Source: a halophilic archaeon SHRA6 (lineage in GTDB: Archaea > Halobacteriota > Halobacteria > Halobacteriales > Haloferacaceae). Taken from it: 64,000 nt of DNA. Below are positions 1-64,000 of this stretch, one piece after another. The position numbers were made by a program, and so were the translations under genes. The stretch's first letter is position 1; every line of letters starts with the position of its first letter. The DNA lies in NCBI GenBank assembly GCA_005239175.1, contig SOPS01000005.1, forward strand, positions 124,001 through 188,000, given 5' to 3'. The notes beneath the pieces were generated by a model. It was not told the DNA's origin and did not search any database. It was given only the letters and a program-made list of their open reading frames with translations.

Positions 1-1887
1 GGATCGACCGACATCAAACCTGACGCAGACGAAGAATCAGACCCAGCAGGGAAATCTGACGTAGACGAAGAATCAGACGCAGCAGAGAAACCTGACGTAG
101 ACAAGAAATCAGGCGAACCAGACGACAGAGACGAGTCAAGCGATGCAAACGCTGCCAGCGACTCGCACGATTCGGACGCTGTCCGCGACTCGCACGATTC
201 GGACGATACCAGCGAATCGCCAGTACCGGATACTGACGACTCGCCTGTTGTAGACGACCATACCGAGAGATCAGACCGCACTGAAGACGATTCAGACAAC
301 GAGGCCGCTGAGCGAACGGCCGTTGCCGCGACTGCCGGCGGCGGTGCCGAAACCCAGAGTCACACAGAGACGGCTGAGCCCGAGCCGACAGAGCGCGTCA
401 AGATCGACTCGCTCGGTGACAGAGTGGGCGAAACAGTGCGAATCGAGGGCGAGGTCGTCGGTGCCAGACAAACCGGTGGCCCGACCGTCTTCGAACTCCG
501 CGACGAGACCGGTGTCGTCGACTGTGCGGCGTTCGTCGAGGCCGGTGTCCGTGCGTACCCCGAGATCGACGTCGACTCGGTCGTTCGCCTCGACGGCGAG
601 GTCGAGAAACGCCGTGGCGATCTTCAGGTTGAAACAAGCGCGCTCGTCGAACTCGACGGCGAGGACCGCGATGCGGTCAAAGAACGGCTCTCGGATGCAC
701 TTTCGGATCGTGCCCGTCCGGAGGCGTTGAAGCCGCTCGCGGACAACGATGCGGTGGTCGACATCGCCGAGGGGCTTCTCGACGCCGCCGAGGCGATCCG
801 GACTGCGGTCTTCGAGTCCCGACCGATCGTCGTCCGTCACCCCGCAAGCGCGGACGGGTACGTCGCCGGCGCGGCACTTGAACACGCCGTCTTGCCGCTG
901 ATCCGCGACGAACACGCTCGATCGGACGCCGAATACCACTACTTCACCCGCCGACCGCTCGATGATGCCGTGTACGGCATGAACGCAGCGACGAACGACG
1001 CGACGCGGATGCTGCAGGACCGCGATCGCCACGACGAGAAGATTCCGCTTTTCGTCTTCCTCGGCACTGCCAGTACCGTCGAGTCAGAAGATGGCCTCGG
1101 CCTCTTGGACGTGTACGGAGCCGAACGAATCGTCATTGACGGCGGTGCAGTCGACGAGGGACTTGCAGGCGTCGTTGATCTGCTCGTCACCCCGAGCGAC
1201 GGCACCGGCGAGGCCGATCCGTCGACAGGTTCGCTCGCGGCGAACCTCGCCGCGGCTGTCAACGACTCCGTCCGTGCGGACGTGAGCCACCTCCCCGCGG
1301 TCAGCTACTGGGAGAACGCGCCAGACGCGTACGTCGAACTGGCTGCGGAGGCCGGCTACGACGAAGCCGCCGTTTCTGACCTACGTGCAGCGATCGCACT
1401 CGAAGCGTACTACCAGTCCTACCAGGACAAACGCGAACTCGTCACTGATCTTCTCTTCGAGGACTCAGACGGGCTGGCCGGCCACATTGCCGACCAGTTC
1501 GACGAGAAGCTCCGAGCGGAGTTCGAGACGGCGATCGCTCACCTCGAGACAGAGACCCGCGAAGAGACGACCCTGGCTGTGCTCGACACAGACGCGTACA
1601 CCCACCGCTTCGACTTCCCGCCGACGGGGCTGTTGCTCGATGAGATCCACCGCCGTGAGCGCGACGACGGCGCGTTCGTCACCGTCGGACTCGGGACAGA
1701 CGAACTGTTCATCCGGAGCACCCGTCCGATCGACGTCCGGCAGGTCGCCGCAGCGGCCGCTGAGGCCGTTCCCGACGCGGACGTGACCGCAGTCGGCGTC
1801 CGCGAGGGCCGGATCGAGTTCCTCGCTGGCCGTCGGGAGGCAGTCACTGAGGCCGTCCTCGATGCGGTCACCGCCCAGCTCGAGTGA
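1..1887 (+). CDS. OB-fold / DHH-like (RecJ-related) protein, 5'-truncated
   Basis: The reading frame is open from the first base of the window, so the N-terminus lies upstream; 628 residues are visible. Residues 1-135 are a low-complexity Asp/Glu/Ser linker that opens with 12-residue repeats. An OB-fold nucleic-acid-binding domain follows (starting near VGETVRIEGEVVG). The rest is a DHH-phosphoesterase-like region that keeps a first motif (HPASADGYVAG), but the place where DHH is expected reads IVIDGG. Haloarchaeal proteins of this type are annotated as RecJ-like or OB-fold proteins. Without the DHH motif, nuclease activity is doubtful and a binding role in DNA replication or repair is more likely (inference). 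A GTG at 424 gives a shorter reading, but the open frame upstream and the linker composition argue against starting there. Confidence 0.8.
   Translation, partial: GSTDIKPDADEESDPAGKSDVDEESDAAEKPDVDKKSGEPDDRDESSDANAASDSHDSDAVRDSHDSDDTSESPVPDTDDSPVVDDHTERSDRTEDDSDNEAAERTAVAATAGGGAETQSHTETAEPEPTERVKIDSLGDRVGETVRIEGEVVGARQTGGPTVFELRDETGVVDCAAFVEAGVRAYPEIDVDSVVRLDGEVEKRRGDLQVETSALVELDGEDRDAVKERLSDALSDRARPEALKPLADNDAVVDIAEGLLDAAEAIRTAVFESRPIVVRHPASADGYVAGAALEHAVLPLIRDEHARSDAEYHYFTRRPLDDAVYGMNAATNDATRMLQDRDRHDEKIPLFVFLGTASTVESEDGLGLLDVYGAERIVIDGGAVDEGLAGVVDLLVTPSDGTGEADPSTGSLAANLAAAVNDSVRADVSHLPAVSYWENAPDAYVELAAEAGYDEAAVSDLRAAIALEAYYQSYQDKRELVTDLLFEDSDGLAGHIADQFDEKLRAEFETAIAHLETETREETTLAVLDTDAYTHRFDFPPTGLLLDEIHRRERDDGAFVTVGLGTDELFIRSTRPIDVRQVAAAAAEAVPDADVTAVGVREGRIEFLAGRREAVTEAVLDAVTAQLE
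16..123 (+). repeat. Three tandem 12-residue acidic repeats (36 bp units)
   Basis: Units at 16-51, 52-87 and 88-123 encode KPDADEESDPAG, KSDVDEESDAAE and KPDVDKKSGEPD. A second short repeat follows: the 21-bp run at 158-178 recurs at 185-205 and encodes Asp-Ser-His-Asp-Ser-Asp. These form the flexible acidic linker of the truncated protein. Confidence 0.85.
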
Positions 1888-1985
1888 GTTCGATCGCCGG
1901 CAATCGGCGGTAAGACAGCGAAGACGACCATTTGTTCGACCGTCGAGCGACACCCTTATCGGCGAACCGCGGTGATAGACGGACA

Positions 1986-3647
1986 ATGAGTTCGGAGGCC
2001 GAATCCGAGAGCCGAGCGTTCCGCGAGGCCTGCGAGTCGATCGTCGAAGAGATCCTGACCGGCGAGATCGATCGCGACGACCTCGAGTCCGCGAAGCTGT
2101 CAGCATGTTCGGAGTTTTCCTCCCCGAAAGTCCCAAAAAACACGGAGTTACTCGATTTCGCGCCGGATGACAGACGCGAGGAGGTCGAAACGGTCGTCCG
2201 ACGCAAGCCGGTGCGGACCGCTTCGGGCGTCTCGCCGATCGCGATCATGACCTCCCCGCACATGTGCCCACACGGCAAGTGTCTGTACTGTCCGGGTGGA
2301 CCGGCCAGTGATTTCTCGTCGTCCCAGAGCTACACCGGCCACGAGCCTGCGGCCGCACGCGGCAAACAGAACGACTACGATCCCTACGGACAGGTGACGC
2401 TGCGACTCCACCAGCTTCGCCAGATCGGCCATCCCGTCGACAAGGCCGAGTTGATTCTTATGGGCGGGACGATGACTGCCCGAAGCCACGACTACCAAGA
2501 GTGGTTCGTCAAGCGCGCGCTTGAGGCGATGAATGACTACGACCTCGACGCCGAGCCACAGCCAGCCGAGGAGGTGAGCTTTGCAGAGAACCCTGACAAC
2601 TACGAGTTCCGCTACCTCGAGGACGTAATCGCCGAAAACGAGACTGCCGACATCAGAAACATCGGAACGACCTTCGAGACAAAGCCCGACTGGTGCGATC
2701 CCGAGCAGATCGATCGGATGCTCGATCTCGGGGGGACAAAAGTCGAGGTCGGCGTCCAGACGACCTACGAGCGGATCAACCGCGAGATGCACCGGGGCCA
2801 TGGCACGCAGGCGTCGATCGACGCGAACCGGCGACTCCGCGATTCGGGGTTCAAGGTTGGCTTTCACATGATGCCCGGCCAGCCGGGGATGACCAAAGAG
2901 ATGTGCCTCGAAGATTTCAGACAGCTCTTCGAGAACGACGATTTCCGTCCCGACTACCTCAAGATCTACCCGACGCTCGTCGTCCGTGGAACCCGGGTGT
3001 ACGACGAGTGGTACCGCGGCGAGTACGAACCGCTCGACAACGAGGCAGCCGCAGATATCGTCGCGGAGGTCATGGGAATGATTCCCGAATACACGCGCCT
3101 GCAACGTGTCCAGCGGGACATCCCGGCGGACTTCATCGACGCCGGCGTCTGGAAGTCGAACCTCCGGCAGTTGGCCGAACAGCGCGCCGAAGAGCGCGGG
3201 ATCGAGATCCGCGACATCCGATCGCGAGAGGTCGGCATGAACGACGAAGATCCAGATCCCGAGGCGATCGAGCTCGCTGTGGACCGCTATACGGTCTGTG
3301 GTGGCACCGAACACTTCATTCGTTTTGAAGATCCCGTTCGGGACCTCTTGATCGGGTTCTGTCGACTCCGGTTCCCGGGCGATCCGGTCCGACGGGAGCT
3401 CCAGGATGCAGCGATCGTCCGCGAACTCCACGTCTACGGCAGTGAAGCAGGGATCGGCGCGGACGCAGGCGATCGCGAGTGGCAACACAAAGGCTACGGA
3501 CGGCGGCTCCTCGCCCGTGCAGAGGAGCTTGCGAGCGAGGCCGGCTACGACAAACTGAGCGTCATCTCGGGGATCGGCGTCCGTGAGTACTACCGCAAGA
3601 AGCTGGGCTATCACCAGGATGGGCCGTACGTGAGCACATACCTGTGA
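1986..3647 (+). CDS. elp3: Elp3-type tRNA uridine(34) acetyltransferase (radical SAM/GNAT)
   Basis: This 553-residue protein has the two-domain layout of archaeal Elp3. The radical-SAM core carries the cluster motif CPHGKCLYC (Cys94, Cys99, Cys102), and the C-terminal GNAT domain carries the acetyl-CoA loop HKGYGRRLL near residue 500. Family members use SAM and acetyl-CoA to start the cm5U-type modification at the wobble uridine of tRNAs. I chose the ATG at 1986 because the upstream TTG (1932) adds a non-conserved Arg-rich tail. The gene lies 98 bp after the OB-fold gene on the same strand. No missing catalytic residue was seen. Confidence 0.95.
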   Translation: MSSEAESESRAFREACESIVEEILTGEIDRDDLESAKLSACSEFSSPKVPKNTELLDFAPDDRREEVETVVRRKPVRTASGVSPIAIMTSPHMCPHGKCLYCPGGPASDFSSSQSYTGHEPAAARGKQNDYDPYGQVTLRLHQLRQIGHPVDKAELILMGGTMTARSHDYQEWFVKRALEAMNDYDLDAEPQPAEEVSFAENPDNYEFRYLEDVIAENETADIRNIGTTFETKPDWCDPEQIDRMLDLGGTKVEVGVQTTYERINREMHRGHGTQASIDANRRLRDSGFKVGFHMMPGQPGMTKEMCLEDFRQLFENDDFRPDYLKIYPTLVVRGTRVYDEWYRGEYEPLDNEAAADIVAEVMGMIPEYTRLQRVQRDIPADFIDAGVWKSNLRQLAEQRAEERGIEIRDIRSREVGMNDEDPDPEAIELAVDRYTVCGGTEHFIRFEDPVRDLLIGFCRLRFPGDPVRRELQDAAIVRELHVYGSEAGIGADAGDREWQHKGYGRRLLARAEELASEAGYDKLSVISGIGVREYYRKKLGYHQDGPYVSTYL

Positions 3648-3669
3648 GCCAGCTGGCTGGTTCCGGCAA

Positions 3670-3676
3670 CATATAC
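3670..3676 (+). promoter_or_regulatory. TATA box of the CBS-domain gene
   Basis: The AT-rich heptamer CATATAC is centred about 26 bp before the ATG at 3699, the spacing of a leaderless haloarchaeal transcript. It favours 3699 over the internal ATG at 3723. Confidence 0.55.
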
Positions 3677-3698
3677 ACCATTCAGTAGCAACACCCAT

Positions 3699-4097
3699 AT
3701 GACCGGGCAACGACCGACCAGTATGCGAAACGAAAGCCGAACACAGGTACGTGACGTCATGTCATCGCCGCTCGTGACCATCGAACCGGACGCAACCGTT
3801 CGGGAGGCAGCGCAGGTTATGCGCGATAAGGAGATCAGCGCGCTGGTCGTGACGACGACGACTCGATCGATCATCACGAGTACCGACGTGCTTCACAGTG
3901 TGGCCGATGGCGATGATCCCAATGAAGTACTCGTCGGAGACGTAATGACAGAGTCTGTCGAAACCGTGACGCCCGATCTCTTCATGGAAGAAGTATCCGC
4001 GATGATGACAACCTACGGCATCAAACACCTCCCCGTCGTTGACGATGACTACGTCGGAATGATCTCCTCAACCGACGTCGCCGCACAGCTGTCGTAG
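3699..4097 (+). CDS. Two-CBS-domain protein
   Basis: This 132-residue protein is essentially two CBS motifs. The first runs roughly from residue 14 to 68 (VRDVMSSPLVTIEPDATV) and the second from 75 to 130 (VGDVMTESVETVTPDLF, then HLPVVDDDYVGMISSTD). Stand-alone CBS pairs bind adenine nucleotides such as AMP, ATP or SAM and act as energy sensors; the partner cannot be read from the sequence. It is transcribed alone, since elp3 ends 51 bp upstream and the next gene has its own promoter-like tract. Confidence 0.85.
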   Translation: MTGQRPTSMRNESRTQVRDVMSSPLVTIEPDATVREAAQVMRDKEISALVVTTTTRSIITSTDVLHSVADGDDPNEVLVGDVMTESVETVTPDLFMEEVSAMMTTYGIKHLPVVDDDYVGMISSTDVAAQLS

Positions 4098-4224
4098 TCA
4101 CGGGCGGGCACAAATCCAGACAACAAGCCGGTTGGCGCGATCGGACCCACAGCGACGGTCGCCACGCGAGGGAGCGATCGCCGAACGGTCGTTTTTTTAC
4201 CGATTGTGGAAATAATTCCGAGCG

Positions 4225-4677
4225 ATGAGCGAAGAGTCCCCGATCGATCGGCTCAAATCGAACGCAACCGGCGTGGCGTCGATGCTCGTCACCGGCATCT
4301 GGCTCGCGGCACTCTTTACCGGGCAAGGCTGGTGGCTCGGATTTATGTTGTTCGGCTATATTGTCATCATCCCGCTCGTCGCGTTACTGTTCGGCGACGA
4401 AAAAGACCGCAAAGAGTGGCTGGATGACTGGACCCCCGGCCAGTCTGAAACGACGAGCGAGTCGGACGCTACCGACACACGAGACGATGAAGACCCACTG
4501 ACAGCCCTCCGACGGCGATACGCTGAGGGCGAACTCACCGACGAACAGTTCGAACGGAAGGTAGAGGCGCTGTTGGAGACCGAAACGATCGAGCACGCAG
4601 CCGACAGAGTCGACAGAAATCGATCGTCCGAGGCCGGGCGATCGACTGCAAGCGATCGGGAGGTCGAGACGGAGTAG
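4225..4677 (+). CDS. SHOCT-domain membrane protein
   Basis: This 150-residue protein has two adjacent N-terminal membrane segments (about residues 16-35 and 39-58), an acidic linker, and a C-terminal SHOCT-like helix pair around LRRRYAEGELTDEQFERKVE. SHOCT motifs are short oligomerisation elements found in many membrane or secreted proteins. The function is unknown. A T-rich tract at 4192-4198 is centred about 29 bp before the start and probably serves as its TATA box. Confidence 0.75.
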   Translation: MSEESPIDRLKSNATGVASMLVTGIWLAALFTGQGWWLGFMLFGYIVIIPLVALLFGDEKDRKEWLDDWTPGQSETTSESDATDTRDDEDPLTALRRRYAEGELTDEQFERKVEALLETETIEHAADRVDRNRSSEAGRSTASDREVETE

Positions 4678-4694
4678 GGCTCACGGTTGGGAAT

Positions 4695-5504
4695 TCACAC
4701 CGCAAGGCCAACGTCAACGACAACCATCACACCGAAGCCGACCACGAACGCGAGCGTGGATTCGTCTGCGTAGCCGTGACCGTGGCTGAGCGGAATCATC
4801 TCCCGGAAGACGACCGCCATCATCGCTCCGGCCGCAAAGCCGGCAGCGATCGGGAACAACCCAGTGACGAGCGTGACGAGCGTGAAGCCAACGACGGCGG
4901 CGATCGGCTCGGGCAACGCGCCTGAGAGCGTCGTCAGTACGGTTGTCTTGACGTTCGACAGGCCGGCACGGCTCGCCGGTACCGCCATGGCGAAGCCGTC
5001 CGGCACGTTCTGAACGGCGATCGCAATGGCGAGTGCGATCCCGACTGCGTCAAGGCCACTCGCAAAGGCGATCCCGACTGCGAGCCCCTCGGGGACGTTG
5101 TGAATCGTGATCGAACCGCCGATCAGTGCTGCGCGGCGGGTATCGTCGTCAAGCGGCTCAATCCCTCGCGATTCAGGATACGCGCGTTCTTCGCTATCGG
5201 TGGAGTCTCCGTTGATCAGTCCATCAAAAAAGACGTGTGCGTGCGGGAGCGTTCGGTTCACGAGCAACAAAAAGACAGCGCCGATCGTCATTCCGGCGAC
5301 GACCTCCGTGAGCGTTCCGTACTCCAAGCCCGGAACGATGAGCGCGAACACAGCCGCGCCGATCATCACGCCAGCAGCGAGTCCGACAGCCGTATCGTAG
5401 CTTCGGTGTGAGAACCGATTGGTGGCGAAGACGGGCAACGCGCCGAGACCGGTCGCCGCACCGGCTGCCCCAGCGATCATCGCGACCTCCCAGACGGTGA
5501 CCAT
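4695..5504 (-). CDS. ZIP-family divalent metal transporter
   Basis: This 269-residue polytopic membrane protein carries the ZIP signature HNVPEGLAVG in a central helix and a partner motif QNVPDGFAMAVP in the next helix. A His- and acid-rich loop (PHAHVFFDGL, followed by Glu/Asp) lies between helices 3 and 4. ZIP proteins import Zn2+ and often Fe2+ or Mn2+ into the cytoplasm. It is convergent with the SHOCT gene (17 bp between stops) and divergent from the NEMF-like gene, so it is a single-gene unit. The metal cannot be assigned from sequence. Confidence 0.88.
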   Translation of the reverse strand: MVTVWEVAMIAGAAGAATGLGALPVFATNRFSHRSYDTAVGLAAGVMIGAAVFALIVPGLEYGTLTEVVAGMTIGAVFLLLVNRTLPHAHVFFDGLINGDSTDSEERAYPESRGIEPLDDDTRRAALIGGSITIHNVPEGLAVGIAFASGLDAVGIALAIAIAVQNVPDGFAMAVPASRAGLSNVKTTVLTTLSGALPEPIAAVVGFTLVTLVTGLFPIAAGFAAGAMMAVVFREMIPLSHGHGYADESTLAFVVGFGVMVVVDVGLAV

Positions 5505-5588
5505 TCATCCGATCGAACACTATGGAACCGCAAAACCGCTTCGCTATACATCCGAACGTCCTTTGGGCAGCGCCGAAGACCACTGTGT

Positions 5589-7703
5589 ATGGATTCAAAG
5601 CGGGAGCTTTCGAGCATCGATCTCGCCGCCCTCGTGACCGAACTCGGTCGCTACGAGGGCGCGAAGGTCGACAAGGCCTATCTCTACGGCGATTCGTTGC
5701 TGCGGTTGCGGATGCGGGATTTCGATCGCGGTCGGATCGAACTCATGATCGAAGTCGGTGACGTCAAGCGTGCGCACGTCGCCGATCCCGAGCACGTCGC
5801 AGACGCGCCCGGTCGGCCGCCGAACTTCGCAAAGATGCTTCGAAACCGCCTGAGCGGCGCTGATTTCGCCGGCGTCAGCCAGTACGAGTTCGATCGTATT
5901 CTCCGATTCGAGTTCGAGCGCCCGGACGCAAACACGACGATCGTCGCCGAACTGTTCGGGCAGGGTAACGTCGCTGTTCTGGATGAACACGGCGACGTCG
6001 TCCAGTCGCTTGAGACGGTTCGGCTCAAATCTCGGACGGTCGCCCCAGGGGCACAGTACGAGTATCCCGCCTCCAGGCTTAATCCGCTCGACGTGAGCTA
6101 CGAGGCGTTCGTCCGGCAGATGGAGGAGTCGACGAGCGACGTCGTTCGGACCCTCGCAACCCAGCTCAATCTCGGCGGGCAATACGCCGAGGAAGTGTGT
6201 ACGCGTGCAGGCGTCGAAAAGGAGCTCTCGATCGACGAAGCCGACGAAGACGTCTACAAGGCCGTGTACGACGCGCTTGAGGAGCTTTCGGTACGACTCC
6301 GATCGGGCGACGTTGACCCACGAGTCTACCTTGAAGACGATCGGGTCGCCGACGTGACGCCGTTCCCGTTGGAAGAACACGAATCTGATTCGTTCGACAG
6401 CGAGGCGTTCGATTCGTTCAACGATGCAGTCGACGAGTACTTTTTCAGATTCGATCGCAGTGAGGACAAAGAAACCCAGGACACGGGCGGCTCAAATCGT
6501 CCGGATTTCGAGGCCGAGATCGCCAAACAACAGCGGATCATCGACCAACAGGAGGGCGCGATCGATAGCTTCGACGAGCAGGCCGCTGCCGAACGCGAAA
6601 AGGCCGAACTGATCTATGCGCGATACGATCTTGTCGACGAGATTCTCAGCACCATCCAAGATGCGCGTGCGGACGGCGTTCCGTGGGATACCATCGACGA
6701 GACGCTCACAGAGGCAGCCGAGGCGGGGATGGAGGCCGCGGAGGCGGTCGTCGGCGTCGACGGCTCCACGGGGACGGTCACTGTCAGGATCGACGGGACG
6801 ACAGTTTCCCTCGATGCGACGACTGGCGTCGAGAAGAACGCCGACAAGCTCTACACGGAAGCCAAACGAATCGAGGAAAAAAAGGAAGGCGCAAAACAGG
6901 CGATCGAAAACACCCGCGAGGAGCTCGAAGCAATCAAAGCGCGAAGAGACGCATGGGAAGCCGACGACGCAGACGACGCGGACGACACAGAGGAAGACAC
7001 GGACGAGGAACCGACAGACTGGCGATCGATGCAGTCAGTTCCGGTTCGCAGAAACGAACAGTGGTACGAGCGCTTCCGGTGGTTCCACACGAGCGACGGC
7101 TTCCTCGTGATCGGCGGGCGAAACGCCGACGACAACGAGGCGCTCGTGAAAAAGTACATGAGCAAGGGCGATCGGTTCTTCCATACACAGGCACACGGCG
7201 CGCCAGTCACGATCCTCAAAGCGACCGGGCCAAGCGAACCCGCAAAGGATATTGACTTTCCCGAATCGACGCTGCAGGAGGCCGCACAGTTCGCGGTTTC
7301 GTACTCCTCTGTCTGGAAGGACGGCCGGTTTTCCGGCGATGTGTACATGGTTCGTCCCGATCAGGTATCGAAGACCCCAGAGAGCGGCGAGTACATCGAG
7401 AAAGGCTCGTTCGTGATCCGCGGCGATCGAACCTACTTCGAGGACGTGCCAGTCGGCGTTGCGGTCGGAATTCAGTGTGAGCCACAGACCCGAGTGGTCG
7501 GTGGCCCGCCGGAGCCGATCGAGGCCCACGCCGAGGCGACCCTGCGGCTCCAGCCGGGCAAATACGCCCAAAATGACATCGCAAAGATCTGCTACCGTGA
7601 GCTTCGAGAGATGTTCGCCGACGAGACGTTCGTCAGGAAGGTCGCGAGTCCCGATCAAATTCAGGAGTTCCTCCCGGCCGGTGGAAGCGAACTGGTCGAG
7701 TGA
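5589..7703 (+). CDS. NEMF/Rqc2/RqcH family ribosome-quality-control protein
   Basis: The 704 residues follow the NFACT order: an NFACT-N domain (start ELSSIDLAALVTELGRYEGA), a helix-hairpin-helix region, a long charged coiled-coil region (about residues 295-480) that includes a Lys-Asp/Glu rich segment, then the NFACT-R domain (WYERFRWFHTSDGFLVIGG, with DRFFHTQAHG). Homologues bind the stalled large ribosomal subunit carrying peptidyl-tRNA and, in bacteria and eukaryotes, direct C-terminal tailing. Older annotations call this family fibronectin-binding protein. The pelota gene 1.2 kb downstream, a partner in ribosome rescue, fits this role. Confidence 0.92.
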   Translation: MDSKRELSSIDLAALVTELGRYEGAKVDKAYLYGDSLLRLRMRDFDRGRIELMIEVGDVKRAHVADPEHVADAPGRPPNFAKMLRNRLSGADFAGVSQYEFDRILRFEFERPDANTTIVAELFGQGNVAVLDEHGDVVQSLETVRLKSRTVAPGAQYEYPASRLNPLDVSYEAFVRQMEESTSDVVRTLATQLNLGGQYAEEVCTRAGVEKELSIDEADEDVYKAVYDALEELSVRLRSGDVDPRVYLEDDRVADVTPFPLEEHESDSFDSEAFDSFNDAVDEYFFRFDRSEDKETQDTGGSNRPDFEAEIAKQQRIIDQQEGAIDSFDEQAAAEREKAELIYARYDLVDEILSTIQDARADGVPWDTIDETLTEAAEAGMEAAEAVVGVDGSTGTVTVRIDGTTVSLDATTGVEKNADKLYTEAKRIEEKKEGAKQAIENTREELEAIKARRDAWEADDADDADDTEEDTDEEPTDWRSMQSVPVRRNEQWYERFRWFHTSDGFLVIGGRNADDNEALVKKYMSKGDRFFHTQAHGAPVTILKATGPSEPAKDIDFPESTLQEAAQFAVSYSSVWKDGRFSGDVYMVRPDQVSKTPESGEYIEKGSFVIRGDRTYFEDVPVGVAVGIQCEPQTRVVGGPPEPIEAHAEATLRLQPGKYAQNDIAKICYRELREMFADETFVRKVASPDQIQEFLPAGGSELVE

Positions 7704-7740
7704 GTAGGCTCGTGATGCGCACCCACGAGTGCGTCCGGAA

Positions 7741-7748
7741 GTATATGT
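7741..7748 (+). promoter_or_regulatory. TATA box deciding the start of the DUF4013 gene
   Basis: GTATATGT is centred about 29 bp before the ATG at 7774. An alternative GTG start at 7729 would put the TATA box inside the gene, so 7774 is preferred. Confidence 0.6.
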
Positions 7749-7773
7749 ATCTTCCAATCCGTACTCACTAGCG

Positions 7774-8802
7774 ATGCTTCGGGACGCGCTCTCGGCACCC
7801 GTTCGTGCACGGGATTCGTTTGGGACAGCGGTAATCGGGAGTGTCCTCGTTGCTGTCGGCATTGTGCTCACGATCGGGTGGATTGTCGCAGCCGGGCTCG
7901 TCCCGTTTGTCGCCGCAATATCGCTGCCGATCGTCGCGTTTCCGTTTCTCGTCGTTCGGGGCTACCGGCTGCGGGTCGTCCACGACGGCATGCGTAATCG
8001 CCCTGAAACGCCGTCGTTTGTCGGATGGGGCGGGCTGGCACGGGGTGGGCTCGGATCGGTTCTTTTGTCCGGGCTGTACCTGCTCCCGCTTGCAGGAGTC
8101 ACGCTGTTTGCCGTTGTCCCCATTGTGACATACGTAGCATTCGGCTCCGCATCGAACCCAACAGGGCGGCTGGTTGCGACGGCCGCCGCTGCGCTCGGCG
8201 GGCTGTTCACGATCGGCTACCTGCTCGTGTACGCGTACATCCGACCCGCCGCAGAGACTGTCCTCGCCTCGACAGGACGACTCACCGCCGCGGTGTCGCC
8301 GGGGCGCGTGCTCTCAGTTGCACTCACTGGACGGTTTTCGACGGCCTGGATCGTCGCGGTCGGCGTGTTTCTCACCGGAACTGTCGTCGGTATCCTGACG
8401 CTTCCGTTGCTCGTCGGCGCGGTCGTGTTGTTCCTCACCGGCACTGTCGTCGCCGCATTGATTGGTCGAGGTGCGTCCACAGCCGCCGAGACCACCACGG
8501 CCACGGTCGCAGACACGACACCCAAGCCAACCCGACCGCGATCGGATCGATCGCCAGCAGCGATCACCACAACTCCAACCGTTCTCCCGGACGGAGACTG
8601 GCGGCCGACAGAAGTACCCGCGGACGTACAGGTCGGCCGATCGATCGAGGCCACCGAGGATGACCCGATGGCCGCGTTCGAGCCAGCAACGCCGATCGAT
8701 CCCGAGCGCCCGTCCAAAGTGTCCGGATTTCAGTGGGGACCGACCGACGCCGACAACGGACACGAACGTGCGGAAGAAGATCGAATCGACGAAAACGTGT
8801 GA
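7774..8802 (+). CDS. DUF4013-type multi-pass membrane protein
   Basis: This 342-residue protein has about six hydrophobic segments in its first 230 residues and a hydrophilic Thr/Pro/Asp-rich cytoplasmic tail. The motif [18 protein letters not shown], followed by a PxFxxWGxLxxxGL-like stretch, is what I associate with DUF4013 proteins, which are common in haloarchaea and have no known function. It lies between two translation-quality genes but has its own promoter, so a functional link is not shown. Confidence 0.7.
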
Positions 8803-8863
8803 CTGCTCTCACCGGGAACGGCGATCGAGCGTGCGAACCCAAGCCGATCCACAGAGACAACCG

Positions 8864-8870
8864 TTTAATC
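8864..8870 (+). promoter_or_regulatory. TATA box of pelA
   Basis: TTTAATC is centred 26 bp before the pelota ATG at 8892, giving a leaderless arrangement and supporting that start over an upstream in-frame one. Confidence 0.55.
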
Positions 8871-8891
8871 CCGCCAGCCGAAGCGATTCGT

Positions 8892-9959
8892 ATGCGCATC
8901 ACGAGCCGCGGTCGCGGCGAAGAAGGCGCCGAGCGAATCACGCTCGTGCCCGAAACCGTCGACGATCTCTGGCACCTTTCGCACGTGTTAGAGCCGGGGG
9001 ATCTCATTTCCGGGGACACGACTCGACGGATCCAACGCGACGACGACCACATGCGTGACACCGGCGGCCAGCGCGAGCCAATGTCCGTCACGATCGAGGT
9101 CGAAGACACCGAGTTCGCACGGTTCGCGAACCGCCTGCGTGTCGGCGGGCTCATCGTCGATTGCTCCAGAGAGGACCAGCTCGGCCACCATCACACCCTC
9201 AACGTCGAGGAGCGCGAAGAGATCACGATCGAGAAGCACTTCAAACCAGATCAAGTCGAACGCCTCGAGGAGGCCGAAGAAACCGCAGACAATCCCGACG
9301 TTGCGATCGCAACTGTCGAAGAAGGCGAGGCATACGTCCATCTCGTCAAAGAGTACGGAACCGAGGAGTACGCCTCCATCACCCGGCCGACGGGCAAAGG
9401 CGAGTACGCCCGCCCGCGATCGGAACTGTTCGGCGAACTCGCCTCGGCGCTGTCGCATCTCGATCCCGACGCGATCGTGCTCGCCGGGCCGGGGTTCACC
9501 AAACAGGACGCCCGCGACTATATCGAAGAGAACGCCCGCGAGTTAACCGATCGGCTCACCGTCGTCGACACGTCGAGCGCTGGCGATCGTGGGGTCCACG
9601 AGGTACTCAAACGAGGTGCGGTCGACGAGATCCAGGCCGAAACGCGGATCGCCCGCGAGGCAGAACTCATCGACGAATTGACTCGCGAGATTGCCCAGGG
9701 CGCGAAGGCGGCCTACGGCATTGACGCGGTCAAGGAAGCCGCAGACTTTGGGGCCGTCGAGACGCTGTTGCTCGTGGACGATCGCCTCAGACAGGAACGA
9801 CAGGGCGACGGCGACTGGGATATTGACGTCAACGAGATCATCGAGACAGTCGAACAGCAAGGCGGCGACGTGACCGTCTTCTCCGGCGAATTTGCGCCGG
9901 GGCAACAGCTCAGAAACCTCGGCGGAATCGCCGCAGTCCTTCGATACAGGCTCCAGTGA
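8892..9959 (+). CDS. pelA: Pelota (aPelota) mRNA surveillance/ribosome rescue factor
   Basis: At 355 residues this has the usual archaeal pelota length. The N-terminal Sm-like domain starts [21 protein letters not shown] and contains [19 protein letters not shown]. The central and C-terminal eRF1-like domains follow ([24 protein letters not shown]). There is no GGQ motif, as expected for pelota as opposed to aRF1. Together with aEF1A and ABCE1 it splits ribosomes stalled on mRNAs lacking a stop codon. The NEMF/Rqc2 homologue lies just upstream. Confidence 0.95.
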
Positions 9960-9975
9960 GATTGCCACTCAAATT

Positions 9976-10536
9976 ATGACTAACACACCATCACGTGACG
10001 ATCGATCCGGTGACGACGCAGGCGAGGAGCGGTGGATCACTGACGACGATATGCCAACCGAAGCGGAGCTGTGGGCGCGGCGGGCCGGCAACGACCCTCC
10101 ACCACCGTCGGAGAGCGATTCGTCTACAGGAGAGGACTCACCCTCGTTGACCGCCCGGATGGAACGCTGGCTCGAATACCTGTTTAACAGCGGCGTCGAG
10201 CTCTCGTTTCTGGGCTCGTTCGGGCTGTTGATACTGTTTTTTACCCCACCACTGTTGTCGGTCGACGGCATCTCGTTTTCCGGACTGGTGGCGATCGCCT
10301 CGGGGTCGACGTGGCTCGGACTCTTCCGGGGCGGCTACATTGATGTCGGAGAGTTTCCGGGATACGGGAACTTCGCGAGCGCGCCAGTCCGGTTCGCCGT
10401 CTATAACGTTGCGCTCGTTGGCGGGACGTATGCGGGTGCGTACTGGTGGGACGCACAGTCGTCGCTTCTGTTTGCGATCGTGTTTCCGGCGGTCATCACC
10501 GGGGTCGTGATTGCGTCGGTTCCGCGGCTCACGTGA
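9976..10536 (+). CDS. Conserved-looking membrane protein, function unknown
   Basis: The first ~75 of 186 residues are acidic and soluble, followed by about four membrane segments (FLGSFGLLILFFTPPLLSV is the first). The ATG at 9976 is 16 bp after the pelota stop, so co-transcription with pelA is plausible. I do not recognise the family. Confidence 0.65.
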   Translation: MTNTPSRDDRSGDDAGEERWITDDDMPTEAELWARRAGNDPPPPSESDSSTGEDSPSLTARMERWLEYLFNSGVELSFLGSFGLLILFFTPPLLSVDGISFSGLVAIASGSTWLGLFRGGYIDVGEFPGYGNFASAPVRFAVYNVALVGGTYAGAYWWDAQSSLLFAIVFPAVITGVVIASVPRLT

Positions 10537-10542
10537 CCGCGA

Positions 10543-10779
10543 TCACCGGTGCGTATACAAAAGCGGATTGCCGTCCTCGCTGGTGCTTACACACAGGTCC
10601 ATCACTTCCGAGAGCGAGAGGCTCGTTGGGTCCTGCTTGCAGACGATGAGATAATCGAACGGATCGCCGCAGGCCGGACAGGCGATCGCCGTCGTATTCT
10701 GGTAGGTCGCCATCATCTCGTTTTTCTCCCGCGGCGTGAGATAGCTCACCAGTTCGTCGGGGGTGTCCATTTCCTCCAT
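10543..10779 (-). CDS. Small Cys-rich protein (flagella-cluster/DUF7385-like)
   Basis: This 78-residue protein has a CPACGDPFDYL zinc-knuckle half-site and a further Cys pair, in a layout like the small haloarchaeal proteins annotated as flagella cluster protein or DUF7385. The start at 10779 (MEEMDTPDEL) is preferred to longer in-frame starts; MDTPDEL at 10770 is also possible. It converges on the membrane-protein gene with 6 bp between stops. The family match is from memory and only moderately sure. Confidence 0.6.
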   Translation of the reverse strand: MEEMDTPDELVSYLTPREKNEMMATYQNTTAIACPACGDPFDYLIVCKQDPTSLSLSEVMDLCVSTSEDGNPLLYTHR

Positions 10780-10945
10780 GACACTCGAAAGCTCTCTCCG
10801 AACAATCAAAAGCGTTCGGCCCCCAACAGCACGCTCAAAACACCCGACCAACAACAGCGCGCGGCAAACCGTCGGCCCCGTCAATTCGTGTCCGGGGGCG
10901 CTACCTGTCGGGGCGTTTATTCGCCCGGGGTGGCTACCTCCGCCC

Positions 10946-11221
10946 GTGTCCGATCGCCGAAAACGCTGTACTGCCTGTGGGGAGTCGATCCCTGCGTCTG
11001 CGAAGATCTGTCAACACTGCAAGTCGGTCCAGCCGTCGAACCTCTTGGTGTACGGCGCAATTTTGCTCGGCGTGTTCTGTCTCCTCATTGGCGTCCCGAT
11101 CGCGCTGTTTGCGGTTGGACTCGGCCGGCTGGTTGGGTTTCTCGTCGCGGTGACCGGGTTAGCAATGATTTTCGGCGGGTACACAGCCTACCTCGATCGG
11201 ACCGCAGGCCGTGAGCTGTAG
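10946..11221 (+). CDS. Zinc-ribbon membrane protein
   Basis: This 91-residue protein starts at GTG 10946 (SDRRKRCTACGESIP). It has an N-terminal zinc ribbon with two CxxC pairs 11 residues apart (CTAC and CQHC) and two membrane helices. The zinc-ribbon-plus-two-helices layout is common in haloarchaeal small proteins of unknown function. Longer in-frame starts upstream would add a Pro/Arg-rich non-conserved tail. Confidence 0.65.
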   Translation: MSDRRKRCTACGESIPASAKICQHCKSVQPSNLLVYGAILLGVFCLLIGVPIALFAVGLGRLVGFLVAVTGLAMIFGGYTAYLDRTAGREL

Positions 11222-11242
11222 CGGGCCAACAGGCCCTGGCAA

Positions 11243-11923
11243 TCAGTCGATCGGGTCGATCGACGCTCGTCGTCCGTCGAGTACCCCAAACCGATCGCCG
11301 CGCCGCTGTTCGAGCCAGCCGAGCAGCCGTTCGGCCCACCGGAGCTTCTGGGCTTTCATCGGATCGACGTCGGGATCGTCGAAATCCCAACCGACGAAGG
11401 TGAGCCGATCGGCTCCGAATGCGTCGGCGAGAAACGCCGCGCGATCGCCGTCGGTGAAGCCTCCGAAGTTGTACACCGCCGCTGTGGGTTCTGCCTGTGT
11501 CGTTGCAAGGACGTTTGCTGGCGCCGCCTCTGGAAACCACGAGCGTACCGTCGGGATGTTGTCGCCGTGAGCGTGTGCGGCGACGATCGTTCCCGCGTGA
11601 GTCAGTGCCGCGGCGGTATCGTTGTTCTTGTCGAGGTCAGTGACCATCAGGTCGACCTCGTAGCCGGCCGCACGAACCACGTCAGTAGCCGTAGAGGCGG
11701 CGATAACGGCATCGGCGTCAGCCACACGATCGACCGATGACGAAAGCGACGGCCCGGCACCGACGATGGCAACGTGCGCGCCGTCAAGCCAGGAGAGTCG
11801 ATCGTGGTCGAATGGAATCGCAAACGTCGCCGCGACGTCACGCGCTCGTTCGTCGGCCGATCGATCGAACCCGAAGTCCGCAAGGATGGCTTCGTAGACC
11901 GGTTCCCACTCGTCAAACTGCAT
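11243..11923 (-). CDS. mptE: MptE-like 6-hydroxymethylpterin diphosphokinase
   Basis: This 226-residue protein fits the archaeal DUF115/MptE family, which makes the diphosphate of 6-hydroxymethyl-7,8-dihydropterin, the donor for pterin coupling. Visible family motifs are the glycine-rich loop VAIVGAGPSLSSS, MVTDLDKN, and FVGWDFDDPD near the C-terminus. It lies 2 bp downstream of the dihydropteroate-synthase-like gene on the same strand, so the two very probably form an operon for consecutive steps of folate or another pterin cofactor. Confidence 0.88.
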   Translation of the reverse strand: MQFDEWEPVYEAILADFGFDRSADERARDVAATFAIPFDHDRLSWLDGAHVAIVGAGPSLSSSVDRVADADAVIAASTATDVVRAAGYEVDLMVTDLDKNNDTAAALTHAGTIVAAHAHGDNIPTVRSWFPEAAPANVLATTQAEPTAAVYNFGGFTDGDRAAFLADAFGADRLTFVGWDFDDPDVDPMKAQKLRWAERLLGWLEQRRGDRFGVLDGRRASIDPID

Positions 11924-11925
11924 CG

Positions 11926-13071
11926 TTACTCGAACTGTGCGGCGAGCCGGGTGAGTGGTCCTGCCGCCGGATTCGTGTCCTCGATCGCTCCAGCTAGCGA
12001 TCGAATCGCCCCGGGCGTCCCGAATAAAAGCGCTGCGTCGGTTCGATCGCCGGCGACAAACCGAACCGCAGTTCCCGCCGTAGCCGCCGTGAGCGCGTCG
12101 CGCGTCTCGGGCGAAAATCCGGAGAGCTCGAAGACGCGGGTTACCGTGTCTGCGGCAGCGTTCGGATCGCCGCCAAGGCGATCGAGGTGTCTGTCTGCCT
12201 CGCGCGTCGTCGTCACATCGAGCTCTTCGATCGTCCCCTCGTCACTGGCCGTTCGCGTTCGATCGCGGGCGAACTCCGCGCCGATCAACGCGGCGTCGCG
12301 GGTCTCACGAACATCGTGGGTTCTGATGACGTGTGCGCCCCGCTCGACGGCCATCGATGTCGCCGCCAGCGAGACCGCAAGCGCCTGTTCGGTGTCGCGG
12401 CCGGCGACACTCCGAAGGAAGTTCTTGCGGTTAATCGAGACGAGGATCGGCTGGCCGTAGCCGCGGAACTCCCGCAGTCGCCGAAATGTCTCGCGGTCGT
12501 CCTCGATCGTCTTCTCCTCGCTCCAGCCGCCGAAGGCCGGGTCAACGATCGTTTTGTCGGTGAGCCCATTCAACGACAAGGCCTCGTAGATGTCGTCGAC
12601 ATCTTCGATCGCCCCGGGCCGTTCGAGATCGGGCGGGGAGGCCATCTTTGCGACGGCGACGTCGTAATCGCGACAGACCTCGGGCATCTTCGGATCTGCA
12701 AAGCCGCAGATGTCGTTTACCATATCGAATCCTCGCGAGAGCGCCTCCTCGGCGACCTCGTGGTACCGGGTTTCGATCGAAAAAATCGCATCCCCAGAGA
12801 CGCTTTCGATTGTCTCGATCGCCGTGTCGAGGCGGTCAAGCTCGCCCTCTGCAGAGAGCACCTCAAACTTCTTGTTGGCGGACTCAAGGCCCACGTCGAC
12901 GATATCCGCGCCCTCGTCGATCAGCTCGCGATCGACGTATTCAGCGGCCTCCCCGGCGTTGTTGAAAACGCTCGGTTTGTACGGCGATTCCTGTGACACA
13001 TTCAACACACCCATGATTCGAGGCGGGTGATCGTCACCGATTCCCAACCCCGCCGCATCCACGTTTCGCAT
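11926..13071 (-). CDS. Divergent dihydropteroate synthase homologue
   Basis: This 381-residue protein has a TIM-barrel pterin-binding domain plus a C-terminal extension of about 100 residues. It keeps the frame of the family (GVLNVS, NDICGF, IVDPAFGG, RTHDV) but differs at catalytic loops: the expected GGESTRPG reads GLESANKKF, the SIDTRK loop reads SIETRY, and the GHSRKS loop reads SINRKN. A second, canonical DHPS domain is present at 55754-58129. This copy may therefore couple the pterin to another acceptor, or act on another pterin (inference). The ATG at 13071 is preferred over an upstream in-frame start at 13119. Confidence 0.8.
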   Translation of the reverse strand: MRNVDAAGLGIGDDHPPRIMGVLNVSQESPYKPSVFNNAGEAAEYVDRELIDEGADIVDVGLESANKKFEVLSAEGELDRLDTAIETIESVSGDAIFSIETRYHEVAEEALSRGFDMVNDICGFADPKMPEVCRDYDVAVAKMASPPDLERPGAIEDVDDIYEALSLNGLTDKTIVDPAFGGWSEEKTIEDDRETFRRLREFRGYGQPILVSINRKNFLRSVAGRDTEQALAVSLAATSMAVERGAHVIRTHDVRETRDAALIGAEFARDRTRTASDEGTIEELDVTTTREADRHLDRLGGDPNAAADTVTRVFELSGFSPETRDALTAATAGTAVRFVAGDRTDAALLFGTPGAIRSLAGAIEDTNPAAGPLTRLAAQFE

Positions 13072-13169
13072 GTATCGTAATTTAGGTGATACACACACAT
13101 AGACCGTCCGATCGGGCACCCGTTTGACAGTATTCTATGTGGTCGATCGCGACATAGCCAACCCACACG

Positions 13170-13178
13170 GCTTTTATT
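13170..13178 (+). promoter_or_regulatory. TATA box of the Cys-rich protein/trmJ/tmcA run
   Basis: The tract GCTTTTATT is centred about 26 bp before the ATG at 13201 and probably drives the run 13201-17423. Confidence 0.5.
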
Positions 13179-13200
13179 TGCAGACGGACAAACTCCGAGT

Positions 13201-13803
13201 ATGAGCAAGGTGAGCGTCGGGCTTCGCGGGTGGCGCTTCGAGGAAGCCGAGATATTCGACGAGGAGGGCGAGTTCAAACCCTTAGCAGAAATTCCCGAGG
13301 ACCCACGTCAGCGGCTGATCCGGCTGACGACGCTTCTGGACAAGCCGTGTGACGTTTGTTATCTGATTCACGGCGAGGAGGAGATCAAACGCTGCAACGA
13401 GGCCGCGATCGTCTACGGCGAACCGATGGGTGAGGTGCTTCTCTGTGAGCCACACGAACGCGAGTTTCTCTACTGGTTCCAGGAAGCCGGCGGCAGCGAG
13501 TACAAAGGAAGCGAGGAGCTCGCCGACGCCTTCCACGAGTGGTACGCAGCAGGCAACAGTGCTCCCGAGGGGTACGGGTCCGTCGAACACGTCGATACCG
13601 ACCCAGCGGGCGTTCCCGAACCGCCGAGCCCCGAGGAGATGGAAGCACGGCTCAACGAGGGATTCGAACCCGAGCGCATCGACATTCGCGAGTACATGAG
13701 CGACGAAGAGCGCGCGAAAAGAGACGTGCGCAAGGAGGATGCAGTGACCGACGAGGACCTCGCAGAACTCAATCTCACAGCCGACTACCCGACGAAGCAA
13801 TGA
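13201..13803 (+). CDS. Conserved acidic Cys-containing protein of unknown function
   Basis: This 200-residue protein starts MSKVSVGLRGWRFEEAE. It has a putative metal site made of CDVC, then a Cys in IKRCNEA, then CEPHE, within its first 90 residues, and an acidic C-terminal half. I do not recognise a named family. Its TGA stop overlaps the trmJ ATG (ATGA), so it is translated together with trmJ and tmcA and may act in tRNA modification (inference from context). Confidence 0.75.
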   Translation: MSKVSVGLRGWRFEEAEIFDEEGEFKPLAEIPEDPRQRLIRLTTLLDKPCDVCYLIHGEEEIKRCNEAAIVYGEPMGEVLLCEPHEREFLYWFQEAGGSEYKGSEELADAFHEWYAAGNSAPEGYGSVEHVDTDPAGVPEPPSPEEMEARLNEGFEPERIDIREYMSDEERAKRDVRKEDAVTDEDLAELNLTADYPTKQ

Positions 13804-14594
13804 GCGAGGGTGCCCGACCGAAGCCGGCAGTGGTCGTCGTCGACGCACAGACACCGGGAAACATCGGGACGATCGCCCGCGCAATGAAGAACTTCGGGCT
13901 TTCGGAGCTGTTGCTCGTCGACCCGCCAGCGCTTGATCCAGACGGCGAAGCGTACGGATTCGCCGGTCACGCCCGCGAGGACGTCCTCCCGAACGCGAAG
14001 GAGGTCACCTTCGAGTCGGTCGTCGAGAACTACCACACGATCGGCTGTACGGCGATCACCGGCGAGGACAGCCGCAGGCACATCCGGTATCCGTTCAAGA
14101 CGCCGGTCGAACTCAAAGAAGACCTGCGGACCCTCGACGCCGAAACTGCGCTGGTTTTTGGTCGAGAGGGAATCGGGCTGACGAACGACGAACTGGCGCA
14201 GATCGACCAGATCTGTTCGATCCCCGCAAGCCAGGAATATCCCGTCCTGAATCTCGGACAGGCCGCGACTGTCCTGTTGTACGAGCTTCGGGAGCTGACC
14301 GTCGAGGAGACACAGCTTCCCGACACGGCCCAATCACGTGCAGAGGAAGCCGACGTCGAGCGGTTCTACGGCTACCTATCGGCGTTTCTGGACGCACAGG
14401 GGTACAACGATCGCAAGCGCGAAAAGACAACCCGACTATTCCGGCGGCTCATCGCCAGAGCACACCCGACCGATCGCGAGGTCCACACGCTTATGGGCGT
14501 ATTCCGTCGAGCGAACGCACAGCTCGACCATCGCCGCGAACTGCTCGAAGCGTACGATGAGCCAGACGAACTGAGCAGCCAGACCGGGCCCTGA
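13800..14594 (+). CDS. trmJ: tRNA 2'-O-methyltransferase TrmJ (SPOUT family)
   Basis: This 264-residue SPOUT enzyme begins with the TrmJ motif VVVVDAQTPGNIGTIARAM. It has motif 2 (LVFGREGIGLTNDEL) and motif 3 (IPASQEYPVLNLGQAATVLLYEL), which form the trefoil-knot SAM site, followed by the helical C-terminal extension of TrmJ. Archaeal TrmJ methylates the ribose of C32 in the anticodon loop. It overlaps the preceding gene by 4 bp and is followed one base later by tmcA. Confidence 0.92.
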   Translation: MSEGARPKPAVVVVDAQTPGNIGTIARAMKNFGLSELLLVDPPALDPDGEAYGFAGHAREDVLPNAKEVTFESVVENYHTIGCTAITGEDSRRHIRYPFKTPVELKEDLRTLDAETALVFGREGIGLTNDELAQIDQICSIPASQEYPVLNLGQAATVLLYELRELTVEETQLPDTAQSRAEEADVERFYGYLSAFLDAQGYNDRKREKTTRLFRRLIARAHPTDREVHTLMGVFRRANAQLDHRRELLEAYDEPDELSSQTGP

Positions 14595-14595
14595 G

Positions 14596-16914
14596 ATGGC
14601 GACGACTACCGATCGGCCTGCGCTTCGATCGCTCGTTGAATCGCTCCACGCGGAGGCGACTCGGACGAATGAGCGACGACTGCTTGTTCTCTGTGGGGAC
14701 CGATCGGATTGTATCGACGCTGCTTACACCGCTATTGAGGCGGCTGGCGCGGCCAAATCGGACGTCACTCTCGTTACGACCGACGAGGGATTCAAATACG
14801 ATCGCGTCCATCCCGATCGATCGACCAAGTTACTCGGCCAGACCCATGAGATCGTCGTCCTCGACTGTCACGATCGGTGGTCACCGAACACGATCGGCCG
14901 AACCGTGGGCGCAGTTGACGGCGGCGGGCTATACGTGCTGTTGACACCGCGGTTTCCGGACTGGTCGAACGAGACCTCCGCGCTCGCCGCAGGGCTCACC
15001 GCGCCGCCGTACGAACTCGCAGCTGTCGGCGACAGAACCCAATCGCGGGTGATTGAGACGCTTCGCACCCATCCGGGAGTTGCGATCGTCGAAGTACGCG
15101 AGTCGAACGGGTCGACCGCCACTGACAGGGCCGACAGCGACGGGATTGGCGAGGTCTCGATGATCTGCCGCGACGGATTGACTGGTAGTGTCGCAGCCAA
15201 GACATCGCCTTCACCGGGCGTACCGCGAGGCAGTTCGTTCCCCGAGGTGGTGTTCGAGACCTGCGCAACACGCGACCAACGCCGGGCGGTTCGATCGCTC
15301 GAAGCGCTCGGCGATCCTGGGACGGCCTGCGTACTTGAGGCCGATCGCGGCCGAGGGAAGTCGACAGCCGCTGGACTCGCCGCGGGGGTATTCGCCGCAG
15401 ATGGTCGAACCGTACAGGTGACTGCCCCTGATCGATCGAACGCAGATACTCTCCTGGATCGCGCTCGAGAGACCCTCTCAGCTCTCGGCGTCGACTACGA
15501 GATAGCAGACGCCGATCGCCAGTCGGTCATCGACTGCGGTGGCGATCGCGGGGCAATTCGATTCGATTGTCCGACCGATGCGATCGAACGGGCGACCGAA
15601 GCCGATGTGCTCCTCGTCGAAGAGGCTGCGGGACTCCCCGTCCGAGTGTTATCGGCGCTGTGTACTGCCGACACGATCGGCTTTCTCACGACGATCCGCG
15701 GCTACGAAGGGGCTGGCCGCGGGTTCACAGTTCGGTTCCGCGATCGCCTCGACGCGAGCGCCTACGAGGTCAGGACCGTCGAACTCACCGAACCGATTCG
15801 CTACGCTGCCGGCGATCCGATCGAATCCTGGAGCTTTCGGACGCTGTGTCTCGATGCGAGTCCGACACCCGGTTCGATCGTCGCCGGGGCCGATCCAGCG
15901 GATGCAACGTACGAACAGCTCACGCAGGCGCAGTTGGCGAGCGACGAACGGCTGCTCCGACAGACATTTGGGCTGCTCGTCGACGCACACTACCGGACGA
16001 CTCCTGATGACCTCGGGCGGATGCTCGACGGGCCGAACCTGTCGGTTCGGGCGCTCACGATCGACGGTCACGTCGCCGCAGTCGCGCTGCTCGCTGCCGA
16101 GGGCGGACTCGACGAGGAAACAAGAGAGCAGATCTACCGTGGCGATCGAACCCGCGGCCACCTCGTTCCAGAGCTCCTGACAAGCCAGCTTCGAGACGAG
16201 GATGCGGGCGTTCCGACGAGCCAGCGGATCGTCCGCATCGCGACACACGCCAAACTACGGGGCGAAGGGTTTGGCTCTCAGCTGCTTTCGGCGATCGCCA
16301 GGGAGTTCGAATCCCGCGTCGACTACCTCGCGGTGGCCTACGGCGCAACACCGCGGCTGCTGCGCTTTTGGATCAAGAACGGCTACCGGACAGTCTACCT
16401 CTCTGCGACCGAACACGACACCAGCGGCGAGCACTCGGCAATTATGCTGAGACCGTGTTCGAGCGCCGGAGAGGCGTTGGCCGATCGCCACAGCGAGTGG
16501 TTCAAGAGTCAGCTCCAAAGTAGTCTTTCAGGGCCGCTTTCGACGGTTGACCCGGACGTAGTTCGCTGGACGCTCCGATCGGTCGACGGCTCGATCGACC
16601 CTGAACTTACGGCTCGGGAAGAGCGATTCGTCGCCGGGATGGCTTTCGGTCCAGGAATGTACGGGGCAGGTCCGACGGGCTTTGAGACACTCGCGCTGGC
16701 CGAACTCACGGATCCCAGCGGTGATCTGGATCCCCATGAAGAACGACTGCTCGTCACAGTGGTCTTACAGGGCCGATCGTGGGAGGAGACGAGTGAGCTG
16801 CTCGACTACAACAGCCCCGGTCACTGCATGCGATCGCTTGGTCGGGCCTACAGGCCAATCGCCGAACGCTTCGGAGGGGAACGAACGCGAGCAGAACGGA
16901 GGCGATACGAATGA
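14596..16914 (+). CDS. tmcA: tRNA(Met) cytidine acetyltransferase TmcA
   Basis: The 772 residues match the full TmcA layout: an N-terminal DUF1726-like domain, a RecD-like helicase module with Walker A (LEADRGRGKSTAAGLAAG) near residue 250 and a DEAD-box-like site (DVLLVEEAAGL), then a GNAT acetyltransferase domain (RIATHAKLRGEGFGSQLL) and a C-terminal tRNA-binding domain. The enzyme uses ATP and acetyl-CoA to form N4-acetylcytidine; archaeal members can act on RNA sites beyond the wobble base of elongator tRNA-Met. The gene is especially dense in the CGATCG hexamer. Confidence 0.95.
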   Translation: MATTTDRPALRSLVESLHAEATRTNERRLLVLCGDRSDCIDAAYTAIEAAGAAKSDVTLVTTDEGFKYDRVHPDRSTKLLGQTHEIVVLDCHDRWSPNTIGRTVGAVDGGGLYVLLTPRFPDWSNETSALAAGLTAPPYELAAVGDRTQSRVIETLRTHPGVAIVEVRESNGSTATDRADSDGIGEVSMICRDGLTGSVAAKTSPSPGVPRGSSFPEVVFETCATRDQRRAVRSLEALGDPGTACVLEADRGRGKSTAAGLAAGVFAADGRTVQVTAPDRSNADTLLDRARETLSALGVDYEIADADRQSVIDCGGDRGAIRFDCPTDAIERATEADVLLVEEAAGLPVRVLSALCTADTIGFLTTIRGYEGAGRGFTVRFRDRLDASAYEVRTVELTEPIRYAAGDPIESWSFRTLCLDASPTPGSIVAGADPADATYEQLTQAQLASDERLLRQTFGLLVDAHYRTTPDDLGRMLDGPNLSVRALTIDGHVAAVALLAAEGGLDEETREQIYRGDRTRGHLVPELLTSQLRDEDAGVPTSQRIVRIATHAKLRGEGFGSQLLSAIAREFESRVDYLAVAYGATPRLLRFWIKNGYRTVYLSATEHDTSGEHSAIMLRPCSSAGEALADRHSEWFKSQLQSSLSGPLSTVDPDVVRWTLRSVDGSIDPELTAREERFVAGMAFGPGMYGAGPTGFETLALAELTDPSGDLDPHEERLLVTVVLQGRSWEETSELLDYNSPGHCMRSLGRAYRPIAERFGGERTRAERRRYE

Positions 16915-17423
16915 GCGGGTCGCTTGTTGTCGGAACCGTTGGGGGGATCGATCTTGTCCTTGCGGTTGCGATCGCGCTGCTCGTGTTGGGCGTCGTCGGC
17001 AGCGTTGTACCCCTGTTGCCCTCTGGGTTACTCTCGCTAAGTGGACTCCTCGTCTACTGGATCTGGGGCAACGCGCTGGTTCATCCGATCGTGTTGGCGG
17101 CGCTTGCGATCGCTACGCTCCTCGCTGCGGCTCTCGAGCATCTCGGCGGGCCACTCGCCGCAAAGGCTGGTGGCGCGTCGAATCAGGTGATGGCTGCGGC
17201 GGCGATCGCCGGCTTCTTGCTGTTTTTTGTCGCCGGACCGATCGGCGTTATTCTCGGTGTAGTGGGGACCGTCTTCGGGATCGAACTGTATCGGGGCACG
17301 GCGATCGAAACCGCGGCGAAACGAGGCGTCTATACCGGCCTCGGCATCCTTGCGTCGACAGTCATGCAACTGCTCATGACCGCAGCGATCCTTCTTGGGT
17401 TCCTCCTCGCCGTCGTTATCTGA
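16911..17423 (+). CDS. DUF456-family membrane protein
   Basis: This 170-residue, very hydrophobic protein has the DUF456 pattern: LLVLGVVGSVVPLLPSGLLSLSG in the first helix pair, then LEHLGGPLAAKAGGASNQV and a Gly-rich helix. Function is unknown. The ATG overlaps the tmcA stop (ATGA), so it is co-translated with tmcA. Confidence 0.85.
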   Translation: MSGSLVVGTVGGIDLVLAVAIALLVLGVVGSVVPLLPSGLLSLSGLLVYWIWGNALVHPIVLAALAIATLLAAALEHLGGPLAAKAGGASNQVMAAAAIAGFLLFFVAGPIGVILGVVGTVFGIELYRGTAIETAAKRGVYTGLGILASTVMQLLMTAAILLGFLLAVVI

Positions 17424-17426
17424 TGG

Positions 17427-17486
17427 CCACTTTCAGCAGCGGATTACCACTTTCGTCAGCTGATTATCACTTTCGCCAGCGGATCA
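17427..17486. repeat. Three degenerate 20-bp tandem repeats after the gltX stop
   Basis: Units begin at 17427, 17447 and 17467 and follow the consensus YCACTTTCNNCAGCKGATYA. A partial fourth unit starts at 17487 and runs into the last codons of gltX (TGA at 17493-17495 on the minus strand). They fill the whole gap between the convergent DUF456 and gltX genes. Confidence 0.8.
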
Positions 17487-17492
17487 CCACGG

Positions 17493-19223
17493 TCAGCGGT
17501 GTGCGAAGTAGGCGACCGATTCACGATCGGCGTGCTTGTCGACACGGGCAAAGCCGATCCGCTCGAACTGCACCACGTCGTCGACTGCGGTCTCCGCGAA
17601 GCCGGGCTCTGCGGCCCCTCGGACGTCCCCGTCGATCGTCCGTATCTGGACGGCGATCGACTCCTCAGCTGGGACCCAGTGAATCACGTCGACCCCCTCT
17701 TCGCGAACCGCCGAGATATCGTCGCCAACGTACTCGAAGCCAGCATCGGTGTGGCGAACACAGCCGTATCCTTTCAGCCAGACCCGATCGCCCACCGCAG
17801 GGAGGTCGTCAGGTTCGATGAGGACCGCGTCCTCTACGGGGATCTCTCGCCGGCCGCGATCATCGTGTTCTGGGTGTACCGGTGGCGTTCCGGCAGTCGG
17901 CGCGTCACCACCGGGACCCTCGAGTATCGGTTTTTCCACGCCATCGCGGACGAGGAAGTAGCGGTTCGCGTCGTCGTCGATCAACTCGCGGTTGTTCGCG
18001 TACACGGTCGACATCGACAGGTCGACATCAGTTGTCGACATCCCGAGGCCGATCATCGCGTCGACGATCGCATCCCCGCGAATGCCGCGCCGACGAACCG
18101 ACTGAATGGTGGGCGCACGCGGATCGTCCCAGCCGTCGAGATCGCCTGCGTCGATCAGTTCCTTGATCGTCGAGGTCGAGGCCTTCACGTCGTACTCATC
18201 GAGTTGGACGTGGCCCCAGTGGAGCACCTCTGGGTAGTTCCAGCCGAAGTACTCGTAGAGGAACCGCTGGCGTTTCGCGGAGTCCTGGAGGTCAATGCCG
18301 CGGATGATATGAGTCACGCCAGTAAGATGATCGTCGATTCCGGATTGGAAGTCGAGCATCGGCCAACAGCGGTACTCGGCGGCGGCTTCACGCGGATGGG
18401 GGGTGTCGATCATCCGGAAGGCGACCCAATCACGCAGTGCAGGATTCTTGTGGGTAATGTCTGTTTTGACACGGAGGACCATCTCGCCGGCGCTGTACTC
18501 GCCGTCGATCATCGCTTCGAACTCCGATCGCACAGTTTCGGGTGCTTTGTCACGATTCGGCGAGGGTTCACCGGCGTTTTTCAGCTCGGAAAACTCCTCG
18601 CCGGGGAGGTCGCAGGTGTATGCGCCGCCCGCCTCGATGAGCTCGAAGGCGTGATCGTAGTACGTTTCGAGGCGATCGGAGGCTTTCAGAACCTCGTCGG
18701 GCTCGAAGCCGAGATACTCGATGTCGTCTAAAATCCCGTCGTACGCGTCGAGATCGGGGCGTTTTGTCTCGGGGTCGGTATCGTCGAACCGGACGATAAA
18801 GCGGCCGTCGTAGCGCTGTTTGTACGTGCCGATGACAGACGGCATCCGCGCGTGACCAAGATGCCAGGGGCCGTTCGGGTTCGGCGCGGCCCGCATCGTC
18901 ACCTCGTCGTATTCTGCGGCGTTTGGAAGGTCCGGAAGCGTGTGCTCGTCAGTCTCGGGTTCGGCGTCGAGTTCGGCCGCGAGATCAGCGTCGAGTTCCT
19001 CCAGCCGTTCGCGGCGGGCCGTGGCGTCCATCCCGGCAACCGCGCCGACGACCTGTCCGGCGATCTGTGGGATCTCGTTGCCGTGCGGGCGGAACTCGGG
19101 GTTCTCGCCCATGAGCGGCCCCATAATCGCACCCACGTCGGGATCGCTGTCGTGTTTCAGTGCATTAAACAGCGCGTGCTTTTCAGCCTCCGCTCGCACG
19201 CGCGCTTCGAGATCATCGTCCAT
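17493..19223 (-). CDS. gltX: Glutamyl-tRNA synthetase (archaeal type)
   Basis: This 576-residue class I synthetase has the HIGH-type motif in APNPNGPWHLGHARMPSV and the KMSKS-equivalent VKASTSTIKEL, with an N-terminal helical extension and a C-terminal beta-barrel anticodon-binding region as in archaeal and eukaryotic GluRS. It charges tRNA-Glu, and in archaea this also supplies the Gat pathway when no GlnRS exists. I take the ATG at 19223 as the start; the open frame further upstream has no synthetase-like sequence. Confidence 0.95.
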   Translation of the reverse strand: MDDDLEARVRAEAEKHALFNALKHDSDPDVGAIMGPLMGENPEFRPHGNEIPQIAGQVVGAVAGMDATARRERLEELDADLAAELDAEPETDEHTLPDLPNAAEYDEVTMRAAPNPNGPWHLGHARMPSVIGTYKQRYDGRFIVRFDDTDPETKRPDLDAYDGILDDIEYLGFEPDEVLKASDRLETYYDHAFELIEAGGAYTCDLPGEEFSELKNAGEPSPNRDKAPETVRSEFEAMIDGEYSAGEMVLRVKTDITHKNPALRDWVAFRMIDTPHPREAAAEYRCWPMLDFQSGIDDHLTGVTHIIRGIDLQDSAKRQRFLYEYFGWNYPEVLHWGHVQLDEYDVKASTSTIKELIDAGDLDGWDDPRAPTIQSVRRRGIRGDAIVDAMIGLGMSTTDVDLSMSTVYANNRELIDDDANRYFLVRDGVEKPILEGPGGDAPTAGTPPVHPEHDDRGRREIPVEDAVLIEPDDLPAVGDRVWLKGYGCVRHTDAGFEYVGDDISAVREEGVDVIHWVPAEESIAVQIRTIDGDVRGAAEPGFAETAVDDVVQFERIGFARVDKHADRESVAYFAHR

Positions 19224-19290
19224 TACGCGGTCGTTCGACGGGCGAACGCAAAAACAGCGTGGATCGCCGCGTCGTGATAAGGCTATGAGA

Positions 19291-19518
19291 CTATGAGTTA
19301 TCCGGTTCTTCGTCGAACAATCCCAGATCCTCCGCCGCCAGATCCGCGATGTGCTCTGTGATCGCCGGATCGACGACTGCGATCTGTTCGCCGTCGTGGG
19401 CGCGCTCGTTGTGCCGATCGAGTGTGTCCGCGAGTTCGGATAACGGAACCCGGGTGTCAGTTCCGCACTCCTCGCAGACGATCGGCACGTGCGGCTCATC
19501 GTCGGCTTGTGTTGTCAT
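19291..19518 (-). CDS. Small single-zinc-knuckle protein
   Basis: This 75-residue acidic protein has one CEEC pair near residue 15 and His residues further on (RHNERAH), forming a possible CCHH site. It lies upstream of gltX (67 bp) and downstream of cdc48 on the same strand. I do not recognise the family; similarly sized zinc proteins are common in haloarchaea. Confidence 0.6.
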   Translation of the reverse strand: MTTQADDEPHVPIVCEECGTDTRVPLSELADTLDRHNERAHDGEQIAVVDPAITEHIADLAAEDLGLFDEEPDNS

Positions 19519-19576
19519 TACAGGAGTATCTCGTGGGCGGCAGTAAAACAAAACCGGTTCGTCGAACCAGTCACCA

Positions 19577-19636
19577 GAATGTTCGATCCGGTTCGATGGG
19601 CGGAGATTCGAATGTTCGATCCGGTTCGGTGGGCGG
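19577..19636. repeat. 27-bp direct repeat downstream of cdc48
   Basis: The unit at 19577-19603 recurs at 19610-19636 with a single mismatch (period 33 bp). Both resemble the last coding bases of cdc48 at 19664-19688, starting GAATG and sharing a CCGGTT(T)CGAT core. Confidence 0.8.
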
Positions 19637-19657
19637 GCACTTCCGTTGTATCGCTGT

Positions 19658-21925
19658 TTACTGGAATGCGCCGCCGGTTTCGATCGGATCGTCCTCGACC
19701 TCGCTTTGTCTGAAGCGCTTTTCGATCTCCTCGTAGCGCCGTTTGGTCTCGTCGGTGACGCTCGGGACGACCTCGTCGAGCGCCTGCTCGAAGTGTGCCA
19801 TCGTGACGCGGACGTTGCCGACTGATTCGTCAATCTCCTCGCGTGTCACACTGTTAATGAACTCCCGTGAAGCGGCCATCGAGGCCTCTCGACACAGCGC
19901 TTCGAGGTCCGCGCCAACATAGCCGTTAGTGCGGCGCGCAAGCGCGTCGAGATCGACATCGTCTGCCAGCGGCTTGTGCTCGGTGTGGACGTCGAGGATC
20001 GCTCGCCGAGCCTCCTCGTCGGGGACCGGCACGTGGACGTGCCGATCGAGCCGACCCGGACGCAACAGCGCCGAATCGATCAAATCGGGCCGGTTCGTCG
20101 TCGCGATCACGACAACGTCTTCGAGCGTCTCGAGGCCGTCGAGCTCGGTGAGCAGCTGGCTCACGACGCGCTCGCCGACGCCCGAGTCAGTGGAGCCGCT
20201 GCCGCGCTCGGTGGCGATCGAGTCGATCTCGTCGAAGAAGACGATCGTCGGGGCGTTCTCTCTGGCCTTCGAGAACACCTCGCGGACGCCTTTCTCGGAC
20301 TCGCCGACGAACTTGTTGAGCAGTTCGGGGCCTTTGATCGAGATGAAGTTCGACTCGCTCTCGTTTGCGACCGCCTTCGCGAGCAGTGTCTTCCCCGTCC
20401 CCGGCGGCCCGTAGAGTAACACGCCCTTTGCGGACTCCATGTCCATCTGCTCGAACACTTCAGGGTACTCAAGCGGCCACTGAATCGTCTCACGAAGCCG
20501 CTCTTTGGTGTCTTCGAGACCACCGACCTTCTCCCAGCTGACGTCTGGGACCTCGACGAAGACCTCCCGGAGCGCAGAGGGTTCGATTCCCTTCAGCGCG
20601 TCCTTGAAGTCGCGTTCGGTGACCTGAATCGACTGGAGTACGTCCGCGTCGATCTCGTCGCTTTCGAGGTCAAGCTGCGGGCGAATCCGTCGGAGTGCGT
20701 TCATCGCAGACTCCTTGGCAAGCGATTCGAGGTCTGCCCCCACGAAGCCGTGGGTGTTCTCGGCGTAGAGGTCGAGATCGATGCCGTCGACGAGCGGCAT
20801 ATTCCGGGTGTGGACCTGGAGGATCTCCTTGCGGCCGTCGCGGTCTGGCACACCGATCTCGATCTCACGATCGAAGCGGCCGCCGCGGCGCAGCGCAGGG
20901 TCGATCGCATCGACGCGGTTCGTCGCGCCGATCACGACGACCTGCCCGCGATCTTCGAGCCCGTCCATCAGGCTGAGCAACTGCGCGACGACCCGGCGTT
21001 CGACATCGCCGCCGGCCTCTTCGCGCTTAGGAGCGATCGAGTCAAGCTCGTCCATGAAGATGATCGCTGGCGCTTCCTCTGTGGCCTCCTCGAAGACATC
21101 ACGGAGTTGTTCTTCGGACTCTCCGTAGTATTTCGACATGATCTCCGGACCAGAGACCGTGTGGAAGGAGGCGTCGATTTCGTTGGCGACCGCTTTTGCG
21201 ATCAACGTCTTGCCGGTGCCCGGCGGCCCGTGGAGCAACACGCCCTTTGGGGGCTCGATCCCGAGACGCTTGAACAGCTCAGGGTGCCGCATGGGCAGCT
21301 CAATCATCTCGCGCACCTGATCGAGTTCATTATCAAGTCCGCCGATGTCTTCGTAGGCGACGTCAGGCGACGTCATAGTACCCTCACCCGCCGACTCACC
21401 CGATCGGATCTGTTCAGCTGGCTTTTCGGAGATGCGGACCTCCGTCTCGTCGGTCACGACGACTGTTCCGCTGGGGCTCGTTGAGGCGATCTTCAGCGGC
21501 ACTGCCTGGCTTTGACCGCCCATAAATCCGAACCCGAGCGGCAGCTGGACGTTTTGGCCCTTCGTGACGGGCTGGCCGCCCAGCTCGCGGCGGATCAGCG
21601 AATCGATGTTCCCGCGGATGCCGAGCCGCTGTGGGAGCGCGATCGTCACGCTCTCGGCTCGTGTGACCTCGGCCTTCTCGACGGTTACCTTGTCGTCAAT
21701 TCCGACGTTCGCCTCCTGGCGGAGCCGTCCGTCGATTCTGATCACGCCGGAGCCGTCGTCTTCGGGGTAGCCGGGCCACACGCGCGCGATCGCTGTGCCC
21801 TCGGCGGCTTCGATTCGGATAAAGTCGCCACCGCTGAGTCCGAGTTCATCGGCTGCAAGCCGATCGACCGCGGCCAGACGGCGGTTCGCGTCTTTTTGTT
21901 TGAGTGGTTTGACAGTGAGTTTCAT
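19658..21925 (-). CDS. cdc48: Cdc48/VCP-type AAA+ ATPase
   Basis: The 755 residues comprise an N-terminal double-psi barrel domain and two AAA modules. Both Walker A loops read GPPGTGKT (LIAKAVANE and LLAKAVANE), and the Walker B sites are [14 protein letters not shown] and [15 protein letters not shown]. Archaeal Cdc48 unfolds proteins and can feed the proteasome. Its ATG overlaps the stop of the Hsp20-like gene by 4 bp, so the two are one operon with an unfolding theme. Several haloarchaeal genomes carry more than one paralogue, so a number suffix is not assigned. Confidence 0.96.
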
Positions 21926-22170
21926 TTTGCCACCGTGATGGTGAGTACGCCGTTCGCGATATCAACAGTTGCGTCGGAGCCGGGGAGTTCGAACTCCGTC
22001 TCGGCGACCCGATCGCCGTCGTCGATGACGACGATTGCGGTCGTTCCGACGATGTCAACATCGATCGACGCTTCTTCGACCGGTATATCGGCCGCGATAA
22101 TCCATTCGTCGTCGTACTCGTACCGACGAAGGAACTGCTCGTCGCGACCAGTTCGCTGCATTGAATTCAT
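21922..22170 (-). CDS. Hsp20/alpha-crystallin-like protein (DUF7127-like)
   Basis: This 82-residue protein is mostly beta strand with the end signature of small heat-shock proteins ([16 protein letters not shown], then [14 protein letters not shown], matching the usual LxNGVLxI/V close). It is shorter than canonical Hsp20, lacking long N- and C-terminal arms. It is the first gene of the operon with cdc48, which suggests it helps present or hold substrates for that ATPase (inference). Confidence 0.75.
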
Positions 22171-22207
22171 CTAACTAACCCACAGTTAGTCTTTCAGCTA
22201 TTTAAAT
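22171..22207 (-). promoter_or_regulatory. Promoter and inverted-repeat operator candidate of the Hsp20-like/cdc48 operon
   Basis: On the minus strand a TATA-like ATTTAAA lies at 22201-22207, about 34 bp before the ATG at 22170. Between it and the start is an inverted repeat CTAACT-N7-AGTTAG (22171-22189) that covers the expected transcription start, a position typical for a repressor site. Confidence 0.45.
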
Positions 22208-22310
22208 CTTGTGTGCAAAATCGCAACACGTGAGTGAATAACGATCGTACTGATAGAATTGCGGTCCACACCGCGATGTCTCAGCCACCGGCGCGCAATG
22301 TGACCGATAG

Positions 22311-22318
22311 TTTATGAC
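22311..22318 (+). promoter_or_regulatory. TATA box of the alpha/beta hydrolase gene
   Basis: TTTATGAC is centred about 27 bp before the ATG at 22341, supporting a leaderless start there. Confidence 0.5.
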
Positions 22319-22340
22319 CTTCCTGTGAAGAGATTATAGT

Positions 22341-23114
22341 ATGAAACACGTCACCCACCACGGCCGCGAGACAGCCTACCGTGTCTTCGATCGTGGGGCC
22401 GACGGCGCGACGGTGCTTTTGATTCACGGCAGCGGGGGCACAAGCGGCATCTGGAAGTCCCAACACCGCCTCGCAGACGAGCATCAGATCGTGACGATCG
22501 ACCTGAGTGGTCACGGCGAGAGCGAGGATGTGAGCTCTGCGCCAGGGTATGAGACACTGAGCGCATACGTCGACGACGTGCTCGCAGTTGCAGACGCAAC
22601 GGATGCCGACACGCTGGTCGGCCATTCGATGGGCGGCGCGGTCGCGCTACAGGCGGTTCTCGACAGGGATATCGCACCCGATCGGCTCGGTCTGGTTGGA
22701 ACAGGCGCGCGACTCGCCGTACTCGACGACCTCTTGCGGTGGCTCGAATCGGACTTCGACCGAGCGATCGAGTTCCTCCACGATCCCGATCGACTCTTTC
22801 ACGACCCCGATCCACGGCTCGTCGAACTCTCACTCGCGGCGATCAACGACGTCGGTCAGTCGGTGACCAGCCGAGACTTTCAGACGTGTCACAGCTTCGA
22901 TGTCCGCGATTCAATCGACGAAATTGCGGTGCCAACGCTTTCGATCGTCGGTGAACACGACAAGCTCACCCCGCGGCGCTACCACGAGTACTTGGCCGAC
23001 GAAATGCCGGACTGTCAGCTCGCGATCGTCGAAGACGCCGCACATCTCGCGATGCTCGAACAGCCGACGGCGTTCAACGCCGCGCTCTCGTCGTTCATCT
23101 CTGAAACAGCGTAG
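22341..23114 (+). CDS. Alpha/beta hydrolase
   Basis: This 257-residue protein has the complete catalytic set of the fold: an oxyanion region LLIHGSGGTSG, the nucleophile elbow GHSMGG (Ser near residue 96), an acid in GEHDKLTP and the histidine in DAAHLAML. Its length and cap region fit small-molecule esterases or haloperoxidase-like members. Substrate cannot be assigned. It converges on panB, and the two gene ends share a 40-bp tandem duplication. Confidence 0.85.
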   Translation: MKHVTHHGRETAYRVFDRGADGATVLLIHGSGGTSGIWKSQHRLADEHQIVTIDLSGHGESEDVSSAPGYETLSAYVDDVLAVADATDADTLVGHSMGGAVALQAVLDRDIAPDRLGLVGTGARLAVLDDLLRWLESDFDRAIEFLHDPDRLFHDPDPRLVELSLAAINDVGQSVTSRDFQTCHSFDVRDSIDEIAVPTLSIVGEHDKLTPRRYHEYLADEMPDCQLAIVEDAAHLAMLEQPTAFNAALSSFISETA

Positions 23115-23180
23115 GGGAAGTTAGAACAGATCGTCCAGTTCAGAAACAGTGTGGTGAAGCTCAGAACAGATCGTCCAGTT
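23101..23180. repeat. 40-bp tandem duplication across the hydrolase/panB gene ends
   Basis: Positions 23101-23140 and 23141-23180 match at 32 of 40 positions, and the last 18 bp are identical. Unit 1 includes the hydrolase stop; unit 2 includes the panB stop and its final codons. The duplicate leaves a second, untranslated copy of the panB end (a TAA at 23121-23123 on the minus strand). Confidence 0.85.
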
Positions 23181-23973
23181 CTGGATCGGTTTGGCTGTGT
23201 TCGTCGGCCGGGAACTCGCCAGTTTCGACCGCCTCACGGTAGCGATCGATCGCCGTCTCCATCTCAGCTTTCACGTCGCCGAACTGTGCAGAAAACGGCG
23301 GCGATCGCTCTGCGAGGCCGAGGACGTCAGTGATCACGAGGACCTGGCCGTCGCAGTGAGTACCCGCACCGATGCCGATCGTCGGGATCGACAGCTGCTC
23401 AGTCACCTGTTCGGCGACGTTTGCGGGGATGTGTTCCAACACGAGCGAAAACGCTCCAGCCTCCTGGTGTTCGCGTGCGGTCGCAAGAAGCCTCCGAGCT
23501 GCGTCGACGGTGGTTCCCTGCCGACCGTATCCGCCGAGCTGATTGACGCTTTGGGGGGTTAATCCAAGGTGTGCCATCACCGGGATTCCCAGCTGTGTCA
23601 GCCGTTCTGTCAGCTCGACGGTGTGGGGGCCGCTTTCGATTTTGACCGCGTCTGCGCCGGCCTCTTTTAGCATTTCACCGGCATTGTGAATCGTTTCAGC
23701 CTCGTCGACGCCAAAGGAGAGAAACGGCATATCGGCGACGACGAGGGCGTTGTCAGTCGCTCGGGCGACCGCCGCGGTTCGGCTTTTGACTTCCTCGATC
23801 GTCACCGGGAGGGTCGACTCGTAGCCGAGTACCGCGTTGCCCATGCTGTCGCCGACGAGGATCACGTCGATTCCCGCTTCATCGATGATCCGTGCGGTGG
23901 GCGCGTCGTAGGCGGTGAGCATGGTGATTGGCTCGGAGCCAGCCTGTTCGCGGAGCCCCTGTGTCGTGACCAT
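23161..23973 (-). CDS. panB: 3-methyl-2-oxobutanoate hydroxymethyltransferase (ketopantoate synthase)
   Basis: This 270-residue TIM-barrel enzyme carries PanB signatures PITMLTAYDAPTA, LVGDSMGNAVLGY, VKIESGP, VMAHLGLTPQSVNQLGG and IPTIGIGAG. It transfers a hydroxymethyl group from methylene-tetrahydrofolate to 2-ketoisovalerate, the first step toward pantothenate and CoA, and so draws on the same folate pool as the genes at 44-64 kb. The start at 23973 (VTTQGLREQAG) matches family starts and is 28 bp from a TATA box; a longer start at 24033 is less likely. Confidence 0.93.
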   Translation of the reverse strand: MVTTQGLREQAGSEPITMLTAYDAPTARIIDEAGIDVILVGDSMGNAVLGYESTLPVTIEEVKSRTAAVARATDNALVVADMPFLSFGVDEAETIHNAGEMLKEAGADAVKIESGPHTVELTERLTQLGIPVMAHLGLTPQSVNQLGGYGRQGTTVDAARRLLATAREHQEAGAFSLVLEHIPANVAEQVTEQLSIPTIGIGAGTHCDGQVLVITDVLGLAERSPPFSAQFGDVKAEMETAIDRYREAVETGEFPADEHSQTDPELDDLF

Positions 23974-23996
23974 GCTCGCCAGTTCGATCGCCCGTG

Positions 23997-24004
23997 AATA
24001 AACC
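23997..24004 (-). promoter_or_regulatory. TATA box deciding the panB start
   Basis: GTTTATTC on the minus strand is centred 28 bp from the ATG at 23973. It would lie inside the gene if translation began at 24033. Confidence 0.5.
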
Positions 24005-24120
24005 ATCACGGTTTTGCCTGACACTGTTGCCATTGGGATTGAAGTCGATGCGATGTGTCGGATATACTATGACAGGGGCTGAGCGTTGATCTCGCCAGTG
24101 ATCACGGCTACAGATACTGA

Positions 24121-24348
24121 ATGATGCCACATCGCCATATCGAACCGCTCGTCGTTCACACTGTGGATCGTATTAGCTACGTCAACGAATCCTTCCTCTC
24201 GCTGTAGAATATTAGCTCACGAGACGAGGTTATCGGTCGATCGATATTCGAACTCATTTCGGAAGCTGATTGTGAGCCGATAGCCGAACAGTTTGACCGG
24301 CTCATCGACGGGAGTGCCTCGGCACTTGGACTCACTATCGAGCTGAAA
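24121..24348 (+). pseudogene. Broken 5' part of the sensor kinase: PAS fragment with amber stop
   Basis: In the same frame as the downstream kinase, translation from ATG 24121 gives MMPHRHIEPLVVHTVDRISY, followed by VNESFLSL, then TAG at 24205-24207, then NISSRDEVIGRSIFELI and further PAS-like residues that run without a break into the kinase. No ATG, GTG or TTG occurs between the TAG and 24349. A single change (CAG to TAG would suffice) therefore appears to have cut the first PAS domain. The fragment also lacks the usual N-terminal part of a PAS fold, so it may have been truncated before the nonsense change. Confidence 0.7.
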
Positions 24349-25851
24349 ATGAACGGGAAGCGAGGGCCACCAGTCGTTGCGTTGAGTTCCCCCGTCGTGT
24401 GGGACGACCGTGAGCACATTCAGACCACATTCATTGATATCTCCGAGCGGCTATCCGTGTCAGGGTTGCCAGATTACGCGCTAAATGAGGTCCCCACAGG
24501 CATTTCAATTGCTGATATCACACGAGACGATCAGCCACTCATATACATCAACGACATGTTTGTCGAGCTAACTGGATATCCTCGCGAAGAGGTGATCGGG
24601 ACCAACTGTCGATTTTTGCAGGGCGAGCGGACCCGTGAAGAGCCAGTTGCGAAAATGCGCGCAGCGATCGAGGCCCGCGAACCCGTCACTGTCGTGTTGC
24701 GTAACTACCGAAAAGACGGCTCCATGTTCTGGAATCGAGTAACCCTTACCCCTATCACCGATGAGACAGGCACCGTTAGGTACTACCTTGGATTTCAAGA
24801 AGACGTCTCTGAGCAGAAGCTGTACGAAAAAGAGCAGGCGATTTTCAAAAAACACGCCGAAGCAGCAGAGCAGGCGATATTCATTACTGACAGAGCAGGA
24901 ACAATAGAGTACGTCAACCCCACTTTCGAGCGGATGACGGGCTACAGCGCTGAGGAGGCAATTGGGCAGAGCCCAAGGCTGATCAAATCGGACCAACAGG
25001 ACGATCGCTTCTACACAGAGCTGTGGGAGACAATCACCGCAGGAAATATCTGGGAGGCTGAGGTCATAAACCGAACAAAATCCGGCGAGCTGTACAAGGT
25101 GCATCAACAGATCGTCCCGATTACGAACGATCGCGGCGAAATCACTCACTTCGCGGCGATCGAACGCGACGTGACGGATACACGGTTCGCAGAGCAGGTA
25201 TTGGACGTGATGAATCGCGTCTTGAGACACAACGTCCGGACGTCGGTGAACGTCATTGACGGCTACGCGGAACTCTTGGCCAACAACATAGAAGACCCGG
25301 AACTGCGTGCGGCTGCACGCATAATCAGGGAGCGATCGGAAGTACTTGAAAAGATTAGCGATCGGACCGCCGAGATACAGGGGTTGTTCAAGCGCCGCAA
25401 GGACGCAAAATCGCTTCCAGTGGGGAACATTGTGGAGTTCGTCGAACGAAACCGCCAGCAGTATCCGGAGGCAGACATCGACGTCCAGATCAATGCCAAC
25501 ACGGACATGGAAATCAAAAACGGCGGCTTGCTGCAGTCTGCGATCGACGAGGCGATCGAAAACGCCGTAGTTCACAACGATCAGCCGGTCGCAAAGATCG
25601 AGGTGCGGGTCTGCAAGCCCGAGGAGACCGCAGACGTACACATTGAGATTGCCGACAACGGCCCAGGAATTCCAAGCGCCGAGTGGGAAATCATCACCGT
25701 TGGTGAAGAAACACCGTTGGTTCACAGCAGCGGGATCGGGCTGTGGCTCATTTATTGGACTGTGACTGCACTAGGTGGAGCTGTCGAGTTGACTGAAAAT
25801 GATCCCCGCGGCAGCGTGCTTACTTATCGCGTTCCTGTGGTGATCGACTGA
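24349..25851 (+). CDS. LOV-PAS sensor histidine kinase
   Basis: From ATG 24349 the 500 residues contain the end of a first PAS domain, a LOV domain (about 40-155) with the flavin-cysteine motif GTNCRFLQGE (Cys87), NYRKDG and GFQEDV, a second PAS domain (165-275), an H-box LRHNVRTSVNVIDGYAELL (His294), an N-box EAIENAVVHN, and ATP-lid motifs DNGPG and GIGLWL. All residues normally needed for blue-light adduct formation and autophosphorylation are visible. No response regulator is adjacent. The ATG lies inside a PAS domain because of the upstream amber codon, so expression and function are uncertain. Confidence 0.85.
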   Translation: MNGKRGPPVVALSSPVVWDDREHIQTTFIDISERLSVSGLPDYALNEVPTGISIADITRDDQPLIYINDMFVELTGYPREEVIGTNCRFLQGERTREEPVAKMRAAIEAREPVTVVLRNYRKDGSMFWNRVTLTPITDETGTVRYYLGFQEDVSEQKLYEKEQAIFKKHAEAAEQAIFITDRAGTIEYVNPTFERMTGYSAEEAIGQSPRLIKSDQQDDRFYTELWETITAGNIWEAEVINRTKSGELYKVHQQIVPITNDRGEITHFAAIERDVTDTRFAEQVLDVMNRVLRHNVRTSVNVIDGYAELLANNIEDPELRAAARIIRERSEVLEKISDRTAEIQGLFKRRKDAKSLPVGNIVEFVERNRQQYPEADIDVQINANTDMEIKNGGLLQSAIDEAIENAVVHNDQPVAKIEVRVCKPEETADVHIEIADNGPGIPSAEWEIITVGEETPLVHSSGIGLWLIYWTVTALGGAVELTENDPRGSVLTYRVPVVID

Positions 25852-25915
25852 CAGCGGTTTCTCTGGACCCGTCTCGAACCGCAACTGCATTGACGATCGG
25901 CAGACAAGGGAGGGT

Positions 25916-26176
25916 GTGCCCGAACTCATCGAACGGACCGACCCCGACGGCGTCGACTTCGGGTGGGTAATGCAGATGACGTTTGTGCTTACGATTCTCG
26001 TGGGCGCACCGATCGTCGCGGTCCTGTCTGCCTTCGTTGGTCTCCCCGACTGGGGGACGCGCGCCGTGTTCGCTATTCGGGTCGGCGCACCGATCTGGCT
26101 GTGTACGTCGATCGGGCTGTTCTTTTACGAGCGACGACGCGTCGCCGCCGAGTCGAGCGACGACGCAGACTCGTGA
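25916..26176 (+). CDS. Small two-helix membrane protein (DUF5822-like)
   Basis: This 86-residue protein starts at GTG 25916 (PELIERTDPDGVDFGWVMQM) and has two membrane helices joined by a short loop, ending in a charged tail. The start and the VMQMTFVLTILVGAP helix resemble a conserved haloarchaeal family I associate with DUF5822. Its last 52 bp overlap the 3' end of nadE on the other strand. Confidence 0.65.
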   Translation: MPELIERTDPDGVDFGWVMQMTFVLTILVGAPIVAVLSAFVGLPDWGTRAVFAIRVGAPIWLCTSIGLFFYERRRVAAESSDDADS

Positions 26177-26982
26177 CATCGTGTGCACACCGCGGCAACG
26201 AGGCTTGGATCAACGTCAAGCCGATCGGCGATCGTCGCCTCATCTACGTCGTCATCGACAGCAAGCGCCAGCACGCGATCGATTGTCTCGTAGGACGCCT
26301 CAAGATCGTCACTGTCAACGTACGCCGGAAGCACACCGGGCGTGGCATCGTCGGTCCGCACGAACGCTGGCACGTCGAGGGCCTCTGCGATCGCGTCCAC
26401 TTGCGTTCGGAACAGGTGCCCGATCGGCAGCACGTCCGCCACGCTGTCGTCATGGGTGCGAGAACATCCCAATAAGCGTTCGCTTCGGTTGGCTGTGCCG
26501 ACAACGAGTCGACCGGTTTCGGTCCCAACGAGCCACGCCATCGTGGCACGAAGCCGTGCAGCGAGAGTGTTCGCCGTAACTGCGTCACCGTGCAACGAGA
26601 CGCGATCGGGAGTGTGCCCCACGAACTGCGTATATAGCGGGTGTAATTGAACAGTGTCGAACTCGATGCCGAGTGCCTCAGCGATCGCTTCGGCGTCGTG
26701 CGCGGTGCCTTCGTGTTTCATACAGGGCATAATGAGCCCATAGACGCGGTCCGCACCGAGGGCCTCTACCGCGAGCGCAGCGGTGACCGTCGAGTCGAGC
26801 CCGCCGCCAAGCGTGACGACGATGCCGGTCGCATCAGCTGCCGCAGCGCGATCGCGGAGGAAGCCACTGATTCGATTGACCTCGGTGTCCCAACTGTCTT
26901 CGGTGACTGACGTACCCAGATCGTCGGGAGGGTCGTCAGGAGGTTCGGGACGCGAGGGCGAATACAGCGATGGATGTCTCAT
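26125..26982 (-). CDS. nadE: NAD+ synthetase NadE (divergent P-loop)
   Basis: This 285-residue N-type ATP pyrophosphatase amidates nicotinate adenine dinucleotide to NAD+. Family features are MPCMKHEGTAHDAEAIAEALG, VVGTANRSERLLG and VLPIGHLFRTQVDAIAEAL. The P-loop, normally SGGxDS, reads GGGLDS, and the segment after ERLLG is changed (CSRTHDDSVADV). The N-terminal 30 residues are Pro/Asp rich. The changes suggest either a divergent NH3-dependent enzyme or a paralogue with an altered role. Confidence 0.82.
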   Translation of the reverse strand: MRHPSLYSPSRPEPPDDPPDDLGTSVTEDSWDTEVNRISGFLRDRAAAADATGIVVTLGGGLDSTVTAALAVEALGADRVYGLIMPCMKHEGTAHDAEAIAEALGIEFDTVQLHPLYTQFVGHTPDRVSLHGDAVTANTLAARLRATMAWLVGTETGRLVVGTANRSERLLGCSRTHDDSVADVLPIGHLFRTQVDAIAEALDVPAFVRTDDATPGVLPAYVDSDDLEASYETIDRVLALAVDDDVDEATIADRLDVDPSLVAAVCTRCHESASSLDSAATRRRS

Positions 26983-27007
26983 TCAGTTGCGGATCGCCGA
27001 AGCAACC

Positions 27008-27016
27008 GTAAATACC
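27008..27016 (-). promoter_or_regulatory. TATA box of nadE
   Basis: On the minus strand GGTATTTAC is centred 29 bp before the nadE ATG at 26982. It shares the AT-rich 200-bp divergent region with the Rrf2-type regulator gene. Confidence 0.5.
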
Positions 27017-27152
27017 CTCTGTCAATACGATTTAAGGACGTACATACTGTTCTTTCTGTATGATCGCTATAATCCGGATTTAGCAACCAGAACACACAGG
27101 AATTTCGAAGTATAGACTACGAATAACAGTATAAGGTCTATTAATCCAAACG

Positions 27153-27159
27153 TTTATTA
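27153..27159 (+). promoter_or_regulatory. TATA box of the Rrf2-type regulator
   Basis: TTTATTA is centred 27 bp before the ATG at 27183 and supports that start over an in-frame codon at 27162. Confidence 0.55.
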
Positions 27160-27182
27160 AATTGAGACTGTTCGAACTGTAC

Positions 27183-27719
27183 ATGGCAACTGTTCAGCTG
27201 AGTTCGTCACAGAAACGTATTCTCACCGCGCTCGTGAGCCAGTACCGCGAAGGAGACTCGCCGGTAAACGGCAGAACCCTCGGGGAGGCGATCGATCGTA
27301 ACCCCGGAACGATCAGAAACCAGATGCAGACGCTTCGCGCGATCGGGCTCGTCGAAGGGGTCGTCGGACCGAAGGGTGGCTACATCCCAACGCCGAAAGC
27401 CTACGAGGCACTCGATATCGAGCGGATGGACGAGCCTGCCCGCGTCCCAGTTGAGCGCGACGGCGTGCCGATTGATGACGTTAATGTCGAGGAGATCGAT
27501 CTCGCAACCGTGTACAATCCCGATATGTGCCGGGCCCGGGTCGTCCTGCGGGGACCAATTGGCGCGTTTCGCGAGGGCGATCACGTCTCCGTGGGACCGA
27601 CCCCCTCGACCGGCCTCCGTATCTCCGGCGTTGTCGACGACACCGACACTGCCGACAACCTGCTCGTCATGGAGATTCGATCGATGGACGTTCCCGGCGA
27701 GACGTCAGTTCCTGCCTGA
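27183..27719 (+). CDS. Rrf2-family-like HTH regulator
   Basis: This 178-residue protein has an N-terminal winged helix (SSSQKRILTALVSQYREGDS, then GRTLGEAIDRNPGTIRNQMQTLRAIGLVEGVVGPKGGYIPT) and a C-terminal small beta domain (VEEIDLATVYNPDMCRARV). In haloarchaea such proteins are annotated as Rrf2-family transcriptional regulators. No Fe-S cysteine cluster typical of IscR is seen, so the signal is unknown. It is divergent from nadE and may regulate it (inference). Confidence 0.8.
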   Translation: MATVQLSSSQKRILTALVSQYREGDSPVNGRTLGEAIDRNPGTIRNQMQTLRAIGLVEGVVGPKGGYIPTPKAYEALDIERMDEPARVPVERDGVPIDDVNVEEIDLATVYNPDMCRARVVLRGPIGAFREGDHVSVGPTPSTGLRISGVVDDTDTADNLLVMEIRSMDVPGETSVPA

Positions 27720-27742
27720 TTGGTGCCGCCAACGACAATCAG

Positions 27743-28807
27743 TCACCGCGAAATCCGTCGATCGAGCGGGTCTTCGAGTTCACCCATCACCGCTTCCAGC
27801 GCATCTGTTGCTGTAAGAAGCCCAATAACTTCGCCATCGTGTAACACAAGCGCAAGCTCTTGATCTTCTGTCTGGAACTGATCGAACGCGTCGCTGACGG
27901 TCGTCCCCGACGCCAGCGTCATCGGTGGTGCCGCAATCTCGGTGAACGAGACGGTTCCATCGGCAAGTTCGTCGTAGTGGTCGATAATTGACGGCGCGTA
28001 GACAATTCCGAGAAAGTCGGTGAGTGATTCGCCCACCAATGGGAACCGGGTGTGTGGCGTATGGCGGATACGATCGAGGTTTTTCTCGGTTGAGAGCGTC
28101 GTCGAGAGGGCGACGATATCCTCTGGCGGTACCATGAGTTCGTCAACGGGGCGGTCACCAATATCAAGGGCGCTCAGGACCTCTTCGCGGCGGTCTTCTG
28201 AGACTTCGCCCGCTTTGAGGAGTGAATCGATGCGATTCCGCAGTTGGGCGCGAGATTCAAGCGCCTCCTCGCCGGTTTCGAGCCACGCGCCCGTCATTTC
28301 GATTCCAAACAGTTTGAGTGTCGCCTTCGCGATGCCGTCTCCCAGCGTGATCACCGGAGAGATGAGCCGGTTGAACCAGTACAGCGGTGTTGCGCCATAC
28401 CGGCACACCATCCGGGACCGCTCGACACCGAGGTAGGTCGGCGTCTGTTCGCCGTGAGTGAGGTGCAAGAGATTGATGATGGCGAACGCAAGGAGTCCGC
28501 CGGCACCGATCGACGCGAGCGGCGTGGCGACGAAGTACGGCTCGAACAGCATCGCGAGCGCTGGTTCGGCGATGATCCCAACGGCAATACTGGACGCCGT
28601 GATACCGACCTGGCACGTCGTCAGATAGATCTCCAGGTCGTTGGTCATCTTCCAGGCCCGCTCGAGGGCCGCCGTGCCGTCAACGAATTCGTCTTCGGTG
28701 AACTGCCGGGCCCGGGTAAGCGCGAACTCGATCGCCACAAAAAATCCGTTTGTCAAAATGAGGAGCACGCCGGCGATAAGCCGGAGTGTAAGCTCGATCG
28801 GCGTCAT
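27743..28807 (-). CDS. CNNM/CorC-like membrane protein with CBS pair
   Basis: The first ~150 of 354 residues form a DUF21 transmembrane domain (VLLILTNGFFVAIEFALTRAR; TTCQVGITASSIAVGI), followed by two CBS motifs (RPVDELMVPPEDIVAL and, near the end, LALVLHDGEVIGLLTATD). The family is linked to Mg2+ or other cation efflux or homeostasis; older annotation calls it hemolysin. It lacks the C-terminal CorC_HlyC domain seen in longer members. It lies 51 bp downstream of the Mrr-like nuclease gene on the same strand. Confidence 0.87.
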   Translation of the reverse strand: MTPIELTLRLIAGVLLILTNGFFVAIEFALTRARQFTEDEFVDGTAALERAWKMTNDLEIYLTTCQVGITASSIAVGIIAEPALAMLFEPYFVATPLASIGAGGLLAFAIINLLHLTHGEQTPTYLGVERSRMVCRYGATPLYWFNRLISPVITLGDGIAKATLKLFGIEMTGAWLETGEEALESRAQLRNRIDSLLKAGEVSEDRREEVLSALDIGDRPVDELMVPPEDIVALSTTLSTEKNLDRIRHTPHTRFPLVGESLTDFLGIVYAPSIIDHYDELADGTVSFTEIAAPPMTLASGTTVSDAFDQFQTEDQELALVLHDGEVIGLLTATDALEAVMGELEDPLDRRISR

Positions 28808-28858
28808 CAGGTACGACTACCACGGGCCTCACCAAAGAAGCACAGGGACGCACACCAA

Positions 28859-30223
28859 TCAAACGACACCGCTGATCATGAGAATCGCGATCGCGGCCAC
28901 TAACACTGCGAGCAGCCCACCCCCAACGAGCGGCTTGTTCTCCATCGCCTTCTCGTGAATTGCCATTGCAGCGTATTCCTCGCGGAACGCATCGCGGTTG
29001 GCCTCGTCGTAGAAGTACTTGGTTTTCAGGGCGAAGCGCTCTGTGACCGCACAGCCGGTACAGACCGGGTCACCGACCAACCGTTCGGTCTTGCTATGGC
29101 TTTTGCAGGCGATCGCTCCACAGTTCGGACAGAAAGTGTAGGTTTCCTCGCCACCGCTCGTTTCGCAGTGAACACACCGGTGGATCCCATCGTCGATTGT
29201 CACCCGCGAAGGCCCTGCTGCGTAGTATTCGTACGGATAGGCGTATTCACCTAACTCCGTCGTCTGTCTGACCTCAGGGAGGTAGACTGCCTCGATCGAC
29301 TGCACCGAGATGTCCGATCGATTTGGCTCGCACGTTTTGTTGTACGTGACATTGTTGTCGCCGGTGTAGGTCACTGTCGTCGTGTGGTGCTGTTGGATTC
29401 GATCGACCGCCCACTCTTTGTAGCCGGTTTGCGTCTGCCCGAACCGCCGTTCGTCGACCTCGTCGAACAGCGCTGCGAATCGATCCGTGTCGAGATCGAT
29501 CGTCGTCTGAAGATTCTCGGTGACAAGTGTTGCGACGTGGTTGTCGGCCACCTGCGGTTGGCCGCGATCTGCGTGGACAGCAAACTGTGTGCGATCGTTA
29601 ATCCGATGAATAACGCCGACGGACGTCTCGAAGACCGCGTTCGTGTCGGCAGTGATCACGACCACGGGCCGAAATGTGACCTGCGAGTGCGGTGCTATGG
29701 GATCCGCCGCAGCGATATTCTCAATGTCGCGAAACGCCCCCTGGACGGGTGAGTCGATGTCTGTGGTCGGATCGAACGGCCGAAGCGTCTTCTCACAGAG
29801 GATCTCGATACGGCCGTTGTACAGATCAAGGCCGATTTCGTCGCCGATCGAGCGGAGGGCGTTGCCATCTATCAGTTCGATCGGGTACGGGTCGTCGTTC
29901 CGCCGGAGCCGATCGGCGTACTCCTCGGCCGGGCCGGTAAACCGACCGGTGGTGACGACTATCCCGCGCTTTGGCCCCGCAAAGTCAAACGTCGCGATCG
30001 CCGAATGCAGCTTCTGGACGACCGGTCGGCCAACGGTGTCTGTGTGTTTACACTCGACGACGATCGCTTGCCGTGTTCCGTCGACGACCTCTTCCATGAC
30101 GATATCTCGTCCCTCATCGGCCGTCCGGGCGGCCTGGCGGACGTTCTCGTACCCGAGGTTCCGGAACACGTCTTCCATGACGTCCTCGAACTCGAACCCC
30201 GAGAGCTCGTCAAGTACAGACAT
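28859..30223 (-). CDS. Membrane-anchored Mrr-like endonuclease with zinc ribbons
   Basis: The N-terminal ~120 of 454 residues match the Mrr/restriction-endonuclease-like fold: FEFEDVMEDVFRNLGYENV, then the catalytic D-(16)-ExK set as Asp40 (DEGRDIV), Glu57 and Lys59 (VVECKH), and Gln70. A central unassigned region follows, then a Cys/His cluster near residues 345-400 (CVHC, CPNC, CKSH, CTGC) that can bind two zincs, and one C-terminal membrane helix (LLAVLVAAIAILMISGVV). This would put a DNA-cutting domain at the membrane. No methyltransferase is nearby, so it is not an ordinary restriction-modification unit. Confidence 0.82.
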   Translation of the reverse strand: MSVLDELSGFEFEDVMEDVFRNLGYENVRQAARTADEGRDIVMEEVVDGTRQAIVVECKHTDTVGRPVVQKLHSAIATFDFAGPKRGIVVTTGRFTGPAEEYADRLRRNDDPYPIELIDGNALRSIGDEIGLDLYNGRIEILCEKTLRPFDPTTDIDSPVQGAFRDIENIAAADPIAPHSQVTFRPVVVITADTNAVFETSVGVIHRINDRTQFAVHADRGQPQVADNHVATLVTENLQTTIDLDTDRFAALFDEVDERRFGQTQTGYKEWAVDRIQQHHTTTVTYTGDNNVTYNKTCEPNRSDISVQSIEAVYLPEVRQTTELGEYAYPYEYYAAGPSRVTIDDGIHRCVHCETSGGEETYTFCPNCGAIACKSHSKTERLVGDPVCTGCAVTERFALKTKYFYDEANRDAFREEYAAMAIHEKAMENKPLVGGGLLAVLVAAIAILMISGVV

Positions 30224-30328
30224 CCAGCTCTACGTGACTGTTCGCGTCGAGAACAAAAGGTGTTACCGAGCGGCGGGCACCTGTGGGTGCCGACAACACA
30301 GTGTCGCCAGCAACCCACACTGATTGGG

Positions 30329-30532
30329 CTACGTTGTGCCTACCGTAACGGGATCAGCGATCGCCTCCAGCGTGCGTTTGGTCATCTCGATCGTCTCCGT
30401 TTCGTACGTCGAAGCCGGTTCCAGGCGGACATCGTAGAGATGCCAGTCACCAAACCGTGCGGTTACGTCGAGCAGTTCGTCTTCACGGAAGCCGTTGAAT
30501 GGTTCGGTCAGTTTGTATCGTGTTGCATCCAT
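30329..30532 (-). CDS. Small hypothetical protein
   Basis: This 67-residue protein starts MDATRYKLTEPFNGFREDEL. It has no Cys pairs or membrane segment and mixed charge. It sits 105 bp upstream of the Mrr-like gene on the same strand. I do not recognise a family; it is called because codon usage and the acidic-plus-aromatic composition look haloarchaeal. Confidence 0.5.
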   Translation of the reverse strand: MDATRYKLTEPFNGFREDELLDVTARFGDWHLYDVRLEPASTYETETIEMTKRTLEAIADPVTVGTT

Positions 30533-30721
30533 GTCTGCACGTGGTCATCCAGTGAACTGACACATAAGCGTTTTGTAGATAGTGGCTAGTATTCAGTTAT
30601 TTCCTAATATACACATGAATATATAGAGAATAGACGCTCATTCAGCTAATTATTTATGAGAATACACAACGTTTCGCAATTGGAATAAGAGTAGAGATGG
30701 CTGTGGAGCACGCAGGTAGCA

Positions 30722-31291
30722 CTACGATCGATCGACCCACCGAAACGATACGCTGGCGCGATCGGCGGTTGTCGCATCGCGCTCGGAATCACCGACAAAA
30801 AGCGTCGTCGCGGGCGATCCGCCGAGACGGTCGATCGCCGTCAAGAGCGGCTTGGGATCCGGCTTGTACGTATCGACCGTGTCCCGGCCGACAATAACGT
30901 CGACGTGCTCGCGAAGGGCGTGCGTTTCGAGGGCGATCTCACAGGCAGCTTCACAGTTGAGTGAACAGACAGCGACGGGCATCGAATCAGAGACAGAAGA
31001 GAGTTGGTCAGCCAGCGCCAACCGTCGGGAGGTCCGTGCCCCCTCGCGTTCGTGAGCGGCGATCGCTTCCTCGACACGATCACGGAGATCGTACGCCGAA
31101 GCGCGGCCGAGCAGCGTCCATAGCTCCGTACTTGGCGGTTCGACTCCCTCATCGCGGTAGACCGCGAGTACGTCCGAGGCGACCGCGTTCCAGTCCACGT
31201 TGAGATACACGAGCGTTCCATCGAGATCGTAGACGATCGTCTTGTACTCTTCATCGAAAATCTCCGCCGTTTCCGGCGTTTTCTCGTCCAT
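30722..31291 (-). CDS. HAD-superfamily hydrolase (phosphoglycolate phosphatase-like)
   Basis: This 189-residue protein has the HAD motifs in order: VYDLDGTL (motif I), VAVCSLN (weak motif II), YKPDPKPLL (motif III lysine) and LFVGDSERDATTA (motif IV). The small helical cap places it with phosphoglycolate phosphatase-like enzymes. Substrate is unknown. It starts 2 bp after the acyl-CoA dehydrogenase stop on the same strand, so the two genes form an operon. Confidence 0.83.
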   Translation of the reverse strand: MDEKTPETAEIFDEEYKTIVYDLDGTLVYLNVDWNAVASDVLAVYRDEGVEPPSTELWTLLGRASAYDLRDRVEEAIAAHEREGARTSRRLALADQLSSVSDSMPVAVCSLNCEAACEIALETHALREHVDVIVGRDTVDTYKPDPKPLLTAIDRLGGSPATTLFVGDSERDATTADRASVSFRWVDRS

Positions 31292-31293
31292 AC

Positions 31294-32421
31294 TTACTCT
31301 ACCACGCCGCGGGCGATTATCTCTTTTTGAATCTCACTGGTTCCCTCGTAGATCGTCGTGATCTTTGCGTCTCGGTAGAACCGCTCCACGTCGAATTCAG
31401 ACATGTAGCCGTAGCCGCCGTGGATTTGGACGGCCTCGTTGGTCACGTCCACCGCCGCCTCGCTCGCGAAGTACTTGGCCATCGACGCGGCGACACGGTT
31501 GTCTTCCCCTGCGTCGTCCTGTCTGGCGGCTTCGAAAACGAGTTCCCGGGCGGCCGCGATGTCGGTTGCCATGTCGGCAAACTTGTGTCTGATCGACTGG
31601 ATCTCTGCGATCGGGCGATCGAACTGTTCACGTTCGTGGGCGTACTCGCGAGCCTCGTCAAAGGCTGCCTGAGCGAGCCCCACCGCCTGCGCAGCGATGC
31701 CGACCCGGCCACCCGTCAGGATGTGAAATGCAGCCGATAACCCCTCGCCTTCGGGAGTGAGACGGTTCTCTGCTGGGATGTGGACGTCATCGAACGACAA
31801 CTGTGTTGTGTCGCTCGCGCGGAGGCCGAGCTTTTGTTCTTTTTTGCCAACCTCGACACCAGGAGTGTCTTTCGGGACGAGAAATTGTGTTATCGATCGA
31901 TCGTTCTCAGGATCAGTTTTTGCGAAGACGATTGCGATGTCGCCGCGCTCACCGTTCGTAATCCACTGTTTTCGGCCGTTGAGCACGTACTCGTCGCCCT
32001 CGCGGGTCGCGGTGGTCGACATCTCTGCGGGGTTCGAGCCCGCATCCGGCTCCGAGAGACAGAACATCCCGATCGGCCGGCCGGTCGCCATCTCCGGGAG
32101 CCACCGCTCACGTTGTGCTTCGGTCCCGAACTCCGCGATACACGAGGTTGCCAAACAGTGAACCGACAGCGCAGTTGCGACCGCAAGCTGACCGTACGCC
32201 ACTGCCTCGTTGGCGATCGCATAGGTGACCCGATCGGCCTCGTAGCCGCCGTACTCCAGCGGCACCGTCAATCCGGTGAGATCGAGCGCTGCCAACCCGT
32301 CCCAGGCGTCTTCGGGAAACGTCTGCGTCTCGTCGGCCTCCTGGGCGCCTTCGCGAAGTTCATCGATCGCGAACTCCCGAACGACCGACCGAATCGTCTC
32401 CTGTTCGTCTGTCAGCTCCAT
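31294..32421 (-). CDS. Acyl-CoA dehydrogenase
   Basis: This 375-residue flavoenzyme is of usual length for the family. Motifs include MFCLSEPDAGSNPAEM (FAD binding), WITNGERGDIAIVFAKTD, and near the C-terminus the catalytic-base segment ITTIYEGTSEIQKEIIAR, with Glu in the short-chain-type position. It introduces the 2,3-double bond in acyl-CoA during fatty-acid or branched-chain amino-acid breakdown and passes electrons to ETF. I use the ATG at 32421; the frame upstream is not acyl-CoA-dehydrogenase-like. An A-rich tract 26 bp before it may be the TATA box. Confidence 0.93.
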   Translation of the reverse strand: MELTDEQETIRSVVREFAIDELREGAQEADETQTFPEDAWDGLAALDLTGLTVPLEYGGYEADRVTYAIANEAVAYGQLAVATALSVHCLATSCIAEFGTEAQRERWLPEMATGRPIGMFCLSEPDAGSNPAEMSTTATREGDEYVLNGRKQWITNGERGDIAIVFAKTDPENDRSITQFLVPKDTPGVEVGKKEQKLGLRASDTTQLSFDDVHIPAENRLTPEGEGLSAAFHILTGGRVGIAAQAVGLAQAAFDEAREYAHEREQFDRPIAEIQSIRHKFADMATDIAAARELVFEAARQDDAGEDNRVAASMAKYFASEAAVDVTNEAVQIHGGYGYMSEFDVERFYRDAKITTIYEGTSEIQKEIIARGVVE

Positions 32422-32464
32422 ACTTACCCTACGATCCTGAATGAAAAAAGATGAGTGTTCTCGA

Positions 32465-33475
32465 CTACGCGGACTCCCAAAGTGGATACAGCTCGTCGCG
32501 GCCGGGATCGGCGATCCGCTCACCGTCGAGGATGAGCGCGCCCTCGACGTCGTCAGTACTCTCGGGATCGCCGGCGCCGGCGTCTGGCTCGATTGCGTGC
32601 CCGATGGTTGCCGCGTCGATCCCCGCGTCCGCGAGCGCCGAGACCACTGTCTCGGTCTCTGATGGAGGGACCGAGACGAGCAACGCCCCCGATCCGAAGA
32701 TCACGAGCGGATCGACCCCCATCGCCGCACAGATCGTCTCCGTTTCGGGGCGGATCGGAACCCGATCGCGCTCGATCACCAGATCGACGCCCGAGGCCGC
32801 CGCGAGTTCGACGAGCCCGGCCCGAACCCCGCCTTCGGTCGGGTCGTGCATTGCGTTCGCGTGCTCACGGGAAAGACGGGACTCGGGGAGGACGCTGATC
32901 TCCGCAAAAAAGCCCGTTGCGGTGTCGATCGCGTCCTCGTCGACGCCGCGATCGCGAAGCGTTGACGCGAAGTCGCTTGCCAAGATTGCGGTTCCCTCAA
33001 TGGCTGCGCCTTTCGTCAACAGGATTCGATCGCCCACAGAGACGCCACCGGTTGGGACGTATTGATCGGTCCGACCCAGACACGTAAGCGAAAGGGTCGG
33101 CCGAGACAGCTCCGACAGATATTCAGTGTGCCCACCGACGATCGCTACGTCGATCGATTTCGCCGCCGCGTCAAGTTGTGTCGTGAGCGTGTCGAGCACA
33201 TCCGGATCGTCATCAGGAAGGAAGATTACGTTCGTCAGGAACTCCGGGTCCGCCCCAGAGGCGGCCACGTCGTTGGCCGCGATGTGGACGCCGAGCGTCC
33301 CGGCGGATTCGGCGGCCAACGAGATCGGATCCGAACTCACGACGAGCGTCTCCTCGCCGAGGTCGATCGCCGCCGCGTCCTCGCCGTAGGCCGCACCCGT
33401 GAGTACGTCAGGGTTCTCCGCGCCAGTTCGTGAGAGGACTCGCGATAAGACGGCGGGATCAAGCTTGCCGATCAT
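32465..33475 (-). CDS. AIR-synthase-related protein (HypE/ThiL/SelD fold)
   Basis: This 336-residue protein has the two-domain AIR-synthase fold: an N-terminal ATP-binding half with YGEDAAAIDLG and VHIAANDVAASGADPEFL, and a C-terminal half with MHDPTEGGVRAGLVELAAASG. It resembles HypE but lacks the C-terminal PRIC-type cysteine end (it ends LYPLWESA), so it is not a hydrogenase maturation enzyme of the usual kind. It overlaps the AlaX-type gene by 4 bp, hinting at a shared, unassigned pathway. Confidence 0.8.
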   Translation of the reverse strand: MIGKLDPAVLSRVLSRTGAENPDVLTGAAYGEDAAAIDLGEETLVVSSDPISLAAESAGTLGVHIAANDVAASGADPEFLTNVIFLPDDDPDVLDTLTTQLDAAAKSIDVAIVGGHTEYLSELSRPTLSLTCLGRTDQYVPTGGVSVGDRILLTKGAAIEGTAILASDFASTLRDRGVDEDAIDTATGFFAEISVLPESRLSREHANAMHDPTEGGVRAGLVELAAASGVDLVIERDRVPIRPETETICAAMGVDPLVIFGSGALLVSVPPSETETVVSALADAGIDAATIGHAIEPDAGAGDPESTDDVEGALILDGERIADPGRDELYPLWESA

Positions 33476-34689
33476 CGCCCGGTGCGGAGATACTCGACGA
33501 TCGCCGCGGGTTCAGCACTAAGCCCGCCACCCTGGGCGAAGGTGGGGCTTCCACCGCCCCCACCGCCGAACTCGGCGGTCACGTCGTCGATCACGTTCCC
33601 CGCGGCGACATCTCCCGTTGAGGCGACGACCACGTACGGCGCGTTGCCCGCTCCGACGGCTGCAATAACGTCGGCGACGTCACCGGCAGCGTCTCGGGCC
33701 GCGTCACCGACGTCATTCGTCTCAAAGCCGTCGAGTGTCCCAATCGCCCACGTCGAACCGTCGTGTTCGATCGACTCGAAGGCGGCCAGTTCGCGTGAGA
33801 CCAGCTCCGAGGTGAGTTGGTTCACCTCCTCGCGGAGCGACTCGCGTTCGGAACGCAGCCGCGAAACCGTCTCAGGGAGGTCTCCGAGGTTGGTTCCAGC
33901 AGCGCCTGCAGCCGACCGAGCGGCACCGTGGACCTCGGCGAGTCGATCGATCCCAGTCGGCCCGACGGCAAACTCGACCCGGGTCATTCCCTCACCGGGA
34001 TTCGACCGCGAGAGCACTGAAACGGGTCCGATCTCTGCGGTATTTCTGACGTGTGTTCCCCCACAGGCGGCCACGTCCCACGGATCGTCGTCATCGGCTG
34101 CCGCGCCGACCGTGACGACGCGAACGGTGTCCGATCCGGCCATCGCCCCCTCCTCAGTTTTGGTGTTGAACGCGATCTCGTCCATCGCGGTTGCCTCTTC
34201 GGTGGGCACAGATTCCCAGGAGACAGGTCGAGACTCCCAGACGGCCCTGTTCGTGAGTCGTTCGAGATCGACAAGTACCTCGTCGTCAATGTCGGTCGTC
34301 GTAGTGAAGTCGACCCGAACTTTCTGTTCGTCGATATCGAACCCACCGTAGCCGAGATCATCGAGCAGCCGTCGACCCGCACCGTAGAGCGCGTGACTCG
34401 CCGTGTGCGCGCGCATACAGTACGTCCGAAACGCGTCGTCGATCACGGCCGTAACCGTCTCGCCCTCCGTGGCATCGATCGGCTCGGCGAGCGTGTGAAC
34501 GATCCCGTCAGCGTTCGCTTGAACGTCAACAACGACGGTCCCGTCGATCGTGCCGCGATCGGCGGGCTGGCCGCCGCTTTCGGCGTAAAAGTACGATTCC
34601 GAGAGGACGACCTCCGTTCCCTCAATCCGTTCGATCGTCGCTTCGAACTCCCGAACCGACGGCTCTCGGGCCGCCAACTGGCCTGTCAT
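33472..34689 (-). CDS. AlaX-type alanyl-tRNA editing protein with DHHA1 domain
   Basis: This 405-residue protein resembles the editing half of AlaRS. The zinc/editing site is HTASH (HxxxH) and CGGTHV (CxxxH), preceded by YFYAESGGQPADRG. A coiled-coil linker (LRSERESLREEVNQL) leads to a DHHA1-like C-terminal domain with the Gly-rich GGGGGGSPTFAQGGG. Such AlaX-L proteins remove Ser or Gly from mischarged tRNA-Ala in trans. The TATA-like tract at 34712-34719 on the minus strand is 27 bp from the ATG. Confidence 0.9.
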   Translation of the reverse strand: MTGQLAAREPSVREFEATIERIEGTEVVLSESYFYAESGGQPADRGTIDGTVVVDVQANADGIVHTLAEPIDATEGETVTAVIDDAFRTYCMRAHTASHALYGAGRRLLDDLGYGGFDIDEQKVRVDFTTTTDIDDEVLVDLERLTNRAVWESRPVSWESVPTEEATAMDEIAFNTKTEEGAMAGSDTVRVVTVGAAADDDDPWDVAACGGTHVRNTAEIGPVSVLSRSNPGEGMTRVEFAVGPTGIDRLAEVHGAARSAAGAAGTNLGDLPETVSRLRSERESLREEVNQLTSELVSRELAAFESIEHDGSTWAIGTLDGFETNDVGDAARDAAGDVADVIAAVGAGNAPYVVVASTGDVAAGNVIDDVTAEFGGGGGGSPTFAQGGGLSAEPAAIVEYLRTGR

Positions 34690-34760
34690 ACCACACCATC
34701 AGTGTAGCCCGAATAAAAAGATACGGCGATTCGATCAGGGACAGACGGAGCCCAACCCGA

Positions 34761-35282
34761 TCACTCGTCGACAATCTCGATCGACAGTGCTTCTTCGATC
34801 GCTCTGACGACAGACCCACCGACTCCCGCACGGGCAGCGCGGCCCTGTTCGACAGCGAGCACCGTTTCCTCGTCGGTATCGAGCCGTTCGGCCAGTTCTT
34901 CGATCGTGAGGCCGGCCGCTTGGCGGGCGCTTTCAACTCGGTCACCGTAGCCGGAAACGAGGTACGGCAGCCGATCGCGCTCGTAGTTCGTTCCCTCTTT
35001 TTCCCAGTGGGTTGAATCGCCACGGGCCGCGTCGTACACTTTGGCTGTCTTCTGTGCGGCCCGCTTTTTTTGACTCGGCTCGGAATCGGATCGGTTGCGA
35101 TTTTGATCGCGCTTCTTGTCGCGTTTGTGTTGGTTGTCGCCGTGGGGCGCACAGGAGCCACAGACGAGGAGATTGGCCCCAGCGACGTTTGCCCGCCGCA
35201 GGTTCGAGCTCTCAGCACCACACAACTCGCAGGCACCGCCATCGTCGCCACCGCCGCCGCGCCCAGTCGAATACTTCGTCAT
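34761..35282 (-). CDS. MBF1-like zinc-ribbon HTH protein
   Basis: This 173-residue protein has an N-terminal zinc ribbon (CELCGAESSNLRRANVAG, then CGSC), a basic Lys/Arg/Gln-rich linker, and a C-terminal XRE-type helix-turn-helix (AAGLTIEELAERLDTDEETV). That order is the one of archaeal multiprotein bridging factor 1, which is linked to translation or transcription. The start at 35282 is 28 bp from the TATA-like GGATTTAAC on the minus strand; longer in-frame starts upstream are not supported. Confidence 0.85.
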   Translation of the reverse strand: MTKYSTGRGGGGDDGGACELCGAESSNLRRANVAGANLLVCGSCAPHGDNQHKRDKKRDQNRNRSDSEPSQKKRAAQKTAKVYDAARGDSTHWEKEGTNYERDRLPYLVSGYGDRVESARQAAGLTIEELAERLDTDEETVLAVEQGRAARAGVGGSVVRAIEEALSIEIVDE

Positions 35283-35306
35283 GTTTCGAGATACCGCGTG
35301 CTTGCT

Positions 35307-35315
35307 GTTAAATCC
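35307..35315 (-). promoter_or_regulatory. TATA box of the MBF1-like gene
   Basis: On the minus strand GGATTTAAC is centred about 28 bp before the ATG at 35282. Confidence 0.5.
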
Positions 35316-35327
35316 GCGCCTCGGAGA

Positions 35328-35441
35328 CGATCGGAGCCGGAGAGCGATTGGTATTCGATATATGCATGCGATCGGAGCCGGAGAGCGATCGCTCACAGGC
35401 TTTCTCTCAGGCGTTGACCAGATTGGGAGAGCGATCGCTCA
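35328..35441. repeat. 21-bp direct repeats and GCGATCGC-centred copies
   Basis: A 21-bp run beginning CGATCGGAGCCGG is present at 35328-35348 and again at 35369-35389. The 14-bp AGAGCGATCGCTCA follows at 35382-35395 and again at 35428-35441. No gene was seen in 35283-35570, which holds these repeats and the tRNA-like fragments. Confidence 0.75.
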
Positions 35442-35456
35442 TGGCGCGTCCTCACA

Positions 35457-35528
35457 CGTGGGACCGGATTTGAACCAGACGAAGACGTGCTCACTTCGTT
35501 GCGCGCGACTTCGAGGGTTCAAATCCGG
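35457..35528. repeat. tRNA-Leu 3'-end fragment with inverted partner
   Basis: The 20 bp at 35457-35476 are identical to 35573-35592, the T-arm and acceptor end of tRNA-Leu. A 13-bp inverted match of the T-arm core lies at 35516-35528, so 35464-35528 can form a hairpin with a 39-nt loop. This is the kind of scar left by integration at a tRNA 3' end, but no integrase is present. Confidence 0.7.
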
Positions 35529-35570
35529 CCGTCACGCATACACGTCTCTCACTGGGTTCGAGACGAGAGA

Positions 35571-35655
35571 TGCGTGGGACCGGATTTGAACCGGCGGACC
35601 TCTACAGGACAGCGCCCTCAACGCTGCGCCGTTGGCCTGGCTTGGCTACCCACGC
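35571..35655 (-). tRNA. tRNA-Leu (GAG anticodon)
   Basis: On the minus strand the 85-nt sequence folds as a class II tRNA. The 7-bp acceptor stem is GCGTGGG/CCCACGC, the anticodon stem CAGCG/CGCTG holds loop TTGAGGG (anticodon GAG, reading CUC), a long variable arm follows (CCTGTAGAGG region), and the T-arm is GCCGG-TTCAAAT-CCGGT. The discriminator base is A (35571) and CCA is not encoded. There is no intron. A T-rich tract near 35695 may be its promoter. Confidence 0.93.
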
Positions 35656-35798
35656 ACAGTGAATTGCTGCACTCGGTGCTATCCTGCCATAAGGTAAAAG
35701 CCCTTCCTTTTTCGACTCCCGTGGGCCGACCTCTCATTGCACAATCGACAGAATGCGTCGGTCTCAATCATCCGATCGGCCACAGGAAATACAGACAG

Positions 35799-36398
35799 AT
35801 GCGAACGGTTTTCGACGATGCAGGCAAACGAGTATACATGGCGTTTGTCCGTGCACGCGACCACGTCCCTGCACTCACAGCCGTACTCAGCGTTGTCTCG
35901 CTCGCGCTCGTCTTTGGAGCTGTTGGCGGTGTCATTCCCCAATCGCTCATTCCTGAAAGCCAAACACTGCTCTCGGCGATTCCGCACATTAACGCCGTGG
36001 TGAGCCTCGCCGCAATTACGACGATCGTCGGCGGATGGCGGGCGATCAAACGCGGCGCAGTACAGACACACAAACGTCGTATGATCGCTTCATTTGCCCT
36101 GTTCGCGGTCTTTCTTGTGTTGTACCTCTATCGCGTGACACTGCTCGGCCCGTCACCGTTCCCGGGGCCAACAGCCGTCTACACCTACCTCTATCTGCCA
36201 ATGCTTGCGATACACATCCTGCTCGCAATCGTTTGCGTCCCGTTTGTCTTCTACGCGCTGTTGCTTGGGGCAACCCGATCGGTCCCCGAAATATACGAGA
36301 GCCGCCACCGCACAGTCGGCCGCATCGCGGCGTCACTATGGCTTATTTCGTTTACGCTCGGGATCGCCGTGTACATGTTCTTGTACGTGATTTACTAG
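35799..36398 (+). CDS. DUF420 membrane protein (CtaM-like)
   Basis: This 199-residue protein has five membrane helices and the DUF420 pattern: HINAVVSLAAITTIVGGWRAIKRG, then THKRRMIASFALFAVFLVLYLYR, YLYLPMLAIHILLAI and a final HRTVGRIAASLWLISF. Some family members assist cytochrome oxidase assembly. The start at 35799 is the first ATG after the tRNA-side region; ATG 35838 is an alternative. It stands alone, convergent with the GH3 gene. Confidence 0.83.
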   Translation: MRTVFDDAGKRVYMAFVRARDHVPALTAVLSVVSLALVFGAVGGVIPQSLIPESQTLLSAIPHINAVVSLAAITTIVGGWRAIKRGAVQTHKRRMIASFALFAVFLVLYLYRVTLLGPSPFPGPTAVYTYLYLPMLAIHILLAIVCVPFVFYALLLGATRSVPEIYESRHRTVGRIAASLWLISFTLGIAVYMFLYVIY

Positions 36399-36401
36399 TC
36401 G

Positions 36402-38525
36402 CTACCGATCGATCGCCGCAGTCGCACGGATATCACGCGACGATCGACCGACTTCGACGATGTACTCGCCGGGATCAACTGTCCAACCCTGCTCAAAGTC
36501 GTACCGCGAGAGTGCGAGTTCGTCAAGCTCGATCGTCACCGCACGTTCCTCCCCGGCAGCAATTGAGACGCCTGTCGCACCAGCAAACTCCCGGACTGGT
36601 CGCTCGACCGTCGACGTCTCAGGTGGCCGGACGAATGCCTCGATGACTTCCCGTCCAGTCCGATCGCTCGTGTTTTGAACCGTAACCTGAACGCACCCAT
36701 CAGCCACAGTTGCCGAATCATACGTGAAATTCGCGTACGATTCCCCGTGTCCAAAGGCGTACGTCGGCTCGATTTCCTCGCGATCGAACCAGCGGTACCC
36801 GACAAAGACGCCTTCGTCGTAGTTGACCGTCCCGTCAACGCCGGGATAGCGCCGCTCGTCACTGGCAATCGGATACGTTTCCTCGGGCGCGAACGTGACC
36901 GGCAGTCGACCGCCCGGATCAACATCGCCGTACAGCACTGCAGCGATCGCCTCGCCGTGGATTTGGCCGGGATACCAGTTCTGGACGATCGCTGCAACCG
37001 ACTCACGCCACGGCAACTCGATCGGCCCACTGGTGTTGCAGACAACGACGGTGTGGTCGTTCGCCGCGGCGACCCGTTCGACCAGTTCATCCTGTCGTCC
37101 CGGGAGCCGGAGGTCGTCTTTGTCGATCGCCTCTGTCGCGCGATCGCGGACGAAAACGACCGCGACATCCGCGTCCGATGCCGCGGCGACCGCACTGTCG
37201 ATGTCTGGTTCGCGATTGGTTTCGGCCTCGGCTGCGCTTTTGCCTGCGAGCAGTTCGAACATTGAGAGATCCGTCACCCGAGTGAGACCGAACGCATCAG
37301 TCACCGTTGCATCTGCTCGGGCACGGATACCGTCGATCGGCGAAACCTCCGTCTCGGGTGTCGTCTCCGAGGAGCCACCGCCACCCAAGAGCGCAGTGTC
37401 GATGTTCGGCCCGATCACGGCGATATCCGCCTCGTCTGCCAGCGGCAGCGTGTTGTCGTTTTTGAGCAGGACAGTTCCGCGGGTTGCGACCTCGAAGACA
37501 ATACTCTCGACATCGCTCTCGACGCTTGTCGACGCGCGATCGCCGCGCAACAGACCGATTGAGTCCATCGTGGCTAAAACCCGCCGAGCCATGTCGTCGA
37601 GGCGATCGGTCGAGAACTCGCCCGCCTCGATGGCAGCGGGAAGCGCCTCAGCGAACGCCTCGCAGGTTGCCGGATCGGGCATCCCACGAGCAACCGTCTC
37701 AGGAATCTCGAATTCCTCGGGAGCTGAGTTGCCGTGATCTGCCGTCTCATCCTCGATACCAGCAGTTTCACCCATCGGAATCGCCGGCATCTCGACGTCT
37801 ACCCCGCCGCGTGCCGCAGCAACCGCCGCTTCGGTCCCGTACCAATCAGAGACGACGTAGCCGTCGAACCCCCACTCGTCTTTCAGTACCTTGCTCACGA
37901 GTTCGTGGTGATCGCTCATTCGTGTTTTATTCACACTGTTGTATGCGGTCATGACCGACCCCGCGCCGGCATCGACGGCCGCACGGAACGACGGGAGGTA
38001 CAGCTCTCTGAGCGTTCGATCGTCGATCGAGGCGCTGACCGACGCGCGGTAGGTTTCCTGATTGTTGGCGACGTAGTGTTTCGGCGTCGCGATGACGTCC
38101 TCGGCTTCGATTCCCGAGACGACCGCCGCACTCATCGCTGCGGACAACACCGGATCCTCCGAGAAGTACTCGAAGTTGCGGCCGTTCTGTGGGACGCGAA
38201 TCAGGTTCGTTCCCGGTGCCAACAGCGCGTCCTGGCCGGCTGATCGCGTCGCAGCGCCGAGTGCCTGGCCGTGTCGCCGCGCAAGATCGACGTCGAACGT
38301 CGCCGCAAGCGCGATCGGGGCCGGAAACGCTGTCGAGGTCTCCGCTGGAATCCGGACGCCCAATGGCCCGTCGACGAGCGACAGCGACGGAATATCCAGG
38401 CGATCGACGCCCTGGATGTACCCCGTCGCACGGCCCTCCGGATCGACAGCACCGTGAGTCAACTGGATCTTTTCGGACCGAGTGAGTTGTGCGAGAAGAC
38501 GATCGACGCGAGAATCGTGTGGCAT
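36402..38525 (-). CDS. Glycoside hydrolase family 3 (beta-glucosidase-like)
   Basis: The 707 residues comprise the GH3 N-terminal TIM barrel (LSLVDGPLGVR; ATPKHYVANNQE; the nucleophile Asp in FDGYVVSDWYG near residue 245), a C-terminal alpha/beta sandwich (LPLADEADIAVIGPN) and a fibronectin-III-like end (FAGATGVSIAAGEE). No signal peptide is visible, so it acts in the cytoplasm on imported oligosaccharides or glucosides. Exact sugar specificity is not readable. It is a single-gene unit whose stop lies close to that of the DUF420 gene. Confidence 0.9.
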   Translation of the reverse strand: MPHDSRVDRLLAQLTRSEKIQLTHGAVDPEGRATGYIQGVDRLDIPSLSLVDGPLGVRIPAETSTAFPAPIALAATFDVDLARRHGQALGAATRSAGQDALLAPGTNLIRVPQNGRNFEYFSEDPVLSAAMSAAVVSGIEAEDVIATPKHYVANNQETYRASVSASIDDRTLRELYLPSFRAAVDAGAGSVMTAYNSVNKTRMSDHHELVSKVLKDEWGFDGYVVSDWYGTEAAVAAARGGVDVEMPAIPMGETAGIEDETADHGNSAPEEFEIPETVARGMPDPATCEAFAEALPAAIEAGEFSTDRLDDMARRVLATMDSIGLLRGDRASTSVESDVESIVFEVATRGTVLLKNDNTLPLADEADIAVIGPNIDTALLGGGGSSETTPETEVSPIDGIRARADATVTDAFGLTRVTDLSMFELLAGKSAAEAETNREPDIDSAVAAASDADVAVVFVRDRATEAIDKDDLRLPGRQDELVERVAAANDHTVVVCNTSGPIELPWRESVAAIVQNWYPGQIHGEAIAAVLYGDVDPGGRLPVTFAPEETYPIASDERRYPGVDGTVNYDEGVFVGYRWFDREEIEPTYAFGHGESYANFTYDSATVADGCVQVTVQNTSDRTGREVIEAFVRPPETSTVERPVREFAGATGVSIAAGEERAVTIELDELALSRYDFEQGWTVDPGEYIVEVGRSSRDIRATAAIDR

Positions 38526-38603
38526 GCGTCTGGTTGATCTAACGATCGCGAACGATATGACTGTCAGGGTCTCAATGAGTGTACGCTAACGGTGCAGGGG
38601 TGG

Positions 38604-39362
38604 CTACGGGTTCGATCGTGAGGGTGGCTGCTGGCCCGGCGGTTCTTCATTGTAGACAAACTTGAGGACGATCGCAAACAGCGCCGGCGACAGCAGTGCG
38701 ATCACGCCTGCACCGCCGATGAGCGCCCCGGTCGAAATCGGAAACGACGTCCCCGCTGTGCCACTGTCAGCGCTGTCACCATCGCCACTGTCGCTTCCAC
38801 CGCCGTCGCCACCGTCGCCACCGTCACCGCCGGCGCCACCAGTGTCGCCACTGATGAGTTCTCCATCGTCGATGACGTCGCCAACGGCGATCGCCCCTTT
38901 CATTCCGAGCGCCTCGTGGGGCGTACAGACATACTGGAAGATACCTTCATCCTCGAACGTGTGTTCGAAGGTGTGATCGGCATCCTCGACGACTTCGCTC
39001 TCGAACGTGCCGTCGACTTCGGCGACGTTGTGGCCGCCACCCTCGCCGGTCCACTCCCACGTTACGGTTGTGCCCGGATCGACGAGCACGGCCGCCGGAT
39101 CGAACTGAAGCCCATCACCGGCGCCGACTGCGACGGTCACCGAGTCCTCGCCGCGGGCGTCGACAGTCCCCTCGTAGTTTTCCGCATCCTCGAAAAAGCC
39201 ATCGTAGGGATCCGAATCCTGGGCAGCCACCGGGGCAGCCGCCGTCGTGCCGATCGCTGCTGCGGTGACTCCCGCACGGAGACAGCCACGTCTCGAAAGC
39301 CGTGGACTGTCAAAGTCCGCTGCGCTCGACTCTGTCGATGATCCGGTCGGTGTCTCGTTCAT
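38604..39362 (-). CDS. Halocyanin-type blue copper protein, membrane anchored
   Basis: This 252-residue protein has a Tat signal (LSRRGCLRAGVTAAAIG), a cupredoxin domain with type-1 copper ligands His (GGGHNVAEV), Cys and His (YVCTPHEALGM) and Met, a Gly/Asp/Ser-rich spacer, and a C-terminal membrane helix (LIGGAGVIALLSPALFAIVL). It carries electrons outside the membrane, probably to a terminal oxidase. The C-terminal anchor distinguishes it from halocyanins held by an N-terminal lipid. Confidence 0.92.
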   Translation of the reverse strand: MNETPTGSSTESSAADFDSPRLSRRGCLRAGVTAAAIGTTAAAPVAAQDSDPYDGFFEDAENYEGTVDARGEDSVTVAVGAGDGLQFDPAAVLVDPGTTVTWEWTGEGGGHNVAEVDGTFESEVVEDADHTFEHTFEDEGIFQYVCTPHEALGMKGAIAVGDVIDDGELISGDTGGAGGDGGDGGDGGGSDSGDGDSADSGTAGTSFPISTGALIGGAGVIALLSPALFAIVLKFVYNEEPPGQQPPSRSNP

Positions 39363-39499
39363 ATCTAGCCGCTACACGCATAGCCCACTAAGATCGTCGG
39401 TTCCTCTCGGCGCCCGGGAACATCCACGAACATATTCGGCTGCGTCGAAAATACGGGCCGGGCCACTCTGTGACAGGACCACCGACCGGAGTCACGCCC

Positions 39500-41014
39500 T
39501 CAGTCGTCTGCAAGCGCCGCATCCGCGCCGTCGATCGCCGGGCGGGTAACCTCTCTATCGGTCGCCTCACCGTCGATGTCGTAGGGGTACTCACCGGTAA
39601 CACAGCCTAAACAGAGATCGATGCGCTCGCTTTCGAGTGCCTCGGCGATTGCGTCGATCGACAGGTACGCGAGACTGTCGGCATTAATGATCTCGCGGAT
39701 CTCGTCGACGGTGTTGTTCGCGGCGATGAGCTCTTCGCGAGTCGCCATATCAATACCCATGTAACACGGCGCGAGGATCGGCGGCGATCCCACGCGCATG
39801 TGGACTTCCTCGGCGCCGGCGTCTTTGAGGAGGCTCACGAGCTGATTCGAGGTTGTCCCGCGGACGATCGAGTCGTCGATAATGGTGACCGTTTTGCCGT
39901 CGATCGTGCTCTTGATCGGGTTGAGCTTGAGCCGGACCGCACGTTCGCGCTCGTCCTGGGTCGGCATAATGAATGTCCGGCCGACGTAGCGGTTTTTCAT
40001 CAGGCCTTCCGCGAACTCAACGCCGGTGTCGTCTTCTGGGCGCGGTTCGCCCTCGGCAGTTGTCTCGTTGGCTGCGTCGGCGTACCCGGAGGCGAATGCC
40101 CGCCCCGAATCCGGAACCGGCAACACAACGTCGGTCTCGACACCGCTTTCCTCCCAGAGCTTTCGACCCAGAGTGCGGCGGACCTCGTAGACGAGTTTTT
40201 CGTCGACGATCGAATCCGGCCGGGCAAAGTAGACGTGTTCGAAAAAACAGTGCGCGGTGTTCTCGCGGGTCGTCAGCTGATAAGAATCAAATCCCGCACC
40301 GTTTTTTTCCAAGACGACCAGCTCACCGGGGCGAACATCGCGAACAAGTTCGCCGTCGAGCGTGTCGATAACGGCAGATTCGGAGGCCAACACGTAGCCG
40401 TCATCAAGTTCACCAATGCATAGTGGACGATTGCCCTGCGGATCGCGGAGCCCGATGACCGTATCGTCGTGCATGATCGCAAGCGAGTACGAGCCGTGGA
40501 TGCGCTCCATTGTTCGCTTGACCGCCCGAATGAGATCAGAATCAAGGAGGTTTCGCGCGATATCGTGGGCGATCACTTCCGTGTCACCGTCGGAGGTGAA
40601 CGCGTGACCGAGATTTTCGAGCTCCGATCGCAACTCACCGGCGTTGACGAGGTTGCCGTTGTGTGACAGTCCGAGCGAACCAGACTTGAACGACACCGAA
40701 AACGGCTGTGCGCAACAAGAGTTGACGCTGCCAGCGGTCGGGTACCGAACGTGGCCGATCCCAGTCGGGCCGTTGAGCGCGTCCAGATCGGATTCGGAGA
40801 ACGCGTCCCCGACGAGGCCCATCTCAACGTGGCTGTGCTGTTGGAAGCCGTCGTGGGTGACGATGCCCGCCGACTCCTGGCCGCGGTGTTGCAGCGCGTA
40901 CAACGAGTAGTACAGCGGCCGCGCGGCGGCCCGATCGGCGAGCGATATCCCGACGACACCACATTTTTCAGTCGGCCCGTCAGCGGAGTAGCTCGAATCC
41001 CGGCCGGTTGGCAT
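39500..41014 (-). CDS. purF: Amidophosphoribosyltransferase
   Basis: The 504 residues contain an N-terminal Ntn glutaminase domain (nucleophile Cys18 in EKCGVVGIS after a 17-residue propeptide, as in the Bacillus-type enzyme), a phosphoribosyltransferase domain with VTIIDDSIVRGTTSNQLV, and the four Fe-S cysteines (HCFFEHVYFARPDS; APCYMGIDM; CLGCVTGEYP). It catalyses the first committed step of purine synthesis. A short acidic insertion near residue 315 is extra. The gene lies downstream of lsm-rpl37e on the same strand but has its own promoter. Confidence 0.96.
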   Translation of the reverse strand: MPTGRDSSYSADGPTEKCGVVGISLADRAAARPLYYSLYALQHRGQESAGIVTHDGFQQHSHVEMGLVGDAFSESDLDALNGPTGIGHVRYPTAGSVNSCCAQPFSVSFKSGSLGLSHNGNLVNAGELRSELENLGHAFTSDGDTEVIAHDIARNLLDSDLIRAVKRTMERIHGSYSLAIMHDDTVIGLRDPQGNRPLCIGELDDGYVLASESAVIDTLDGELVRDVRPGELVVLEKNGAGFDSYQLTTRENTAHCFFEHVYFARPDSIVDEKLVYEVRRTLGRKLWEESGVETDVVLPVPDSGRAFASGYADAANETTAEGEPRPEDDTGVEFAEGLMKNRYVGRTFIMPTQDERERAVRLKLNPIKSTIDGKTVTIIDDSIVRGTTSNQLVSLLKDAGAEEVHMRVGSPPILAPCYMGIDMATREELIAANNTVDEIREIINADSLAYLSIDAIAEALESERIDLCLGCVTGEYPYDIDGEATDREVTRPAIDGADAALADD

Positions 41015-41038
41015 ATATCAATAACGAGTGCTCGAACG

Positions 41039-41048
41039 GATAAAAAAG
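41039..41048 (-). promoter_or_regulatory. TATA box of purF
   Basis: On the minus strand TTTTTTATCC is centred 29 bp before the purF ATG at 41014, so purF has its own promoter 209 bp downstream of rpl37e. Confidence 0.6.
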
Positions 41049-41223
41049 CACGTGTTTGGGTTATCTTGGCTCGTTCGTCTACAGATATATCCACGAACAT
41101 GAATACCGCTCCCGGTGTGTGTCGTATTCGCAACGATCGATCTGAATGCACCGTGAGGACTATCGAATCACGGACCTATCGCTCACAGATCGAGATACGG
41201 ACGACCGAAAGAAGCGTCCGCAG

Positions 41224-41397
41224 CTACTCGCCGGCTTTCGTTTGCCAGGCGTAATCGCGACGTTTGGCGGACTTCCCGAAGCCGCAAGACGAACAGACCT
41301 TCTTGCGGGTGTGGTAGGACTTCTCGCCACAGCGTCGGCATTTCACATGCGTTGTTTTGTTCTTTTTACCTTGAGACGGTGTTCCAGCGCCAGTCAT
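41224..41397 (-). CDS. rpl37e: Ribosomal protein eL37
   Basis: This 57-residue basic protein starts [20 protein letters not shown]. The zinc motif is CRRC (preceded by VK) and [17 protein letters not shown], the typical eL37 signature. It is below the usual length cut-off for gene finding but unmistakable. It overlaps the lsm stop by 4 bp (ATGA), the usual haloarchaeal lsm-rpl37e arrangement. Confidence 0.95.
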
Positions 41398-41624
41398 ACA
41401 GTTATCGAAACGACGTTATCACCGCGTATAATCGTTGTGTCTTCGACCGCCTCCGCGGTAGGGTCGCGCACAACGGCCTCCTCGGCACCGACGCCGTCGA
41501 GAACGACGTTCATGTGCTGGTCGTAGCCCGAAAGCACCCCATAGACGACCGAATCGTCTTTTAATTGCACGGTCACAGTCTCTGCGAGCGCTTCTTCGAG
41601 TACGTCTAGCGGTCGTCCAGTCAT
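41394..41624 (-). CDS. lsm: Sm-like archaeal RNA-binding protein (LSm)
   Basis: This 76-residue protein has the Sm1 motif ([27 protein letters not shown]) and the Sm2 motif ([12 protein letters not shown]). It forms heptameric RNA-binding rings and takes part in small-RNA and tRNA metabolism. The ATG at 41624 follows a TATA-like tract; a longer frame upstream contains no family sequence. It is translationally coupled with rpl37e. Confidence 0.95.
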
Positions 41625-41926
41625 GCTTCGACGGCGTTCCGAGTCGGTATTAAACGTACCGGAAGCACCGCCAGTGTGACGAACCGAGTGCTGTGTGGAC
41701 GGTCCGCTATCGGCGCGCGAACCCACGGAGTTTTAATACCGGCCGTCCAATGGTGAGCCAACGAAACCCGCGGGTAAGTGTTTCGGAGACGGGTGACTTT
41801 CCGACGGCACCGGCCGAAACATAGCGGGGTCAAACACGGACGGACCACACCGGATGCGGCCTCCTCGCGGATTTACGTGAGCACCCTCGCCACAGCGTGG
41901 CATTTCGATGCTCGGAGAAGACAACT
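41625..41926. other. Intergenic region between divergent lsm and RNase J genes
   Basis: These 302 bp hold the lsm promoter and, on the plus strand, a strong TATA-like GTTTTAATACC (41729-41739) that lies about 190 bp before RNase J. A 24-codon frame (41750-41824) follows but shows no recognisable protein. A leader RNA or a second RNase J promoter is possible. Confidence 0.4.
41648..41654 (-). promoter_or_regulatory. TATA box of lsm-rpl37e
   Basis: TTTAATA on the minus strand is centred 27 bp before the lsm ATG at 41624. Confidence 0.55.
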
Positions 41927-43273
41927 ATGGAAATAGAAATTGCAACGATCGGCGGCTACGAAGAGGTAGGCCGACAGATGACGGCCATTCGCGCGGGCGA
42001 AGACGTCGTCATCTTCGACATGGGCCTGAACCTCTCGCAGGTGCTGATCCACGACAACGTAGAGACCGAAAAGATGCACAGCCTCGACCTGATCGACATG
42101 GGCGCGATCCCGGACGATCGGGTCATGAGCGACCTCGAAGGCGACGTGAAAGCGATCGTCCCGACCCACGGTCACCTCGACCACATTGGGGCGATCTCGA
42201 AGCTCGCTCACCGGTACAACGCACCGGTCGTCGCGACACCGTTTACGATCGAACTCGTCAAACAGCAGCTACAAGACGAGAATAAGTTCAACGTCGAAAA
42301 TGACCTCGTGAAGATGTCCGCCGGCGAAACCATGGACATCGGCGGGAAATGCGAACTTGAGTTCGTCAACGTCACTCACTCGATTATCGACGCGATCAAC
42401 CCTGTGTTGCACACGCCAGAGGGCGCGATCGTCTACGGACTCGACAAACGGATGGACCACACGCCGGTCATCGGGGACCCGATCGACATGAAGCGGTTCC
42501 GCGAGATCGGCAGAGAGGGCAACGGCGTCCTCTGTTACATTGAAGACTGCACCAATGCGGGCCGAAAAGGCCGGACACCCTCTGAATCGGTCGCACGACG
42601 ACATCTCAAGGACGTGATGACGTCGATCGAAGACTACGACGGCGGGATCGTCGCGACGACCTTCTCGAGTCACATCGCACGGGTGAAATCACTCGTCGAA
42701 TTTGCCGAGGACATCGGCCGCGAACCGGTGCTTTTGGGTCGGTCGATGGAGAAGTACTCCGGTACCGCAGAACGGCTCGACTTCGTCGAGTTCCCAGATT
42801 ATCTCGGGATGTACGGTCACCGGAAGTCGGTCGATCGGACGTTCAAGCGGATCATGAAGGAAGGCAAAGAGAACTTCCTGCCCGTCGTCACGGGTCACCA
42901 GGGAGAGCCGCGGGCGATGCTCACCCGGATGGGCCGCGGCGAAACGCCGTACGAACTTGACGATGGCGACAAAGTGCTGTTTTCGGCGCGAGTTATTCCC
43001 GAGCCGACAAACGAGGGCCAGCGCTACCAGTCCGAGCGCCTGTTGAAGATGCAGGGCGCACGGATCTACGACGACATCCACGTGTCGGGGCACCTTCGTG
43101 AGGAGGGCCACTACACGATGCTCGACGCGCTGCAGCCACAACACGTCATTCCGGCCCATCAAGACATGAAAGGCTTCGCACCATATGTCGACCTGTGTCG
43201 GGGCCAGGGCTACAAGCTTGGCCGTGATATCCACACGACGCAGAACGGCAATATCATCCAACTGGTGGAGTAA
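41927..43273 (+). CDS. rnj: aRNase J (beta-CASP 5'-3' exoribonuclease)
   Basis: This 448-residue metallo-beta-lactamase/beta-CASP enzyme starts [20 protein letters not shown]. The metal site is [11 protein letters not shown], with later histidines in VTHSIIDA and [14 protein letters not shown], and the beta-CASP segment surrounds [16 protein letters not shown]. Archaeal RNase J degrades RNA 5' to 3'. The start at 41927 is preferred to an upstream in-frame codon. It overlaps the prenyl synthase ATG by one base (TAATG). Confidence 0.94.
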
Positions 43274-44319
43274 TGTCCTCGGACGCCGCCGAAGAGCGGG
43301 TGTTGGACGCAGTCGGACAGCGCCGCGAGCAGATTAACTCGGCGATCGACGAGGAACTGCCAATGCAGGACCCGGAACGATTGTACGAGGCGACCCGCTA
43401 CATCCTCGAGGCCGGCGGAAAACGACTCCGCCCGACAGTTTCGTTGATCGCCGCGGAGGCGCTGGCAGATGTCGAACCGCTTTCGGTGTCGTATCGATCG
43501 TTCCCGTCGCTCTCGGATGAGACAATTGACATCATGAAAGCGGCGGTGTCGATCGAAGTCATCCAGTCGTTCACGCTGATCCACGACGACATCATGGACG
43601 ATGACGACCTCCGCCGGGGCGTCCCGGCTGTCCACAAGGAGTACGACACCTCCACGGCGATCCTCGCAGGCGACACCCTCTACTCGAAGGCGTTTGAGAC
43701 GATGACCGAAACCGACGCAGCCCCCGCGAACGCGTTAGAAGCGGTCCACCTGCTCGCGTCGACGTGCACAGAAATCTGTGAAGGGCAGTCACTCGACGTC
43801 GCGTTCGAGGCCAGACAACAGGTTCTCCCCGAGGAGTACCTCGAGATGGTCGAACTCAAGACGGCTGTGTTGTACGGCGCGGCGGCAGCCGTTCCAGCCG
43901 TTCTCATGGACGCCGACGAAGAGACCGTCGAAGCGCTGTACCGCTATGGGATTGACTCGGGGCGTGCATTCCAGATTCAAGACGACGTGTTGGACCTCAC
44001 GGTTCCGAGCGAGAAACTCGGCAAGCAGCGCGGATCTGATCTCGTAGAGAACAAAGAGACGCTCATCACCCTCCACGCAAGACAACAGGGTCTTGATGTT
44101 GACTCGCTTGTCGACGCCACAGATCCCGACGCGGTGACCGAGGACGACATTGATGCCGCTGTTGCCGAACTCGATCGGGTTGGCAGCATTGACTACGCCA
44201 GGGAGATGGCCCAGGATTTGACCGATCGTGGGAAGGCGCGTCTGGAAGTGCTTCCCGACAACGAGCCGCGAGCACTGCTCCGTGAGATCGCGGATTACTT
44301 GATTTCTCGAGGCTACTGA
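43273..44319 (+). CDS. idsA: Polyprenyl (geranylgeranyl/farnesyl) diphosphate synthase
   Basis: This 348-residue trans-isoprenyl diphosphate synthase has the first Asp-rich motif LIHDDIMDDDDLRRG, Lys/Arg contacts (GGKRLRPTV) and the second motif FQIQDDVLDLT. It condenses IPP with allylic diphosphates to the C15/C20 chains used for archaeal membrane lipids. The RNase J-idsA pairing is common in haloarchaea. Chain length cannot be told securely by eye. Confidence 0.93.
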   Translation: MSSDAAEERVLDAVGQRREQINSAIDEELPMQDPERLYEATRYILEAGGKRLRPTVSLIAAEALADVEPLSVSYRSFPSLSDETIDIMKAAVSIEVIQSFTLIHDDIMDDDDLRRGVPAVHKEYDTSTAILAGDTLYSKAFETMTETDAAPANALEAVHLLASTCTEICEGQSLDVAFEARQQVLPEEYLEMVELKTAVLYGAAAAVPAVLMDADEETVEALYRYGIDSGRAFQIQDDVLDLTVPSEKLGKQRGSDLVENKETLITLHARQQGLDVDSLVDATDPDAVTEDDIDAAVAELDRVGSIDYAREMAQDLTDRGKARLEVLPDNEPRALLREIADYLISRGY

Positions 44320-44478
44320 GCGGCAGTACCGGCGCCCCGTTGCGGTATGGGTTTTGGCTTTGGCGTTGGATTTGGTTTTGAGGCTACCAATCAGAGATTC
44401 CCAGCGGCTGCGCTCTGCGTCGTGATGATAAAAGATGAAACGAATTTGTGTGCCGATCGTGCTTGAGTCGATCGTACC

Positions 44479-44541
44479 GCGAGTAGCGATCGGCGCGTAG
44501 CGAGTAGCGATCGGCGCGTAGCGAGTAGCGCTCAGCGCGTA
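44479..44541. repeat. Three 21-bp tandem repeats after the DmdA-like gene
   Basis: Units at 44479-44499 and 44500-44520 are identical (GCGAGTAGCGATCGGCGCGTA); the third at 44521-44541 differs at two positions. The array touches the stop of the minus-strand gene at 44546-44548, whose context (GTAGCGATCAG) resembles the unit. Upstream, 44342-44385 holds a T/G-rich TGGNTT run. Confidence 0.85.
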
Positions 44542-44545
44542 GCGA

Positions 44546-45922
44546 TCAGTCGTTCTGTTGGGCTTCCTGCTTCGCGTTGAGTTTGGCCTGCTCGCGGGCG
44601 CTTGGGTTAACCGACTCTTTGAACGGCACCTTTGCGACCGTCGCAAACACCGGCTCGCCGGGCTCTTCGGCGTACTCATCGGGGAGGTGAACCTCGAACT
44701 CAAGATCAAGGTCTTCCTCGTAGATCTCGTCGTTAAGCGGCGCGTCGGTCGCCTCCTGGAGCATCTCTGCAGGGACGAATCCCATCCCGATATTCGTCTC
44801 GAGCTCTGGGTTGTACCACGGCGAGGTAACGTAGCCGACCTCGTCGCCCGTCTCTGGATTAGAGATGAGCCAGAAGTCCGGTGCGTACTCGCGGATCGGT
44901 TCCCCGGCCATCTTGAGGCCGATTAGCTTGTGGTTGAACGGGTACTCGCCGTTCTCGATCTGCTCTTTTTGCGCCTCGAGCGCTTCCTTGCCGATGTAGT
45001 CGACGTCCTTGTCGTCGGGTACCTGGTAGCCGAGGTTGACCTGGAACGGCGAGGTCTCGTGGTCCATGTCCTGGCCCCACGAGAGGATACCGGCGGCGAT
45101 CCGGCGGTGGTGTCCCGGCGCGATCTGCATGCCGCCGTGGTCTTTAACGGACTCGAGTACTGGATCCCAGACGCGTTCGGCGTGCTTCGACGCGTCTTTG
45201 ACGTAGATTTCGAAGCCTTTCTCGCCGGAGAATCCGGTCTGGCTGATGAGTACCTCTGCCCCGTTGATTTCGGCCTCCATGAGCCCGTAGTACGGGATGT
45301 CGCTAACACTCTCGCCGACGACCTCGACCATAACGTCCTCGGAGAGCGGTCCCTGGATCTGCATCGGAGCAACGTCGATCTCGTCGATCTCGACGTCGTA
45401 ATCCATGCCGACGTTGACACCCTGCAGCCACTGCATGAGCGTCGAATCTGAGATCGAGAACCAGAACTCGTCCTCTTCTGGGCGCAACAAGACAGGATCG
45501 TTCAGAATACCGCCGTCCTCGTTACAGAGGATGACGTACTTGCCGTTCATTGTTTCAATCTCCCGGGCGTCACGGGTGATGACCTGGTTCGTTAGCGCCT
45601 CGGCGTCGGGGCCTTTGACGCGGATCTGTCGCTCAACCGCGACATCCCAAAGCGTGACGCGCTCGGTTAGCGCCTCGTACTCTGCCATTGCGCCGCCATC
45701 CTCGGGTTCGACGAGGCCACGCGGGTGGTACAGACGGTTGTAGACGGTACAGCGCCACGCGCCCTCCTCGCCGAACGACTTGTGGAAGAACGGCGATTTG
45801 CGTACGCGGGTCGAGACCAGCATCTGGATTCCCGGATCTCCGCTTTGGCGGAGGTTCCGCGGAACAACTCGATCGGACTGGTCAACACTCGGATAATTTG
45901 GGTGCTCGTCGTTGCCTGACAT
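44546..45922 (-). CDS. GcvT-family methyltransferase (DmdA/DMSP-demethylase-like)
   Basis: This 458-residue protein has the GcvT fold in a version closest to DMSP demethylase DmdA: SPFFHKSFGEEGAWRCTVYN near the N-terminus, VTLWDVAVERQIRVKG, NEDGGILNDPV, QIQGPLSEDVM, ISQTGFSGEKGFEIYV and DVDYIGKEALEAQ. DmdA moves a methyl group of DMSP to tetrahydrofolate; related members act on betaine-type or aryl-methyl substrates. The substrate here is not proven. Neighbours fit one-carbon use: an HTH-10 regulator upstream, then folD, BCCT transporters and fhs. CGATCG occurs only once, unlike in most genes nearby. Confidence 0.82.
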   Translation of the reverse strand: MSGNDEHPNYPSVDQSDRVVPRNLRQSGDPGIQMLVSTRVRKSPFFHKSFGEEGAWRCTVYNRLYHPRGLVEPEDGGAMAEYEALTERVTLWDVAVERQIRVKGPDAEALTNQVITRDAREIETMNGKYVILCNEDGGILNDPVLLRPEEDEFWFSISDSTLMQWLQGVNVGMDYDVEIDEIDVAPMQIQGPLSEDVMVEVVGESVSDIPYYGLMEAEINGAEVLISQTGFSGEKGFEIYVKDASKHAERVWDPVLESVKDHGGMQIAPGHHRRIAAGILSWGQDMDHETSPFQVNLGYQVPDDKDVDYIGKEALEAQKEQIENGEYPFNHKLIGLKMAGEPIREYAPDFWLISNPETGDEVGYVTSPWYNPELETNIGMGFVPAEMLQEATDAPLNDEIYEEDLDLEFEVHLPDEYAEEPGEPVFATVAKVPFKESVNPSAREQAKLNAKQEAQQND

Positions 45923-45978
45923 GCTGATAAAGAATTTTCTCCACGGCCCATAAAATCACTCCCGGATAGTTTCCCCCG

Positions 45979-45987
45979 TTTATATAC
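45979..45987 (-). promoter_or_regulatory. TATA box upstream of the DmdA-like gene
   Basis: On the minus strand GTATATAAA is centred about 61 bp before the ATG at 45922, implying a 5' leader of roughly 35 nt instead of a leaderless start. Confidence 0.45.
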
Positions 45988-46047
45988 GGACGTTAATCGT
46001 GAGGGTTCTCGACAGTGCTATCGATGGACACAGAACCGCCAAACGGA

Positions 46048-46716
46048 TCACCGATCGCGATCGCCAGACTCGTCGTCTGCGACGGTAGCCGCGATGAGGT
46101 TACGCATCCCGCGGCGCAGTCGTCCGCTCATGGCTGTTGAGGAAAGATCCATCTGCTCGGCGACTTCACTGAGTGAGATCTCCCGTGGCTCGCTGAAATA
46201 CCCCGTCTCGTAGGCCAACTGGAGAGCCACCTCCTGTTCGGCAGTGAGCCCGTATGATCCCGCTCCGTCGGCGTCGTCGTTGCTGTAGATTTCGATGATA
46301 TCGAGTCGAATGTCGTTTTCGCGGGTGTACTCCCAGATCGTGCTGAGCGCCTTTCTGTTCGGCAACAACAGTCGGACAAGCCAACCATCGTTTTTTGTCT
46401 CGGTGTGAACGAGAACGCCGTTGACGTCAGTGACGATCGAACTGATGAGCTTCGTTTCCGGGGTGTGTTTGATGTAGTAGATCCCGGTGTCGTTGGTCCA
46501 GTCGACAAGGCTGTGTTCTTCGACGGTTGGATCGTCCGCAAGTGCAGCCTCGACTGCGTCAGGATCGTCGTACTCGATGAGAAACGGGAAGAGTGCCGCG
46601 CCGGGATCGGTGTTTCCCTGTGTAATGACGCGGATACTGACGCCATCGAGGCTCCGCAGCGTCGGAACGAGCGCGAGGCGTTCGTGTTCAATGTGTATTT
46701 TAGCCGTTATCGACAT
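46048..46716 (-). CDS. HTH-10 (bacterio-opsin-activator-like) regulator
   Basis: The N-terminal ~150 of 222 residues form a GAF-like/BAT sensor region. The C-terminal HTH-10 domain carries YGLTAEQEVALQLAYETGYF, then PREISLSEVAEQMDLSSTAMSGRLRRGMRNLI. Such proteins are the main haloarchaeal one-component regulators. It lies directly upstream of the DmdA-like gene in the same direction, which suggests it regulates that gene in response to its substrate (inference). The ATG at 46716 is used; in-frame TTG starts lie upstream. Confidence 0.85.
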   Translation of the reverse strand: MSITAKIHIEHERLALVPTLRSLDGVSIRVITQGNTDPGAALFPFLIEYDDPDAVEAALADDPTVEEHSLVDWTNDTGIYYIKHTPETKLISSIVTDVNGVLVHTETKNDGWLVRLLLPNRKALSTIWEYTRENDIRLDIIEIYSNDDADGAGSYGLTAEQEVALQLAYETGYFSEPREISLSEVAEQMDLSSTAMSGRLRRGMRNLIAATVADDESGDRDR

Positions 46717-47088
46717 ATGTGTGGTCTCGGTTGTGGTGCATTCGGCGTCCAGTTTCGACGCGGGAGACGATCTGTCAGACAAACCGCCGTCGTCGATCAA
46801 CTGAACCGGGAGTTCGTGATCCAGCTCATCAGTCGGCTCGTCTCAGTGTCGAAATGGATGCTCTCTGCAGCGGATACTACTTATAGTACACATTCGCTCA
46901 ATAAGGTTTGCTATCGCCGAATCCGCCACCGAGCCAGACGATCAACCACGAGACAGTGAAAACCACTACCAAGAGACGTGGTATCACCCAAAACGCTCAC
47001 AATTGTTCGTTGGATTATTTCAGTATATATATGCCTGTAAATATACGTGCATGAAGCTATCCGTGTCCATCCTCTATGTATAGATGTA
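46717..47088. other. AT-rich intergenic region
   Basis: These 372 bp contain no supported gene. On the minus strand TGTACTATAA near 46884 could be a distal promoter for the regulator; plus-strand runs CAGTATATATATGCC (47019-47033) and AAATATACG near 47041 could serve the small gene at 47089. Confidence 0.4.
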
Positions 47089-47244
47089 ATGAGTAACGCA
47101 AAACCGCGTCTCCCAAAAGACACAGAGTCGAACGAAATCTACCTCCCTGCGATGGCACTGCCGACATTCGATCGCGTCGAGCGGTTCCTCTCGAAGTTCA
47201 AGCTGCACGGCGTCGTCCGGATGCCGGCACGAAAAGACGAGTAA
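47089..47244 (+). CDS. Small basic hypothetical protein
   Basis: This 51-residue protein starts MSNAKPRLPKDTESNEIYLP and contains TFDRVERFLSKFKLHGVV, a likely amphipathic helix. It is basic, which is unusual in this proteome. I recognise no family. It is divergent from the HTH-10 regulator. The call rests on haloarchaeal-looking codon use and TATA-like tracts upstream, so it is uncertain. Confidence 0.4.
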   Translation: MSNAKPRLPKDTESNEIYLPAMALPTFDRVERFLSKFKLHGVVRMPARKDE

Positions 47245-47376
47245 CTGTTCAATCGGCGTTCGCGCTTTCGGACGATCGAATCACAACCATTTTCAAGCAG
47301 TTATGATCGATAGCCGCTGCGCTGTCGAATCTGCGGTTTGAAAACGGGTGCGTTAGGTGGGTAGCGCCCACCAAGT

Positions 47377-47538
47377 ATGTCAGACGAGCACCCACACGAG
47401 GCCGTTACGGGACATACGCTGCGGGCTCAATTGGGCACAGAGCCCAGTTATGATATATCATACCAGTGTGTTAAGTGTGGATGCGGAACTATCACTGTTT
47501 TTAAAAACAACCGGCCAGGACCGCTACGGCGGTATTAG
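47377..47538 (+). CDS. Small zinc-knuckle protein
   Basis: This 53-residue protein starts MSDEHPHEAVTGHTLRAQLG and has a Cys cluster CVKCGCG followed by a beta-type TITVFKNN stretch, like the many one-finger proteins of haloarchaea. It ends inside the last 4 bp of folD on the other strand. No clear TATA box was seen. Confidence 0.5.
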   Translation: MSDEHPHEAVTGHTLRAQLGTEPSYDISYQCVKCGCGTITVFKNNRPGPLRRY

Positions 47539-48428
47539 GGCAGATCGATCTCGACACCGGACTGCAGGCTCGCTGCCTTTGCCGTGTTGTACATCAACAT
47601 CGCGATCGTCAGCGGACCAACGCCCCCTGGAACCGGCGTGATCGCGCCCGCCTTCTGTTTCGCGCTCTCGAAGTCGACATCGCCGATGAGTTCGTAGCCT
47701 TTCTCGGTGTCGGCGTCAACGCGGTTGATACCCACGTCGATAACCGTCGCACCCTCTCCGATCATGTCGCCGTCCACCATCTCGGGAACGCCCGCAGCGA
47801 CCACGACGAGATCGGCGTTTCGGGTTTTTGCAGCCAGGTCCTTGGTTCGGGAGTGACAGACTGTCGTTGTCGCGTTGCCGCCGTCATCGCGCTGAATGAG
47901 CAGGTTCGCCATCGGCTTGCCGACAATGTCCGATCGCCCGACGACCACGGCGTCTGCGCCCTCAGTTTCGATATCGTACGCATCGAGAATTTTCTGGACA
48001 CCGTGGGGCGTACAGGGCTTGTACCGCGCGTTCCCTGCTACGAGCCTGCCCACATTTTCGGGATGGAATCCGTCGACGTCTTTCATCGGGTCAATCCGGT
48101 TTAGCACAGTTCGTTTGTCCACGTGATCGGGTACCGGCATCTGGACGAGGATTCCGTGAACGTCCGGATCGTCGTTGAGTTCGTCAATCTTTGAAAATAG
48201 CTCCTCGGCCGGTGCCTCGGGGTCAATCTCGTGGTGGAAGCTGTTGATTCCGAGCTCCTCACAGGTCCGCTGTTTCATCGAAACGTACGTCGCGCTGGCC
48301 CCATCATCGCTCATGAGTACCGTCGCGAGGCCGGGTGTCTCATCTGCCGCCGTAAGCGTCTCGACACAGTCTTCGACGCCAGCTTGAATCTCCTCGGCCA
48401 CTGAATTGCCGTCAATTATCGTTGTCAT
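47535..48428 (-). CDS. folD: Bifunctional methylene-THF dehydrogenase/methenyl-THF cyclohydrolase
   Basis: This 297-residue protein has the FolD set: catalytic Lys in YVSMKQRTCEELGI, QMPVPDH (variant of QLPLP), DVDGFHPENVGRL, the Rossmann signature VVVGRSDIVGKPMANLL and the closing TPVPGGVGPLTIAML. It interconverts methylene-, methenyl- and 10-formyl-tetrahydrofolate with NAD(P). It bridges the methyl-transfer gene upstream and the formate-THF ligase downstream. The ATG at 48428 is the family-like start. Confidence 0.95.
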   Translation of the reverse strand: MTTIIDGNSVAEEIQAGVEDCVETLTAADETPGLATVLMSDDGASATYVSMKQRTCEELGINSFHHEIDPEAPAEELFSKIDELNDDPDVHGILVQMPVPDHVDKRTVLNRIDPMKDVDGFHPENVGRLVAGNARYKPCTPHGVQKILDAYDIETEGADAVVVGRSDIVGKPMANLLIQRDDGGNATTTVCHSRTKDLAAKTRNADLVVVAAGVPEMVDGDMIGEGATVIDVGINRVDADTEKGYELIGDVDFESAKQKAGAITPVPGGVGPLTIAMLMYNTAKAASLQSGVEIDLP

Positions 48429-48867
48429 GGTGAGTTCGTGTATGTATCCACGCCGGGGCTCCACAGTCGTTTCGGTGCGGGACGATCGCCTCGCCGAGGC
48501 ACTCGCCACGACACACTGCACCCCGCGCGTCGAGTTGCATGCTATCTCGGTGCGATCGCGTATAGTTCACCATGTGGAATACTGCACCGTTTGATACCAG
48601 TTGTTGATAATACGATTTCTGCATTCAATGGCGATCCAGTAATAAACGGTAATACGCCGTCATTATATGACCCGTATTGAGTAATAAAATTGTATTTTTG
48701 GCTCTGTTGAGATCCTCAATCGGAGATATATTCTTGAGGCGTGCTGAACACAAAGCGCGTATCTCGCACAGGATCATCTCCATATTCGACTCAGGTCGGG
48801 TTGGTCAACACAGGGCAAAGGAAGTGTATATCAGAACGGATTTAGACTGGCGAGGAGGAAACGTTGC
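48429..48867. other. Low-GC intergenic region with an IS-like end
   Basis: No gene is supported in these 439 bp. From 48700 the sequence GGCTCTGTTGAGATCCTCAA matches the style of insertion-sequence ends and forms the left arm of an inverted repeat completed at 50001-50020. A short hairpin CCTCAA...TTGAGG lies at 48713-48738. GC content drops relative to the neighbourhood. Confidence 0.5.
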
Positions 48868-49029
48868 ATGCCCTCTGAAAAAACGAACAATACAATAGCT
48901 CTCACCCTCACCATCGTATTTGTCATCGTTACTCTCTTTTACGGGCTAATTGTCATCGATCGACCCTTCTTCACCAGTATTATCATCATCCTCGGACTCC
49001 CGTTGTATCTCATCTGGCGATACCTGTGA
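48868..49029 (+). CDS. Small two-helix membrane protein
   Basis: This 53-residue protein starts MPSEKTNNTIALTLTIVF and has two hydrophobic helices separated by a short RPFF-containing loop, ending IWRYL. It is preceded by a Shine-Dalgarno-like GAGGAGG at 48851-48857, unusual here where most genes look leaderless. It converges on the 248-residue membrane protein. Function is unknown. Confidence 0.55.
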   Translation: MPSEKTNNTIALTLTIVFVIVTLFYGLIVIDRPFFTSIIIILGLPLYLIWRYL

Positions 49030-49047
49030 TAGCCTTCGAAGGGGACA

Positions 49048-49794
49048 CTATCGACGGACCAACCAGATAAACGGGACGTAGATGTACCCGATCGCAGCCA
49101 CAGGGCCGGTTACGTACAAGAGGGTCATGATATCTATTCCACCGTAGATTTCGAGATATGGCGTGAGAAATCCAAGGGCGGCAAGCAGCGCTCCCACACC
49201 AACGAGGGCAGTGTATCCACGGCCGTCCGCGCCCGTCCAACGGTCCGAGAGTCGAATCACGGTGGCAGTTGCGATCGCTCCGCCATGGAGAAACATTAGG
49301 CCCCGGAAGAAGATCCAAATGAACCCTAGAAGGAAGTTCGGCGAATTAGGGGCCTCTGCAACGCCTGTTCGAAGGAGGTATTGGTCGCCGTTGAACTCAA
49401 TGACCGAGTACCGAAATTCATCTGCGGGTCCCGGACCGTATATGAATTCTGACGGAAGGTCCTGCTCGTAGTAGCCGTCACAGACGAGTACATAGTTCTG
49501 ACACACAATAGGAACGTACGTTGATGAGTCGGCACTCAGAGTTCGGTCGAACAGCTCTTGTGCCATCGGGGAGAGTTCCTCGTATTCATACGTGATGTCG
49601 TTGAGAGCGGTTTCTCCACCAAGCTCTAACTCGCCGGTGACGTTGTTAGCCGGCCCAGCTTCGACTTCGTGTTCGTAATTGTACGAATTTGGCTCATACC
49701 CCGGGCTGAAGGTTCCGGCATAAAAAGGGAGACCAATAAGGAGGAGGGCGACCACGGTTGCGAACGCCACGAGGCCAGCGTTGTCAACGTCCAT
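49048..49794 (-). CDS. Hypothetical membrane protein with extracytoplasmic domain
   Basis: This 248-residue protein has an N-terminal membrane helix (VAFATVVALLLIGLPFYA), about 120 residues likely outside the cell with two Cys in VCQNYVLVCDGYY, and three C-terminal helices. I do not recognise the family. It lies in the AT-richer segment bounded by IS-like repeats, so recent gain is possible. Confidence 0.65.
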   Translation of the reverse strand: MDVDNAGLVAFATVVALLLIGLPFYAGTFSPGYEPNSYNYEHEVEAGPANNVTGELELGGETALNDITYEYEELSPMAQELFDRTLSADSSTYVPIVCQNYVLVCDGYYEQDLPSEFIYGPGPADEFRYSVIEFNGDQYLLRTGVAEAPNSPNFLLGFIWIFFRGLMFLHGGAIATATVIRLSDRWTGADGRGYTALVGVGALLAALGFLTPYLEIYGGIDIMTLLYVTGPVAAIGYIYVPFIWLVRR

Positions 49795-50091
49795 TATACA
49801 TACAAATCAGATTCGTGAAACAGTGTATATCCTTTGTGGTCGCTGAATGAGAGATTCAACCTTTCCGTGAGATGTAATTGATACCGCGCACTCAATTCGC
49901 CTGTTCATCTACCAGATGATTCTGGCTTCGATGCGTGAATTAAACTAATTTTGTATGCTGAATTCACTCTCTGTATTCAGCAACCAGTACCTATCAATCT
50001 CTGAGTATTTCAACAGAACCGTATTGTCAATTACTGACACAAATCGAAACTAAACCGCTGTAAATCCGCTTGCTCGCAGGCATCCGTCGTC

Positions 50092-51948
50092 CTACCGCTC
50101 TTCGTTGTCGAAGTCGTGGTGTAGTTGGATCTTCGGCAGCGCGTCGTACGCCTGCCGGACGATCGACGTGTGGCCTCGCTCAGACTTCCAAAGCGTCCAC
50201 AAGAACGCGGCCATCGCGACGAGCGCGAGCAGCGCGAACGGCCCGCCAGTGAGCACGGCGATCGACTGGAGGGTCTCGGCCCCGCCGACGAACAACACTG
50301 ACAGCGCAACAATCCCCTGAAAACCGCCCCAGAAGACGATATCGACGGTCGAGGGCGCAACGCCCGGGCGGGTTGCGATGATTGAGGTCACGAGTGTCGA
50401 GACTCCTGCAGAGGTTACCATGAACACGATAATCAGCCCCAAAAACAGGAAAATAAACAGCTCTCCGAGCGGCAGCGACGACAGCAGCTGAAAGCCAACG
50501 ATCGCCTCCGAGCCGCCCGCATCGTTCACTGCCCCGAGAATATCGGCCCGCCCGGTGTGTTGAGCATGCAGTGACGTCCCTCCCAGGAGAAGGAACCAGA
50601 CCATCGTCGCACCCGCAGTTGCGATCACACTTGTAAATACGACTGTCCGGATCGTCCGCCCACGAGAGATTGCCGCAATAAACACGCCAGCGAATGGCGC
50701 CCACGAGAACCACCACAGCCAGTTCCAGTAGGTCCAAGCGGCCACCCACCCAGAGCCGTCTCCTGTATACACGCTTAGCGGCACAAACCCTGCGAGATAG
50801 CTGCCGATCGCCCCCGCCGATCGCTCAATCAAGAACGGGCGCGGCCCGACCGCAACGACCAACAGCCCAAAGGCAACGAAGAGTACCACCGTGAGAACCG
50901 CGATTCGGCGAATCCCGCGGTGAATACCAGTGATACACGAGAGCACGTAAATCAGCGTCAGGGCCAAAATGAAAAGCGCCGGGCCAATTGCACCGGTTGT
51001 TACCCCCCACTGGAAGCTGATCCCCGCGAGGAACTGCTCGCTCACGAGCGCGATCGACGTCGCGATCCCGCCGATCGTCGCAAACACGGCCAGTGTGTCG
51101 ACGAGCCGCCCCCATGGCGTGTCTGCGGCGGCCGCGCCGAAGATCGGCACGAGGATGGCAGAGACGCGAAGTGGTGCATCCCGGACAAAGACGTAGTACG
51201 CGATCGGGACTCCGAGAACAGCGTAGGCGCTCCACGCGGAGATCCCCCAATGGAACAACGAGTACGTCAACGCCCCGTCAATCGCTCCGGCGGATTCGGG
51301 GGCAGCGCCGATCGCTGGCGGTGGCGCGCTGTAGTGAAACAGCGCCTCCGCAGGACCCCAGAAAACGATCCCGGCAGCGATCCCGGCGGTGAAAATCAGC
51401 GTGACGTATATCGGATAGGTGTACGCTGGCTCGTCTTCGGGACCGCCGAGTGTGACCGCACCCCACGGCCCCAAAAGCAAGAGCAGGCAGTACAACACCG
51501 CCAGCAGGATAATCCCCGCTACAACGGGACCACCAACCGAAAGCACGGTGTCTGCCGCGGCGGAGACGGCCCGTGTCGTCGGCGCAGGGATGATGAGCTG
51601 CGCAAGAAGGTAGACGAGAAAGACCACAACGACGAGGATCAGTCCTTCCGGACGGTGATGTGCGAGAAAGCTGGTTGTCGCTGTGCGCAACCGTTCACGG
51701 CGGATCGTCAACAGCACCGGGCTTTCGCTATCGTCGTCCCCGTCTGCGTACGGCAGCAGCGAGAGATACCCGAGCCCGGAGATGAAAAAGATGAGGGCGA
51801 TCGCAAGCCATGCCCGACCGGTTACTGCTTCCCCAACAAACGTTGGAAAGAAAAACGCGGACAACACCGCAATGCCCGACAGAAGGAAAAGCGGGATGAG
51901 CAGACTTGCGACCGTCGCTTCCAGAGAATGGGTGTGTTGGGTGCTCAT
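50092..51948 (-). CDS. BCCT-family osmolyte transporter (betaine/choline type), N-terminally extended
   Basis: This 618-residue protein has the 12-helix BCCT core with the Trp-rich signature WTYWNWLWWFSWAPFAG and ISRGRTIR, plus two additional N-terminal helices (SLLIPLFLLSGIAVLSAF and LAIALIFFISGLGYL) before a hydrophilic loop. BCCT carriers import glycine betaine, carnitine or choline with Na+ or H+. The usual GMGIG motif of Na+-coupled members is replaced by TAGIAAGIVFWGPAEAL. It lies 3 bp downstream of a K+-channel gene, forming an osmoadaptation operon. Confidence 0.92.
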   Translation of the reverse strand: MSTQHTHSLEATVASLLIPLFLLSGIAVLSAFFFPTFVGEAVTGRAWLAIALIFFISGLGYLSLLPYADGDDDSESPVLLTIRRERLRTATTSFLAHHRPEGLILVVVVFLVYLLAQLIIPAPTTRAVSAAADTVLSVGGPVVAGIILLAVLYCLLLLLGPWGAVTLGGPEDEPAYTYPIYVTLIFTAGIAAGIVFWGPAEALFHYSAPPPAIGAAPESAGAIDGALTYSLFHWGISAWSAYAVLGVPIAYYVFVRDAPLRVSAILVPIFGAAAADTPWGRLVDTLAVFATIGGIATSIALVSEQFLAGISFQWGVTTGAIGPALFILALTLIYVLSCITGIHRGIRRIAVLTVVLFVAFGLLVVAVGPRPFLIERSAGAIGSYLAGFVPLSVYTGDGSGWVAAWTYWNWLWWFSWAPFAGVFIAAISRGRTIRTVVFTSVIATAGATMVWFLLLGGTSLHAQHTGRADILGAVNDAGGSEAIVGFQLLSSLPLGELFIFLFLGLIIVFMVTSAGVSTLVTSIIATRPGVAPSTVDIVFWGGFQGIVALSVLFVGGAETLQSIAVLTGGPFALLALVAMAAFLWTLWKSERGHTSIVRQAYDALPKIQLHHDFDNEER

Positions 51949-51951
51949 AGG

Positions 51952-53247
51952 TTATTGGCGATCGTCTGAATCGGTCTGCGTGTTTGCTTCCGGTGGGGTA
52001 TCTGGACTGTCCGGGTTGCTGACGACCGCGTCGGATTCGACGACGAGATCGGCTGCGGTGATCGATTTGAGGTCGCCAAGCACTGATTGGCCGAGCAGCC
52101 TTCCGCCAATGGCGCGGGGGTTGATGACAGCGTCGGCACCGACGCCGGCGAGTTTCTTTGTGTGCTTGGCTTCGTTGGCCGCTGCGACAATACGGACGTC
52201 GGGGTCGACGTTCCGGACTGCAATGATCGCAAGCGCGTCACGACCGTCATCAGGGCCGCTAACGACGACGCCACGGGCATCACTGATCTGTGCATCCTCG
52301 AGGACAGACTCATCAGTCGGATCTTCGGTGAGCACGTTGACCTCCTCGTCCTTTAGATCGCTCGCAGTGGCCGCATCAGGCGTCACGACGACGACGTCAG
52401 CGTCCGGGGCGACTTCCTCGAGCAACGATTCCGTCACGTCGCCGTAGCCAAGCACGACGACGTGGTCTTCTAAGAGCGTGAGTTCTGATGCAGTCATGTT
52501 TCCAAAAGCGGCGGCCATTCTGGACTCGATCGCCGGACCGATGAGCGTCCCCACGGCAACAGTGAACGCGCCAGTCCCAAGCAGAATAATCGACAGCGAA
52601 AACAGTTGGGCTTCTGGGGTGAGCGGCGTGATGTCGCCGTAGCCAACAGTTGCGATCGTGACGATCACGTAGTAGACTGCGTCACCCCACGTCTCCAGTT
52701 CGAGAAACTGATCACGCAAGCCGTAGGAGCCGACAGTGCCGTAGATCCCAACGCCGACGAATGAAAACAGCGCGGCGATCTGCAGCGGTGATAGCTCAAT
52801 ACGCTGATCGAAACTGTCGCGATTCGCGAGCAACAGCGGGTACGAGGCGATTATCGCTAGCATAAGCGGAAAGTCCCGCGGTTGCAGGCTCACAAGCGGC
52901 AGCAAGAGGAGTAACGGGAGGGTGACAACCGCCGCACGCCACGCAAGCCGCTTGCGACGGCTGAGCCCAACAGTAATGATCCCTAATAAGAACGCGAATA
53001 ATACACCTCCGAACCGGACAAAAATCTCCGCAGCAGGCAGGATCGCTGCGACGGGGCCATCGGTCGGGACGGTCAGTTGACTCAGGTTCGAAAGTCCCGT
53101 AACGAACGAGAGGATGGTGACGATTCCAACGACCGCAACGGCGGGTTTCGCACCAGAGATCTCCCTCCAGTCAATGAAGGAGACGCGGTCCGCTGGATAG
53201 AACACGTCCTCAAATGCGCGTTCGGGACTGTCGGGTGAGTCAACCAC
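51952..53247 (-). CDS. Potassium channel with RCK (TrkA-N) domain
   Basis: This 431-residue protein has several N-terminal helices, a pore loop with the K+ selectivity filter TIATVGYGDITPLT, and a C-terminal RCK domain (DHVVVLGYGDVTESLLEEV, a Rossmann nucleotide site). It ends with an acidic tail. The start is taken as GTG 53247, about 27 bp after the TATA box; GTG 53253 is nearly equivalent. The long frame upstream of the TATA box is not expected to be translated. It precedes the BCCT gene by 3 bp. Confidence 0.88.
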   Translation of the reverse strand: MVDSPDSPERAFEDVFYPADRVSFIDWREISGAKPAVAVVGIVTILSFVTGLSNLSQLTVPTDGPVAAILPAAEIFVRFGGVLFAFLLGIITVGLSRRKRLAWRAAVVTLPLLLLLPLVSLQPRDFPLMLAIIASYPLLLANRDSFDQRIELSPLQIAALFSFVGVGIYGTVGSYGLRDQFLELETWGDAVYYVIVTIATVGYGDITPLTPEAQLFSLSIILLGTGAFTVAVGTLIGPAIESRMAAAFGNMTASELTLLEDHVVVLGYGDVTESLLEEVAPDADVVVVTPDAATASDLKDEEVNVLTEDPTDESVLEDAQISDARGVVVSGPDDGRDALAIIAVRNVDPDVRIVAAANEAKHTKKLAGVGADAVINPRAIGGRLLGQSVLGDLKSITAADLVVESDAVVSNPDSPDTPPEANTQTDSDDRQ

Positions 53248-53269
53248 TATCACACGTTGTTCAAGCGCG

Positions 53270-53277
53270 TATAAAAA
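53270..53277 (-). promoter_or_regulatory. TATA box of the K+ channel/BCCT operon
   Basis: TTTTTATA on the minus strand is centred about 27 bp before GTG 53247 and decides the start of the K+-channel gene. Confidence 0.6.
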
Positions 53278-53374
53278 GCCTGCCGGACAATCAACCAAGC
53301 TAGCCCCGTCAGCTAATTGGCACAAAACATCAGACTTCGTACTGGTTGAGCAACGGCTCCCCGGCCGAGCCGGG

Positions 53375-53381
53375 TTTTAAG
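53375..53381 (+). promoter_or_regulatory. TATA box deciding the RidA start
   Basis: TTTTAAG is centred 28 bp before GTG 53406. The in-frame ATG at 53346 lies upstream of it and would not be on the transcript. Confidence 0.6.
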
Positions 53382-53405
53382 AAACCGGACGAGATACGTC
53401 CGATC

Positions 53406-53786
53406 GTGAAACGAACTATCAGCACGGACGACGCACCAGCCGCAGTGGGAGCGTACAGCCAGGCGACGACGAACGGCGATTTGCTCATTACCGCGGGGCA
53501 GCTTCCGCTGACGGTCGACGGAGAACTGCTCGACGACGAACCGGTCGCCGAACAGACAAAACAGTGTCTGCAAAACGTCGAAGCGATCCTCGAATCTGAG
53601 GGCCTCGGACTTGAAGACGTGCTCAAAACGACAGTGTATCTCGACGACATTGACGACTTCGATGCGTTCAACGAGGCCTACAGTGGCTTTTTCACCGAGG
53701 ATCCACCCGCCAGAAGCGCTGTCGAAGTCGGATCGGTTCCAAAAGGCGCCGCCGTCGAGATCGAAGCGATCGCGACGACCGAATAG
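53406..53786 (+). CDS. ridA: RidA-family enamine/imine deaminase
   Basis: This 126-residue trimeric-type protein starts at GTG 53406 (KRTISTDDAPAAVGAYSQA). It has the RidA signature VLKTTVYLDDIDDFDAFNEAY and the catalytic Arg in PARSAVEVGSVP, with the C-terminal Glu in VEIEAIAT. It clears reactive 2-aminoacrylate made by PLP enzymes such as threonine/serine dehydratase, and an ilvA homologue lies at 62-63 kb. It stands alone, convergent with fhs. Confidence 0.9.
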   Translation: MKRTISTDDAPAAVGAYSQATTNGDLLITAGQLPLTVDGELLDDEPVAEQTKQCLQNVEAILESEGLGLEDVLKTTVYLDDIDDFDAFNEAYSGFFTEDPPARSAVEVGSVPKGAAVEIEAIATTE

Positions 53787-53800
53787 CGCGTACCGCTCGC

Positions 53801-53806
53801 TTTTTT
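53801..53806 (+). terminator. Oligo-T terminator candidate after ridA
   Basis: A run of six T follows the ridA stop by 14 bp in a GC-rich context, the form of intrinsic archaeal terminators. The T-run directly precedes the first copy of the fhs-tail duplication. Confidence 0.4.
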
Positions 53807-53845
53807 ACAACAGTCTCGAGATTGGTTTTAGAACAGTCCCGAGAT
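53805..53845. repeat. 18-bp duplication of the fhs 3' end including its stop
   Basis: Positions 53828-53845 (the fhs stop and last codons, minus strand) match 53805-53822 at 16 of 18 positions. The downstream copy retains its own TAA. Confidence 0.8.
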
Positions 53846-55546
53846 GTTGCCGTCGGCGTCGATGTCCATGTCGGCGGCTGCGGGCCGGGCGGGCAGCCCT
53901 GGCAGGGTCAACACGTCGCCGGTCAATGCAACGAGGAAACCAGCACCCGCGGAGGGGTAGATCTCGCGGACGTCAAGCTCCCAGCCGCTGGGTGCGCCTT
54001 TCTTCGTCGCGTCGTCGCTGAACGAGTGGAACGTCTTCGACAGACAGACCGGGAAGTCGTCGAAGCCGAGTTCCTCCATCCGCTCGATGTCATCTTCGGC
54101 GCTGCCGACGTAATTGACGCTGTCGGCACCGTAGATCTCGGTTGCGACTGTCTCGATTTTCTCTTTGATCGACGCCTCGTCAGTGTAAAGATGATCGAAC
54201 TCGTCCTCGTCGCCTGCTTCGACCGCGTCGATGACTCGCTCGCCGAGTTCGACACCGCCCTCGCTTCCTTCGCCGAAGACGTTCGATTCGGCGGCCTCAA
54301 CTCCGAGGTCCTCCCGGCAGTGTTCGAGCACCGTCTGGATCTCCTCGTCGGTATCTTCGGGGAAGCGGTTGACCGCAACGACAACCGGAGCGCCGAATTT
54401 CTGGATATTCGAGACGTGCCGATCGAGGTTCTCGAATCCGGCCTCCAGTTCCTCAATACCGGCCTCGTCGACCATGTCGTAGTCGATCGGCCACTCGCCG
54501 ATTCCGTGGTACTGCAGCGCTCGGACGGTCGAAACCAAGACGACCGCGTTCGGCGTCATATCGCCCAGCCGGCAGACGATGTTCATGAACTTCTCCGCGC
54601 CGAGATCCGAGCCGAACCCGGCCTCAGTGACGAGGTAATCGCCCATCCCGAAGGCAGTCTTATCGGCGATGAGTGAGTTCGTCCCGTGGGCGATGTTTGC
54701 GAACGGACCGCCGTGAACGAATGCCGGAGTCCCCTCGATCGTCTGGACGATGTTCGGTTTGACCGCGTCGCGCAACAGCATCGTCACCGGACCGGTCGCC
54801 TCGATGTCGTCGACGGTGATCGGCTCGCCATCGTCGGTGTACGCGACAATAATCCGTGCGACGCGCTCTTTGAGGTCACCGAGGTCCTCGGCCAGACAGA
54901 GCACAGCCATGAGTTCGGAGGCTGCTGTGAGAAGGAAGCCGTCCTCGCGGGGCGTCCCGCCAGTCTCGCCGCCAAGTCCGATGACGGTGTTTCGCAGCGC
55001 GCGGTCGTTCATGTCGATCGCCCGCGGCCACGATACGTCGTTGACATCGACGCCGAGTTCGTTGCCTTTCGTGATCTTCGCGTCAAGCATCGCCGCGATG
55101 AGGTTGTGTGCGGAGGTGAGCGCGTGCAGGTCGCCGGTGAAGTGCAGGTTGATATCCTCCATTGGCAGCACCTGCGAGTAGCCGCCGCCGGCGGCACCGC
55201 CTTTGACGCCGAAGACGGGGCCAAGCGAGGGCTCGCGAATCGCGATCATCGCGTCCTCGCCGAGGTGGTTCAGCGTCTGACCGAGACCAACCGTCGTGAC
55301 GGTTTTGCCCTCGCCCATTGGCGTCGGCGTCATCCCGGTGACGAGCACGAGGTTGCCCTCTTTGTTCTCTGCATTGTCCCGAAGGCGGTTGATCGCATCG
55401 TGTTTTACCTTCGCGACATGCTCGCCAAATAGCTGAAGATCGTCGGTCTCAACGCCCCAGGGCTCGAGGATGTCCCAGATTGGGTCTATTTCGGCGTTCT
55501 GTGCGATCTCGTAGTCGGACGGAAACGGCTCGTCGGATTCGCTCAT
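53828..55546 (-). CDS. fhs: Formate-tetrahydrofolate ligase
   Basis: This 572-residue enzyme has family hallmarks TPTPMGEGKTVTTVGLGQ (P-loop), REPSLGPVFGVKGGAAGGGY, INLHFTGDLHA, VFGEGSEGG and the C-terminal GDVLTLPGLPARPAA. It makes 10-formyl-THF from formate and ATP; the reverse direction releases formate and yields ATP. Combined with FolD it completes oxidation of THF-bound one-carbon units. The gene is patchily distributed among archaea. The ATG at 55546 is chosen; the frame upstream is not family-like. Confidence 0.95.
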   Translation of the reverse strand: MSESDEPFPSDYEIAQNAEIDPIWDILEPWGVETDDLQLFGEHVAKVKHDAINRLRDNAENKEGNLVLVTGMTPTPMGEGKTVTTVGLGQTLNHLGEDAMIAIREPSLGPVFGVKGGAAGGGYSQVLPMEDINLHFTGDLHALTSAHNLIAAMLDAKITKGNELGVDVNDVSWPRAIDMNDRALRNTVIGLGGETGGTPREDGFLLTAASELMAVLCLAEDLGDLKERVARIIVAYTDDGEPITVDDIEATGPVTMLLRDAVKPNIVQTIEGTPAFVHGGPFANIAHGTNSLIADKTAFGMGDYLVTEAGFGSDLGAEKFMNIVCRLGDMTPNAVVLVSTVRALQYHGIGEWPIDYDMVDEAGIEELEAGFENLDRHVSNIQKFGAPVVVAVNRFPEDTDEEIQTVLEHCREDLGVEAAESNVFGEGSEGGVELGERVIDAVEAGDEDEFDHLYTDEASIKEKIETVATEIYGADSVNYVGSAEDDIERMEELGFDDFPVCLSKTFHSFSDDATKKGAPSGWELDVREIYPSAGAGFLVALTGDVLTLPGLPARPAAADMDIDADGNISGLF

Positions 55547-55721
55547 AAGCGTACAAATATCCTCTGCAGCGGAGTAAGAATGTTGGCGTACATGACGGGC
55601 ACAGTATAGGATGTGTTTCGTCGAGTCGTGGTCGTGACAGCCCACCAGAGGAGTCGTGTCCGAGCAATCGTCACCGGCTGTGACCCGCTCAGTAGCCGGC
55701 TTTCAACGGGGGGTGTCGACA

Positions 55722-55728
55722 CCTTAAT
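55722..55728 (+). promoter_or_regulatory. TATA box deciding the folCP start
   Basis: CCTTAAT is centred 29 bp before ATG 55754. The in-frame codons at 55613 and 55727 are upstream of or within the promoter. Confidence 0.55.
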
Positions 55729-55753
55729 GCACTCCGCAGCGGCGATATGTGAT

Positions 55754-58129
55754 ATGAAATATCACGAGGCTGCTGACTACCTGTTGTCGTTTCAGCAGCG
55801 CCGCCCGAAGCTCGGGATCGACACGACGGCCCGGATGCTGTCACACTTCGGGGATCCCCACGAAGAGATCGACTGCGTACAGATCGCCGGCTCAAACGGC
55901 AAGGGCAGCACGGCGACCCTTCTCGCAGAGACCTTACAGGCAGCCGGACTCGATGTGGGGCTGTTCACGTCGCCGGGGCTCAACGATTTTCGTGAGCAGG
56001 TTCGGATAAACGGCCGGCGAATCCCGAAGTCGAAGGTCATCGAACACGTCGAGCGGATCGATCCGATCATCGAAACGCTGCGCGAAGAGAATGACGAGCC
56101 GACGCACTTCGAGGTACTCACCGCGATCGCGATCGCACACTTCGGCGCTGAGGACGTCGACGTGGCGGTTCTCGAGGTTGGCATTGGCGGCCGCTACGAT
56201 GCGACGAGCGCGGTCGATCCGATCGCGAGCGCCGTCACGAGCGTGAGCCTCGAACACACAGAGCTGCTCGGGGACACTGTCGAGGAAATCGCCCGCGACA
56301 AAGCACAGGTCGCCCCAAAGGGTGCGCCGCTCGTCACCGGAACAAGCGGTTCAGCGCTGGAGGCAATAAAAGAGGAGACGGAGGTCGTGACTGTTGGCGC
56401 AGAGGGGACAGATGTCCGAGCGGTCGAGACAGGCATGGGATCGGCCAGCGAAAACACCGTCTCAATTTCCGCCGACGAGTGGTCACTCGAGACGCATCTG
56501 TCGCTTTTGGGCCAACACCAGGCGGTCAACGCCGGAATTGCCGCGACACTTGCCCGACAGATCGCCGATATGGATGAGTCGACGATCGCACGCGGACTGC
56601 GGGCAGCGAAGTGGCCCGGCCGGTTCGAACTCATGTCAACCGCGCCGACGATTGCGCTCGACGGTTCGCACAACCCCGGCGCGATGGAGACTGTACAGGC
56701 GCTGTTGGAGCGCTACGAGTACGATCGACTCCACGTCGTCTTCGGGGCGATGTCAGACAAAGACCACGAAGCGATGGTCACTGCCCTTCCAGCGGTCGAT
56801 ACAGCGTTCGTCACCCGTCCGGACATCGATCGCGCAGAGAGCGTCTCTGTCCTCGCAGACGCCTTCGAGGGATACGCAGACAGTATTCAGAAGGTTGACT
56901 CGGTCCCCGAGGCCACAGAGCGGGCGATCGCCGCCGCCGAGCTCGAGGATTTCGTCCTTGTCACCGGCTCGCTGTACGCGATCAGCGAAGCCCGCGATCG
57001 CTGGACGAGACGAGTAATCCCCCACGACCAGACCTCGGTCGATCCGTGGTCGGTGTTTTCCGGTGCGACATTCGAAAACCCCGAGGGGTTCCCGACCGAC
57101 TACCACCTGCTTTCGACACAGCTTCGACCAGCACAGGCGGCCTGGGTCGAAACCGAGCTGTCTGCGATCGGCGGGGTGGCCGAATCCTCGGGCCTTGGCT
57201 CCGATGAGAAACTCCTCGAAGTTGTCTGTGCGGGGACGACCGCCCAGCTTGAGTCGCTGGCCGATCGTTGCGCTGGGTCGGGCCGCGGGCTTGCACAGTT
57301 CGGCGAGCAGGTTCGCGAAGCGATCGACGACACAGTGGCCAGCCCGTTCGGGCTCGATCGCACAGCCGTGATGGGAATTCTCAACGTAACGCCCGATAGC
57401 TTCTATGACGGCGGCGAGTACGATCGCCTCGACGCAGCGGTCGATCGTGTCGAACAGATGCTCGAAGCGGGCGCAGACATCATTGACATCGGCGGCGAAA
57501 GCACCCGACCCGGGGCAGAGCCTGTCTCTGTCGAAGACGAGATCGATCGGGTGGTTCCAGTCATCGAAGCGATCTCGGAGATCGACGTCCCGATTTCTAT
57601 TGATACCCGGAAAGCGGCGGTCGCGGACGCGGCGCTGTCGGCCGGCGCAGAGATCGTCAACGACGTATCGGGACTCGACGATCCCGCCATGGCACCGGTT
57701 GTCGCCGAACACAACGCTTCGCTCGTGTTGATGCACAGTCTGTCTGCACCCGTCGATCCCGAACGAAGCGGCGACTACGGCGATGTCGTCAGAGACGTCA
57801 TTGACGAACTCGTCGAGCCGCTTTTGGCCGCCGAGCGCGCTGGAATTGACCGTGAGGACATCATCATCGATCCCGGCTGTGGGTTCGGGAAAGATCCCGC
57901 AGAGTCCTTTGAGTTGGTTGATCGCTTGGGCGAGTTCCGTTCGCTCGGCTGCCCGGTGCTGATTGGCCACTCACGGAAGTCGATGCTTGAGCCGTTTGCC
58001 CCAGCAGACGGCGATCGGTTGGTTCCGACGCTCGCGGTAACCGCAATGGCTGTCGAACGAGACGCAGCCGTGGTTCGGGTTCACGACGTCGAAGAGAACG
58101 CGACGGTTGTCCGGACGGTTTCACGGTAG
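55754..58129 (+). CDS. folCP: Fused folylpolyglutamate synthase-dihydropteroate synthase
   Basis: The first ~420 of 791 residues are FolC (Mur-ligase fold: IAGSNGKGSTATLLAE P-loop, VLEVGIGGRYDATSA, ALDGSHNPGAM). A linker of about 110 residues leads to a canonical FolP domain with GILNVTPDSFYDGG, DIIDIGGESTRPGAEPV, SIDTRK, NDVSGLDD, IIDPGCGFGK and GHSRKSM. A FolC-FolP fusion is known in Haloferax. It joins pABA coupling and glutamylation of folate, feeding the tetrahydrofolate used by FolD, Fhs and the methyltransferases nearby. Confidence 0.95.
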   Translation: MKYHEAADYLLSFQQRRPKLGIDTTARMLSHFGDPHEEIDCVQIAGSNGKGSTATLLAETLQAAGLDVGLFTSPGLNDFREQVRINGRRIPKSKVIEHVERIDPIIETLREENDEPTHFEVLTAIAIAHFGAEDVDVAVLEVGIGGRYDATSAVDPIASAVTSVSLEHTELLGDTVEEIARDKAQVAPKGAPLVTGTSGSALEAIKEETEVVTVGAEGTDVRAVETGMGSASENTVSISADEWSLETHLSLLGQHQAVNAGIAATLARQIADMDESTIARGLRAAKWPGRFELMSTAPTIALDGSHNPGAMETVQALLERYEYDRLHVVFGAMSDKDHEAMVTALPAVDTAFVTRPDIDRAESVSVLADAFEGYADSIQKVDSVPEATERAIAAAELEDFVLVTGSLYAISEARDRWTRRVIPHDQTSVDPWSVFSGATFENPEGFPTDYHLLSTQLRPAQAAWVETELSAIGGVAESSGLGSDEKLLEVVCAGTTAQLESLADRCAGSGRGLAQFGEQVREAIDDTVASPFGLDRTAVMGILNVTPDSFYDGGEYDRLDAAVDRVEQMLEAGADIIDIGGESTRPGAEPVSVEDEIDRVVPVIEAISEIDVPISIDTRKAAVADAALSAGAEIVNDVSGLDDPAMAPVVAEHNASLVLMHSLSAPVDPERSGDYGDVVRDVIDELVEPLLAAERAGIDREDIIIDPGCGFGKDPAESFELVDRLGEFRSLGCPVLIGHSRKSMLEPFAPADGDRLVPTLAVTAMAVERDAAVVRVHDVEENATVVRTVSR

Positions 58130-58187
58130 AGCGATCGACCGCGGCGTCGACCCTGACGCTTTTGCGGGCACGGTGTAACATCCGGGC

Positions 58188-58751
58188 ATGGATCCAATAG
58201 TCGGTCGCTCGTTTGTCCAGACGGTGATCGCCGTAACGGCGTTCGATCCGACGGCGATCGAAGCGACCCCACGAAGCGTTCTAGCCGCAGCAACACTCAT
58301 TTCGACTGTGTTTTTCGGCGGTTTCATCATGTATCGCTATGGCGGCCGCCTCGATGCGGGGATTGACGCCTCGATGGAGCGGCCGCTGCTCTCTGTCGTC
58401 TACGGAATCGTAAGCTACAGCATCGTCGTGTTTGTCGTCGGCTACGCGTACAGCCAACTGCTTCGGGTCGGTGTCGTCTCGACGGCGGTGAGTCTCCTCC
58501 TGACTGGAATGTTTGCGGCAATCGTGTTGTCGATCAGCGGCGCCGGATTCGTCATCACTGGGACGTGGCTCACACGAGCGATCGGGGTCGGCGATCCGTG
58601 GCTCGGGCTCATCGGCCTCGGTATTGTGAGTGCGATCGCGTGGCTCGTCTTGCCGCTCGCGATCGGCCTCGCAGTCTGGGGGGCAATTGCAGCGGTCGGC
58701 GTCGGTGGACCAGCACGGCTCTGGTTCAACGCAACTGCAAGTGAACGCTGA
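58188..58751 (+). CDS. Five-helix membrane protein of unknown function
   Basis: This 187-residue protein starts MDPIVGRSFVQTVIAVTAFD and has about five hydrophobic helices, with YRYGGRLDAG in the first loop and a Gly/Ala/Val-rich remainder. It resembles haloarchaeal polytopic proteins of unassigned families, and I assign no function. It is 58 bp after folCP on the same strand and may be co-transcribed with it. Confidence 0.7.
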   Translation: MDPIVGRSFVQTVIAVTAFDPTAIEATPRSVLAAATLISTVFFGGFIMYRYGGRLDAGIDASMERPLLSVVYGIVSYSIVVFVVGYAYSQLLRVGVVSTAVSLLLTGMFAAIVLSISGAGFVITGTWLTRAIGVGDPWLGLIGLGIVSAIAWLVLPLAIGLAVWGAIAAVGVGGPARLWFNATASER

Positions 58752-58898
58752 TCGCGAGGGCGAGAGCGATCTTCACCCACGACATTCGAAATTTGTGATT
58801 ACAGCGCGAGCACACACACAAGTGCGTGGCTGTTCGAGCGGAATAAAACAAAAATAATCAATCGCTGTTATACTACTGCCAAAACCCGTGTGGGTCGA

Positions 58899-60680
58899 TC
58901 AGTCGTCGCTGTCTGGATCAGCACCTCCCTTCACGTCAGTGACAACCTCGCGGCCAGCCGTGGTGACTTGGACGTCATCGATGTCCGAAATGTCCTGAAT
59001 CCGGTCAGCGAACTGCTCGGATTCGAGGATCTGGTACTCGTTTTTCAGACCCTGGTACACCGTGTAACACATCAGGGTGAGGATGATCGCGAACGGGAAG
59101 CCGGTCGCGATCGCTGCGGTCTGCAGTGCAGCCAGTCCGCCGCCGTACAGCAGCATGGAAGCGACCGCACCCTCGGTGATCGCCCAGAAGACCCGCTGGG
59201 CACGGGGAACGTCGTGTTTGCCACCGGAGGTCAGGTGATCGATGACCAGCGACCCCGAGTCCGAAGAGGTCACGAAGAACGTGATGACAAGCAGCGTTGC
59301 GATGCTTGCGGTAATCGCGCCGAGCGCGTACTGATCGAGCATCACGAACATCCCAAGCGTTTCGAAGGACGCGTAGCCGAGATCGCTGTACGCCTGCATG
59401 ACAGCAGGCCCAGCCGTGCCTTCAACTCCCTCGACAGCGCCGTGGAGCGCACTCGCACCGAATGCCGACAGCCAGAGTGTCGAGAACAGCGATGGGAGGA
59501 ACAACACGCCCAGCACGAACTGCCGAACCGTTCGGCCCTTCGAAATCCGGGCAATGAACATCCCGACGAATGGCGACCAGGCGATCCACCACGCCCAGTA
59601 GAACACCGTCCAGGCCCCGACTGTGCCACCGCCTTCACCGAGCGCACCGGTGAAGAAGGACAGCGAGAGAATGCTCCCGAGATACGCGCCGATGCTTTCG
59701 ACCCACGTGCCGAGGATGAACGCCGTCGGCCCGATGATGAGCAAGAAGCCGAGCAGCAACAACATCAAGTAGAGGTTGAGCGTGCTGAGCCGCTTGACAC
59801 CGCCGTCAAGACCAGCAGCGACCGATAGCGTCGCGATCGCAGTGATCCCAGCAATGAGGACGATCTGTGGGATAACGCCGACCGGAACACTTGCGACGCC
59901 GAGAATGTCACCCGCGACGTAGGACAGCCCGGAGTTGACCTGTGCGACACCGAGCCCCAGGGATGTCGAGAGGCCGAACAACGTCGCGAACACGGTTACA
60001 AGGTCAATCAGATGGCCGGGCCATCCGTAGATTCGTTCGCCAAGCAGCGGCCAGAAGATCGATCGGAACGTGAGCGGAAGGCCACGGTTGAACGAGAAGA
60101 ACGCGAGTCCGAGACCGACAAGCCCGTAGATCGCCCACGGGTGCAGTCCCCAGTGGAAGAATGTCTGTGCCATCGCAGCGGACGCCGCTGCGCCAGTTCC
60201 GGCCTCAGCACCCCAGAAGCCCGGAACACTGTTGAAGTAGAACGTGGGTTCGAGGACGCTGAAGAACATCAGGCCGATTCCCATCCCGGCACTGAACAGC
60301 ATCGCCATCCACGAAAAGTCGCTGAACTCTTTTTCTGCTTCGACGCCACCAATCTTGATCGTGCCGTACTTGCTGAACGCAAAGAACAGCACAGTCACGA
60401 TGAAGATGTTTACCGCAAGTAGGTAGAACCATCCGAAGTTCCCTTCGAAGAACATGCGGATCGACGAATACGCCTCCGCGGCCTGATCGCCGAGAATGAT
60501 CGTCACCGCGATGAACAGCGCGATGATTACCAGTGCGACCGGGAAGACGACCGGATGAATGTCGAACCCGAACTTCTCGATGTTCGTGTCACCCGGCTCC
60601 CGATCGGAATCTGGATGGAACAGCTCCACCTGCAGCCCGTCGGACATCTCTCCCGTAGTGTCTTTTTCACCATCTGCCAT
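58899..60680 (-). CDS. BCCT-family osmolyte transporter (betaine/choline type)
   Basis: This 593-residue protein has 12 membrane helices in the standard BCCT arrangement and a charged N-terminus. It has the glycine-rich helix FSAGMGIGLMFFSVLEP and the Trp-rich signature WTVFYWAWWIAWSPFVGMF followed by ISKGRTVR. The GMGIG motif is typical of Na+-coupled betaine carriers. It is unrelated in arrangement to the other BCCT in this window (no N-terminal extension). A 390-bp upstream region with a perfect inverted repeat suggests regulation. Confidence 0.94.
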   Translation of the reverse strand: MADGEKDTTGEMSDGLQVELFHPDSDREPGDTNIEKFGFDIHPVVFPVALVIIALFIAVTIILGDQAAEAYSSIRMFFEGNFGWFYLLAVNIFIVTVLFFAFSKYGTIKIGGVEAEKEFSDFSWMAMLFSAGMGIGLMFFSVLEPTFYFNSVPGFWGAEAGTGAAASAAMAQTFFHWGLHPWAIYGLVGLGLAFFSFNRGLPLTFRSIFWPLLGERIYGWPGHLIDLVTVFATLFGLSTSLGLGVAQVNSGLSYVAGDILGVASVPVGVIPQIVLIAGITAIATLSVAAGLDGGVKRLSTLNLYLMLLLLGFLLIIGPTAFILGTWVESIGAYLGSILSLSFFTGALGEGGGTVGAWTVFYWAWWIAWSPFVGMFIARISKGRTVRQFVLGVLFLPSLFSTLWLSAFGASALHGAVEGVEGTAGPAVMQAYSDLGYASFETLGMFVMLDQYALGAITASIATLLVITFFVTSSDSGSLVIDHLTSGGKHDVPRAQRVFWAITEGAVASMLLYGGGLAALQTAAIATGFPFAIILTLMCYTVYQGLKNEYQILESEQFADRIQDISDIDDVQVTTAGREVVTDVKGGADPDSDD

Positions 60681-61072
60681 ACGATACCACCTCAGGTCTT
60701 CCGAGTCGTCCGTCGTGTTGTGTCATGATCGTTGTCTCCAGCGGTTTGCTAGCGGTACTCCGATCGCGATCATCCCGTTTCCGGGGCGATCAAGGGGTCA
60801 TGTCACGCTCCCCGGTATCGACGCGACGATCGCATCTTGGCGATACGTCGTTCGTAGGCCGTGTTTTCGTGTGTCGTGACACACAACCTCACCCGGTACC
60901 AGTAATTACACCGTAATAAATCTATGGCATATAGTGCCCGATTAATCGTTTAATATGTTTAAAACACCAGCTCTATTATAAAAAAGCGAGCGGGTACAGT
61001 CGAATGAGCCCGGAGAGGGTCAAATCGACACCAAAGCGGACACCTAAGTTTATAGAATTCCTATAACGTGTA
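60681..61072. promoter_or_regulatory. Long upstream region of the second BCCT gene, with palindrome
   Basis: These 392 bp hold no gene. A perfect inverted repeat GTGTGTC-GT-GACACAC lies at 60869-60884. AT-rich TATA-like elements occur at 60925-60985, and a TTTATA at 61049-61054 serves the plus-strand zinc protein. The palindrome is a plausible operator for the minus-strand transporter gene. Confidence 0.4.
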
Positions 61073-61489
61073 ATGACCGATATGTTACGTGTCGTGTTTC
61101 AGAATTGCCGAAAGGCGTTGAACGCTGCAGCCCAGCCGCTTCGGGCGGATTCTAAGATGGCGAACCTCACACTCGCAATTCCAGATGTTCACAACACAAC
61201 AACCGACGGTGATGTCGGTTGGACCAACCGTCCGCCAGCACTGGTGGCCTGCCCACAGTGTGCCGCTGAGATCTATCAGAAAGACTCCCGAGATTCCATT
61301 GACTGCACCCGCTGTACGGCCGATCGCCCTGCAGACGAGTTCTCTGAGCTCGAGTTGATTACACTCGTCTGTCCATCGTGTGGCGATCACATGAAGCACG
61401 GTCGACGTCATCCCCAGCAGTTCGACGTTCCAGAGTGGGCGACCTGTCAGAACTGTTCGTACCACTGGGAGTTCGACCACATGTTTTGA
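61073..61489 (+). CDS. Zinc-binding protein with four CxxC motifs
   Basis: This 138-residue protein has two zinc-ribbon-like sites built from CPQC, CTRC, CPSC and CQNC, spaced through the last 70 residues, ending in YHWEFDHMF. The N-terminal 60 residues are Ala/Asn/Thr rich. The TTTATA at 61049-61054 allows a start at 61073 or at ATG 61082. Function is unknown; the domain may bind RNA or a partner protein. Confidence 0.65.
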   Translation: MTDMLRVVFQNCRKALNAAAQPLRADSKMANLTLAIPDVHNTTTDGDVGWTNRPPALVACPQCAAEIYQKDSRDSIDCTRCTADRPADEFSELELITLVCPSCGDHMKHGRRHPQQFDVPEWATCQNCSYHWEFDHMF

Positions 61490-61510
61490 TTACGTCCGAT
61501 TGACGGTCGT

Positions 61511-61518
61511 TTTTTAAT
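61511..61518 (+). promoter_or_regulatory. TATA box of the small membrane gene
   Basis: TTTTTAAT is centred 26 bp before the ATG at 61540, strong support for that short gene. Confidence 0.55.
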
Positions 61519-61539
61519 CCCGGGACGCACGTATCCAAT

Positions 61540-61698
61540 ATGAACATCCCTGCAACCGTTGCGGCGCTCGCCGCAGTCGCGTTTTTTGCGATCGCGTTGT
61601 TTTTTATGTCGGTCGGCAACTACGGCGTGGCAGGATTCAGCTTTCTCGCAGCAAGCATGACGATCTATTTCCGCGAGCAGCGGCTCGTCGGGCAGTAG
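61540..61698 (+). CDS. Small two-helix membrane protein
   Basis: This 52-residue protein starts MNIPATVAALAAVAFFAIAL and has a second helix around SVGNYGVAGFSFLAASMTIYF, ending EQRLVGQ. Well-placed promoter and codon use support the gene even though it is short. Function unknown. It converges on the UspA gene. Confidence 0.6.
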   Translation: MNIPATVAALAAVAFFAIALFFMSVGNYGVAGFSFLAASMTIYFREQRLVGQ

Positions 61699-61726
61699 GG
61701 CAGGGAAAATCTGAGTTGCCGAGTGT

Positions 61727-62167
61727 TCACTCGTCGATTTGCATCCGCTGAGTGATAACCGGCACATTCGACGTCCGGACGACCTTGTCGGTCGTTCCGC
61801 CGAGCAAGTTGCCCAGTCGACCGCGATACGCCGAAGCGATGACGATCGCATCAGCACCCTGTTTGTCGGCCTGCTCGACGATCTGTTCGCTCACCGACCC
61901 TGGCACAATCGACGTCTCACAGTCGACGCCCAGTTCTGCGGCGGTATCTGCGAGTTCGGCCATCTTCTCCTCGCCAAACTCGCGGTATTCTTTGCGGAGT
62001 TGCTCTTCATCGTCCCGAAGCGCGACGGCCCGTGGCGCGCCCGGAAGATCCATCACGTAGAGGCCATGTATCGATGCATCGAGCGATGCCGCAAGTTTAA
62101 TCCCGTGGTCAGCCCCTTTCTTCGCCTCGTCACTGCCGTCGTATGGTATCAGTATCTTATCGTACAT
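61727..62167 (-). CDS. Universal stress protein (UspA family)
   Basis: This 146-residue protein starts MYDKILIPYDGSDEAKKGAD and has the ATP-binding signature SAYRGRLGNLLGGTTDKVVRTSNVPVI (G-2x-G-9x-G-S/T type). UspA proteins are stress-linked nucleotide-binding dimers. The ATG at 62167 is used; a TTG at 62176 is possible. An AT-rich TATATAAAAG near 62207 (as read on the plus strand) is the likely promoter. Confidence 0.88.
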   Translation of the reverse strand: MYDKILIPYDGSDEAKKGADHGIKLAASLDASIHGLYVMDLPGAPRAVALRDDEEQLRKEYREFGEEKMAELADTAAELGVDCETSIVPGSVSEQIVEQADKQGADAIVIASAYRGRLGNLLGGTTDKVVRTSNVPVITQRMQIDE

Positions 62168-62251
62168 TGTCTCCAACCCATCTGATGCGCACGACCGCTC
62201 AATATATAAAAGTCCGCTCGATAACGACGAAATCTGCCACCGTTCAGCGCG

Positions 62252-63496
62252 TTACAGCGACGTGGTATTCTTGACGCTGTAGCCGGCTGCCGACACCGAG
62301 TCGATGATTGACGCTGCGTGCTCAGCCCCACTCGATTCAACGGTAAACACCAGGTAGGCCTCGCCTATCTCGAGATCTTCGACCGATCGATCGTGACGGA
62401 CGTCGCGGATGTTCGCACCCTCGTCGGCGATGATCCCCGAGATATACTCCATCTGGCCGGGACGATCGTCGATGCGAACCCGAAGCTGCAACAGCTGTTG
62501 GCGTTCGGTGAGCGCGTGAACCAATACTGTTTGGAGACGTGTCATGTCGAGGTTGCCACCGCAGAGCAGGGGCATCACTGTCTCCCCAGACACGTCGAGG
62601 TCATCGCTCAAAATCGCCGCGACCGACGCCGCGCCTGCGCCCTCAACGACCTGTTTCGCGCGTTCGAGCAACAGAAGAATCGCCCGGGCAATTTCGGTAT
62701 CGGTGACAGTGACGATCTCGTCGACGTTCGCTTGGATAATCTCGAGCGTCGCCTCGGAGATGCCCCCGGTTGCGATGCCGTCGGCAATCGTGTTCACCTC
62801 GTCGAGCGTCACCGGAATTCCCTTATCGAGGCTCTTGTGGATCGTCTCCGCGCCGGTCGCTTGCACGCCGACGACGCGAGTCTCCGGCGAGAGGTGTTTG
62901 ATTGCCGTCGAGATCCCGCTGATGAGCCCACCGCCGCCGATCGGGACGACAATGGTGTCGGCCTTTGGGCAGTCGTGATACATCTCGATCCCAAGCGTCC
63001 CCTGCCCGGCGATGATATCCGTGTCGTCGTAAGCGTGGACGAACTCGGCGTCTGACTCCTCGACAGCTTCCTTGGCATGTGCCATCGTCTCCTGGAAGTC
63101 CTTACCGACGAGTTCGACGGTCGCGCCGTACCCGCGGGTCGCATCAACCTTCGCCTGTGGGGCGTTTTCGGGCATGTAGATCGTCGAGTCCGCGCCGCAC
63201 TTCGTGGCCGCGAGTGCAACACCCTGGGCGTGGTTGCCCGCGCTGGCGGCGATGAACTCGGTGACGCCGTTTTCGACATCCTGACTGATCTTGTTGTACG
63301 CCCCGCGTGTCTTGAACGAGCCAGTCCACTGGAGGTGTTCCATCTTGAGATACACCTCTCCGCCAACGAAGTCGTCGAGCGAGGAGCTGCGCTCGATCGG
63401 CGTCTCCTTGACGACACTCTCGTCGTCGAGCCGTTCGCGGGCCCGCTCGATGTCCACGTACGTGACTGGCAGCTCGGATGAGTCTTCAGATGCCAT
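62252..63496 (-). CDS. ilvA: Threonine/serine ammonia-lyase (with ACT domain)
   Basis: This 414-residue PLP enzyme has the Schiff-base Lys in WTGSFKTRGAYNKI, SAGNHAQGVALAA, the Gly-rich phosphate loop PIGGGGLISGIS and a C-terminal ACT domain (RVRIDDRPGQMEYISGIIADE). It deaminates threonine to 2-oxobutyrate and serine to pyruvate. A GTG at 63505 would overlap the upstream GcvT-domain gene (GTGA); the ATG at 63496 leaves a 5-bp gap. Coupling to that gene suggests a role in glycine/serine removal, though isoleucine synthesis is the classical role. Confidence 0.92.
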   Translation of the reverse strand: MASEDSSELPVTYVDIERARERLDDESVVKETPIERSSSLDDFVGGEVYLKMEHLQWTGSFKTRGAYNKISQDVENGVTEFIAASAGNHAQGVALAATKCGADSTIYMPENAPQAKVDATRGYGATVELVGKDFQETMAHAKEAVEESDAEFVHAYDDTDIIAGQGTLGIEMYHDCPKADTIVVPIGGGGLISGISTAIKHLSPETRVVGVQATGAETIHKSLDKGIPVTLDEVNTIADGIATGGISEATLEIIQANVDEIVTVTDTEIARAILLLLERAKQVVEGAGAASVAAILSDDLDVSGETVMPLLCGGNLDMTRLQTVLVHALTERQQLLQLRVRIDDRPGQMEYISGIIADEGANIRDVRHDRSVEDLEIGEAYLVFTVESSGAEHAASIIDSVSAAGYSVKNTTSL

Positions 63497-63501
63497 CTCG
63501 A

Positions 63502-64000
63502 TCACCTGATCAGCTTATCGCGGCCAGGGTCGAAGAGTGGTTCGTCGCGGATCGTCGCATCGTAGCGCTCGCCTTCACACAACACTTCCACATCGGTCCC
63601 AGCCTCGGCGTACTCCTCTGGAACGTACGTGTACGCGATCGACTCGCCGATCGAGTAGCCGAAGTCTGCGGCCTGTACGTAGCCGATCGCTTCGCCGTCT
63701 TTCAATACCGGCCGACCGCTCATGAGGATATCCGTCGAGTCGTCGAGCGTGAGCGGGGTGATCCGGCTGTCGATTCCTGCTGCCTTGGCGGCTTCGAGTG
63801 CCTCCTTGCCGATAAAGTCAGTGTCCAGATCGACCGCGAACGGCAGCCCTGCCTCGTACGGATTCGAGTCGGTGTCAATGTCTGTTCCCCACAGGCGGTA
63901 GCCCTTTTCGAGGCGCATAGATTCGAGCGCGCCGCCGCCCATCGGCCGAACGTCGAGGTCCTGACCGGCTTCCCACAGCGTCTCCCACAGTTGTGCACCG
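63502..64000 (-). CDS. GcvT-domain protein (sarcosine/dimethylglycine-dehydrogenase-type), partial
   Basis: The C-terminal ~165 residues are visible and the gene continues beyond the window edge. The frame is open to base 64000 (LWETLWEAGQDLDVRPMGGG, then ALESMRLEKGYRLWGTDI, then FIGKEALEAAKAAGI and a small end domain). The EKGYR-W-GTD block followed by a P-x-EAGL segment is typical of aminomethyltransferase halves fused to FAD oxidases that demethylate dimethylglycine or sarcosine and pass formaldehyde to THF. Whether the oxidase half exists must be read outside the window. Free-standing GcvT is the alternative. Confidence 0.72.
   Translation of the reverse strand, partial: GAQLWETLWEAGQDLDVRPMGGGALESMRLEKGYRLWGTDIDTDSNPYEAGLPFAVDLDTDFIGKEALEAAKAAGIDSRITPLTLDDSTDILMSGRPVLKDGEAIGYVQAADFGYSIGESIAYTYVPEEYAEAGTDVEVLCEGERYDATIRDEPLFDPGRDKLIR

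Follow-up and report, generated by a model that had tools for sequence, protein, structure and literature searches.

The window, a 64,000-nucleotide stretch of a haloarchaeal genome, carries on its reverse strand an open reading frame (11926-13071) coding for a 381-amino-acid protein with the fold of dihydropteroate synthase (DHPS), here called DHPS2 (Table 1). Since the methionine encoded by the ATG at 13071 is common to 47 of 50 aligned orthologues, we take this codon as the start; the GTG at 13119, which the list of open reading frames gives as the start of a longer protein, is unlikely. DHPS2 is located upstream of a gene for an MptE-like protein (11243-11923, reverse strand; PF01973, 6.6e-19), and two nucleotides separate its stop codon from the mptE ATG. 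An earlier note on this DNA had reported a second DHPS gene next to mptE, which is what we find. The same genome encodes a second, weaker MptE-like protein (L145:3776-4288 on contig C1; 40.2 bits, Pfam cut-off 34.6).

The canonical enzyme is fused to FolC, as the note had also stated: the reading frame 55613-58129 on the forward strand contains both a FolC part (TIGR01499, 321.3 bits) and a DHPS part (TIGR01496, 303.9 bits), and position 55754, where the note placed it, is an inner ATG of this frame. The formate--tetrahydrofolate ligase gene adjoining folCP is a sign that the organism uses folate. A Pterin_bind scan of the whole genome (3.36 Mb, five contigs) gave matches at the DHPS2 and FolCP places only. 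Elsewhere in the window, 8733-9959 on the forward strand codes for an eRF1-domain (pelota-like) protein; if it is read from 8988, the match to eRF1 domain 1 begins at profile position 33, so that the true start lies somewhat upstream.

DHPS2 matches the Pfam family Pterin_bind in a profile search (E=9e-36) and scores 162.6 bits with the DHPS model TIGR01496, which is exactly the curated cut-off of 162.6. The PRK07535 model for pterin/corrinoid methyltransferases gave no match to the protein up to E 0.1. The closest named genome among the best 80 of 294 confirmed loci is that of Halalkalirubrum salinum (98% identity over 285 residues). The predicted structure (pLDDT 88.3, pTM 0.87) is a (beta/alpha)8 barrel of the DHPS type. 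It superimposes on the solved DHPS 3tr9_D with Z 28.1 and an rmsd of 2.5 over 252 aligned residues, a comparison that barely covers the C-terminal domain, and every one of the 50 structure matches listed is a DHPS. The C-terminal domain has a mean column identity of 31% among 31 haloarchaeal rows, and in several orthologues the match stops at about residue 273; this domain is too variable for interpretation.

Table 1. Features of the DHPS2 and folCP loci. Positions are those of the window; residues are those of DHPS2, and single residues named in capitals with a number follow E. coli FolP unless given in full.
Feature	Position	Strand	Remarks
mptE	11243..11923	-	MptE-like 6-hydroxymethyl-dihydropterin diphosphokinase gene, conserved partner
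DHPS2	11926..13071	-	TIM-barrel pterin-binding part, residues 1 to ~271, and poorly conserved C-terminal domain
C-terminal domain	11929..12258	-	~residues 272-381, alpha/beta in the model
RTHD	12313..12324	-	residues 250-253; R255 and H257 equivalents kept
SINRKNF	12418..12438	-	residues 212-218; R220 and K221 kept; altered by S219N and by S222N, the latter where Ser contacts the pABA carboxylate
DPAFGGW	12523..12543	-	residues 177-183; Asp185 equivalent kept, extra Trp
NDICGFAD	12694..12717	-	residues 119-126; Asn115 equivalent (pterin-binding) kept; subfamily signature
SIETRY	12763..12780	-	residues 98-103; Glu100 where E. coli has Asp96, which contacts pterin N8
Loop 2, GLESANKK	12868..12891	-	residues 61-68, GGESTRPG in the canonical enzyme; G59L, T62A, R63N, P64K, G65K
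Loop 1, NVSQESPY	12979..13002	-	residues 24-31, NVTPDSFS in E. coli; N22 kept, T24S, D26E, F28P
Formate--tetrahydrofolate ligase	53828..55645	-	divergent from folCP
folCP	55754..58129 (ORF 55613-58129)	+	canonical FolC-FolP fusion, folate route

The pterin half of the active site is largely kept and the acceptor half is replaced

Active-site residues were numbered according to E. coli FolP and compared in profile rows from 132 genomes. N22, D56, N115, D116, D185 and R220 are kept in all 132 DHPS2 rows, R255 and H257 in 131 with one gap, and position 221 is Lys in 123 rows and Glu in nine. The set that binds pterin and pyrophosphate (N22, N115, D185, R220, K221, R255, H257) is complete in the window protein. 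The observation of the earlier note that the pterin-side residues are retained thus extends to nearly the whole subfamily.

Where canonical enzymes have Asp96, Thr62 and Ser222, the window protein has E100, A65 and N217. The STRPG motif reads SANKK (residues 64-68) and the Asp of SIDT is Glu100, so that both losses noted earlier are real, the second one being a conservative change. These replacements are far beyond chance. Asp96 is Glu in all 131 readable rows (one gap). Thr62 (residue 65) is Ala in 131 of the 132 rows and Ser in one, and Arg63 (residue 66) is Asn in 130, His in one and a gap in one. Pro64 (residue 67) is Lys in 118, Arg in four and still Pro in nine; at position 68 of loop 2, Arg (35) and Lys (12) predominate among 50 orthologues. 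Ser219 is Asn in 130 rows, Phe28 is Pro in 121, and position 222 holds Asn in 114, Asp in ten and Ser in eight. Altogether, rows with a replacement number 131 for T62, 131 for D96 (the gap excluded), 132 for S219, 132 for F28 and 124 for S222. All 21 aligned relatives from outside the order and all 17 FolCP domains retain T62, D96, S219 and F28, and each of these 38 sequences has Ser or Thr at position 222.

The accessible description of the Burkholderia cenocepacia DHPS product complex places Thr68 (T62 in E. coli) at the acceptor amine, Asp101 (D96) at pterin N8 and Ser234 (S222) at the pABA carboxylate, while Lys233 holds pterin O4/N5. Together with these contacts, the kept and replaced residues suggest that the pterin half of the site is largely preserved and the acceptor half rebuilt. 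The earlier note had proposed an acceptor other than pABA, citing the lost TRPG loop and SIDTR Asp and the neighbouring pterin kinase gene. The loop is a weak argument by itself, since its Arg is missing in all 21 aligned outside relatives, many of which come from folate clusters; loss of TRPG alone is no evidence for a different acceptor. The proposal finds better ground in T62A, D96E, S219N, S222N/D and F28P, which are the informative changes, occur in haloarchaea only and point to a new acceptor.

A substitution was also seen on the side of the canonical enzyme: 11 of the 17 haloarchaeal FolCP domains have His at the position of R220 (SHKS for SRKS; L113, L114, L117, L118, L121-L125, L127, L128). 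The FolCP of the window has Arg.

DHPS2 and mptE form a conserved pair

We surveyed 146 genomes of the order, 122 of which are at least 90% complete and are called good genomes below. The DHPS2 protein gave some match in 144 genomes and no match in two. DHPS2 was called where the best match reached E 1.1e-50 or better, which is the case in 132 genomes; the matches in the other 12 (1e-29 to 1e-34) are at the level of FolCP and were not counted. MptE-like matches are found in 141 of the 146 genomes, in 139 of them over the cut-off. In 121 of the 132 genomes the mptE gene lies downstream of DHPS2 on the same strand, the starts of the two matches being no more than 2.6 kb apart; the pairing with the pterin kinase gene seen in the earlier note is thus conserved. 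DHPS2 is unlinked from mptE in nine genomes. In a fragmentary genome (G001) the two genes are on separate contigs, and in G028 DHPS2 is at a contig end and there is no MptE match. At named loci, chosen from the best 80 of 294, mptE is present in 24 of 24; the next commonest neighbour reaches 12 and none exceeds it.

A match of canonical strength (FolCP level, E 1.1e-74 or better to Pterin_bind) is present in each of the 122 good genomes, so DHPS2 should not be needed for folate. Besides DHPS2, two such FolCP-strength matches in long frames occur in G020, G070, G077, G083, G091, G092, G093, G117, G125, G128 and G131.

Five of the good genomes lack DHPS2 (G009, G011, G012, G039, G075). In G075, which is 99% complete, the locus seen in relatives (L137 / L289) is broken: DHPS2 is gone and mptE is reduced to its second half, and the genome retains FolCP and RFAPS. 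G012 and G039 each have another Pterin_bind match, which was considered as a possible DHPS2 and rejected: from its sequence and that of its neighbour it is probably a corrinoid-type methyltransferase.

Two forms of DHPS2

The residue at position 221 divides the subfamily. Type A, to which the window protein belongs, keeps Lys221 (123 of 132), and type B has Glu (nine of 132, from four families: G010, G020, G083, G091, G125, G131, G132, G140, G145; loci for example L044, L051-L054, L062, L368-L370). The nine type-B genomes are exactly the nine in which DHPS2 is unlinked from mptE. Six type-B sequences included in the tree described below form one clade (99/95), and one type-B member (L044) scores 157.0 bits with TIGR01496, which is under the cut-off. 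Three type-B proteins from three families are 69-76% identical to each other, which indicates that this form is maintained. In all six type-A pairs compared, identity is higher between the DHPS2 proteins than between the FolP domains (85 versus 61% for G000/G098), whereas in all 12 pairs of a type-A with a type-B genome it is lower. The existence of type B suggests that the function of DHPS2 has moved at least once more.

Relatives outside the order

A profile made from 20 DHPS2 rows gave matches in 157 of 246 genomes of the phylum. The best matches outside the order are to proteins of about 400 amino acids and reach 233 bits, compared with approximately 165-180 for the FolCP rows in the same listing. 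Their homology extends into the C-terminal domain, which is matched over most of its length in 13 of them. The neighbours at these 13 loci, named by Pfam on one representative of each cluster, include FolD-like (10 loci), SHMT-like (10) and formyltransferase-like (7) genes and a gene for an MTHFR C-terminal domain (5). The loci thus resemble a published H4F cluster, in which FolP occurs with MetF, MetV, FolD, GlyA and PurN and which the accessible text of PMC9012536 describes for Methanosarcinaceae and several ANME groups. We refer to these relatives as methanogens on the basis of this gene order.

A maximum-likelihood tree of 91 sequences, which is unrooted and has a root placed for drawing only, separates four groups, each being one side of a branch: DHPS2 (100/100), the outside FolPs (methTHF, 98/85), FolCP (98/88) and a bacterial-type group of three rows (98/89). 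FolCP and the bacterial type are split from the rest at 100/99. DHPS2 lies outside the methanogen H4F-cluster FolP group, and the two would be sisters if the root is on the bacterial side. A long stem (at least 1.26) leads to the DHPS2 clade, within which the branches are short; long branches are also seen for E. coli FolP and L111. The best identities of the window protein are 38% to outside FolPs and 35% to FolCP. As identity barely separates the groups, the kinship of DHPS2 rests on this unrooted tree. The phylogeny that the earlier note had asked for shows a separate clade, and its nearest outside group looks folate-type.

The resemblance to the methanogen FolPs, the next group in the tree, includes T24S, D26E and H140A (common to both, 21 of 21), the extra Trp of DPAFGGW, which is absent from FolCP, and RTHD (19 of 21 each), as well as the missing loop-2 Arg and the C-terminal domain. 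They differ in that the methanogen proteins keep the acceptor-side residues replaced in DHPS2, and many adjoin C1 genes whereas DHPS2 adjoins mptE. FolCP shares with DHPS2 the fold family, the pterin residues and the genome, but has the bacterial-type motifs NVTPDSF, GESTRPG and SxDT and lies on the other side of the deep tree split.

The similarity to TIGR00284, which we take to be the DHPS type of the H4MPT pathway, is faint (12 bits, cut-off 256.65). Among the genomes tested, a TIGR00284 match above the cut-off is present in 19 of 21 that have a folate-type FolP, in seven of seven without one and in none of four haloarchaea. We rejected the idea that DHPS2 is orthologous to the DHPS of the methanopterin pathway, because its closest outside relatives lie in SHMT/FolD/formyltransferase loci and the outside genomes carry a separate TIGR00284 protein. 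The Sul1-4 proteins are also DHPS enzymes, and the accessible literature describes a remodelled pABA region for Sul1-3; DHPS2 of the window scores 64.5-71.7 bits against their cut-offs of 475-600, and the Sul enzymes are pABA-using.

RFAP synthase homologues in haloarchaea

Ribofuranosylaminobenzene 5'-phosphate (RFAP) is a carboxylate-free arylamine, and homologues of its synthase (RFAPS) are found in 138 of the 146 genomes, 133 of which have a match above the family cut-off. The haloarchaeal homologues are divergent, with scores of about 110-187 bits for full-length matches; the best copies in 28 non-haloarchaeal genomes score 316-415 bits in 22 and 76-185 in the other six. Among 17 aligned haloarchaeal rows, the R26-equivalent Arg is kept in all and GSGTQ in 16, and the position aligned with D19 is Asn in 15, Ser in one and Asp in one. 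According to the accessible text of PMC6787355, the D19N variant of the Methanothermobacter enzyme retains some activity.

In the good genomes, both RFAPS and DHPS2 are present in 115, RFAPS only in three, DHPS2 only in two and neither in two. Fisher's test gives p = 0.008 (n=122), but we set this co-occurrence aside as proof because the two genomes without both genes (G012, G039) belong to one genus. Mch was considered as a sign that a second carrier exists and rejected, as G012 and G039 have Mch without DHPS2 or RFAPS and several RFAPS-positive genomes (for example G009, G025, G037) are without Mch.

In the genus g69, which belongs to another lineage, a FolP-type DHPS gene and an RFAPS-like gene are arranged head-to-head in three of three genomes examined (L111:3494-5285, L286:2730-4510, L287:5044-6819), their aligned parts being 2, 16 and 39 bases apart. 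In G253, a genome of this genus, a TIGR00284 protein and another RFAPS homologue are present as well. No DHPS was found in the flanks of 38 other RFAPS loci. At nine haloarchaeal RFAPS loci, genes for KaiC-like, coiled-coil and TFIIS-type zinc-ribbon proteins recur, and no folate gene recurs among the profiled neighbours.

Possible function of DHPS2

The sequence, the predicted fold, the gene pairing, the residue conservation and the phylogenetic grouping are directly established. From these, DHPS2 is real and conserved, and is probably a neofunctionalised pterin transferase with a putative acceptor of its own. It would be a haloarchaeal DHPS subfamily, kin of the folate-type FolP of methanogens, in which the half of the site for pterin and pyrophosphate was retained and that for free pABA was lost, ordinary folate being covered by FolCP. 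In type A, MptE would deliver 6-hydroxymethyl-dihydropterin diphosphate, which DHPS2 would bind. If, as we infer, the mechanism of known DHPS enzymes can be transferred, pyrophosphate would depart as in their SN1 reaction and the pterin cation would be taken by an acceptor other than free pABA, either a carboxylate-free arylamine such as RFAP or a compound such as pABA-glutamate, whose tail is long and anionic.

We give a probability of about 0.5 to this reading, in which DHPS2 transfers the pterin supplied by MptE and no longer accepts free pABA; both acceptor candidates are included in it. It is supported by the conservation on the pterin side together with near-constant acceptor-side replacements that none of the outside relatives or FolCP domains has. 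The pairing with mptE, the separate long-stem clade, the DHPS-like structure model and the constant presence of a canonical FolP, also in the five of 122 good genomes that lack DHPS2, speak for it as well. It is weakened by the TIGR01496 score at the cut-off and by the folate-like nearest relatives, which leave room for ordinary pABA activity, and by the conservative nature of D96E and the Ser222 kept in eight rows. The Sul enzymes, as far as the accessible text describes them, show that a remodelled pABA region can still go with pABA use. No acceptor-making gene was found linked to DHPS2 at the examined loci, and the nine orthologues without Lys221 are hard to fit to one common reaction.

The same observations might mean that DHPS2 is an ordinary DHPS that uses pABA, an isozyme or backup of FolCP with changes in tolerant loops. 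We consider this a lesser but serious possibility, since the protein reaches the TIGR01496 cut-off and folds as a DHPS, and its nearest group, which lacks the loop-2 Arg as well, sits in loci of the published H4F type. Two FolP genes in one haloarchaeon are already known: the accessible part of PMC3403918 lists for Natrialba magadii a separate FolP (Nmag_0002) beside FolC-Prd-FolP. Drift, however, would not converge on one set of residues at T62, D96, S219, F28 and S222, and the nine type-B proteins, which lack Lys221, fit an ordinary isozyme poorly. DHPS2 might also form no bond at all and hydrolyse or sequester the pterin diphosphate, or bind and regulate MptE, a role for which the type-B proteins speak. 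They have Glu in place of the Lys that contacts pterin O4/N5, their similarity persists across families, and exactly their genes are unlinked from mptE. With Lys221 and the pyrophosphate/pterin set kept in the other 123 rows, such a role is quite improbable for the subfamily.

Within the reading of DHPS2 as a transferase with a new acceptor, RFAP is the most concrete candidate, although its distribution fits imperfectly. Joining the pterin to RFAP would yield a methanopterin-like compound beside folate. The wide occurrence of RFAPS homologues with their R26-equivalent and GSGTQ, an Asn at the D19 position that is partly tolerated in Methanothermobacter, the head-to-head pair in g69 and the absence of both genes from G012 and G039 are consistent with this. 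Asn or Asp at position 222 and the Lys of loop 2 might suit an acceptor that bears a phosphate and no carboxylate. We nevertheless regard RFAP as unlikely: five good genomes have one gene without the other and both double losses are from one genus, TIGR00284 is absent from all four haloarchaea tested, no DHPS was found in the flanks at the 38 RFAPS loci and no folate gene recurs at the nine haloarchaeal ones, and the haloarchaeal scores are far under those of most methanogen copies. In the accessible text of PMC8305020, the Haloferax curators state that haloarchaea are folate users and that the Haloferax RFAPS homologue is probably not isofunctional and probably makes no RFAP.

For the other candidate, DHPS2 would act in salvage and join the pterin to pABA-glutamate from folate breakdown. 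Some DHPS enzymes use pABA-glutamate; the pterin site is kept, a second cofactor is unnecessary, and the positive charges of loop 2 (Lys or Arg at residue 67 in 122 of 132 rows and at position 68 in 47 of 50) could grip the glutamate tail. The carboxylate contact at S222 is mostly lost, however, and we hold this acceptor to be very unlikely.

In the accessible parts of the open-licence literature, including PMC8305020, PMC6787355, PMC5041015, PMC3403918 and PMC11665356, we found no account of the remodelled DHPS2 site. That most of the order has retained this gene pair despite a canonical FolP marks an unassigned step of pterin metabolism, and the automatic annotation of this subfamily as FolP may be wrong. 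Speculatively, and with considerable doubt, haloarchaea, which are regarded as users of folate only, may have a second pterin branch that leads from MptE through DHPS2 and a non-pABA arylamine, possibly the product of the RFAPS homologue, to an undescribed methanopterin-like cofactor, with another heterocycle or role for the K221E lineage. Such a second pterin product could explain why an RFAPS homologue is kept without the methanopterin pathway. Whether haloarchaea have it could be decided in Haloferax, where the question is tractable and at least five species carry DHPS2 (L215, L225, L228, L230, L232).
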